DNA of 35,431 nt from contig NZ_CAJYES010000244.1 in assembly GCF_913773995.1 (NCBI RefSeq), forward strand, positions 1-35,431, read 5' to 3'. This document shows, piece after piece, positions 1 to 35,431 of this stretch (positions within the stretch are counted from its first letter, which is position 1; each line of letters opens with the position of its first letter). The notes below the pieces were generated by a model that was not told the DNA's origin, did no database searches, and worked only from the letters and a program-made list of their open reading frames with translations. The DNA is from an uncultured Pseudacidovorax sp. (lineage in GTDB: Bacteria > Pseudomonadota > Gammaproteobacteria > Burkholderiales > Burkholderiaceae_C). Position numbers and translations under genes: made by a program.

Positions 1-852
1 TATCGCGGCTGCGAGCATGGCTGCATCTATTGCTTCGCCCGACCCACGCACAGCTACCTCGACCTGTCGCCCGGGCTGGACTTCGAGACCCAACTCATCG
101 CCAAGCGCAACATCGCGCAGGTGCTGCGGGGCGAACTGGGCCGTCGCGGCTACCGGCCCTCTCACGTCGCCATCGGCACAGCGACCGATTGCTACCAGCC
201 CATCGAGCGCGAGCTGCGCCTCACCCGCTCGGTCATCGAGGTGCTGCAGGAGGCGCGGCATCCGTTCGCGCTGGTCACCAAGTCGAGCGGTGTCGAGCGA
301 GACCTGGACCTGATCGCCCCCATGGCGGCGCAGCGTCTGGCCGCGGTGTACGTCACCGTCCCCACGCTCGATGCCGATCTGGCGCGGCGGCTGGAGCCGC
401 GTGCCGCCTCGCCGGCGCGCCGGCTGCGCACCATCCGCACCCTGGCCGAGGCGGGCGTTCCGGTGGGTGTGAGCGTGGCACCGCAGATTCCCTTCCTCAA
501 CGAAGACCTGGAGCAGGTGCTGGAGGCGGCCTGGGCCGCCGGTGCCCGCAGCGCGTTCTACACCGTCATCCGCCTGCCCTGGGAGGTGGCGCCGCTCTTC
601 AAGGAATGGCTGGCGCTGCATTACCCGCAGCGCGCCGCGCGGGTGATGGCGCGCATCCAGGACATGCGCGGCGGCAAGGACTACGACGCCGATTTCGCCA
701 GTCGCATGAAGGGCAGCGGCCTGTGGGCCGAACTGGTGGCGCAACGCTTTGCCAAGGCGACGGCGCGGCTGGGCTTCAACCGCGAGCGGATCGGCATGGA
801 CACGTCGCTGTTCCGGCCGCTGGGGGCCGAAGGGCAGGGCAATCTGTTCTGA
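1..852 (+). CDS. PA0069-type radical SAM protein (5' end missing)
   Basis: The frame is open from the first base and ends with TGA at 850-852, so the start lies outside the window. The visible part begins with YRGCEHGCIYCFARP, which holds the CxxxCxxC signature binding the 4Fe-4S cluster of radical SAM enzymes. It is followed by a stretch typical of the PA0069/Rv2578c group (GTATDCYQPIERE, then LVTKSSGVERDLDL) and a C-terminal part resembling the SplB-like fold. By family it should cleave S-adenosylmethionine to make a 5'-deoxyadenosyl radical in the cytoplasm; the substrate of this group is not known to me. The visible 283 residues are most of the protein; perhaps 60-100 N-terminal residues are missing. 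It converges with the TfoX-like gene 19 bp downstream. Family assignment is firm, function is not. Confidence 0.88.
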   Translation, partial: YRGCEHGCIYCFARPTHSYLDLSPGLDFETQLIAKRNIAQVLRGELGRRGYRPSHVAIGTATDCYQPIERELRLTRSVIEVLQEARHPFALVTKSSGVERDLDLIAPMAAQRLAAVYVTVPTLDADLARRLEPRAASPARRLRTIRTLAEAGVPVGVSVAPQIPFLNEDLEQVLEAAWAAGARSAFYTVIRLPWEVAPLFKEWLALHYPQRAARVMARIQDMRGGKDYDADFASRMKGSGLWAELVAQRFAKATARLGFNRERIGMDTSLFRPLGAEGQGNLF

Positions 853-871
853 GCCGACCGTCCACCGCGCT

Positions 872-1342
872 TCAGCGAGGCGTCTTCCGGGCGGCCGAGC
901 GTTGGTCGGTTGCCTTCACAGCTCGCGGTGCAGCGGTGTTGGGCCTGCGGACACGCGGCGGTCTGGCGCGTTGGGCTCGCAATGCGGCCTCGTAGGCACT
1001 GCGTCCCCAGGCCAGGGCCATCTCTGCGTCGTCGAAGATGCCCTCCGGCGCCTGGCGGAACGACGGGATCGTCGCGGGGGCACCCTGGCGCTGATAGGAA
1101 AAGGGCGGCAGCTGCAAGGCGTCGAAGTCGGCCTGGGTCTGTGTGTCCACCTTGAGGTACAGCGTGTCGCGCACCACCAGCGCCAGCATCACCCCTTCGT
1201 GGTAGATGCCGTGGCCGCCGAACATGGCGCGGGCCTCGATGCGGCCCAGCGGCGCCAGCACCTCGTGCAGGTTCTGGACGAACAGGCTGGGCGAACGGCC
1301 CGGCGCGCCCGGTGGACGGGAACGGGCCGGGCGATCGGTCAT
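872..1342 (-). CDS. TfoX/Sxy N-terminal domain protein
   Basis: This encodes 156 residues from ATG at 1342. Residues about 20-110 look like the TfoX N-terminal domain: a LAPLGRIEARAMFGGHGIY segment, then VMLALVVRDTLYLKVD and a short FSYQ/PAT/SFRQ stretch. In Haemophilus and E. coli the full-length relatives (Sxy/TfoX) help switch on competence genes, but stand-alone N-terminal-domain proteins like this one are common in Proteobacteria and have no settled role. The C-terminal 35 residues are Arg/Pro/Ala-rich and probably disordered. Its start overlaps the last 4 bp of the DM13-domain gene on the same strand, so the two are probably translated together. A longer open frame continues upstream to about 2521, but that region belongs to other genes. 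Confidence 0.82.
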   Translation of the reverse strand: MTDRPARSRPPGAPGRSPSLFVQNLHEVLAPLGRIEARAMFGGHGIYHEGVMLALVVRDTLYLKVDTQTQADFDALQLPPFSYQRQGAPATIPSFRQAPEGIFDDAEMALAWGRSAYEAALRAQRARPPRVRRPNTAAPRAVKATDQRSAARKTPR

Positions 1343-1938
1343 GGTGTCTGCCGCGCCGCAGGGCCTGCGGGCGACGCCAACGGACCGGCCGGCGGGGCTG
1401 ACGCGGGAGGCGCCGCATCCGGTTCGCGGTAGCGTGCGGCCCCAATGAACTTGCCGAAGGCCTCGCACCAGATCACCACCGTGGTGTGGCTGCCGATGTC
1501 CACGGTGGCCGGCAGCGTGACGATGAAGTTGTCGAAGGTGCGCACCTGGCCGACCTGCACCATCTCGCTGCGGTGCTGCTCGAACTCCTCTGCGGTCTGC
1601 ACGAAGGTGGGCGAAAGATAGAGCCGGTAATCCGGCCCCGGCGCCACGGAACCGCGCAGGGCGATGGCCCAGGGGCCCACCATCAACTCGCCCTGTGCCC
1701 AGTGCAGCAGGTCGTTGCCCTTCAGGTCGCCGCGCATCGCCACCTTGTAGGCCGCCTGGGCAGCCACTGTGCCGACCTGGGCCTCGGTGGGGGCGGGCGG
1801 TGCGATCAGGATCGGCAGCCAGTAGATGCCCAGGCCAGTGCCGAGCAGCAGACCGACGAGCAGGGCGGCACCGTGAGTCAGGATGCGGACGGGCAGGCGG
1901 CGCGCACCGGTGGGCGGCGGCGGAACAGGAGAGGTCAT
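1339..1938 (-). CDS. membrane-anchored DM13-domain protein
   Basis: The 199-residue product has a Pro-rich N-terminus, then one hydrophobic segment at about residues 20-45 (LTHGAALLVGLLLGTGLGIY and onward) that should anchor it in the inner membrane with the rest outside. Residues about 65-170 match the DM13 pattern, including GDLKGNDLLHWAQGEL, a YRLYLSPTFVQT segment and a TFDNFIVTLPATVDIGSHTT core leading to VVIWCEAFGKFIG, with the conserved Cys. DM13 domains are proposed to be redox or electron-transfer modules in the envelope; that role is a family proposal, not something shown here. The last 30 residues are Pro/Ala-rich. The gene ends inside the first codons of the TfoX-like gene (ATGA overlap), so the two form a small operon. 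Confidence 0.8.
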   Translation of the reverse strand: MTSPVPPPPTGARRLPVRILTHGAALLVGLLLGTGLGIYWLPILIAPPAPTEAQVGTVAAQAAYKVAMRGDLKGNDLLHWAQGELMVGPWAIALRGSVAPGPDYRLYLSPTFVQTAEEFEQHRSEMVQVGQVRTFDNFIVTLPATVDIGSHTTVVIWCEAFGKFIGAARYREPDAAPPASAPPAGPLASPAGPAARQTP

Positions 1939-2141
1939 CAGGGAAAGCGAAGCGCAGGCGGGACGCGCGACGCCGCGCGCGGGTGGGCGCAGATTCTATG
2001 CAAGCCCTCCTGCAGGGGCCTGACCCGGATGCCGCGGACGTCCGGGCGCACCGTGCCCACGCCAGGCATGCGGGCGACATCCTCGCACCGGCCGCCGAGG
2101 CTATGCTGCCTCGCGCTTCTTGGCTCCAACTCCCGCAACCC

Positions 2142-2543
2142 ATGACCGACATCGAAATCCACACCCAGCCGCTGCTTCGTGCCATCGGCTTCGAGCGTCT
2201 GCTCTCCAGCGACGGCCAGGGCCGCGCGCGGGTGCGCTTCGCGCCGCGCGCCGAGTTCGCCCACACGGAGGGCACCGTGGTGCAGGGCGGCTTCGTCACC
2301 GCATGGCTGGACAACGCCATGGCCTTCGCCGTGTTCTCGCGCGAGCGGGGCGTGGGCCTGGCCTCGCTGGAGATCAAGACCAGCTTTCTTGAAGCCGTGC
2401 GCGTGGCGCCCGTGGAAGCCGAAGCCCGAGTGATCCGCTGGGGTGGCAGCGTGGTCTTCCTGGAGGCCGAACTGTTCGACGAGGCCGGGCGGCTGCTGGC
2501 GCGCGCGTCGTCCACCGGCAAGCTGCTGCGGCCACGGCACTGA
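2142..2543 (+). CDS. PaaI-family hotdog thioesterase
   Basis: The 133-residue protein has the layout of a single hotdog domain. It carries a [23 protein letters not shown] segment matching the HGG/active-site helix region of PaaI-like acyl-CoA thioesterases, then [11 protein letters not shown] and a C-terminal strand ending in [10 protein letters not shown]. Such enzymes hydrolyse acyl- or aryl-CoA thioesters in the cytoplasm as tetramers; the exact substrate cannot be read from sequence. I chose ATG at 2142 because it gives the usual family length. An in-frame ATG at 2103 would add 13 residues with no family resemblance. No good ribosome-binding site is visible before either. The gene stands alone, divergent from the DM13 gene across about 200 bp. 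Confidence 0.85.
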
Positions 2544-2599
2544 GCCGGCGGGGGCCGGGGCGTCGATGCCGGGCGCCAGCCCGGGGGCCAGGTCAGCCG

Positions 2600-2611
2600 T
2601 CTTATTTAAGA
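2600..2611 (+). promoter_or_regulatory. possible -10 region of the aroQ promoter
   Basis: TCTTATTTAAGA is a short AT-rich island in GC-rich DNA, 42 bp before the aroQ start. It contains a TATTTA hexamer and is itself an imperfect palindrome (TCTTA/TAAGA). No convincing -35 hexamer is visible, so this is a weak call. Confidence 0.25.
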
Positions 2612-2653
2612 TGCCGCACCCTTTTCCCGCGGCGCAACGCCCAGAGACCTCGC

Positions 2654-3103
2654 ATGAAGAAGATCCTCGTCCTCAACGGCCCCAACCTCAACCTGCTCGG
2701 CACGCGTGAACCTGCGCAGTACGGCCATGAAACCCTGGCCGATGTGGAGCGCATGTGCGCCGAGGCGGGCGCCGCGCTGGGCGTGGAGATCGAATGCCGC
2801 CAGTCCAACCACGAAGGCGTGCTGCTGGACTGGATCCACGAAGCCGGCCGCGAGGTCGCCGCCGGCCGCATGCTCGGCGTGGTGATGAACCCGGGCGCCT
2901 ACACCCACACCTCCATCGCGCTGCACGACGCCATCAAGGGCGCCAGCGTGCCGCTGATCGAGCTGCACATCTCCAACGTGCATGCGCGCGAATCCTTCCG
3001 TCACCACTCGTACATCTCGCCCGCGGCGCGCGGCATCATCGTCGGGCTGGGCGTGAAGGGCTATCCGCTGGCCATCGAGGCCCTGGTGCGCGTCAGCAGC
3101 TGA
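2654..3103 (+). CDS. aroQ: type II 3-dehydroquinate dehydratase
   Basis: AroQ removes water from 3-dehydroquinate to give 3-dehydroshikimate, the third step of the shikimate pathway to aromatic amino acids. The 149-residue length is standard for the small dodecameric type II enzyme. Family landmarks are all present: [16 protein letters not shown] at the N-terminus, catalytic Tyr23 in QYGHETL, the [12 protein letters not shown] substrate loop, and the [15 protein letters not shown] segment with the catalytic His. The ATG at 2654 follows a weak AGAGA. In many betaproteobacteria aroQ is followed by accB-accC; here the next gene is convergent, so aroQ appears monocistronic. Identification is secure. 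Confidence 0.97.
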
Positions 3104-3129
3104 TCGATCGACGGCGTCGACGCCCGCGC

Positions 3130-3148
3130 CGCGGCCGCTGCGGCCGCG
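3130..3148. terminator. GC-only hairpin between convergent genes
   Basis: CGCGGCCG, a 3-base loop and CGGCCGCG form a perfect 8-bp stem between the aroQ stop and the stop of the convergent transporter gene. There is no T-run on either side, so it is not a textbook intrinsic terminator. It may still mark the 3' ends of both transcripts. Confidence 0.35.
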
Positions 3149-3151
3149 CCG

Positions 3152-4426
3152 TCAGGACTCCAGCTTCGTCGTCGCTTCCACGGGCAGTGGTGCCGCCGCG
3201 GCGGTGCTGTCGCGGCCGATTTCGGGCCAACGTCGGTGCAGCCAGGTCCAGGCGATCAGCCCGACGCCCATCATCAGCAACGACGACAGCGCCATCGCCA
3301 TCGGCGAGTGCATGACCAGCGGTGCGATCAGGCCTGCGACGACACCATTGGCGGTGGAGCCGATCACCGCCTGCAGCGACGAGGCCATGCCCCGGCGGGT
3401 GGGATGCAGATCCAGCACCAGCAGCGTCACCACCGGCACCATGAGCGCCCAGCCGAAGCCGAACACCGCCAGCGGCCACAGCGCCCACCAGGCCTGCGGC
3501 ACCAGCAGCGCATTGGCCACCACGTTGACCACCGAGGTCAGCAGCATCACCACGAAGCCGTCGCGGATCTGCCGCTTGGGCTTGGCCTTGCCCGCCATGC
3601 GACCGCTGGCCCATGCGCCGAGCATGATGCCGCCGATGTTGAGCACGAAGAACCAGAAGAACTGCGTGGGCGCCAGACCCAGGTGGTCGCCCAGGAAGGC
3701 CGGGGCCGCCAGCACGTAGAGGAAGAGCCCGTTGAAGGGCACGCCGCTGGCCAGCGCCAGCAGCAGGAAGCGCGGGTCGGAGCACAGCTGCCAGTAGCCG
3801 CGCATCAGGTCGCGCACGGCGAAGGGTTGGCGCTGGCTGGTGTGCAGCGTCTCCGGCAGGAGCTTCCAGTTGGCCACCAGCAGCACGATGCCCACCGCCA
3901 CCAGGAACCAGAAGATGCTGTGCCAGCCCGCATGCACCAGCAGGAAGCCGCCGATGATCGGCGCGATGGCCGGCGCCAGGCCGAAGTAGATGGTGATCTG
4001 CGCCATCACCTTCTGCGCGTCGGCGGGTGGGAACATGTCGCGCACCACGGCGCGCGACACCACGATGCCCGCGCCGGTCGACAGCCCTTGCAGGGCCCGG
4101 AAGAACACCAGCTGCCCGATGGTCTGCGACAGCGCACAGCCCAGCGAGGCCAGCGTGAAGACCAGGAGGCCCCACAGCACCACCGGCCGCCGGCCGAAGC
4201 TGTCCGACAGCGCGCCGTGGAACAGGTTCATGAAGGCGAAGCCGAACAGGTAGGCCGACAGCGTCTGCTGCATCTCGGTGGGCGTGGCGCCGATGGAGCG
4301 CGCGATGCCCGAGAAGGCCGGGATGTAGGTGTCGATGGAGAAGGGCCCGAGCATGCCCAGCACCGCCAGCAGGATGGCCAGGGCCCAGCGCGGGGCGCGC
4401 CAGAGTTTGTCGGCTTCGGGATTCAT
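3152..4426 (-). CDS. Bcr/CflA-type multidrug MFS exporter
   Basis: The 424-residue protein is a 12-helix major facilitator of the DHA1 Bcr/CflA group. Visible marks are the first-helix GPFSIDTYIPAF segment with the membrane Asp typical of this group, motif A between helices 2 and 3 (GALSDSFGRRPV), the motif-C-like helix 5 (APAIAPIIGGFLL), and a cytosolic loop near residues 195-215. Relatives export bicyclomycin, chloramphenicol or similar compounds by proton antiport across the inner membrane; the substrate here is unknown. It lies downstream of rpoD on the same strand but behind the rpoD terminator, with about 98 bp between the genes, so it probably has its own promoter. Confidence 0.9.
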   Translation of the reverse strand: MNPEADKLWRAPRWALAILLAVLGMLGPFSIDTYIPAFSGIARSIGATPTEMQQTLSAYLFGFAFMNLFHGALSDSFGRRPVVLWGLLVFTLASLGCALSQTIGQLVFFRALQGLSTGAGIVVSRAVVRDMFPPADAQKVMAQITIYFGLAPAIAPIIGGFLLVHAGWHSIFWFLVAVGIVLLVANWKLLPETLHTSQRQPFAVRDLMRGYWQLCSDPRFLLLALASGVPFNGLFLYVLAAPAFLGDHLGLAPTQFFWFFVLNIGGIMLGAWASGRMAGKAKPKRQIRDGFVVMLLTSVVNVVANALLVPQAWWALWPLAVFGFGWALMVPVVTLLVLDLHPTRRGMASSLQAVIGSTANGVVAGLIAPLVMHSPMAMALSSLLMMGVGLIAWTWLHRRWPEIGRDSTAAAAPLPVEATTKLES

Positions 4427-4460
4427 GCGTGTCTCTTTCTTGTGTCTCGATGCCCCAATG

Positions 4461-4499
4461 AAAACGGCGCCTCGGCCCCTTCCGGAGCCTGAGGCGCCG
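4461..4499 (-). terminator. intrinsic terminator of rpoD
   Basis: Reading leftward, CGGCGCCTC at 4499-4491 pairs with GAGGCGCCG at 4473-4465. The loop can itself pair (GGCTCC with GGGGCC), and TTTT follows at 4464-4461. It starts 26 bp after the rpoD stop codon and separates rpoD from the transporter gene. Confidence 0.85.
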
Positions 4500-4524
4500 C
4501 GTCAGCGGTCAGCGGGTCTCGCGC

Positions 4525-6933
<2,409 letters not shown>

Positions 6934-7276
6934 AGGACCCCAGGGCCCATGAGGACCCACAGAAAGAAAATTGAATCAACAGGCGCCGTCAGGCCGGCGC
7001 AGCGAGAGAGTGCCGATGGGGACGCAAGGACCGCGTGATCGGCACGCCAGGCAAGATGGGGGGGCGAACATTTGGAATGCAAGCCCTTGCGGAAGAAAGG
7101 AGGCCGGTCGTGCACTGGGGCATCGGTGGGCCAGGGTCCGGAGGTGCTGCTGTCGCTCTTGCCGAGACGAGCCGTGGATTATACCTTTGTCAATCAATTC
7201 CTACGCACGCAGCGGGGGATTGACTGCGCCATTGGCACGACATTTCGCTTCCGAAAAAGCCGGGCGGCGGGCCAGC
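6934..7276 (-). promoter_or_regulatory. dnaG-rpoD spacer with a perfect -10 hexamer
   Basis: This 343-bp gap holds no convincing gene. Reading toward rpoD, a perfect TATAAT lies at 7183-7178. A TTGACA at 7193-7188 is only 4 bp away, too close to be its partner, and the hexamer 17 bp upstream (GCGTAG) is poor. A start near 7171 would give rpoD a leader of about 240 nt. I infer an internal rpoD promoter with an unusual -35 region. A polypyrimidine stretch (GCCTCCTTTCTTCC, about 7103-7090) and an AT-rich patch at 6961-6976 are the only other notable features. Confidence 0.45.
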
Positions 7277-9190
7277 TCAGCCGGCGCGCTGCTTCTTCTC
7301 GAGCGCCAGGCGGCGCGTGAGCAGTTCCCGATAGCGGGCGAGTGCCTGCGGATCGCGGCCGGCTGCGGCGATGGCCTCGGTCTCCTGCGCCTTGAGGTGC
7401 TCGATCAGCATGCGGTCGAGCAGATCGCGCAATTCGGCGTCCCACTCGGCATCGGTGGCGGTGCCGGCCGGACCGGCCATCAGGCGTACCGCCATGTCCT
7501 CGAAGTCCTGGCCGGCCATGTCGGCGCGCAGTTGCGGCCATTCCAGGGGACCGTATTCGTGCAGGCAGCTTTCCAGCCAGGCGAACAGCGGGCCGTGGGG
7601 CGGAGGCAGGCCGCAGAGCAGGGCATGCTCCTCGCCCGAAAGATGCTCCCAGGCCTCCAGGCGTTCGAGTATCAGGCGCGCGGCATGGTCAGCACGGCTG
7701 GCCGGCTTGGGCCGCGGGCCCGCGGGGCGGGGCGGGGCCGAAGGAAAGGGCCGCTTGCCGCGGCGCTGCGAGGACCAGCGCGGCTGCGCGGGCGTGCCGT
7801 CGTCCCAAGCGGGGGGCATGGCGTCGCCATGGAAGTCGTGCGGCGCATGCTCGTCGCGGGTGGCGGCGGGCGAGGGCGGTGGCGTCTGCCCCGCCCACAG
7901 CGCCTGAAGCCCCGCCGGCTCCAGATGCGCGGCCTGGGCAAATTCGGCCAGCAGTTGCTGGCGCAGCGCGCCTTCGGGCAGCGCCTGCCACAGCGGCCGG
8001 GCCTGGCTGGCCATGCGGGCACGCCCTTCGGCGCTGCCCAGCTCGCAGCCTTCGCGCGCCGCCTCGAGCAGGAAGCGGCTGAGCGGCACGGCCTGCGCCA
8101 CCGCCCGGGCGAAGGCTTCCTCGCCGTTCTCGCGGATGAAGCTGTCCGGGTCGTGCTCCTCGGGCAGGAACAGGAACTTGACGCTGCGCACGTCTGTGGC
8201 GTGGGGCAGGGCCGCCTCCAGCGCCTTGCGGGCGGCGCGCCGGCCGGCGGCGTCGCCGTCGAAGCTGAACACCACCGAATCGGTGAAGCGGAACAGCTTG
8301 TGCACATGGTCGTCCGTGCAGGCCGTGCCCAGCGTCGCCACCGCATTGGGAAAGCCGAGCTGGGCCAGCGCCACCACGTCCATGTAGCCCTCGGTGACTA
8401 GCGCGTAGCCATGGTCGCGCAGGGCGGTGCGGGCCTCGAACAGGCCGTAGAGCTCGCGGCCCTTGCTGAAGACCGGCGTCTCGGGCGAATTGAGGTATTT
8501 GGGCTTCTCGTCGCCCAGCACCCGGCCGCCGAAGCCGATGCATTCGCCCTTGACGTTGCGGATCGGGAACATCACCCGGTCGCGGAAGCGGTCGTAGCGC
8601 TTGCCATCCTCGCCTTCGTCGCTGGCGATCACCAGGCCGCTCTCGACCAGCAGCGCATCGGCATAGTCGGGAAAGACGCCGGCCAGCGTGCGCCACCCTT
8701 CGGGCGCGTAGCCCAGGCCGAAGCGCTTGGCGATGGCGCCCGAGACGCCGCGGCGCTTGAGGTAGTCCACGGCGCGGGGCGAATCGCGCAGCAGCCGGCG
8801 GTAGGCGTCGCCGGCCTTCTCCAGCACGTCGGTGAGCGTGGCCTGGCGCTCGCGCCGCGCGGCCACCTGGGCCTTCTGCTCGGGCGAGAGGGGATCGTCG
8901 TCGGGCACCTGCAGGCCGTACTGGCCGGCCAGGTCCTGCACCGCGTCGCGGAAGCCGACGCCCGTGTGCTCCATCAGGAAGCGGATCGCATCGCCGTGGG
9001 CCCCGCAGCCGAAGCAGTGATAGAACTGCTTGGTCGGGCTGACCGAGAAGGACGGCGACTTTTCCCCGTGGAAGGGGCACAGCCCCATGAAGTTGGCGCC
9101 GCCCTTCTTGAGCTGCACATGCCGGCCGACGATCTCGACGATGTCGGTGCGTGTGAGCAGTTCCTGGATGAAGGATTCGGGGATGGCCAT
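7277..9190 (-). CDS. dnaG: DNA primase
   Basis: DnaG makes the RNA primers for replication forks. The 637-residue protein has the full domain order. The N-terminal CHC2 zinc-binding domain has ligands Cys38, His41, Cys59 and Cys62 (LCPFHGEK, then FYHCFGCG). The catalytic core with the TOPRIM fold includes LVTEGYMDVVAL, carrying the catalytic Glu, and VVFSFDGDAAGRRA, carrying the metal-binding Asp pair. A Pro-rich linker at about residues 430-490 leads to a C-terminal helicase-binding domain. The start ATG is followed by the canonical AIPESFIQELL. It lies upstream of rpoD. Upstream is an SDR gene rather than the rpsU or gatB/yqeY gene usual in this neighbourhood, and an intrinsic terminator sits only 15 bp before the start. 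Confidence 0.97.
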   Translation of the reverse strand: MAIPESFIQELLTRTDIVEIVGRHVQLKKGGANFMGLCPFHGEKSPSFSVSPTKQFYHCFGCGAHGDAIRFLMEHTGVGFRDAVQDLAGQYGLQVPDDDPLSPEQKAQVAARRERQATLTDVLEKAGDAYRRLLRDSPRAVDYLKRRGVSGAIAKRFGLGYAPEGWRTLAGVFPDYADALLVESGLVIASDEGEDGKRYDRFRDRVMFPIRNVKGECIGFGGRVLGDEKPKYLNSPETPVFSKGRELYGLFEARTALRDHGYALVTEGYMDVVALAQLGFPNAVATLGTACTDDHVHKLFRFTDSVVFSFDGDAAGRRAARKALEAALPHATDVRSVKFLFLPEEHDPDSFIRENGEEAFARAVAQAVPLSRFLLEAAREGCELGSAEGRARMASQARPLWQALPEGALRQQLLAEFAQAAHLEPAGLQALWAGQTPPPSPAATRDEHAPHDFHGDAMPPAWDDGTPAQPRWSSQRRGKRPFPSAPPRPAGPRPKPASRADHAARLILERLEAWEHLSGEEHALLCGLPPPHGPLFAWLESCLHEYGPLEWPQLRADMAGQDFEDMAVRLMAGPAGTATDAEWDAELRDLLDRMLIEHLKAQETEAIAAAGRDPQALARYRELLTRRLALEKKQRAG

Positions 9191-9205
9191 GCGGAAGAAC
9201 CAACG

Positions 9206-9237
9206 AAAAAGGGGCGCCTCCGGTCGGATGGCGCCCC
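9206..9237 (-). terminator. terminator or attenuator just before dnaG
   Basis: Reading leftward, GGGGCGCC at 9237-9230, an 11-base loop and GGCGCCCC at 9218-9211 are followed by five T (9210-9206). It ends the transcript of the SDR gene, but only 15 bp separate the T-run from the dnaG ATG. Transcription into dnaG must therefore read through it or start inside it. Confidence 0.85.
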
Positions 9238-9290
9238 CTCGGGCGAGGCGGAAGTATCGGCGAAAAGCCGTCCGCCCGGCCCGTAAAGGG

Positions 9291-10049
9291 TCAGCGCGGC
9301 GCCAGGCGGATGGCGCCGTCCAGGCGGATGACCTCGCCGTTGAGCATGTCGTTCTCGATGATGTGCCTGGCCAGCTTGGCGTAGTCGGCGGGCGTGCCGA
9401 GGCGCGAAGGGAAGGGCACGCTGGCGGCCAGCGCGTCCTGCACGTCCTGCGGCATGCCGAAGAGCATGGGTGTGCCGAAGATACCGGGCGCGATGGTCAT
9501 GTTTCGGATGCCGCTTCGCGCCAGATCGCGGGCGATGGGCAGCGTCATGCCCACCACGCCGCCCTTGCTGGCGCTATATGCGGCCTGGCCGATCTGGCCG
9601 TCGTAGGCGGCCACGCTGGCGGTGGAAATCAGCACGCCGCGCTCGCCGGTGGCCTCGGGCTCGTTCTTCGCCATGGCGTCGGCCGCCAGGCGGATCATGT
9701 TGAAGCTGCCCAGCAGGTTGACGCGCAGCGTCTTCTCGAACACGGCCAGGGCGTGCGGGCCGTTCTTGCCGACGGTCTTCTCGGCCGGCGCGATGCCGGC
9801 GCAGTTGACCAAGCCGACCAGCTTGCCGAGCTCCAGCGCCGCAGCCACGACGGCCTGGCCATCGGCCTCCTGGCTCACGTCGCAGCGGACGAAGCGCCCG
9901 CCGATCTCGGCGGCCACGGCCTCGCCCTTGTCCGCCTGCATGTCGGCGACCACCACCTTGGCGCCGTTCTCGGCCAGCATGCGCGCCGTGCCTTCACCCA
10001 GGCCCGAGGCGCCGCCGGTGACGATGAAAACCCTGTCCTTGATCTGCAT
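9291..10049 (-). CDS. 3-hydroxyacyl-CoA dehydrogenase type II (SDR)
   Basis: The 252-residue protein is a classical short-chain dehydrogenase. The NAD-binding TGGASGLG is at residues 11-18, VVVADMQ ends the second strand (its Asp suggests NAD rather than NADP), and NCAG, the catalytic Ser in [10 protein letters not shown] and YSASK follow. The stretch [15 protein letters not shown] and the late [10 protein letters not shown] segment fit the HSD17B10-like group, which oxidises 3-hydroxyacyl-CoA or 2-methyl-3-hydroxybutyryl-CoA in fatty-acid and isoleucine breakdown. ATG at 10049 is preceded by AAGGAGA at good distance. A longer reading to 10172 would run over the phasin terminator. It is adjacent to a phasin gene and near a thioesterase, which fits acyl-CoA or PHB metabolism, though that link is inference. 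Confidence 0.9.
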
Positions 10050-10115
10050 GGATGCTGTCTCCTTGTTGCGGGCAAAACCGCCATGATAGGAGCGGGCCGG
10101 CGGCGACGGCGGACG

Positions 10116-10140
10116 AAAAAAAGCCCCGCCGAGGCGGGGC
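10116..10140 (-). terminator. intrinsic terminator of the phasin gene
   Basis: Reading leftward, GCCCCGC (10140-10134), a 4-base loop and GCGGGGC (10129-10123) are followed by seven T (10122-10116). It lies 43 bp after the phasin stop and isolates that gene from the downstream SDR. Confidence 0.92.
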
Positions 10141-10183
10141 CGAATGGATCCCGTGAGGACCCAAGGAGACAACCAGCAAGAAA

Positions 10184-10741
10184 TCAGCGCTTGGCGGTGG
10201 CCGTCTTCGTGGCGGTCTTGGCGGCGTTCATGGCCTGCGTCGAGACGGCGTTGAAGTTGGCTTCGGCCACGTCGGAGGCCTGCTTGACGGCCTTCTGGAC
10301 GGATTCGAAAGCGTTGTTGGCGGCGGCCACGGCGCTCTTCATCATGGCGACGGCGGTTTCGGAGCCGGCGGGGGCGTTCTTGGCGGCGCTGTCGATCAGG
10401 CCGACCATGGCTTGCTGCGCTTCCACAGCCTTGCTCTCGAAGGCCTTGGTGAACTCGGCGCTGGTGCCCTGGGCGATTTCGTACAGGTGGCGGCTGTAGG
10501 CGGCGGTCTTCTCGGCCATCGGCTGCATCATGCTGGCCTGCAGGGCCAGCAGTTCCTGCGCGTCCTTGGCGCCCAGCACCGCGTGGGCGGTGCCGGCGGC
10601 TTCGCTCAGGGCGGCCTTGGAGGCGGTCACGTTCAGCTCGATGAGCTTTTCCATGCCTTCGAAGGCCTTGGTCGTCAGACCGAACAGCGTGTCGATGTTG
10701 GCCTTTTGGACGGCGATGATCTGGTCGGCGGTGAGTGCCAT
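10184..10741 (-). CDS. phaP: phasin (PHA granule-associated protein)
   Basis: Phasins coat polyhydroxyalkanoate granules in the cytoplasm and control their size and number. The 185-residue protein begins with [36 protein letters not shown], the start typical of betaproteobacterial phasins. It is predicted almost entirely helical and amphipathic, with no signal peptide, and ends in a Lys/Ala/Thr-rich tail ([13 protein letters not shown]). AAGGAG sits 7 bp before the ATG. A good sigma-70 promoter and two PhaR-like palindromes lie upstream and a strong terminator downstream, so it is a single-gene unit probably induced when PHA accumulates. No PHA synthase or phaR is in the window, so the symbol is by family. 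Confidence 0.92.
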
Positions 10742-10780
10742 GGTGAGCTCCTTGAGGGGGTGGAAGTGGGGTTGCGGCGT

Positions 10781-10796
10781 TTGCTGCGCTGCAACA
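10781..10796. promoter_or_regulatory. PhaR-like palindrome, proximal
   Basis: TTGCTGCGCTGCAACA has arms TTGC/GCAA and is one mismatch from CTGC-N3-GCAG, the core reported for the PHA-responsive repressor PhaR in Paracoccus. It lies just downstream of the predicted phasin start point, where a bound repressor would block transcription. Its sequence matches the distal copy at 10840 in 14 of 16 positions. Confidence 0.5.
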
Positions 10797-10804
10797 TGGG
10801 ATGA

Positions 10805-10833
10805 AGTATGGCAGCGGCCAGCGGCGATCTCAA
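10805..10833 (-). promoter_or_regulatory. sigma-70 promoter of the phasin gene
   Basis: Reading leftward, TTGAGA (10833-10828, 5 of 6 consensus) and CATACT (10810-10805, 4 of 6) are separated by exactly 17 bp. The predicted start, near 10798, gives a leader of about 57 nt ending in AAGGAG. Confidence 0.7.
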
Positions 10834-10839
10834 GGGTTT

Positions 10840-10855
10840 TTGCTGCGATGCAGCA
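10840..10855. promoter_or_regulatory. PhaR-like palindrome, distal
   Basis: TTGCTGCGATGCAGCA contains a perfect TGCTGC/GCAGCA dyad and matches CTGC-N3-GCAG exactly. It sits 7 bp upstream of the phasin -35 hexamer and 59 bp from the proximal copy. It also lies about 50 bp before the divergent thioesterase start, so it could affect both genes. Confidence 0.55.
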
Positions 10856-10902
10856 TTTTTAGGTGACAGCCCCTATTCGGGGCGCCCGGCAGAATCGCCG
10901 CC

Positions 10903-11340
10903 ATGAGCAGCGCCCGCCCTACGCCCCAGCCGCGCGACCATTACCGCGCCTTCCGATCGATCACCACCCGCTGGATGGACAACGACGTCTACGGCCACGT
11001 CAACAACGTCATCTACTACAGCTGGTTCGACACGGCGGTGAATGCACTGCTGATCGAGCGCGGCGCCCTGGACATCCACACCGGGAGCACGGTGGGGTTT
11101 GTCGTCGAGACGCAATGCAACTACTTCGCCCCGCTGGCCTTCCCGCAGACCATCGAAGCCGGAGTCCGCGTGGCCCATGTAGGCAGCAGCAGCGTGCGCT
11201 ATGAAGTGGGGCTATTTGCCGAAGGCGCCTCGACCGCCGCAGCCCAGGGACACTTCGTGCACGTCTATGTCGACCGCGTCAGCCAGCGGCCCGTGGGCCT
11301 GCCCGCGGCGCTGATGCAAGTGCTCGAAACGCTTCGCTGA
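10903..11340 (+). CDS. YbgC/FadM-type acyl-CoA thioesterase
   Basis: The 145-residue protein is a single hotdog domain of the 4-hydroxybenzoyl-CoA thioesterase class. RWMDNDVYGHVNNVIYYSWFDTAVN matches the family's active-site loop and helix, in which the Asp (D of DND) is the usual catalytic acid and GHVNN is the usual follow-on. A CNYFAPLAFPQTIEAGVRV strand pair comes next. It should hydrolyse acyl-CoA in the cytoplasm; chain-length preference cannot be judged. It is divergent from the phasin gene across 161 bp that contain the phasin promoter and PhaR-like sites. The ATG at 10903 has no clear Shine-Dalgarno sequence before it. Confidence 0.87.
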   Translation: MSSARPTPQPRDHYRAFRSITTRWMDNDVYGHVNNVIYYSWFDTAVNALLIERGALDIHTGSTVGFVVETQCNYFAPLAFPQTIEAGVRVAHVGSSSVRYEVGLFAEGASTAAAQGHFVHVYVDRVSQRPVGLPAALMQVLETLR

Positions 11341-11387
11341 CGGCAGGCGGGTCCCGGAAGGCGAAGGGCAAGCCCGGGACTGCCCAT

Positions 11388-11413
11388 AAAAAAGCGGCAC
11401 CCGAAGGTGCCGC
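11388..11413 (-). terminator. intrinsic terminator of the Cx10C protein gene
   Basis: Reading leftward, GCGGCACC (11413-11406), loop TTCG and GGTGCCGC (11401-11394) are followed by six T (11393-11388). A second stem, GTCCCGG with CCGGGAC at 11351-11380, lies between it and the thioesterase stop and may end that gene. Confidence 0.92.
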
Positions 11414-11445
11414 CAAAGCGCTTCCGTCAAACGCGAGGAGACAAA

Positions 11446-11856
11446 TTACTTCTTGGCGACCATGGCCTTGATGTCGGCCTTGGCCTTTTCATGGTCAGCC
11501 TTGGCCTGCGACTGGCAGGCGTTCTTGGCGTCGCCGCTCATGTCGTCGCACTTTTCCTTGGCCACGTCGTAGGCAGCGTCGGCCTTGGCTTCGGCGACCT
11601 TCTTGCTGTGGCTATTGCTCGGCTTGTACGACTGCTCCAGCTCAGCCTTGGCGACGTTTTCCTTGCCCTTGGCTTCCTTCTCGCACACGTCCTTGGCGTT
11701 TTCCTTCAGCGTGTCGCACTGGGCCTTGTCGGCCTTGTACTGGGCGGAGATCTTGTCCTTCTCGGCCTTGTACTCGTCCTTGGTCATGGCGCTGGCCTGG
11801 ACGGCGCCGAACAGGCAGCCGGTGGCGATGGCGAGGGTGAATGCGGTCTTCTTCAT
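11446..11856 (-). CDS. small periplasmic helical protein with two Cx10C repeats
   Basis: The 136-residue product starts with a Sec signal peptide (residues 1-23, cleavage after VQASA). The mature part is almost all Lys, Ala, Glu, Asp and Gln and should be helical. It holds four Cys in two Cx10C pairs, Cys47/Cys58 and Cys103/Cys114. The segments around them align with each other (YKADKAQC ... KDVCEKEAK and YDVAKEKC ... KNACQSQAK), so the protein is an internal duplication of about 33 residues. Each pair could close a helical hairpin through a disulfide in the periplasm. I do not recognise a characterised family. AAGGAG precedes the ATG. It lies 63 bp downstream of the CsbD-like gene on the same strand, which hints at a shared stress response. 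Confidence 0.8.
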   Translation of the reverse strand: MKKTAFTLAIATGCLFGAVQASAMTKDEYKAEKDKISAQYKADKAQCDTLKENAKDVCEKEAKGKENVAKAELEQSYKPSNSHSKKVAEAKADAAYDVAKEKCDDMSGDAKNACQSQAKADHEKAKADIKAMVAKK

Positions 11857-11919
11857 GGTTGGTGCTCCTTGGGCAACGATTGAAATGGGGAGGGGGTTCT
11901 GTCAGGACTGGCCGGTGGC

Positions 11920-12153
11920 TCAGTACTTTTCCATCCAGAGGGCGGCGGGGGTGCGGCCTTCGGCGCTTTCCCAGGCCTTGACCTGAGCTTCGGCCTCGTC
12001 ACGGCTCACGCCATGACGCTCCTGGATCTTGCCCAGCAGTTGGTCGCGCTTGCCGGCCACAACGTCGAAGTCGTCGTCGGTCAGCTTGCCCCACTGCTCC
12101 TTGACCTTGCCCTTCAACTGCTTCCAGTTGCCTTCGATGATGTCCTTGTTCAT
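11920..12153 (-). CDS. CsbD-family stress protein
   Basis: The 77-residue protein opens with MNKDIIEGNWKQLKGKVKEQWGKLTDDD, the hallmark of the CsbD family, followed by GKRDQLLGKIQERHGVS. In Bacillus csbD is under the general-stress sigma factor, and in E. coli the relative YjbJ is abundant under stress, but the molecular role is unknown. It is acidic and helical with no signal peptide. AAGGAG lies 6 bp before the ATG. The 210 bp to the divergent pncB contain small hairpins (GCACC-GTG-GGTGC at 12179-12191 and GTGC-TAT-GCAC at 12196-12206) that fall in its leader. No clear sigma-70 promoter is seen. Confidence 0.9.
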   Translation of the reverse strand: MNKDIIEGNWKQLKGKVKEQWGKLTDDDFDVVAGKRDQLLGKIQERHGVSRDEAEAQVKAWESAEGRTPAALWMEKY

Positions 12154-12363
12154 GGGATCTCCTTTGGTTGCTTGCGGGGCACCGTGGGTGCCGCCGTGCT
12201 ATGCACTCTGGTGGGCAGCCTGCGTCCGCCCGGTAGGACGCCCAAAGGAGGGTTCGTAGGCGCAGGCGCACCATGCCCGTGATAATCCGCCCCACCCGTC
12301 CCGGGCCGGGGATCGCACACATTCCCGGGGAGACAACCGCGCCGCCGCGCGCCGAGCCGTTTC

Positions 12364-13581
12364 ATGATCATCCAGAGCCTTCTCGACACCGACCTGTACA
12401 AGTTCACGATGATGCAGGTGGTGTTGCACCACTTTCCGGGCGCCAAGGTCGAGTACCGATTCAAGTGCCGCAACCCCGGCGTCAACCTGGCCCGGCTGGC
12501 TGCGGAGATCCGCGAGGAGGTGAGGGCGCTGTGCAGCCTGCACTTCAAGGACGCGGAACTGGCCTACCTGCGCTCCATGCGCTTCATCAAGAGCGACTTC
12601 GTCGACTTCCTGGGCCTGTTCAAGCTCAACGAGAAGTACATCGAGATCGTGCCCGATGCCGCCACCGGCGAGATCGACATCCACATCAAGGGCCCCTGGC
12701 TGCACACGATCCTGTTCGAGATCCCGGTGCTGGCCATCGTCAACGAGGTGTACTTCCGCAATACGCACCGGCAGCCGGACCTGGAGGAAGGACGCCAGCG
12801 CCTGCAGGCCAAGATCGGGCAGCTGAAGGAAAGCGGCCTGGAGGACCTCAAGATCGCCGACTACGGCACCCGCCGCCGCTTCTCCAAGACCTGGCACGAG
12901 GAGGTGCTGCGGACGCTGACGGCAGAGCTGGGTGCCGTGAGCCCGCAGCCGCGCGCCGCCGAGCGCCTGCCGCAGTTCGCCGGCACCAGCAACGTGCTGT
13001 TCGCGATGAAGCTCGGCCTCATTCCCCTGGGCACCATGGCGCACGAGTACCTGCAGGCCTGCCAGGCGCTCGGCCCGCGGTTGCGCGACAGCCAGATCTA
13101 CGGCTTCGAGATGTGGGCCCGCGAATACCGCGGCGACCTGGGCATCGCGCTGTCCGACGTGTACGGCATGAGCGCCTTCCTGCGCGACTTCGACCTGTAC
13201 TTCTGCAAGCTCTTCGACGGTGCCCGGCACGACAGCGGCGACCCCTTCGAATGGGGCGAGCGCATGATTGCCCACTACGTGGCCAACCGGGTCGATCCGC
13301 ACACCAAGACGCTGATCTTCAGCGACGGCCTGACGGTGCCGCGCACCATCGAGCTCTATCGCCAGTTCCGGGGGCGCTGCCAGCTGGCCTTCGGCATCGG
13401 CACCAACCTCACCAACGACCTGGGCTACGAGCCGCTGCAGATCGTGATCAAGATGATCCGCTGCAATGGCCAGCCGGTCGCCAAGCTCTCGGACACGCCC
13501 GGCAAGGGCATGTGCGACGACGAAAAGTACCTCGCCTACCTGCGCCAGGTGTTCGAAATTCCCCAGCCCGCCACGCCCTGA
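12364..13581 (+). CDS. pncB: nicotinate phosphoribosyltransferase
   Basis: PncB joins nicotinate to phosphoribosyl pyrophosphate, using ATP, to give nicotinate mononucleotide in the Preiss-Handler route to NAD. The 405-residue length is standard. Family segments are clear: [20 protein letters not shown] at the start, [44 protein letters not shown] containing the probable phosphorylated His227, [15 protein letters not shown], and [12 protein letters not shown] for phosphate binding. It heads a rightward gene cluster and ends 17 bp before the transporter GTG. The pathway link to the next genes is not obvious. Confidence 0.96.
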
Positions 13582-13598
13582 GCCCACACCGATCTGCC

Positions 13599-15023
13599 GT
13601 GACCTCGACTCTCCGCCGTTTTCGCCCTTCGCGGGCATTCCTGGGGGCTGCGCTGGCAGCCCCCACGCTTTCCCAGGCTGCCTCCTTCGACGGCGCTGTG
13701 CTGTCACCCCTGTGGGGGCTGCCCTTCGCCGGCATCCTGCTGTCGATCGCGCTGATGCCACTGCTGGCGCCGACCTTCTGGCACCACCATTTCGGCAAGG
13801 TCGCCGCCGCATGGGCGCTGGCCTTCCTGCTGCCGTTTGCGGCCGTGTTCGGCCCGGGGCTCGCGGGTGCGCAGGTGGTGCACGCGCTGCTGGCCGAGTA
13901 CATCCCCTTCATCGTGCTGCTGACGGCGCTGTTCACGGTGTCGGGCGGCATCTACATCCGGGGCAACCTCCACGGCTCTCCGGGGCTCAACACCGGGCTG
14001 CTGGCCATCGGGGGCCTTTTGGCGAGCATCATGGGCACCACGGGCGCGTCGATGCTGCTGATCCGCCCGCTCATCCGCGCCAACGACAACCGCAAGCACA
14101 AGGCGCATGTCGTGGTGTTCTTCATCTTCATCGTCTCCAACGTGGGCGGCTCGCTCACGCCGCTGGGCGATCCGCCGCTGTTCCTGGGCTTCCTCAAGGG
14201 CGTCGACTTCTTCTGGACCACCTGGCACCTGCTGCCGGACACGGGCTTCGTCCTGCTGTGCCTGCTGGGCATCTTCTTCGCGCTCGACCGCTTCTACTAC
14301 CGCAACGAGGGCGTGATGCCCGTCGACCCCACGCCCGACACGCGCGGCGTGCGCTTCGAGGGCCAGGTCAACTTCGCGCTGTTGGCGGTGGTGTTGGGCC
14401 TGGTGCTGATGAGCGGCTTGTGGCGCAGCGACGTCGCCTTCGACGTGATGGGCACGCCCGTCGGCCTGCCCGGCCTGATCCGCGATGCCGGCCTCATCGG
14501 CGTGACGCTGCTGTCGCTGGCGCTGACCAGGCGCGAGGTGCATGCGGCCAACCAGTTCGGCTGGGGCCCCATGCTGGAGGTTGCCAAGCTTTTCGCCGGC
14601 ATCTTCCTGACCATCGTGCCGGTGATCGCGATGCTGCGTGCCGGCACGGCCGGCCCCTTCGGCGCCGTGGTGGCGGCCGTGACCCGGCCCGACGGCCAGC
14701 CCGAGCCCGCCATGTACTTCTGGGCCACGGGGCTGCTCAGCTCCTTCCTGGACAACGCACCGACCTACCTGGTGTTCTTCAACACCGCGGGTGGCGACCC
14801 CGCCACCCTCATGACCACCCATGCCGCGACGCTGGCCGCCATCTCGGCCGGCGCCGTGTTCATGGGCGCCAACAGCTACATCGGCAACGCGCCCAACCTC
14901 ATGGTCAAGGCCATCGCCGAGGACCGCGGGGTGCGCATGCCCAGCTTCTTCGGCTACATGGCGTGGTCGGGCGCGGTGCTGCTGCCGCTGTTCGTGCTCG
15001 TCACTTTCATCTTCTTCCGCTGA
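13599..15023 (+). CDS. CitMHS/NhaD-type sodium:proton antiporter
   Basis: The 474-residue protein begins at GTG 13599 with a cleavable-looking signal (RRFRPSRAFLGAALAAPTLSQAAS), followed by about 11 hydrophobic segments. Diagnostic stretches are PFAGILLSIALMPLLAPTFWHHHFGK, TGASMLLIRPLI, SNVGGSLTPLGDPPLFLGFLKGVDFFWT, DNAPTYLVFF and FMGANSYIGNAPNLMVKAIAE, which match the large putative citrate/arsenite/Na+ transporter group usually annotated as a sodium:proton antiporter. It sits in the inner membrane; ion and substrate are unproven. The open frame extends far upstream through pncB, but the signal sequence and spacing favour this start, 17 bp after pncB. Confidence 0.87.
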   Translation: MTSTLRRFRPSRAFLGAALAAPTLSQAASFDGAVLSPLWGLPFAGILLSIALMPLLAPTFWHHHFGKVAAAWALAFLLPFAAVFGPGLAGAQVVHALLAEYIPFIVLLTALFTVSGGIYIRGNLHGSPGLNTGLLAIGGLLASIMGTTGASMLLIRPLIRANDNRKHKAHVVVFFIFIVSNVGGSLTPLGDPPLFLGFLKGVDFFWTTWHLLPDTGFVLLCLLGIFFALDRFYYRNEGVMPVDPTPDTRGVRFEGQVNFALLAVVLGLVLMSGLWRSDVAFDVMGTPVGLPGLIRDAGLIGVTLLSLALTRREVHAANQFGWGPMLEVAKLFAGIFLTIVPVIAMLRAGTAGPFGAVVAAVTRPDGQPEPAMYFWATGLLSSFLDNAPTYLVFFNTAGGDPATLMTTHAATLAAISAGAVFMGANSYIGNAPNLMVKAIAEDRGVRMPSFFGYMAWSGAVLLPLFVLVTFIFFR

Positions 15024-15090
15024 GCGCGGGCGGGCCGTCGACCGGCCCGATTCCGCGCACCGGCCGCCATCTAAAAAAACGGACTCTTCC

Positions 15091-16086
15091 ATGAGCAAGC
15101 CCCAGGTCCTCGTCGCCCGCGCGATCTTTCCCGACGCCGTGGCGCGCCTCGCAGACCATTTCGAGGTCGAGACCAATCCCTCCGACGAACTCTGGCCCAA
15201 GGCCGAGCTCATCCGCCGCCTGCAGGGCAAGGTGGGCGTGTTCACCACCGGCAGCGAGCGCATCGACGCCGAGGTGCTCGACGCCTGTCCGCAGCTGCGC
15301 ATCTGCGCCAACATGGCGGTGGGCTTCAACAACTTCGACGTCGACGCCATGACGGCCCGCGGCGTGCTGGGCACCAATGCGCCCGATGTGCTGACCGAGA
15401 CCACGGCCGACTTCGGCTTCGCGCTGCTGATGGCCACGGCCCGGCGCATCACCGAAAGCGAGCATTTCCTGCGCGCCGGCCAATGGACGAAATGGTCCTT
15501 CGACATGTTCGCGGGCGCCGAGGTGCACGGCAGCACGCTGGGCATCCTGGGCATGGGCCGCATCGGCCAGGGCATCGCCAGGCGCGGTGCGCACGGCTTC
15601 GGCATGAAGGTGATCTATCACAACCGCTCGCGCCTCTCGCCCGAGCTGGAGGCCGAATGCAAGGCGACGTATGTCGCCAAGGACGAGCTGCTGCGCACCG
15701 CCGACCACTTGGTGCTGGTGCTGCCCTACACGCCCGCCAACCACCACAGCATCGGCGCGGCGGAACTGGCGCTGATGAAGCCCACGGCCACGCTGGTCAA
15801 CATCGCCCGCGGCGGCATCGTGGACGACGCGGCCCTGGCCCAGGCGCTGAAGGACCGGCGCATTGCCGCCGCCGGCCTTGACGTGTTCGAGGGCGAGCCC
15901 AAGGTGCATCCCGACCTGCTGGGTGTGCCCAACGTGGTGCTCACCCCCCACATCGCCAGCGCCACGATCGGCACCCGCCGCGCCATGGCCGATCTGGCCG
16001 TGGACAACCTGATCGCCTTCCTCACCACCGGGCAGCCGCGCACGCCCGTCAATCCGCAGGTGCTGGGCCGGGTGCGCGGCCAATGA
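15091..16086 (+). CDS. D-2-hydroxyacid dehydrogenase (GhrB/glycerate dehydrogenase-like)
   Basis: The 331-residue enzyme belongs to the D-isomer-specific 2-hydroxyacid dehydrogenases, which reduce glyoxylate, hydroxypyruvate or 2-ketogluconate with NAD(P)H. It shows the nucleotide-binding GILGMGRIGQGIARR, HNRSRLSP after strand 2 (the Arg-Ser pair suggests NADPH), the catalytic Arg in NIARGGIVDD, the Glu in FEGEPKVHP and the His in TPHIASAT. The N-terminal substrate-binding part has NMAVGFNNFDVDAM and TETTADFGFALLMATARR. The start ATG lies 67 bp after the transporter gene. Its last 4 bp overlap the first codon of rmuC, so translation is probably coupled. Confidence 0.92.
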   Translation: MSKPQVLVARAIFPDAVARLADHFEVETNPSDELWPKAELIRRLQGKVGVFTTGSERIDAEVLDACPQLRICANMAVGFNNFDVDAMTARGVLGTNAPDVLTETTADFGFALLMATARRITESEHFLRAGQWTKWSFDMFAGAEVHGSTLGILGMGRIGQGIARRGAHGFGMKVIYHNRSRLSPELEAECKATYVAKDELLRTADHLVLVLPYTPANHHSIGAAELALMKPTATLVNIARGGIVDDAALAQALKDRRIAAAGLDVFEGEPKVHPDLLGVPNVVLTPHIASATIGTRRAMADLAVDNLIAFLTTGQPRTPVNPQVLGRVRGQ

Positions 16087-17468
16087 CGGAGGGGATGACG
16101 CTGCAGGACGGGCTGCTGCTCGGCCTCGGGCTCCTGAACCTCGTCCTGCTGGCCGTGTTGCTGCTGCGTCGGCCTGCCGAGCCTGACGCGGGCGCGCTGG
16201 AGGCGCCGATCCAGGCGATGCTGGAGCGCAACGAGCGCGCACTACGCCGCGAGATTGCCGACAACGCCCGCGCCAGCCGCCAGGAAAGCGCCGCCGCGTT
16301 GGCCACCTTCCAGCAGACCTTGCTGGCCCAGGGCGCCGAGGCCACGCGGACGCAGAACGCGCAACTCGATGCCTTCGCGCAGCAGATCGGCACGTTGCGT
16401 CAGGCGCTGGCCGAGACGCTCACCCGCCAGCTTCAGGGCCTTTCCGAAGCCAATGCCCGCCGCATCGCCGAAGTGCGCGAGACCATGGAGACGCAACTCG
16501 CCCAGCTGCAGGCCAGCAACAGCGCCAAGCTGGAGGAGATGCGTCAGACGGTGGACGAAAAGCTGCAGAGCACCCTCGAAGCGCGACTGGGCGAGAGCTT
16601 CCGCCAGGTGGCCGAGCGGCTGGAGCAGGTCTACAAGGGCCTGGGCGAGATGCAGACGCTGGCGCAGGGCGTGGGCGACCTCAAGCACCTGCTGACCAAC
16701 GTCAAGACCCGCGGCATGTTCGGCGAAGCCCAGCTCGCCGCTCTGCTGGAACAAGTGCTCGCGCCCGAGCAGTACGCGGCCCAGGTCGCCACCCATCCGG
16801 AGTCGCGCCAGGTGGTGGACTTCGCCATCCGACTCCCGGGCCGAAGCGCCGACGGCACGCCGGTGTGGCTGCCCATCGACGCGAAGTTTCCCAACGAGGA
16901 CTACGAGCGCCTGCTCGATGCCCAGCAGCGCGCCGACGCGCTGGCGGTGGAGGCGGCGGCCAAGGCGCTCGAAACCCGCATCCGCCTGGAAGCCCGCGGC
17001 ATCCACGAGAAGTACGTGTGCCCGCCGCACACCACCGACTTCGCCATCCTCTTCCTGCCCACCGAAGGCCTGTATGCCGAGGTGCTGCGCCGCCCGGGCC
17101 TGATGGAGGCGCTGCAGCGCGATCACCGCGTGACGCTGGCGGGCCCCACGACGCTGCTGGCCATGCTCAATTCGCTGCAGATGGGCTTTCGCACCCTGGC
17201 GCTCGAAAAGCGCAGCAGCGAGGTCTGGCAGGTGCTGGGCGCCGTCAAGACCGAGTTCATGAAGTTCGGCGAGGTGCTGGACAAGGTCAAGCGCCAGACC
17301 CAGACCGTGCTCAACACGCTGGACCAGACGCAGACCCGCACCAATGTGCTGACCCGCAAGCTGCGCAGCGTCGAAGCCTTGCCCGAGGCCCAGGCGCAGC
17401 AGTTGCTGCCCACGGCGGCCGAGGCGGCGGCCGACGCAGAAGAGGTCGAGGAGGGCGGCGCCCCGTGA
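16083..17468 (+). CDS. rmuC: DNA recombination protein RmuC
   Basis: RmuC limits inversions at short repeats in E. coli and has a nuclease-like fold. The 461-residue protein has one N-terminal membrane segment (about residues 8-29), a long coiled coil at about residues 35-190 (many QL/EA heptads), then the RmuC domain. Marks are NVKTRGMFGEAQLAALLEQVL, WLPIDAKFPNEDYERLL, EARGIHEKYVCPPHTTDFAILFLPTEGLYAEVLRRPG and GPTTLLAMLNSLQMGFRTL. The start overlaps the preceding dehydrogenase by ATGA, and the stop overlaps the GTG of the next MFS gene by 4 bp. Its biochemical role remains unclear in the family. Confidence 0.95.
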   Translation: MTEGMTLQDGLLLGLGLLNLVLLAVLLLRRPAEPDAGALEAPIQAMLERNERALRREIADNARASRQESAAALATFQQTLLAQGAEATRTQNAQLDAFAQQIGTLRQALAETLTRQLQGLSEANARRIAEVRETMETQLAQLQASNSAKLEEMRQTVDEKLQSTLEARLGESFRQVAERLEQVYKGLGEMQTLAQGVGDLKHLLTNVKTRGMFGEAQLAALLEQVLAPEQYAAQVATHPESRQVVDFAIRLPGRSADGTPVWLPIDAKFPNEDYERLLDAQQRADALAVEAAAKALETRIRLEARGIHEKYVCPPHTTDFAILFLPTEGLYAEVLRRPGLMEALQRDHRVTLAGPTTLLAMLNSLQMGFRTLALEKRSSEVWQVLGAVKTEFMKFGEVLDKVKRQTQTVLNTLDQTQTRTNVLTRKLRSVEALPEAQAQQLLPTAAEAAADAEEVEEGGAP

Positions 17469-18646
17469 GCGGCGCCGAACTCGCGCGACTGATCGCGGCG
17501 CAGGTCTGCCTGCATGCCACCATGGCCGGCATCCGGCTGGCGGCGCCGCTGCTGATGCTGCAGCAGGGCCACGGGGCGGCCTCGGTGGGCGTGCTGATCG
17601 CGCTGTTCGCGCTGACGCAGGTCTTCCTGGCCCTGCCGGCCGGCCGCTACGTGGACCGGCATGGGCTGAAGCGGCCGATGGCGCTGGCGGTGACCGCCGC
17701 CTTCGTCGGCGCGTTGCTGCCGCTGCTGTGGCCCGCCTTTCCGGCCATGTGCGTGTCGGCTTTGCTCACCGGCGGCGCCACCGGCGCCACGGTCATCGCG
17801 CTGCAGCGGCATGTGGGTCGGGCGGCGCAGGGCACGGCGCAACTGCGGCAGGTGTTCAGCTGGCTGGCCATCGCTCCGGCCGGTGCCAACTTCTTCGGAC
17901 CCTTCGCGGCCGGCCTGCTGATCGACCATGCCGGCAGCACGGCCGGCGATGCGCGGGCCTATGCGATCTGCTTCGCTTTCTTGGCGACGCTGCCGCTGGC
18001 GTGCTGGATGCTGGTGCGGCCCACGCGGGAAGCGCCCTCGGCCGCGCCCGCCGTCCATGCGCCCGGCACGCGCGCCTGGGACCTGCTGCGCGAGCCGATG
18101 TTCCGCCGCCTGCTCTTCGTCAACTGGATGCAGTCCTGCAGCTGGGATGTGCATGCCTTCGTGCTGCCGCTGCTGGGCCACGAACGGGGTCTGGGCGCCT
18201 CGGTCATCGGCACGCTGCTGGGCGGCTTTGCCATTGCGGCGGCGCTGGTGCGCATGCTGCTGCCGGTGCTGGCCGCCCGGGCCACCGAGCGGCAGGTGAT
18301 CCTGACCTCCAACCTGGTGGTGCTGGCCGTGTTCGCGCTCTATCCGCTGCTGCGCGACCCGTGGGCGATGGGGGCGTGCTCGGTGCTGCTGGGCTTTGCA
18401 TTGGGCGCGGTGCAGCCGATGGTGATGAGCATGCTGCACCAGATCACGCCGCACCACCGCCAGGGCGAGGCGCTGGGTCTGCGGCTCATGACCATCAATG
18501 CGTCGAGCGTGGTGATGCCGCTGCTCTTCGGCTCGCTCGGTGCGCTGATCGGCGTGGCGGGCGTGTTCTGGGTCGTGGGCGCGGTGATGGCGGTCGGCAC
18601 CCCGGCCGTGCGTGGATTGCAGGCACCCGACGAACACCGCGGCTGA
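17465..18646 (+). CDS. MFS transporter
   Basis: The 393-residue protein has about 12 hydrophobic helices and the motif A loop AGRYVDRHGLKRPM between helices 2 and 3. A second-half loop NWMQSCSWDVHAFVLPLLGHERG and HQITPHHRQGEALGLRLMTINASS are its most distinctive parts. Substrate is unknown; sugar-phosphate or drug exporters are both possible. I chose the GTG at 17465 because it overlaps the rmuC stop by 4 bp (GTGA) and puts the first helix right at the N-terminus. Upstream open frame lies inside rmuC and is not used. It is the last gene of the tight rightward run; the next promoter follows at 18730. Confidence 0.85.
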   Translation: MSGAELARLIAAQVCLHATMAGIRLAAPLLMLQQGHGAASVGVLIALFALTQVFLALPAGRYVDRHGLKRPMALAVTAAFVGALLPLLWPAFPAMCVSALLTGGATGATVIALQRHVGRAAQGTAQLRQVFSWLAIAPAGANFFGPFAAGLLIDHAGSTAGDARAYAICFAFLATLPLACWMLVRPTREAPSAAPAVHAPGTRAWDLLREPMFRRLLFVNWMQSCSWDVHAFVLPLLGHERGLGASVIGTLLGGFAIAAALVRMLLPVLAARATERQVILTSNLVVLAVFALYPLLRDPWAMGACSVLLGFALGAVQPMVMSMLHQITPHHRQGEALGLRLMTINASSVVMPLLFGSLGALIGVAGVFWVVGAVMAVGTPAVRGLQAPDEHRG

Positions 18647-18729
18647 GTGCCGCAGCGCGGCCGCGTGCGGGGCCGGCCGCGGCGCCGACGCACGAGTGTC
18701 CACAAAGCTGGCAGGGATTGGATACAAAA

Positions 18730-18745
18730 TGGCACGTCGATTGCT
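18730..18745 (+). promoter_or_regulatory. sigma-54 (RpoN) promoter of the amidohydrolase
   Basis: TGGCACG at 18730-18736, four bases, then TTGCT at 18741-18745 match the RpoN consensus TGGCACG-N4-TTGCW at every fixed position, with the -24 GG and -12 GC 12 bp apart. The predicted start near 18756 gives a leader of about 41 nt. The leader contains the inverted repeat GCCGGT-N7-ACCGGC (18766-18784). The flanking bases (TTGGATACAAAA just upstream) are AT-rich. Confidence 0.75.
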
Positions 18746-18796
18746 TGCGCTTCGGCATCCCTCCCGCCGGTGCACCAAACCGGCCCGAAAGTGCCC

Positions 18797-20146
18797 ATGA
18801 CCGACCCCCTCCACTTCGACCTGCTGCTGCTCGATGCCATCGCGCTGACGGCCGACCCCGCCCGCCCCGAGATCCGCGGTGCCGCGCTCGGCGTGCGCGA
18901 TGGCCGCATCGTCTGGCTGGATGCCCAGCCGCCCGCGCACTACACCGCCGACCGCACGCTGCACTTGGCCGACCATTTCGTGACGCCCGGCTTGGTGAAC
19001 GTCCACACGCATAGCATCCTCAGCATGGTGCGCGGCGTGGCGGCCGACCTGGGCTTCGCGCCCTCGTACACGCCGGGCATTCCCAAGGGCACGCAGGTCG
19101 ACGAGGCGCAGGCGCGCGCCCTGGCCCGCCTGGGCGCGCTGGAGGCGCTGCTGGCCGGCTCCACCCTGGTGGGCGACAACTTCGTGCATGCCGACGTCTG
19201 CACCGAGGCCATGGTCGAGCTGGGCCTGCGCCTGGCGCCCAGCTGGCGCATCCACGACGTCGACTTTGCGCGCGTGGCCCATGGCGACTGGCAGCACAGC
19301 GCCGCCATCGGCCAGGCCACGCTGGGGGCCGGGCTGGCGCTGCACGATCGCTGGCAGGGCCACCCGCGGGTGCACGTCAACCTGGCGGCGCATGCGGTGG
19401 ACACCTGCTCCGACGCCTTCCTGCGCGAAGTGGGTGAGGCCGCTGCGGCGCGCGGCCTGCGCGTCAGCACCCACCTGGGCCAGAGCAAGGTGGAGGTCGA
19501 GCGCGTGCGCGCGCGCACCGGCCGCAGCTCCACCGAGGTGCTGGCCGACACCGGCCTGCTCAACGAACGGCTGATGGGCGGCCACTGCATCTACGTGAGC
19601 GAAGCCGACGCCCGCCGCATGGCCGAGGCCGGCGCGCATGCGGTGCACATCCCCAAGTGCAACGCCGCCTCGGGCCGGCTGGCGCCCACGCCCATGCTCA
19701 AGCGCGCGGGCGTGAACATGGCGCTCGCCACCGACACCCAGCATGGCGACATGGTCGAACTGATGCGCTGGGCGCTGGCCACGGCGCGGGTGCAGGAAGG
19801 CGGCGTCGACGACGGCTGGCAGCCCCACCATGTCTTCGACATGGCCACGATGGGCGGCGCCCGGGCGCTCGGCCTGGAGGCCGAGATCGGCAGTCTGGCC
19901 GTGGGCAAGTCGGCCGACTTCGTGGTCATCGATGGCCGTCGCCCGCACCTGCGACCGCATGTGAATCCGCTGGGCGCGCTCGTGCACTGCGGCCAGGGCC
20001 GCGACGTGCGGCATGTGGCGGTGCAGGGCGAGCTGCTGGTGGAAGACGGCCTGCCTACCAGGGTGGACATGGACACCGTCTGCGCCGAGGCCGAGGCGGC
20101 TTCGCGCGTGCTGTGGGGCGCGCAGGGGCGCGACTACTGGCGCTGA
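18797..20146 (+). CDS. zinc amidohydrolase of the TRZ/ATZ deaminase group
   Basis: The 449-residue enzyme has the amidohydrolase barrel with a full metal-binding set: His70 and His72 in NVHTHS, His226 in STHLGQSK, His263 in GGHCIY and Asp313 in ATDTQHGD. This resembles the chlorohydrolase/cytosine-guanine deaminase branch, which removes amino or chloro groups from heterocycles or similar substrates. The flanking beta-sandwich is seen in DGRIVWLDAQ and SADFVVIDGRRP. The actual substrate cannot be assigned. A sigma-54 promoter 50 bp upstream suggests control by nitrogen limitation, which would fit release of ammonia from a nitrogenous compound. It converges with the LysR gene across 17 bp. ATG 18797 has no strong ribosome-binding site. 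Confidence 0.85.
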   Translation: MTDPLHFDLLLLDAIALTADPARPEIRGAALGVRDGRIVWLDAQPPAHYTADRTLHLADHFVTPGLVNVHTHSILSMVRGVAADLGFAPSYTPGIPKGTQVDEAQARALARLGALEALLAGSTLVGDNFVHADVCTEAMVELGLRLAPSWRIHDVDFARVAHGDWQHSAAIGQATLGAGLALHDRWQGHPRVHVNLAAHAVDTCSDAFLREVGEAAAARGLRVSTHLGQSKVEVERVRARTGRSSTEVLADTGLLNERLMGGHCIYVSEADARRMAEAGAHAVHIPKCNAASGRLAPTPMLKRAGVNMALATDTQHGDMVELMRWALATARVQEGGVDDGWQPHHVFDMATMGGARALGLEAEIGSLAVGKSADFVVIDGRRPHLRPHVNPLGALVHCGQGRDVRHVAVQGELLVEDGLPTRVDMDTVCAEAEAASRVLWGAQGRDYWR

Positions 20147-20163
20147 GGCGCGTTCACACCTTG

Positions 20164-21045
20164 TCAGGGCCGCCGTTGCCGGATCAGGTCGAGCAAGGCC
20201 TCGGCCGCGGGTGAGAGGGAGCGGTCCCGGCGTCGCACCAGATAGACCTGCCGGCTGAGTCCGGGCAGGGGAAGTGGCCGGGTGTGCAGCCCCGGCTGCT
20301 CGAAGTGGAACAGCGTCAGCGTCGGCACCACGCTGATGCCCAGGCCTGCGCGCACCATGCCCATCACGGTGGCCAACTGCTCCACCTCCATCAAGGTGCG
20401 CAGCGGCTGCGGATGCAGGGCCGCTTCCAGGTACTGCCGCACGCTGCTCGTGCGCGCCAGGTGGATAAAGGGCCAGTCGCCCAGGTCGGCAGCGGTCAGC
20501 TTGCGGCGGCGCACCAGCGGATGGTCGTCGCGGCAGACCAGGTGGAATTCATCGCTGCAGAAGGGCTCGGCCTGCAGCTGGGGCGTGTCGGCGCGGATGG
20601 CGGCCAGCGCGAAGTCGGCGCTGCCACCGGCCACCCGCTCGATGCAGGGCTCGGAGAGCACGTCCGCGATCTCCAGCACGATGCCGGGATGGGCCTCGCG
20701 GAACTCTGCCAGCACCTGCGGCAGCCAGCCCGCGGCCAGCGAGGGCAGCAGCGCCAGCGAGACGCGCCCGCGCCGCAGCTGGGCGCTGTCGCGGGCGGCG
20801 TCGAGCGCCGCGTCGATCTCGGCACGGATGCGCTCGGCCGCCGCCATGAAGTTGCGGCCCTCGTCAGTCAGCGCCACATGGCGGGTGCTGCGGTCGAACA
20901 GGCGCAGCCCCAGGCCATCCTCCAGCGTGCGGATCAGCGCGCTGAAGGCCGGCTGCGACAGGTGGCACTGCTCGGCCGCGCGGGTGAAGCTGCGCGCGGT
21001 CGCCAGTGCAAGAAAGGCGTCGAGCTGCCGGCTGCTGAGATTCAT
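20164..21045 (-). CDS. LysR-type transcriptional regulator
   Basis: The 293-residue protein has the N-terminal winged helix-turn-helix (residues about 3-62: LSSRQLDAFLALATARSFTRAAEQCHLSQPAFSALIRTLEDGLGLRLFDR in outline), the linker helix, and a periplasmic-binding-like effector domain from about residue 90. VMGMVRAGLGISVVPTLTL is a typical late segment. It is divergent from the AtuA-family operon with 80 bp between starts, and a T-N11-A box lies in that gap, so it most likely controls that operon and itself. The inducer is unknown, perhaps an acyl-CoA or carboxylate handled by the operon. Confidence 0.93.
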   Translation of the reverse strand: MNLSSRQLDAFLALATARSFTRAAEQCHLSQPAFSALIRTLEDGLGLRLFDRSTRHVALTDEGRNFMAAAERIRAEIDAALDAARDSAQLRRGRVSLALLPSLAAGWLPQVLAEFREAHPGIVLEIADVLSEPCIERVAGGSADFALAAIRADTPQLQAEPFCSDEFHLVCRDDHPLVRRRKLTAADLGDWPFIHLARTSSVRQYLEAALHPQPLRTLMEVEQLATVMGMVRAGLGISVVPTLTLFHFEQPGLHTRPLPLPGLSRQVYLVRRRDRSLSPAAEALLDLIRQRRP

Positions 21046-21060
21046 CTGTTGAACGGATAA

Positions 21061-21075
21061 ATTGATCCTGACAAT
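21061..21075. promoter_or_regulatory. LysR-type operator between regulator and AtuA operon
   Basis: ATTGATCCTGACAAT is an ATTG-N7-CAAT dyad and contains the T-N11-A core of LysR sites. It starts 15 bp upstream of the regulator start and lies about 50 bp before the AtuA start. TTGATC in it could also serve as a -35 with AGAATA at 21085-21090 (17-bp spacer) as -10 for the operon. Confidence 0.55.
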
Positions 21076-21125
21076 CTATTTCACAGAATAACGCGCCCAT
21101 CCTAGAGTGCCGGCTGGAGACACGC

Positions 21126-22496
21126 ATGGCATTGAAGGAACGACTGCTGATCGGCTGCGCCGCCGGCTTCTCGGGCGACCGGGTGGACGCCGCCGCGCCC
21201 GTGGTGCGCGAGCTGATCGCCCGCGGCCAGAGCGCTGTGCTGATCTTCGAGACCCTGGCCGAGCGCACCCTGGCGCTGGCCCAGCTGGCCCGCCGCGACA
21301 ACCCCGATGCCGGCTTCGAGCCCCTGTTGGACGAACTGCTGCGTCCCGTGCTGGCCGACTGCCTGGCCCATGGCATCCGCATCGTCAGCAACTTCGGCGC
21401 CGCCAATCCGCATGGCGCGGCGCGGCGCATCCAGCAGCTGGCGCGCGGCCTCGGCCTGCGCGCGCCGCGCATCGCCGTCGTGCATGGTGACGACCTGTCC
21501 GGGCCCGAGCATCACGACCTGCTGGCCCAGTGCCTGGGCGCCGCCATGCCAGCCGAGCCACCGGTCAGCGCCAACGCCTACATCGGGGCCGAGGCCATCG
21601 CCAACGCCCTGCGCGCGGGCGCGGACATCGTCGTCGCCGGCCGCGTGGCCGACCCGGCACTGGCCCTGGGACCGGCGCTGGCGCACTACGGCTGGGCCCT
21701 GGACGACTGGGACCGCCTGGCCGGCGCCACCATGGCCGGTCACCTGCTGGAATGCGGCGCACAGGTCACCGGTGGCTACTTCGCCGACCCCGGCTACAAG
21801 GACGTGCCGGGCCTGGCCACGCTGGGCTACCCCATCGCCGAGATCGAGGCCGATGGCAGCTGCATGCTGTTCAAGCCCGAGGGCACCGGCGGCCGGCTGG
21901 ATCTGCACACCGTCAAGGAACAGCTGCTCTACGAGCTGCATGACCCCGGCGCCTACCTGACGCCCGACGTGGTGGCCGACATCCGCGAGGCCGAGGTGCT
22001 GCAGACGCCCGAAGGTGTGCGGCTGCAGGGTGTGCGCGGCCATGCGCGGCCGGCCACGCTCAAGGTCAATGTGTGCCATGCCACCGGCTGGTTCGCCGAA
22101 GGCGAGATCAGCTACGCGGGCGCCCGCGCACTGGGCCGGGCCCGCCTGGCCGGCGAGGTGCTGCGCGAGCGCCTGCGCGATGCCGGCCCGCTGCGTGTGG
22201 ACCTGATCGGCGCCTGCAGCATCTTCGGCGACGACGAGGGCCGGGCACTGGCTGCGGTGCTCGATCAGGCCGCCGCCGCGACCCAGGACGCGCTGCGCGA
22301 CATCCGCCTGAGGGTCGCCATCCAGCACACCGATGCGGATGTCGCCCGCCGCCTGGTGCGGGAGGTGACGGCCCTGTACTGCTGCGGCCCGGCCGGCGGC
22401 GGTGGCGTGCGCACGGGCATGCGGCCGCGCCTGGGCACGGTCTCCTGCCTGGTGCCGCGCGAAGCGGTGAACACCGGCTACTTCATGGTCGACTGA
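21126..22496 (+). CDS. AtuA-family (DUF1446) acyclic terpene utilization protein
   Basis: The 456-residue protein matches the AtuA family through its N-terminal LIGCAAGFSGDRVDAAAPVV, then IRIVSNFGAANPHGAARRI, AYIGAEAIANALRAGADIVVAGRVADPAL, HLLECGAQVTGGYFADPGYKDVPGL and CGPAGGGGVRTGMRPRLG. AtuA is needed for citronellol and geraniol breakdown in Pseudomonas, but its reaction is not established, and many relatives occur in operons with no terpene link. It is probably cytoplasmic, with no signal peptide. GGAGA precedes the ATG. The next gene encodes the small domain that often forms the C-terminus of AtuA, so here the family architecture is split over two genes. Confidence 0.87.
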   Translation: MALKERLLIGCAAGFSGDRVDAAAPVVRELIARGQSAVLIFETLAERTLALAQLARRDNPDAGFEPLLDELLRPVLADCLAHGIRIVSNFGAANPHGAARRIQQLARGLGLRAPRIAVVHGDDLSGPEHHDLLAQCLGAAMPAEPPVSANAYIGAEAIANALRAGADIVVAGRVADPALALGPALAHYGWALDDWDRLAGATMAGHLLECGAQVTGGYFADPGYKDVPGLATLGYPIAEIEADGSCMLFKPEGTGGRLDLHTVKEQLLYELHDPGAYLTPDVVADIREAEVLQTPEGVRLQGVRGHARPATLKVNVCHATGWFAEGEISYAGARALGRARLAGEVLRERLRDAGPLRVDLIGACSIFGDDEGRALAAVLDQAAAATQDALRDIRLRVAIQHTDADVARRLVREVTALYCCGPAGGGGVRTGMRPRLGTVSCLVPREAVNTGYFMVD

Positions 22497-22509
22497 CCGG
22501 AGCTGCGAC

Positions 22510-22902
22510 ATGACTGCCACCCCGCTTCCCGACGTCGGCCCGGACCCGATCGTCGTTCCCCTGCACCGGCTGGCCCACGGCCGCACCGGCGACAAGGGCA
22601 ACCGCTCCAACATCAGCGTGATCGCCTGGCATGCGGACCTGTGGCCGCTGCTGGTCGAGCAGGTGACCGAAGACGCCGTCGCCACGCTGTTCGCCCACCG
22701 CCGGCCCAGCCGCGTAACGCGGCACCTGCTGCCGAAGCTCCAGGCCATGAACTTCGTGCTCGACGACGTGCTCGACGGCGGCGTCAACGACGCCCTCAAC
22801 CTCGACAGCCATGGCAAGGCGCTGTCGTACCTGCTGCTCGACCTGCCGGTGCGGGTGCCTGCCGCGCTGCGCGGGCATCTGGCCGGCCCACCCATCGACT
22901 GA
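22510..22902 (+). CDS. AtuA C-terminal-like small protein
   Basis: The 130-residue protein has PLHRLAHGRTGDKGNRSNISVIAW near its start, the hallmark of the small domain found at the C-terminus of long AtuA proteins or as a separate partner. AFLH-type spacing continues to LNFVLDDVLDGG-like and LNLDSHGKALSYLLLDLPV stretches. No catalytic role is known. GGAG sits 7 bp before the ATG, and the gene starts 13 bp after the AtuA-like gene, so the two are co-translated and their products probably form a complex. Confidence 0.83.
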   Translation: MTATPLPDVGPDPIVVPLHRLAHGRTGDKGNRSNISVIAWHADLWPLLVEQVTEDAVATLFAHRRPSRVTRHLLPKLQAMNFVLDDVLDGGVNDALNLDSHGKALSYLLLDLPVRVPAALRGHLAGPPID

Positions 22903-22944
22903 CGACTTTCCTTCATCCACCCCCGACCCGAGGAGACAAGAGAC

Positions 22945-23925
22945 ATGAAGCGATTCCCGCCCCTGCACCGACGCACCTGGCTGGCCGCCGCGCTGGCCGC
23001 CGCCACGCTGCCCGGCCTGGCGCAGGCCCAGACCTATCCGGCCAAGCCGGTCACCTTCGTCGTGCCCTTCGCGGCTGGCAGCGCCACCGACCAGTTGGCG
23101 CGCGCGCTCGGCCAGTCCTTCACCGAGCAGACCGGTCAGTCGGTGGTGGTGGACAACCGCGCCGGCGCCAGCGGCATGATCGCGGCGCAGTACGTGGCCA
23201 AGGCGGCGGCCGACGGCTACATGGTGCTGATCACCACCAACACCACGCACGCGGCCAACGAGCACCTCTACCGCAAGCTCTCCTACGACCCGGTGAAGGA
23301 CTTCGCGCCCATCACGGGCCTGGGCAAGGGCGGACAGGTGCTGGTGGTCAACGCCAGTGCGCCCTACAAGAACGTCGGCGAGCTGCTGGCCGCCGCGAAG
23401 AAGAACCCCGGCAAGATGAGCTTCGGCAGCGGCAGCTCGTCCAGCCGCGTGGCGGGCGAGATGCTCAAGCAGATGGCGCAGGTGGACATCCTGCACGTGC
23501 CCTACAAGAGCAACCCGCTGGCCATCACCGACCTGCTGGGCGGGCAGATCGACATGATGATCACCGACACCTCCACCGGCGTGCCGCAGATCAAGGCCGG
23601 CAAGCTGCGCGCGCTAGGCTATTCCACGCAGAAGCGCAGCACGCAGCTGCCCGACGTGCCCACGCTGGACGAGGCCGGGGTGAAGGGCTACGACATGGGC
23701 TACTGGTTCGCCGCCTACGCGCCGGCCGGCACGCCCGCACCGGTGGTCGCGAAGCTGAACGAGGTGCTGGGCAAGGCCACGAAGAGCGCCGCCGCCAAGG
23801 GCTTCTTCGACGGCTCCGGTTCCGAGCCCTGGACCACCACGCCCGAAGAACTGGCCCGCTTCCAGGCCGGCGAGACGCGCAAGTGGGGCCAGGTGATCAA
23901 GGCGGCGGGCATCGAGGCCGAATAG
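22945..23925 (+). CDS. Bug-family tripartite tricarboxylate transporter binding protein
   Basis: The 326-residue protein has a signal peptide (residues 1-28, ending PGLAQA), so it acts in the periplasm. QTYPAKPVTFVVPFAAGSATDQLARALG and VVVDNRAGASGMIAAQYVAKAAADGYM are the standard Bug fold motifs with the two ligand-carboxylate loops. DLLGGQIDMMITDTSTGVPQIKAGKLRALGYST is the other core region. Bug proteins bind dicarboxylates, aromatic acids or other small carboxylates; many are orphans with no membrane TctAB nearby, as here. AGGAGA precedes the ATG. As the third gene of the AtuA operon, it probably senses or delivers the operon's substrate. Confidence 0.93.
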   Translation: MKRFPPLHRRTWLAAALAAATLPGLAQAQTYPAKPVTFVVPFAAGSATDQLARALGQSFTEQTGQSVVVDNRAGASGMIAAQYVAKAAADGYMVLITTNTTHAANEHLYRKLSYDPVKDFAPITGLGKGGQVLVVNASAPYKNVGELLAAAKKNPGKMSFGSGSSSSRVAGEMLKQMAQVDILHVPYKSNPLAITDLLGGQIDMMITDTSTGVPQIKAGKLRALGYSTQKRSTQLPDVPTLDEAGVKGYDMGYWFAAYAPAGTPAPVVAKLNEVLGKATKSAAAKGFFDGSGSEPWTTTPEELARFQAGETRKWGQVIKAAGIEAE

Positions 23926-23947
23926 CCGCCGGGGCGGCCGCGGGCGT

Positions 23948-25144
23948 TCAGCGCGTCCCGGTCGCCTGACCCATGCGCCGCAGCCGCGGCGTGACCATCG
24001 GCACGGTCAGCATGGTGCTGGCCACCGCCATCAGCAGCAGGGCGGTGAACGTGGTGCTGGTGATGATCGCCTTGTCCAGCAGCACGTTGGCAAAGATGAT
24101 CATGATCAGCGCCTTGGTCTGCAGCAGCCAGCCGATCAGCATCCCCTCGCCGCGGGCCCAGCCCAGGATGCGGCCGGCCAGTCCCAGGCCGGCCAGCTTG
24201 CCGGCCACCGAGGCCGCCAGCAGCAGCGCGGCGGCCCCGAACACGGCATAGCCGCCCACCTGCCAGCTGGTGCGCAGCCCCGTGCTCAAAAAGAACACCG
24301 GCATGATCACCAGCAGCACATGGTGACGCAGCAGGTCCATGTGTTCCTGGTCAAACCAGTCGCCGTCCATCACCACGCCGGCGATGAAGGCGCCGACCAT
24401 GTAGTGCAGGCCGGACCAGTCGGCGCCCAGGCCGCAGGCCGCCAGCCAGATCAGGCCCAGGTACCAGCGGTCGCGCTCGGGCACGCGACGCATCAGCCGC
24501 CGGAACAGCGCCGAGGCCACGGCAAACACCAGCAGGAAACCCACCTGCCGGCCCACGCGCTCCCAGTCGGTCAGGATCACCGCCAGCACGCCCCAGATGG
24601 CGATGTCGTCCAGGCTGGCGTAGCGCAGGATGCGCTGGCCCAGCGGCTGGCGCAGGATTTCCAGCTTTTCCATCAGCAGGATCAGGATCGGCAGGGCCGT
24701 CACCGCGCAGGCCATGCCGATGCCCAGCACGAACTGCCAGCGCTGGGCCTGCGCGCCCATCCAGCCCGGTTGCGTCAGCAGCACCAGCGCGGCAGCGCTG
24801 CCCAGCAGCAGCGGCACGCCCAGCGCCAGGCCGGCGGTCACGCTGCTTTCGCCGCGGTGCGTCCAGGCCTTGCGCAGGTCCAGCTCGATGCCGGCGATCC
24901 ACACGAAGAGCATCACCGCCCACTGCGCCACGCCGTTGAGCGACTGGATCACCGGCGCGCTGAACACGAACTGGTAGTAGTCGGGAAAGGCCGCGCCGAG
25001 CACGCCTGGGCCCAGCAGGATGCCCATGATGATCTGCACCACCACCAGCGGCGCGAAGTAGTCGGTACGTCCCAGCCGCCACAGCAGGTAGGGCAGGGTG
25101 AAGACGATCAGCATCGCGATCAGGAAGACTTCGGAAACGGTCAT
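23948..25144 (-). CDS. Kef/NhaP-type cation:proton antiporter
   Basis: The 398-residue protein has about 11-12 hydrophobic helices in the CPA fold. Marks are VVQIIMGILLGPGVLG, LFVWIAGIELDL, GIGMACAVTALPILILLMEKLEIL, YASLDDIAIWGVLAVIL with the conserved Asp pair in the unwound helix, and LHYMVGAFIAGVVM. It lacks the C-terminal RCK/TrkA-N domains of KefB/C. It should exchange Na+ or K+ for H+ at the inner membrane. An upstream ATG at 25183 would add 13 hydrophilic residues; I prefer 25144. It converges with the Bug gene (22 bp apart, with a small GCCGC/GCGGC hairpin at 23925-23938) and is divergent from the nuclease-like gene. Confidence 0.9.
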   Translation of the reverse strand: MTVSEVFLIAMLIVFTLPYLLWRLGRTDYFAPLVVVQIIMGILLGPGVLGAAFPDYYQFVFSAPVIQSLNGVAQWAVMLFVWIAGIELDLRKAWTHRGESSVTAGLALGVPLLLGSAAALVLLTQPGWMGAQAQRWQFVLGIGMACAVTALPILILLMEKLEILRQPLGQRILRYASLDDIAIWGVLAVILTDWERVGRQVGFLLVFAVASALFRRLMRRVPERDRWYLGLIWLAACGLGADWSGLHYMVGAFIAGVVMDGDWFDQEHMDLLRHHVLLVIMPVFFLSTGLRTSWQVGGYAVFGAAALLLAASVAGKLAGLGLAGRILGWARGEGMLIGWLLQTKALIMIIFANVLLDKAIITSTTFTALLLMAVASTMLTVPMVTPRLRRMGQATGTR

Positions 25145-25267
25145 CGGCACTCGGGGTCTGGGAAGGCCGCGGCAGTGTGACATGGCTCCGGATCGGCCGA
25201 AGGGCGTAGTACGGCCCCAACACCGCACCCGCGGCCAGGGTTGCCGGCTTGGGGTTAGCCTTGGTGC

Positions 25268-26209
25268 ATGTCCGCCCTTCCCCTGAATGCCGCGCGGGCG
25301 GCGCCCCTGCCTTCCAACCCGCCCCCGCCCGCGCCGGGACAGCCGCCGGCCTCGCCGCCGATCATCATTCCGCCGCCGGCCGGTGACCCGCCGCCGGACG
25401 AACTGCCCGTCACCGATCCGCCCGCAGCGCCGCCCGTGGGCGATCCACCCCGCCCCGTGGCGGCGCTGGGCCGCGTGCACATGCGCCGCCTGCGCGAGGT
25501 CTACCGCTCGGCCGGCTGGCCCTGCTGCGATGTCATCGAAGTGGACCTGCTGGCGGCCGGGCTGCTGGAGCGCGTCCGCTCCGCCCTGGGCCACGAGACC
25601 GTGCGCCTGAGCGATAGCGGTCTGGCGCAGCTGGCCGGCGCCCTGGCCGGCAACCGCGGCGCGATGTCGGCCCACGAGTCGCTCGTCGAGCAGGTGGCGC
25701 GCGAGATGACCCGCGGTGGCCGCATCGCCTGGCGCGGCCTGAGCCTGCGCGCCCGCCTGGCGCCGCTGGAGCCGGACGGCCCCGCCCGCTGGTGCATCGC
25801 CCGGCCCGATGTCTTCTCGATCCGCAACACCACCGTCGAGGCCTACGCCCATCCCGTCGTGCACGAGGTCAAGGTCAGCCGCGCCGACCTGCTGGGCGAT
25901 CTGCGCCGCCCCGACAAGCGCGCCGCCTACCTCGACCTGGGCGGCGAGTGCTGGTATGTGCTGGGCAACGATGCCCGCGGCCGACCCATCGGCGGACCGG
26001 AGGACGTGCCTGCCGAATGCGGCGTGATGCTGCTGGAGGGGGCGCGGCTCACCGTCGCGCGCGCCGCGGTGCACCGTCCGGTGGAGCGTTTGCCCTTCGG
26101 TGTGTGGATGGCCCTGGCCAAGGCACAGCCCGTGGCGGGCTTCGATGACGAGGCGCAGCAGTGGCTGATGGGCGTCGAAACCGGCGCGGATCCGGCTTTG
26201 ACACGATAG
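25268..26209 (+). CDS. Pro-rich N-terminus with MmcB-like PD-(D/E)XK nuclease domain
   Basis: The 313-residue product is usually annotated as hypothetical. Residues 1-65 are mostly Pro, Ala and Asp and look disordered. From about residue 130 the pattern resembles MmcB-type DNA-repair nucleases: a SAHESLVEQVAREM helix, an Asp strand (ARPDVFSI), the ExK strand HEVKVSRADLLGDLRRPDKRAAYLDLGGECWYVLG, then ECGVMLLEGARLTVARAAVHRPVERLPFG. The Asp, Glu and Lys placement fits the PD-(D/E)XK catalytic centre, and the RADLLGDLR/PDKR segment is especially like MmcB. In Caulobacter MmcB acts with ImuB in damage tolerance. Role here is inferred only. No signal peptide; no good ribosome-binding site before ATG 25268. 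Confidence 0.72.
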   Translation: MSALPLNAARAAPLPSNPPPPAPGQPPASPPIIIPPPAGDPPPDELPVTDPPAAPPVGDPPRPVAALGRVHMRRLREVYRSAGWPCCDVIEVDLLAAGLLERVRSALGHETVRLSDSGLAQLAGALAGNRGAMSAHESLVEQVAREMTRGGRIAWRGLSLRARLAPLEPDGPARWCIARPDVFSIRNTTVEAYAHPVVHEVKVSRADLLGDLRRPDKRAAYLDLGGECWYVLGNDARGRPIGGPEDVPAECGVMLLEGARLTVARAAVHRPVERLPFGVWMALAKAQPVAGFDDEAQQWLMGVETGADPALTR

Positions 26210-26346
26210 ACTGCAAATAATTGTTAACAGAGTGACGGGGCGCTTGGACCGGGACGGCGACAGGACCGGTTAGCCAGACGTCCGTCGTTCGTCCTCCGGG
26301 AATCGCCGCGCCGTGATCGCTGCGAACGTCCCGGCGCTGTGCCCCC

Positions 26347-28116
26347 ATGATTTCAAGTCTTGAATCTGCGCGGCCCCACCATTGGGAGGCCTTGCGCCGT
26401 GACCTTCGCGCCGGCGACTGGGTTGCGCCCGTCTCCGATGAGGCCGATGTGCTGCCCGGCGGTGAGCTGTCCTTCGTATTTCGCCGGGGTGGCGAGATCG
26501 CTGTGGCCACCGGCCGCTGGGGGCTGGTCACCCGGGAGACGCTTCGCGCCGGGCTGCCGGCCGCTTTGCGTGCCCGCACGGCCCTGATCCGCGACGACGA
26601 ACTGGGCAAGCTGCAGGTGCGCAGTGCCTGGCAGGGCGCGCAGCAGTGCCTGGTGCCCGTGGCCGCGCTGCAGGTGCCCGACCACCGCAACCCCGACGGC
26701 GATCCCTGGTCCACGCGCATTTCACGCCGGGACGAGGGGCCGCTGTACCTGGCCGGCCTCTGGAGCAGTTGGGCGGACGAAAACGGCGTGCGGCGCCTGA
26801 GCGTGGGCCTGCTCACCGTCGATGCCACCGGCCATCCGCTCATGGGCAACTATGGCCCGCCCGGCAAGCCGCGCCGCATGCCGGTGATCCTGCCGCGCGG
26901 CCTGGGCCGGGCCTGGCTGCTCGCGCAGGGCGAGGAGCGCGCGGCCTTCCTGCGGCCGCTGCCTGCCGCACAGCTCAGCGCCGTCTGCGTGGAAAAGGGC
27001 GGGGATGCGTTGCCCGCGGCCACGACGCCCGAAGTCGTCTGGCCGCCCGCGCCTTCGACGGAAGTGCGTCGCCAGAGCCTGCTCCTGGTGGACGACGAGC
27101 CCAGCAACCTGCAGCTGCTGCGCCTTTCGCTGCAGGCCGACTACCACCTCATCTTCGCGACCGAGGGCGGGCGCGCCATCGAGCTGGCACGCGAGCGCCG
27201 GCCCGACCTGATCCTGCTCGACCTGATGATGCCGGGCGTGGACGGCTATGCCGTGTGCGAGGCGTTGAAAGCCGACCCGGGCACCGCGCACATCCCCATC
27301 GTCTTCTGCACCGCGGTGCATGACGGCGACGCCGAAGCCAAGGCGCTGCGCCTGGGTGCGGCCGACTACATCACCAAGCCCTTCTATCCGCATGTGGTGG
27401 CGGCGCGGGTGCGCACGCACATGGCGACCCTGGGCATGCTGGCCGCACAGCAGTCCAGCCTGCGCCAGCTGCAGCGCCTGTGCGATGCGGCCGCCATGCG
27501 TGCCAATGTCAGTACCTCGCACATCCAGCGCATGAGCCAGACCGCGCATGAGATCGCGCTGGAGGCCGGTGCCCGTGCCGACTGGTGCGCCATGCTGCAA
27601 AGCTCCGCCCCGCTGCACGATCTGGGCATCGTGGCCGTGCCCGATGCGGTGCTGCGCAAGCCCGGGCCGCTCGATCCCGACGAGTGGACCGTGATGCGGG
27701 CCCATCCCTTGCTCGGTGCCCAGCTGATCGGCGACGACCCCTCGGACGTGCTCGGCATGGCGCGCGACATCGCCCTGTGCCACCACGAGCGCTGGGACGG
27801 CACCGGCTATCCATCGGGCCTGGCCGGCGAGCAGATTCCGCTGGCCGCGCGCATCGTGGCCATCGCAGACACCTTCGACGCCATGACCTCGTCGAGGCCC
27901 TACCGCCGCGCCATGAGCGAGGAGGAGGCGGCGGCCCACATCCGGGCGGGTGCAGGCGCCGCCTTCGAGCCCCGGCTGGTCGAAGCCTTTTCGCGCGCGC
28001 TGCCGCGCATCCTGCGGATGCGGCAGCGCTGGGTGTACGAGGTGGAGGGGGCGTACCGGGACGAGATCGCCGCGCCGGCGACGCTCGAAGCAGCGGACGC
28101 GCAGGACCGCCGCTGA
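26347..28116 (+). CDS. response regulator: dead SRAP-like domain + REC + HD-GYP
   Basis: The 589-residue protein has three parts. Residues 1-220 follow the SRAP (YedK/HMCES) fold: DWVAPVS, GRWGLVTRE, ARTALIRDDEL, SAWQGAQQCLVPVAALQVPD, YLAGLWSSW, LLTVDATG and RMPVILP. All catalytic SRAP residues are gone: no Met-Cys start, the YNVAP Asn is Trp25, the FYEW Glu is lost in ALQVPD, and the HDRMP His is lost. Residues 245-365 are a receiver with Asp249/250, phospho-acceptor Asp292 and a TKPF Lys. Residues 385-570 are HD-GYP, with His424-Asp425, His479-His480 and Gly487-Tyr-Pro489, predicting a c-di-GMP phosphodiesterase; the usual HDxGK Lys is Ile428. No sensor kinase is adjacent. No in-frame ATG or GTG lies upstream before a stop. 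Confidence 0.85.
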   Translation: MISSLESARPHHWEALRRDLRAGDWVAPVSDEADVLPGGELSFVFRRGGEIAVATGRWGLVTRETLRAGLPAALRARTALIRDDELGKLQVRSAWQGAQQCLVPVAALQVPDHRNPDGDPWSTRISRRDEGPLYLAGLWSSWADENGVRRLSVGLLTVDATGHPLMGNYGPPGKPRRMPVILPRGLGRAWLLAQGEERAAFLRPLPAAQLSAVCVEKGGDALPAATTPEVVWPPAPSTEVRRQSLLLVDDEPSNLQLLRLSLQADYHLIFATEGGRAIELARERRPDLILLDLMMPGVDGYAVCEALKADPGTAHIPIVFCTAVHDGDAEAKALRLGAADYITKPFYPHVVAARVRTHMATLGMLAAQQSSLRQLQRLCDAAAMRANVSTSHIQRMSQTAHEIALEAGARADWCAMLQSSAPLHDLGIVAVPDAVLRKPGPLDPDEWTVMRAHPLLGAQLIGDDPSDVLGMARDIALCHHERWDGTGYPSGLAGEQIPLAARIVAIADTFDAMTSSRPYRRAMSEEEAAAHIRAGAGAAFEPRLVEAFSRALPRILRMRQRWVYEVEGAYRDEIAAPATLEAADAQDRR

Positions 28117-28166
28117 CGAAGCCTGTGGCCTCGCCGATTCCGGGTCGGATGCCGGAGCCCGGGTGC

Positions 28167-28172
28167 TACACT
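28167..28172 (+). promoter_or_regulatory. possible -10 hexamer of the tRNA-Gly gene
   Basis: TACACT lies 61 bp before the mature tRNA in a GC-rich gap. No convincing -35 is seen at 16-18 bp (the hexamer at 28144-28149 is GTCGGA), so the assignment is tentative. Confidence 0.3.
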
Positions 28173-28233
28173 CCCGCGCTGTTTTCGCCAGGGCAGGCGA
28201 GACAGCCTTCAAGGCCCTCCGCGGGCCGTCCAG

Positions 28234-28307
28234 GCGGGTGTAGTTCAATGGCAGAACGGCAGCTTCCCAAGCTTCATACGAGGGTTCGATTCCCTTCACC
28301 CGCTCCA
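28234..28307 (+). tRNA. tRNA-Gly(CCC)
   Basis: The 74-nt gene folds as a cloverleaf. Acceptor GCGGGTG pairs fully with CACCCGC (28296-28302), the D arm is GTTC/GAAC, and the T arm GAGGG/CCCTT encloses the TTCGATT loop. The anticodon loop is TTCCCAA, giving anticodon CCC for GGG codons; the anticodon stem has one C-T mismatch. The 3' CCA is encoded (28305-28307). It lies between the HD-GYP gene and the AAA/RloB cassette, which starts 264 bp downstream. Confidence 0.95.
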
Positions 28308-28524
28308 ATCTCTCCCAATCCTTGAATTCGTCAAGAGATTCGGGGTCCTCCCTTTTCCGCCCAGCGTTCTCATGCAAATTCTCACCCGAGGTGCTTGGGC
28401 GCCCGTTTTAAGGCGGCCCGTGCGCAGCGATGAGCACGCCACGTTGGCGCGGACTCAGGGGGTGAACCCGCAATGTCGTCTGCAGGAAAATCCCCCTTGG
28501 TCCGCTGAATACGATCGCCAGCAT
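28308..28524 (+). other. gene-free junction between tRNA-Gly and the AAA/RloB cassette
   Basis: No gene is visible in this 217-bp stretch. AATCTCT (28307-28313) and AGAGATT (28334-28340) can pair around TTGA/TCAA, which may form the tRNA transcript end, with CTTTTCC shortly after. I found no repeat of the tRNA 3' end here or near 30.6 kb that would mark an integration boundary. Confidence 0.4.
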
Positions 28525-28558
28525 TGAACTTTTTCTGCAAAAATGCAGACATTGTTCA
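28525..28558. promoter_or_regulatory. 34-bp nested palindrome before the AAA/RloB cassette
   Basis: TGAAC (28525-28529), four bases, TCTGCA (28534-28539), AAAA, TGCAGA (28544-28549), four bases and GTTCA (28554-28558) are all symmetric about the same centre, 28541.5. Twenty-two bases pair perfectly. It ends 13 bp before the ATPase start codon. It could be an operator for a dimer or tetramer, or an RNA hairpin over the translation start. Confidence 0.65.
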
Positions 28559-28571
28559 TGGGGGATGGGTC

Positions 28572-29840
28572 ATGCTGCTGGAATTCCGGGTTCGGAACTT
28601 TCGTTCAATCCGCGACGAGCAGGCACTGAACCTGATTGCGTCCGCCGACAAGGAACTGGCTGCAACCCACCTGGTGCCCACCGGGCTGAAGTCAGCGCCG
28701 CATGCCTTGCGCGCCGTGGTGGTTTACGGGCCCAACGCCAGTGGCAAGTCCAGCCTGCTACGTGCGTTGGACTACATGCGGGCCGTGGTGACCGAGTCGG
28801 CCACCGTCATCCAGCCGGGCCAGACTTACAACGTGCAGCCCTTCAAGCTGGACCCGGCCACGGCCCACCAGCCCAGCGAGTTCGAGATCACCTTCCTGCT
28901 GTCGGGGGTGCGCCACCAGTACGCGTTCGCGCTGACCCCACAGCGCATCCTCAGCGAGTCGCTGCTGGTCTACCGAAGCAGCAAGCCCACCCAGCTCTTC
29001 AGCAGGCACCACATCGATGGCGACGGCGACGACTACGAGTTCAGCGCCTATCTGACCGGCCCTCGCAAGCTGTGGCAGGAGAGCACGCGGCCCAATGCGC
29101 TCTTCCTGTCCATGGCAGCCCAGCTCAACAGTGAACAGCTCAGCCCGGTGTTCAACTGGATCGTGCGCAACATCACGTTCCTCCCGGCCGGGGCCACTGT
29201 GTTGCCTGACTTCACCACGGCGCTGCTGGCGACAGAGCAAGGCCGGGCCTCGATCCGCGAGTTCCTGTCCGCTGCCGACATCTCCATCGCCGACGTTCAG
29301 GCGGTCCCCCGCAAGGGCATGCAGGCCCAATGGGTGATGAGCGCCAGCGGGCTGCAAACCAGCCAGGAGGAGCGTGAGTTCTTGATGCCTGTGTTCGAAC
29401 ACAGCACGCCCAAGGGGGCCGCCAAGTTCGAGTTGCATGACGAGTCCGAAGGCACGCAGCGTCTGTATGGCCTGATTGCGCCGGTGCTGGATTGCCTGCG
29501 TGACGGACGCGTGCTGATCGTGGATGAACTGGACAGCAGCTTGCACACCCTGCTGGTGCGTCGTCTGGTCACCATGTTCCAGACGCCCGAGCTAAACCCC
29601 AACGGCGCGCAGCTGATCTTCAGCACCCACGACACCTCGCTGCTGGACCACACCCTATTCCGGCGCGACCAGATCTGGTTCACCGAGAAGGACGAGGACC
29701 AGGCGACTCGCCTGTATCCGCTGACCGACTTCAGCCCCCGCAAGCAAGAGGCCTGGGAGCGGGGCTACCTGGGCGGCCGCTACGGCGCCGTGCCCTTCTT
29801 CAGCGATTGGCCTGCGCCAGCCAAGGCCGGGCTGCAGTGA
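28572..29840 (+). CDS. AAA family ATPase of AbiL/RloAB-type defence system
   Basis: The 422-residue protein begins MLLEFRVRNFRSIRDEQALNL, typical of AAA_15/AAA_21 ABC-type ATPases. Walker A is at residues 53-61 (GPNASGKSS). Walker B is VLIVDELDSSLH with Asp318-Glu319, and the switch His353 is in FSTHD. Between them is a long insertion (about 100-290) lacking the SMC coiled-coil length. Paired with a RloB protein, it matches AbiLi/RloA-type ATPases that sense phage and release or activate the partner. I start at ATG 28572 because the family begins here; an in-frame TTG at 28524 would translate through the upstream palindrome. The stop lies 4 bp before the next start, so the pair is co-translated. 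Confidence 0.85.
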   Translation: MLLEFRVRNFRSIRDEQALNLIASADKELAATHLVPTGLKSAPHALRAVVVYGPNASGKSSLLRALDYMRAVVTESATVIQPGQTYNVQPFKLDPATAHQPSEFEITFLLSGVRHQYAFALTPQRILSESLLVYRSSKPTQLFSRHHIDGDGDDYEFSAYLTGPRKLWQESTRPNALFLSMAAQLNSEQLSPVFNWIVRNITFLPAGATVLPDFTTALLATEQGRASIREFLSAADISIADVQAVPRKGMQAQWVMSASGLQTSQEEREFLMPVFEHSTPKGAAKFELHDESEGTQRLYGLIAPVLDCLRDGRVLIVDELDSSLHTLLVRRLVTMFQTPELNPNGAQLIFSTHDTSLLDHTLFRRDQIWFTEKDEDQATRLYPLTDFSPRKQEAWERGYLGGRYGAVPFFSDWPAPAKAGLQ

Positions 29841-29844
29841 GGCG

Positions 29845-30555
29845 ATGGGCAAAGACAACCAACCCAAGCATCGGCAGGCCGCGCGGGATCTGAAGCGGCG
29901 CGCGGCCGTGCGGCAGCCCTATGAGCGACTGTTGATCGTCTGTGAGGGCGAGAAGACCGAACCGCAGTATCTGTGTGAGATTCAGCGGGCTTACCGACTG
30001 GCAACGGCGCATGTTCGGGTGCTTCACAGCCAGTTCGGGACCGAGCCGCAGCAGGTGCTGGAGTACGCGCTGGCCGTCTTCAAGAACGGCGACCGAGACA
30101 CTGGCCTCCATCCCCGCGAGTTCGACCGGATCATCGTGGTCTTCGACCGCGACGAGCACCAGAGCTATCACGCCGCACTGGCCCAGGCTGCAGCGCAGAA
30201 CGGCAAGCTTCGCAATGACAACGGGGTGGCGGTGCCGGTGCAAGCCGTGGCGTCGGTGCCCTGCTTCGAGCTCTGGCTGCTGCTGCATTTCGAGGATGTG
30301 CTGGCACCGTTGCACCGGCGCGAGGCGCTGGAGCGGCTGAATGTTCATCTGCCCGGCTATGAGAAAGGCGGGGGCGGTCATTGGGCGGCCACGCATGCTC
30401 GATTGGGCGATGCCACGGTGCGTGCGAATCGGCTGGCTGAGCTCGCCAATGCCTTTGACGGCACCCAGCCGTACACCGCAATGCACGAACTCGTCTCGCG
30501 GCTCGTGCACCTGAAAGACACTGATCCACGACTGCACGGCGGCGCCGACCCGTGA
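29845..30555 (+). CDS. RloB-family protein (TOPRIM-like effector)
   Basis: The 236-residue protein has the RloB landmarks: a basic N-terminus, LLIVCEGEKTEPQYL with Glu34, VVFDRDEHQSY with Asp101 and Asp103, and ASVPCFELWLLLHFE at residues 137-150. The Glu and DxD placement resembles the TOPRIM metal site of topoisomerases, OLD nucleases and the AriB protein of PARIS. RloB is the second gene (AbiLii) of AbiL-type abortive infection systems. The likely role is a toxic nuclease unleashed by the ATPase, but its target is unknown. A GTGAGG upstream inside the ATPase stop region may be its ribosome-binding site. A stem TCCGGCC/GGCCGGA (30567-30588) follows the stop, without a T-run. Confidence 0.87.
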   Translation: MGKDNQPKHRQAARDLKRRAAVRQPYERLLIVCEGEKTEPQYLCEIQRAYRLATAHVRVLHSQFGTEPQQVLEYALAVFKNGDRDTGLHPREFDRIIVVFDRDEHQSYHAALAQAAAQNGKLRNDNGVAVPVQAVASVPCFELWLLLHFEDVLAPLHRREALERLNVHLPGYEKGGGGHWAATHARLGDATVRANRLAELANAFDGTQPYTAMHELVSRLVHLKDTDPRLHGGADP

Positions 30556-30624
30556 TCCCCTGGGCGTCCGGCCGTCCTAAGGGCCGGAACACGCGTCGGA
30601 TCGGCGACGGTCTTGGAGATGGCT

Positions 30625-30648
30625 GAAAATGCACCTTCCAGCATTTTC
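30625..30648. promoter_or_regulatory. perfect 8-bp inverted repeat before the GlxA-type regulator
   Basis: GAAAATGC, eight bases and GCATTTTC form a 24-bp dyad, and CT/GG flanks extend it by one further pair plus a G-T. It ends 11 bp before the regulator ATG, directly next to the GGAG ribosome-binding site (30649-30652). It is a good candidate for an autoregulatory operator. Confidence 0.55.
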
Positions 30649-30659
30649 GGAGCTGCGCC

Positions 30660-31607
30660 ATGCGCCAGGTCGGTCTGATCCTCGAAGACGGTTTCCAACT
30701 CATGGGCTTGGCGGCACTGGCTGCCTTCGAACTGGCCAATACCGAGCTCGGCGCGGCGGGCTACCGGCTCACGGTGTTGTCCGAGCACGGTGGGACCGTG
30801 CGATCGTCGATGAACGCGGGCATCGAGACCATCCCCTTCGGCGTGATGCCCGACACGCTCATGGCGGCGGGTGAACTGGTGCCTTCCGACATCTCGCCGG
30901 GACTGCGCGAATTCGTGGCGCGTGCCGGCCAGGAGGCGCGGCGCGTGGCGGGGGTGTGCACCGGTGCCTTCGTGCTGGCGCAGGCGGGCCTGCTCGACGG
31001 ACGCGCGGCAACCACGCACTGGGCGCATGCCCGCGACCTGCAGCAGCGCTTTCCCAAGGTGCGCGTGGACGAAGACCGCATCTTCATCCGCGACGGACCG
31101 ATCTGGACCTCGGCCGGCATGTCGTCGGCCATCGACCTCACGCTGGCGCTGATCGAGGACGACCACGGCCCCGCGCTGTCGCGTTCGGTGGCGCGCAAGA
31201 TGGTCGTCTACCACCGCCGGCCGGGCGGCCAGTCCCAGTTCTCGGCCATGCTCGAACTGGAGCCGCGCTCCGACCGCGTGCGGCGTGCCCTGACGCATGC
31301 GCGCGAGCACCTGCGCAATCCGCTGTCGGTCGAGGAACTGGCCGACGCCGCCAGCCTGTCGCCGCGGCAGTTCAGCCGGCTGTTCCGCGAAGAGACGGGC
31401 CAGTCGCCGGCCAAGGCGGTCGAGATGCTGAGGCTGGAGGCCGCGCGCGTCATGCTCGAGGAAGGCCGCCATCCGCTGGACGTGGTCGCGCGCGACACCG
31501 GATTCGCCGACCGCGATCGCATGCGTCGCGCCTTCCTGCGCCATTACGGACAGCCGCCCGCGGGCCTAAAGCGCAGCCTGCGCCTGATGGAAGACGAGGC
31601 CGCATGA
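30660..31607 (+). CDS. GlxA-family AraC-type regulator
   Basis: The 315-residue protein joins an N-terminal DJ-1/PfpI-like glutamine-amidotransferase fold (residues about 3-175) to a C-terminal AraC helix-turn-helix pair (about 215-312). The first part has the nucleophile-elbow Cys100 in GVCTGAFVLAQAG and the THW motif. The second has NPLSVEELADAASLSPRQFSRLFREETGQSP and a second helix set. Such proteins activate nearby catabolic or detoxification genes on binding an unknown small molecule. It is followed by a hydrolase, an SDR and an MFS gene on the same strand, its likely targets. The ATG follows GGAG by 7 bp, next to a 24-bp inverted repeat. Confidence 0.92.
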   Translation: MRQVGLILEDGFQLMGLAALAAFELANTELGAAGYRLTVLSEHGGTVRSSMNAGIETIPFGVMPDTLMAAGELVPSDISPGLREFVARAGQEARRVAGVCTGAFVLAQAGLLDGRAATTHWAHARDLQQRFPKVRVDEDRIFIRDGPIWTSAGMSSAIDLTLALIEDDHGPALSRSVARKMVVYHRRPGGQSQFSAMLELEPRSDRVRRALTHAREHLRNPLSVEELADAASLSPRQFSRLFREETGQSPAKAVEMLRLEAARVMLEEGRHPLDVVARDTGFADRDRMRRAFLRHYGQPPAGLKRSLRLMEDEAA

Positions 31608-31691
31608 TGTCCTGAATTGCTGTTTCTGTGTCATTCGAGTCGTCCGGTCGAGGCCTAAGCTCAAGGCCTTCATCGCACAAGGACGAACGAC

Positions 31692-32507
31692 ATGACCTCC
31701 GCAACGCGCAATCAATGGCTGCCGACGAGCCACGGACGCCTGGCCATCCGTGAAGACGGGCCGCAGGGCGGCATCCCGCTGGTGCTGCTGCAGCGCTTCC
31801 GCGGCACCCTGGACGACTGGGACCCGGCCTTCATCCAGGCCATCGCGGCGGAGCGCCGCGTGATCCGCTTCGACAGCGCTGGCATTGGCCGCTCCGAGGG
31901 CCGGGTTCCGGACAGCATCGCCGGCATGGCCGCGGTGGCGGCCGAGGTGATCGTGGCACTGGGGCTGCCGCAGGCCGACGTGCTCGGCTGGTCGCTGGGC
32001 GGCGTGGTGGCGCAGCAACTGGCGCTCGATGCCCCGCACCTGGTGCGTCGGCTGGTGGTGGCGGGTTCGAGCCCCGGTGGCATCACCGACGGGCCGCAGC
32101 CCCATCCCCGCGTGCCGCAGGTGATGACGCGCGGCGTTAACGACGCGCCCGACTTCCTTTTCCTGTTCTATCCCGAGACCGAGACGGCCGTGGCCGCCGG
32201 CAAGGCCTCGCTGGCGCGCATCGCCGCCCAGGCCGACATCGGCCCGGCCGTCACGGCCGAGGCCTTCATGGCGCAGGTCAAGGCCATCTCGGCCTGGCCG
32301 GGCGTGCTCCACCGCGCGCGGGAGCTGCGCCTGCCGATGCTCGTGGCCAATGGCGCCCACGACGTGATGCTGCCGGCCTACCGCTCGTACGTGCTGTCGC
32401 AGCAGGCGCCCGACGCCAGGCTGGTGCTCTACCCGGATGCGGGCCATGCCTTCCTGTTCCAGGAGATCGAGGACTTCGCGGCCCAGCTCGACCTCTTCCT
32501 CGCCTGA
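31692..32507 (+). CDS. alpha/beta hydrolase
   Basis: The 271-residue protein is a complete alpha/beta hydrolase. LQRFRGTLDDWDPAFIQAI replaces the usual HG oxyanion loop with QRF. The nucleophile elbow is GWSLGGVVAQQLAL, with the Ser in GWSLGG; the acid is probably the Asp in VANGAHDVMLP; the His is in DAGHAFLFQE. No signal peptide is seen. It could be an esterase, lactonase or haloperoxidase-like enzyme; the substrate is not readable. AAGGACG lies before the ATG. It starts 84 bp after the GlxA-type regulator in a gap with a GGCCT-N7-AGGCC repeat (31652-31668), and heads the hydrolase-SDR-MFS run. Confidence 0.88.
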   Translation: MTSATRNQWLPTSHGRLAIREDGPQGGIPLVLLQRFRGTLDDWDPAFIQAIAAERRVIRFDSAGIGRSEGRVPDSIAGMAAVAAEVIVALGLPQADVLGWSLGGVVAQQLALDAPHLVRRLVVAGSSPGGITDGPQPHPRVPQVMTRGVNDAPDFLFLFYPETETAVAAGKASLARIAAQADIGPAVTAEAFMAQVKAISAWPGVLHRARELRLPMLVANGAHDVMLPAYRSYVLSQQAPDARLVLYPDAGHAFLFQEIEDFAAQLDLFLA

Positions 32508-32538
32508 TCCCCCCCTCATTCATCGAAAGGACTTCATC

Positions 32539-33297
32539 ATGCAAATGACCGGCAACACCCTCTTCATCACCGGCGCCACCTCCGGCATCGGCCGTGCACT
32601 GGCCGAGCAGTTCCACCGCCTGGGCAACAAGGTGATCATCGCGGGCCGCCGCCAGGCGCTGCTCGACGAAGTGGCCTGGGCCAACCCCGGCATCGAGGGC
32701 GTGGCGCTCGACATCGAGAACCCGGCCGACATCGACCGCGTGGCCGCGCAGCTGATCCGCGACTACCCGACGCTGAACGTGCTGATCAACAACGCCGGCA
32801 TCATGCCCTTCGACGATCCCTCGGGCCGGATCGACGATGCCGTCTCGCGCCGCATCCTGGACACCAACCTGCTCGGGCCGATCCGCCTGACCTCGGCGCT
32901 GATCGAGCACCTCAAGGCCCAGCCGCGCGCCACCATCATCTACAACACCTCGGTGCTGGCCTATGTGCCGATTGCCACCAACGCGGTCTATTCGGCCTCG
33001 AAGGCGGCGCTGCATTCCTACGCGCTGTCGCAGCGCTTCATGCTCAAGGGCAGCACCGTCACCGTGCAGGAGATCGCCCCGCCCTGGGTGGACACCGACC
33101 TCATCAAGAAGAGCGGCGATCCGCGCGCCATGCCGCTGGACGCATTCATCGCCGAAACGATGAAGGGCCTGGCGACCGAGGCGCCCGAGGTCTTCGTCGA
33201 GGCGATCCGCGCCCTGCGCGACAACCCCGGCGTGGCCGAGCATGCGCTGGTGGACGGCTTCAACGCCGAGATCGCCGCCAACCCGATCCCGGTGTAG
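32539..33297 (+). CDS. SDR oxidoreductase (DltE-like)
   Basis: The 252-residue enzyme is a classical short-chain dehydrogenase. It has NAD(P)-binding TGATSGIG (residues about 10-17), the AGRR of strand 2 (the Arg pair suggests NADP), NNAG, the catalytic Ser in YNTSVLAYVP and YSASK for the catalytic Tyr and Lys. The length and the DIENPADIDRV segment match the DltE group. Substrate is unknown. ATG 32539 follows AAAGGA by 8 bp, and the gene lies 31 bp after the hydrolase and 2 bp before the MFS gene, so the three form one operon. Confidence 0.9.
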   Translation: MQMTGNTLFITGATSGIGRALAEQFHRLGNKVIIAGRRQALLDEVAWANPGIEGVALDIENPADIDRVAAQLIRDYPTLNVLINNAGIMPFDDPSGRIDDAVSRRILDTNLLGPIRLTSALIEHLKAQPRATIIYNTSVLAYVPIATNAVYSASKAALHSYALSQRFMLKGSTVTVQEIAPPWVDTDLIKKSGDPRAMPLDAFIAETMKGLATEAPEVFVEAIRALRDNPGVAEHALVDGFNAEIAANPIPV

Positions 33298-33299
33298 CC

Positions 33300-34502
33300 A
33301 TGCGCCCTCTGGTCCCCGCGGGCTTCCTGGCCCTCGGCACATTCGCCATCGGCACCGAGGGCTTCATGATCGCGCCCTTGCTGCCGGTCATGGCGCAGGA
33401 CTTCGGCCTGCCGATCACGCATGTGGCGCTGCTGGTGGTGGTGTTCACGCTGGTGCTGGCCCTGTCCTCGCCCCTGAGCACGGTGGCCACCGGCCGCCTG
33501 CGGCGCAAGCCGGTGCTGCTGCTGGCCATGTCGCTGTTCGCGGTGGGCAATGTGCTGGCCGCGCTGTCCTCGTCCTTCGCGCTGCTGCTCGTCGCACGGG
33601 TGCTGATGGCGGTGGCGGCCGGGCTCTACGTGCCCGCGGCCAATGGCCTGGCCGGCGTGATCGTGCCGCCCGAGATGCGCGGGCGAGCGCTGGCCATCGT
33701 CAGTGCCGGACAGACGCTCGCCATCGCCCTGGGCCTGCCGCTGGGCGGGCTCATCGGCCACACCTTCGGCTGGCGGGCCACCTTCCTGCTAGTGGGCGGC
33801 ATGAGCACGGTCGCCATCGTGGGCATCCTGCTCGGCATTGACGCGCGGGCCGGGCAGGGCCTGGCGGTGGCAAGCCTGCGCGAGCGGGTCGCGGTGGTGC
33901 GCCAGGCGCCGGTGCTGCGGCTGCTGGGCGTCAGCCTGGCCTGGGCCTTCGGCGCCTTCGCCGCCTATCCCTATGTGGCCGAATACCTGGCCGCCGTGCT
34001 CGGCTTCGGCCCGGTGGCGATCACGGCCACGGTGTCGCTGTGGGGCCTGTGCGCGGCGGCCGGCGTGATGACCGGCGGCATCCTCAACGACCGCTTCGGG
34101 GCGGACCGGGTGGTGCGAGGCTCGCTCGCGCTGCTGGCGCTGGCCTTCGCGGTGCTGGCCGTGGCCACGCTATTGCCGCGACCTCTGGCCCTGCTGCCGG
34201 TGCTGGCGGCGATCAGCCTGTGGGGCTTCACCGTCTGGTCCTTCTTCCCGGCGCAGATGTCGCGGCTCATCGGTGCCGGTGGCCCTGCGCAGGCGCCGGT
34301 GGCGCTGGCCCTCGACACCTCGACCATGTACTTCGGCTTCTCGGCCGGCAGCGCCATCGGCGCCGCCGTGCTGGGCGCCGGTGCAGTCTGGGGCATCGGG
34401 GCGGTGGCGGCGGCGGCCGAGGTCGTTGCCCTGGGCTTGAACGCGGCGCTTTGGCGCCATGCCCGGAGCGTCAATGCTCGTGGGAGGGAATGCACCCAGT
34501 GA
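33300..34502 (+). CDS. MFS transporter (AraJ/arabinose-efflux type)
   Basis: The 400-residue protein is a 12-helix major facilitator. The first helix GFLALGTFAIGTEGFMIAPLLPVMAQDFGL is typical of the sugar-efflux DHA1 group. A degenerate motif A loop follows helix 2 (STVATGRLRRKPVLL), and the second half begins about residue 200. It should export a small molecule by proton antiport at the inner membrane; whether a drug or the product of the two preceding enzymes is not known. Its ATG is 2 bp after the SDR stop, in the GlxA-linked run. It is convergent with the small gene at 34524. Confidence 0.9.
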   Translation: MRPLVPAGFLALGTFAIGTEGFMIAPLLPVMAQDFGLPITHVALLVVVFTLVLALSSPLSTVATGRLRRKPVLLLAMSLFAVGNVLAALSSSFALLLVARVLMAVAAGLYVPAANGLAGVIVPPEMRGRALAIVSAGQTLAIALGLPLGGLIGHTFGWRATFLLVGGMSTVAIVGILLGIDARAGQGLAVASLRERVAVVRQAPVLRLLGVSLAWAFGAFAAYPYVAEYLAAVLGFGPVAITATVSLWGLCAAAGVMTGGILNDRFGADRVVRGSLALLALAFAVLAVATLLPRPLALLPVLAAISLWGFTVWSFFPAQMSRLIGAGGPAQAPVALALDTSTMYFGFSAGSAIGAAVLGAGAVWGIGAVAAAAEVVALGLNAALWRHARSVNARGRECTQ

Positions 34503-34523
34503 CGGGGCGCGCTCCCACCGCCG

Positions 34524-34757
34524 TCAGCAACCCGACGTCGTCGGTCGCACACCGACGTCGTGCTGCGCAAGCAACTGGGCGACCACGCTGGCGCCCATGT
34601 GGTCGTCGGGGTCCAGCAGGCGCAGGTGGTCCAGCCGTTCGGCGGCCTGCGCCGGCTCGCCGCGCCGCAGCAGGATGAAGGCCTGGGCCTTCAGCGTGAA
34701 CAGCCAGAAGCGCGCGGCGCCGGGTTGCAGGTAGTCCGCCCTGCTGACGGGCTTCAC
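34524..34757 (-). CDS. small hypothetical protein with a TPR-like helix pair
   Basis: With GTG at 34757 the product is 77 residues; a TTG at 34784 would give 86. The central part (FWLFTLKAQAFILLRRGEPAQAAERLDHLRLLDPDDHMGASVVAQLLAQ) reads like one tetratricopeptide helix pair followed by a third helix. It has no signal peptide and no catalytic motif. It lies between a transporter stop and modB, with no ribosome-binding site I can defend, so it could be a remnant or spurious. I judge it real because the helix pattern is sensible and coding-like for all its length. I do not recognise the family. Confidence 0.5.
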   Translation of the reverse strand: MKPVSRADYLQPGAARFWLFTLKAQAFILLRRGEPAQAAERLDHLRLLDPDDHMGASVVAQLLAQHDVGVRPTTSGC

Positions 34758-34786
34758 AACGCTGGCGCGTATATTGCGGCCCAACC

Positions 34787-34808
34787 GTTATGTACTGAAC
34801 TACGTAGC
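34787..34808. promoter_or_regulatory. ModE-like inverted repeat before modB
   Basis: GTTATGTA, CTGAAC and TACGTAGC form an imperfect dyad (half-sites differ by two transitions) with the spacing and AT-rich TAxGTA core expected of molybdate-responsive ModE sites. It lies directly upstream of modB, and the right arm ends 2 bp before its ATG. Confidence 0.5.
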
Positions 34809-34810
34809 AA

Positions 34811-35431
34811 ATGTCGCAAAACCTCCCGCCCGCTCTGTCGGATCTGTCCCAAAGCCTCCAGGCCACCGACTGGCATCCCCTGCTGCTCTCGCTCAAGGTG
34901 GCGGGCGTGGCGACCGTGCTGGCCCTGGTGGCGGGCACGGCGCTGGGCTGGCTGTTCGCCCGCCGGCGCTTCGCCGGCAGCAGCCTGCTGGAGGCGATCT
35001 GCATCCTCCCCCTGGTGCTGCCGCCCACGGTGATCGGCTATGCCATCCTCGTTCTGGCCGGGCGGCGCAGCGTGGTGGGCGGCTGGCTGTACGAGTACTT
35101 TGGCTACACGGTCGTCTTCAACTGGCACGGGGCCGTCGTCGCCTCGGCCGTGGTGGCCCTGCCGCTGGTGCTCAAGTCGGCCAGCGCCGCCTTCGGCGGC
35201 GTGGATCGCAGCCTGGAGGCCGCAGCCCGCACCTTGCGCCAGTCGGCCTGGAGCAGCTTCGTGCGCGTGACGCTGCCCCTGGCCTGGCCCGGCATCCTGG
35301 CCGGCACGCTGCTGGCGTTCGCTCGCGCGATGGGCGAGTTCGGCGCCTCGCTGATGGTGGCCGGCTCGATTCCCGGCCAGACCCAGACCGCCTCCATGGC
35401 CATCTACGACGCGGTGCAAGCCGGCCGTGAC
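34811..35431 (+). CDS. modB: molybdate ABC transporter permease (3' end missing)
   Basis: The frame is open to the end of the window, giving 207 residues of a protein usually about 225-230 long. ModB forms the membrane channel that takes up molybdate with ModA and ModC. Visible are the N-terminal hydrophilic tail, SLKVAGVATVLALVAGTALGWLFARR as the first helix, LPLVLPPTVIGYAIL, ALPLVLKSASAAFGGV, the EAA loop EAARTLRQSAWSSFVRVTLPLAWPGI that docks to the ATPase, and AMGEFGASLMVAGSIPGQTQT, highly typical of ModB. ATG 34811 directly follows a ModE-like repeat. No modA lies upstream, so this unit starts with modB, or modA lies elsewhere. Confidence 0.9.
   Translation, partial: MSQNLPPALSDLSQSLQATDWHPLLLSLKVAGVATVLALVAGTALGWLFARRRFAGSSLLEAICILPLVLPPTVIGYAILVLAGRRSVVGGWLYEYFGYTVVFNWHGAVVASAVVALPLVLKSASAAFGGVDRSLEAAARTLRQSAWSSFVRVTLPLAWPGILAGTLLAFARAMGEFGASLMVAGSIPGQTQTASMAIYDAVQAGRD

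Follow-up and report, generated by a model that had tools for sequence, protein, structure and literature searches.

The window analysed here is a stretch of 35,431 nucleotides from an uncultured Pseudacidovorax sp. (contig NZ_CAJYES010000244.1), and the gene under study, called A, occupies positions 26347..28116 on its forward strand as an open reading frame of 589 amino acids that runs from an ATG to a stop codon. On the evidence of Pfam, phmmer and alignment, the protein begins with a SRAP-homologous domain (residues 1-217; 26347..26997) that is catalytically dead as judged by its residues. A variable linker (residues 218-243; 26998..27075) joins it to a receiver domain (residues 244-357; 27076..27417, by Pfam and alignment), which is followed by an HD-GYP domain (residues 373-562; 27463..28032, by Pfam, PDB matches and alignment).

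The Pfam SRAP profile (PF02586, curated cut-off 27.1 bits) matches residues 28-216/217 with 47.3 bits in the whole protein and with 50.5 bits when the N-terminal 240 residues are searched alone. In a phmmer search of the PDB, the nearest solved chain by sequence was 1zn6 (residues 52-216, E=6e-25). These matches bear out the SRAP homology of the N-terminus claimed in a preliminary description of this DNA, and the motifs on which that claim was built (WGL, CLVP, AGLW, LLT and RMPVILP) align with those of 34 unfused SRAPs. The receiver and the HD-GYP domain that it had placed after the SRAP part were recovered as Response_reg (residues 246-355, 85.2 bits) and HD_5 (residues 380-543, 120 bits), and in the PDB the C-terminal part matched PmGH (4mcw) and PA4781 (4r8z) best. 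In one orthologue (L005) the reading frame is closed by a stop five codons 5' of the corresponding ATG and no other start codon intervenes, so that translation there begins with Met-Ile. AlphaFold2 models of residues 1-240 and of the full protein, built from six-sequence alignments, reached pLDDT values of 42 and 40, too low for use. At the level of sequence, we consider the SRAP-receiver-HD-GYP architecture of this reading frame confirmed.

SRAP domains are known to crosslink to DNA, and residue 2 defines them in this role. Aravind and colleagues defined the domain by Cys2, an Asn, a Glu and a His (PMC3765255). In YedK, Glu105 and His160 are reported as the acid-base residues, whereas the N75A replacement of the catalytic Asn, numbered Asn75, had only a modest effect; without the Cys2 thiol the protein forms no stable crosslink and a lyase-type cleavage proceeds via the N-terminal amine, for which Glu105 is described as the most important residue (PMC9436759). 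In protein A all four residues are replaced: Ile2 (codon 26350..26352) stands where the nucleophile Cys2 is expected, Val110 (26674..26676) in the catalytic Glu column and Gly170 (26854..26856) in the catalytic His column, while the NAR position reads L80-I81-R82 (26584..26592), with the Asn lost and the Arg of NARxE retained as Arg82. We take the catalytic Asn (YedK Asn75) to be that of the NAR motif, in line with the alignment. The preliminary description had reported Cys2, Glu and His as absent, as they indeed are in the window protein and in every fused homologue; it was also right that the catalytic Asn is missing (Leu80), although it had sought this residue in YNVAP rather than in NAR.

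The replacements are fixed in all twelve fused homologues, six of A and six of a paralogue, B, and hence go beyond chance. The Cys2 column holds Ile in ten of them, Leu in one and Phe in one, and the Asn, Glu and His columns hold L/F, V/L/T and G, respectively; the ten intact SRAPs counted have C, N, E and H throughout. A near-copy (L042) was left out of the residue counts and the tree, and three SRAPs with no recognisable start (L008, L019, L040) were left out of the alignment. All twelve also lack Pro62, Arg45 and Arg51, along with N80 itself, each of them conserved among intact SRAPs; the GLxP motif has lost its Pro, and Thr85 of NARxET has become Glu. Retained in all twelve are Arg82, Arg177 of the RMP motif, Trp95, Trp142 and Trp190, and in a comparison of four sequences many Arg and Trp positions do not vary between A and B. 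As the replacements are common to A and B, the simplest history would be loss before duplication.

Methionine aminopeptidase removes the start Met when residue 2 is small and leaves it when residue 2 is bulky, so that Ile, Leu or Phe at position 2 should keep the start Met in place, with no free residue-2 amine at the site. With the Glu missing and the start Met presumably retained, the fused SRAP domains are predicted neither to crosslink nor to carry out the lyase side reaction. The fused proteins resemble YedK/HMCES (PF02586) in the order of motifs and in the profile match over residues 28-217, and differ from them in the replacement of all four defining residues and in carrying a C-terminal receiver and HD-GYP domain.

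The receiver residues D249, D250, D292, T322 and K344 are present in all twelve fused proteins; we take D249/D250 to be the acidic pair, D292 the phosphorylated Asp, and T322 and K344 the other key receiver residues. The HD-GYP metal ligands (H..HD..H..HH..D) and the GYP motif are likewise retained throughout, in A as H392, H424-D425, H453, H479-H480, D508 and GYP 487-489, and this seven-ligand set is the one found in PmGH and PA4781. The paralogues part at two further positions. The third-metal Glu, the eighth ligand (Glu185 in PmGH), is replaced by V388 in all six A proteins and the HDxGK Lys by I428, or by Val in one orthologue, whereas all six B proteins have both and hence the full HD-GYP residue set. 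The definition of the HD-GYP motif given in PMC8177086 treats this Glu as the eighth ligand of a trinuclear site and describes most HD-GYP proteins as dinuclear, and work on Vibrio cholerae reports that, for some HD-GYP proteins departing from the consensus, activity could not be predicted (PMC4212101). For both reasons we mark the site of A as possibly altered and not as dead.

Searching the window's genome gave three SRAP matches: an intact SRAP (L001), A, and B (L002), the second fused protein, of 577 amino acids, whose SRAP domain scores 56.8 bits in Pfam. A and B occur together in six of 15 Pseudacidovorax genomes and neither is found in the other nine; in their N-terminal part, the A proteins of the six genomes are 72-100% and the B proteins 51-55% identical to the window protein. 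The preliminary description had called for a survey of the architecture. Outside Pseudacidovorax, the matches listed from 250 genomes of the family include no fused protein, nor do those listed from 399 genomes of the order, searched with full-length and N-terminal profiles, and none was seen in 369 genomes of the class. The full-length search of the order (E<=1e-60) and the search of the class (E<=1e-90) scored at most three candidates per genome and the N-terminal-profile search of the order at most seven, so that weak matches fall below view. The non-genus family matches listed with an open reading frame of at least 480 amino acids (L008, L011, L029, G059, G021) have no receiver or HD-GYP domain after the SRAP part, nor has G539, the one match of such length to the N-terminal profile from the order. 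A pattern scan of genome contigs with one protein, which reaches close relatives only, returned five relatives, all from Pseudacidovorax, and none of the best 5000 records from a plasmid collection covers 80% of protein A. Together these surveys give a strong hint that the fused architecture is confined to Pseudacidovorax, which carries it in the form of a pair of sister genes.

In listings of the open-licence PMC literature we found no described protein of the SRAP-receiver-HD-GYP architecture, in line with the preliminary description, and no description that ties a SRAP domain to HD-GYP, to c-di-GMP or to a response regulator, or that deals with c-di-GMP in Pseudacidovorax. The receiver-HD-GYP regulator is a known kind; new here is its pseudo-SRAP input domain. 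Paralogue B, the partly degenerate HD-GYP site of A and the orphan MHYT kinase treated below are additions to what had been described before.

Gene B adjoins a tRNA-Asn (gtt) gene in each of the five loci scanned (L057, L058, L059, L063, L064). A match from a viral collection (L102, 1185-2756) turned out to be gene B, identical to B of genome G177; it sits at the end of its contig, which also carries a recombinase-like gene. We rejected the reading of this copy as a phage gene, since B occupies the corresponding position in other genomes. A recombinase-like gene, presumably akin to serine recombinases, abuts the tRNA-Asn gene in G177 and in IMGVR_UViG_2770939510_000001, and this tRNA gene looks like a prophage insertion site there.

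Selection on the separate parts of the fused proteins was estimated as the ratio of median dN to median dS (Nei-Gojobori) over 15 non-independent pairs per paralogue. The dN/dS values for A and B, respectively, were 0.16 and 0.13 in the SRAP part, 0.14 and 0.05 in the receiver, 0.08 and 0.08 in the HD-GYP domain, and 0.58 and 0.46 in the linker. The dead SRAP domain is under purifying selection in both paralogues.

Among the best matches to the window protein in family genomes was a group of 23 stand-alone SRAPs without Cys2 (among L006-L033, and L038; for example L022, 1309-2016). Residue 2 is Ser in 14 of them, Thr in seven and Ile in two; the Asn is present in 19/23, the Glu in 12/23 and the His in a single protein. 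These proteins, of the M[ST]xHYESL type, resemble the fused forms in having no Cys2 (23/23) and mostly no His (22/23), but they are unfused (224-255 amino acids in the five with called genes) and form a separate clade (support 100/99). Where residue 2 is small, the start Met should be removed, and by analogy with YedK C2A an AP-lyase-like activity of these stand-alone proteins is therefore conceivable. In the SRAP tree, B forms one side of a branch (97/89), and the fused SRAPs group with the Cys-less clade at only 46/80; the alternative grouping with SRAPs of the MCSHY type is not rejected (AU p 0.495). Moreover, T78, P164 and, in A, P111 are common to the fused forms and intact SRAPs, unlike the Cys-less ones. 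With such support, and with diagnostic residues leaning towards intact SRAPs, descent of the fused SRAP from the Cys-less stand-alone clade is no more than a possibility; independent losses appear more likely.

The origin of the output half could be followed through its relatives in other Burkholderiales. The best-scoring non-genus regulators among the matches listed (G190, G219, G376) are 68-71% identical to B and 52% identical to A. Like A and B they consist of a receiver and an HD-GYP domain; unlike A and B they have no SRAP domain (331-333 amino acids) and lie directly 3' of a hybrid kinase, of 1224-1265 amino acids according to our own simple gene caller. The G190 kinase, the one of the three analysed with Pfam, contains MHYT, PAS, HisKA, HATPase, REC and Hpt domains. 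All six genomes that bear the fused genes have an MHYT-type hybrid kinase (1231-1236 amino acids, same gene caller; one copy is L088, 4725-8426) with no regulator beside it. The copy in the window's genome, the one of the six analysed with Pfam, has the same domains as the G190 kinase, and A and B are located elsewhere in the genome. The place of the orphan kinase is conserved in all six, between GTP-cyclohydrolase-like and MFS genes (about 1.5 kb of flank covered in five genomes and more in one). No such kinase was found at E<=1e-150 in the other nine Pseudacidovorax genomes; co-occurrence of kinase and fused genes is confounded with phylogeny, as the six and the nine genomes may be no more than two clades.

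In the kinase tree the orphan kinases fall on one side of a branch (100/100). The regulator tree separates the paired regulators, together with that of C90, from the fused ones (98/100); it is poorly resolved, with two of 14 inner branches starred and B not on one side of a branch. Genome G253 has an additional paired kinase and regulator, and each of them groups with the other paired proteins in its tree. More distant is the C90 kinase-regulator pair of the window's genome, in whose kinase no MHYT domain was matched. Judging from ancestry, the orphan MHYT kinase is the best candidate for the phosphate donor of A and B.

We give an even chance to the reading that A and B are dual-input response regulators, in which the SRAP pseudo-domain is a binding module and the orphan kinase supplies the phosphate. 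A receiver-HD-GYP regulator of the kind linked to an MHYT-PAS-HisKA-HATPase-REC-Hpt kinase in other Burkholderiales would have parted from its kinase and gained a SRAP domain whose active site had already been lost or was lost afterwards, and duplication of this fused regulator would then have produced A and B. Phosphate would pass from the orphan kinase, by way of its REC and Hpt domains, to Asp292 and so control HD-GYP activity, and the SRAP pseudo-domain would bind a ligand, a nucleic acid or a partner and thereby place or gate the protein. B would be a working c-di-GMP phosphodiesterase, and A may be a less active enzyme, one with a changed product, or a partner that regulates B.

It is also possible, if on the unlikely side, that the SRAP part only aids dimerisation, solubility or placement and contributes no signal of its own. 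All four catalytic residues are gone, and the dN/dS of the SRAP part exceeds that of the receiver and HD-GYP domain in both paralogues, in A barely so for the receiver, which would suit such a passenger. However, these same values still denote clear constraint, the domain is kept in 12/12 fused proteins, and the shared invariant Arg and Trp positions in the four sequences compared also speak against a mere scaffold.

The preliminary description had drawn from the architecture a link between DNA damage and c-di-GMP signalling, for which we have found no support so far. A scan of 400 bp upstream for LexA-like boxes (up to one mismatch) found none for any of the six A genes or for five of the six B genes; the remaining B gene has a site with one mismatch. 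As a positive control, a perfect LexA-like box is common to the intact SRAP gene and an imuA-like gene in the same genome, which sets this SRAP apart from 11 of the 12 fused genes. Nor does a LexA-like box precede the gene directly upstream of A (25268-26209). This neighbour has a proline-rich N-terminus and, by eye, a PD...EVK nuclease-like motif, and we presume some likeness to MmcB; it matched no Pfam, NCBIfam or PADLOC family. It is present in all 15 Pseudacidovorax genomes, including the nine without A, so that its nearness says little, and we rejected it as a tie of A to DNA repair.

We regard as rather unlikely the proposal that the dead SRAP domain still binds DNA, abasic or single-stranded, without a covalent bond and that it gates the hydrolysis of c-di-GMP when replication is under stress. 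Beyond the SRAP homology itself, this proposal draws on the two Arg residues of the NARxE and RMP motifs kept in all fused proteins and on the net charge of the fused domains, which at +3 to +7 (n=12) are more basic than intact SRAPs (-5 to +2, n=10). The borohydride-trapped structure of YedK C2A, reported to hold DNA as the wild type does, also indicates that Cys2 is dispensable for this binding mode (PMC9436759). Against it, besides the missing LexA-like boxes, stand the loss of Asn, Glu and His, the Glu in place of the NARxET Thr and the lost GLxP Pro in every fused protein; nor is the charge special to them, as the Cys-less stand-alone SRAPs reach -1 to +6 (n=23). Still more speculative, and doubtful in our estimate, is a combined model in which the SRAP pseudoenzyme would read abasic or single-stranded DNA without covalent attachment and the protein would weigh the kinase signal against the state of the chromosome and so set c-di-GMP, with A and B as a degenerate and an active phosphodiesterase under one orphan MHYT kinase. 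Finally, the lost catalytic residues and the partly degenerate HD-GYP site of A might be put down to a gene-model artefact or a decaying pseudogene, which is extremely improbable given the open frame in 12/12 homologues at two loci and purifying selection over all three domains.

The dual-input reading gains its interest from a SRAP domain that is kept under selection minus its catalytic residues and joined to an output of the phosphorelay type, so that the reuse of a DNA-repair domain as an input for signalling can be put to the test in the fused SRAP. With the orphan kinase, a specific candidate can be named as the donor, and in A and B a degenerate HD-GYP site can be compared directly with an intact one, each behind a sensor of the same type.

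Some other features of the window were noted. ARAGORN called a tRNA-Arg (cct) at 26912-26993, within the SRAP coding part of A, which is probably a false positive. A perfect CTGT-N8-ACAG palindrome (29389-29404) lies inside the AbiLi-like gene of a defence pair downstream of A; its meaning is doubtful because the window holds six such sites with up to one mismatch, against 9.5 expected by chance. The pair itself (28572-30555) is of the AbiLi/AbiLii (RloA/RloB-like) type, with PADLOC scores of 324 and 96 bits and Pfam matches to AAA_21 and RloB. No such pair follows A in the five orthologous loci L052-L056; in the window it is found just 3' of a tRNA-Gly gene (28234-28307).
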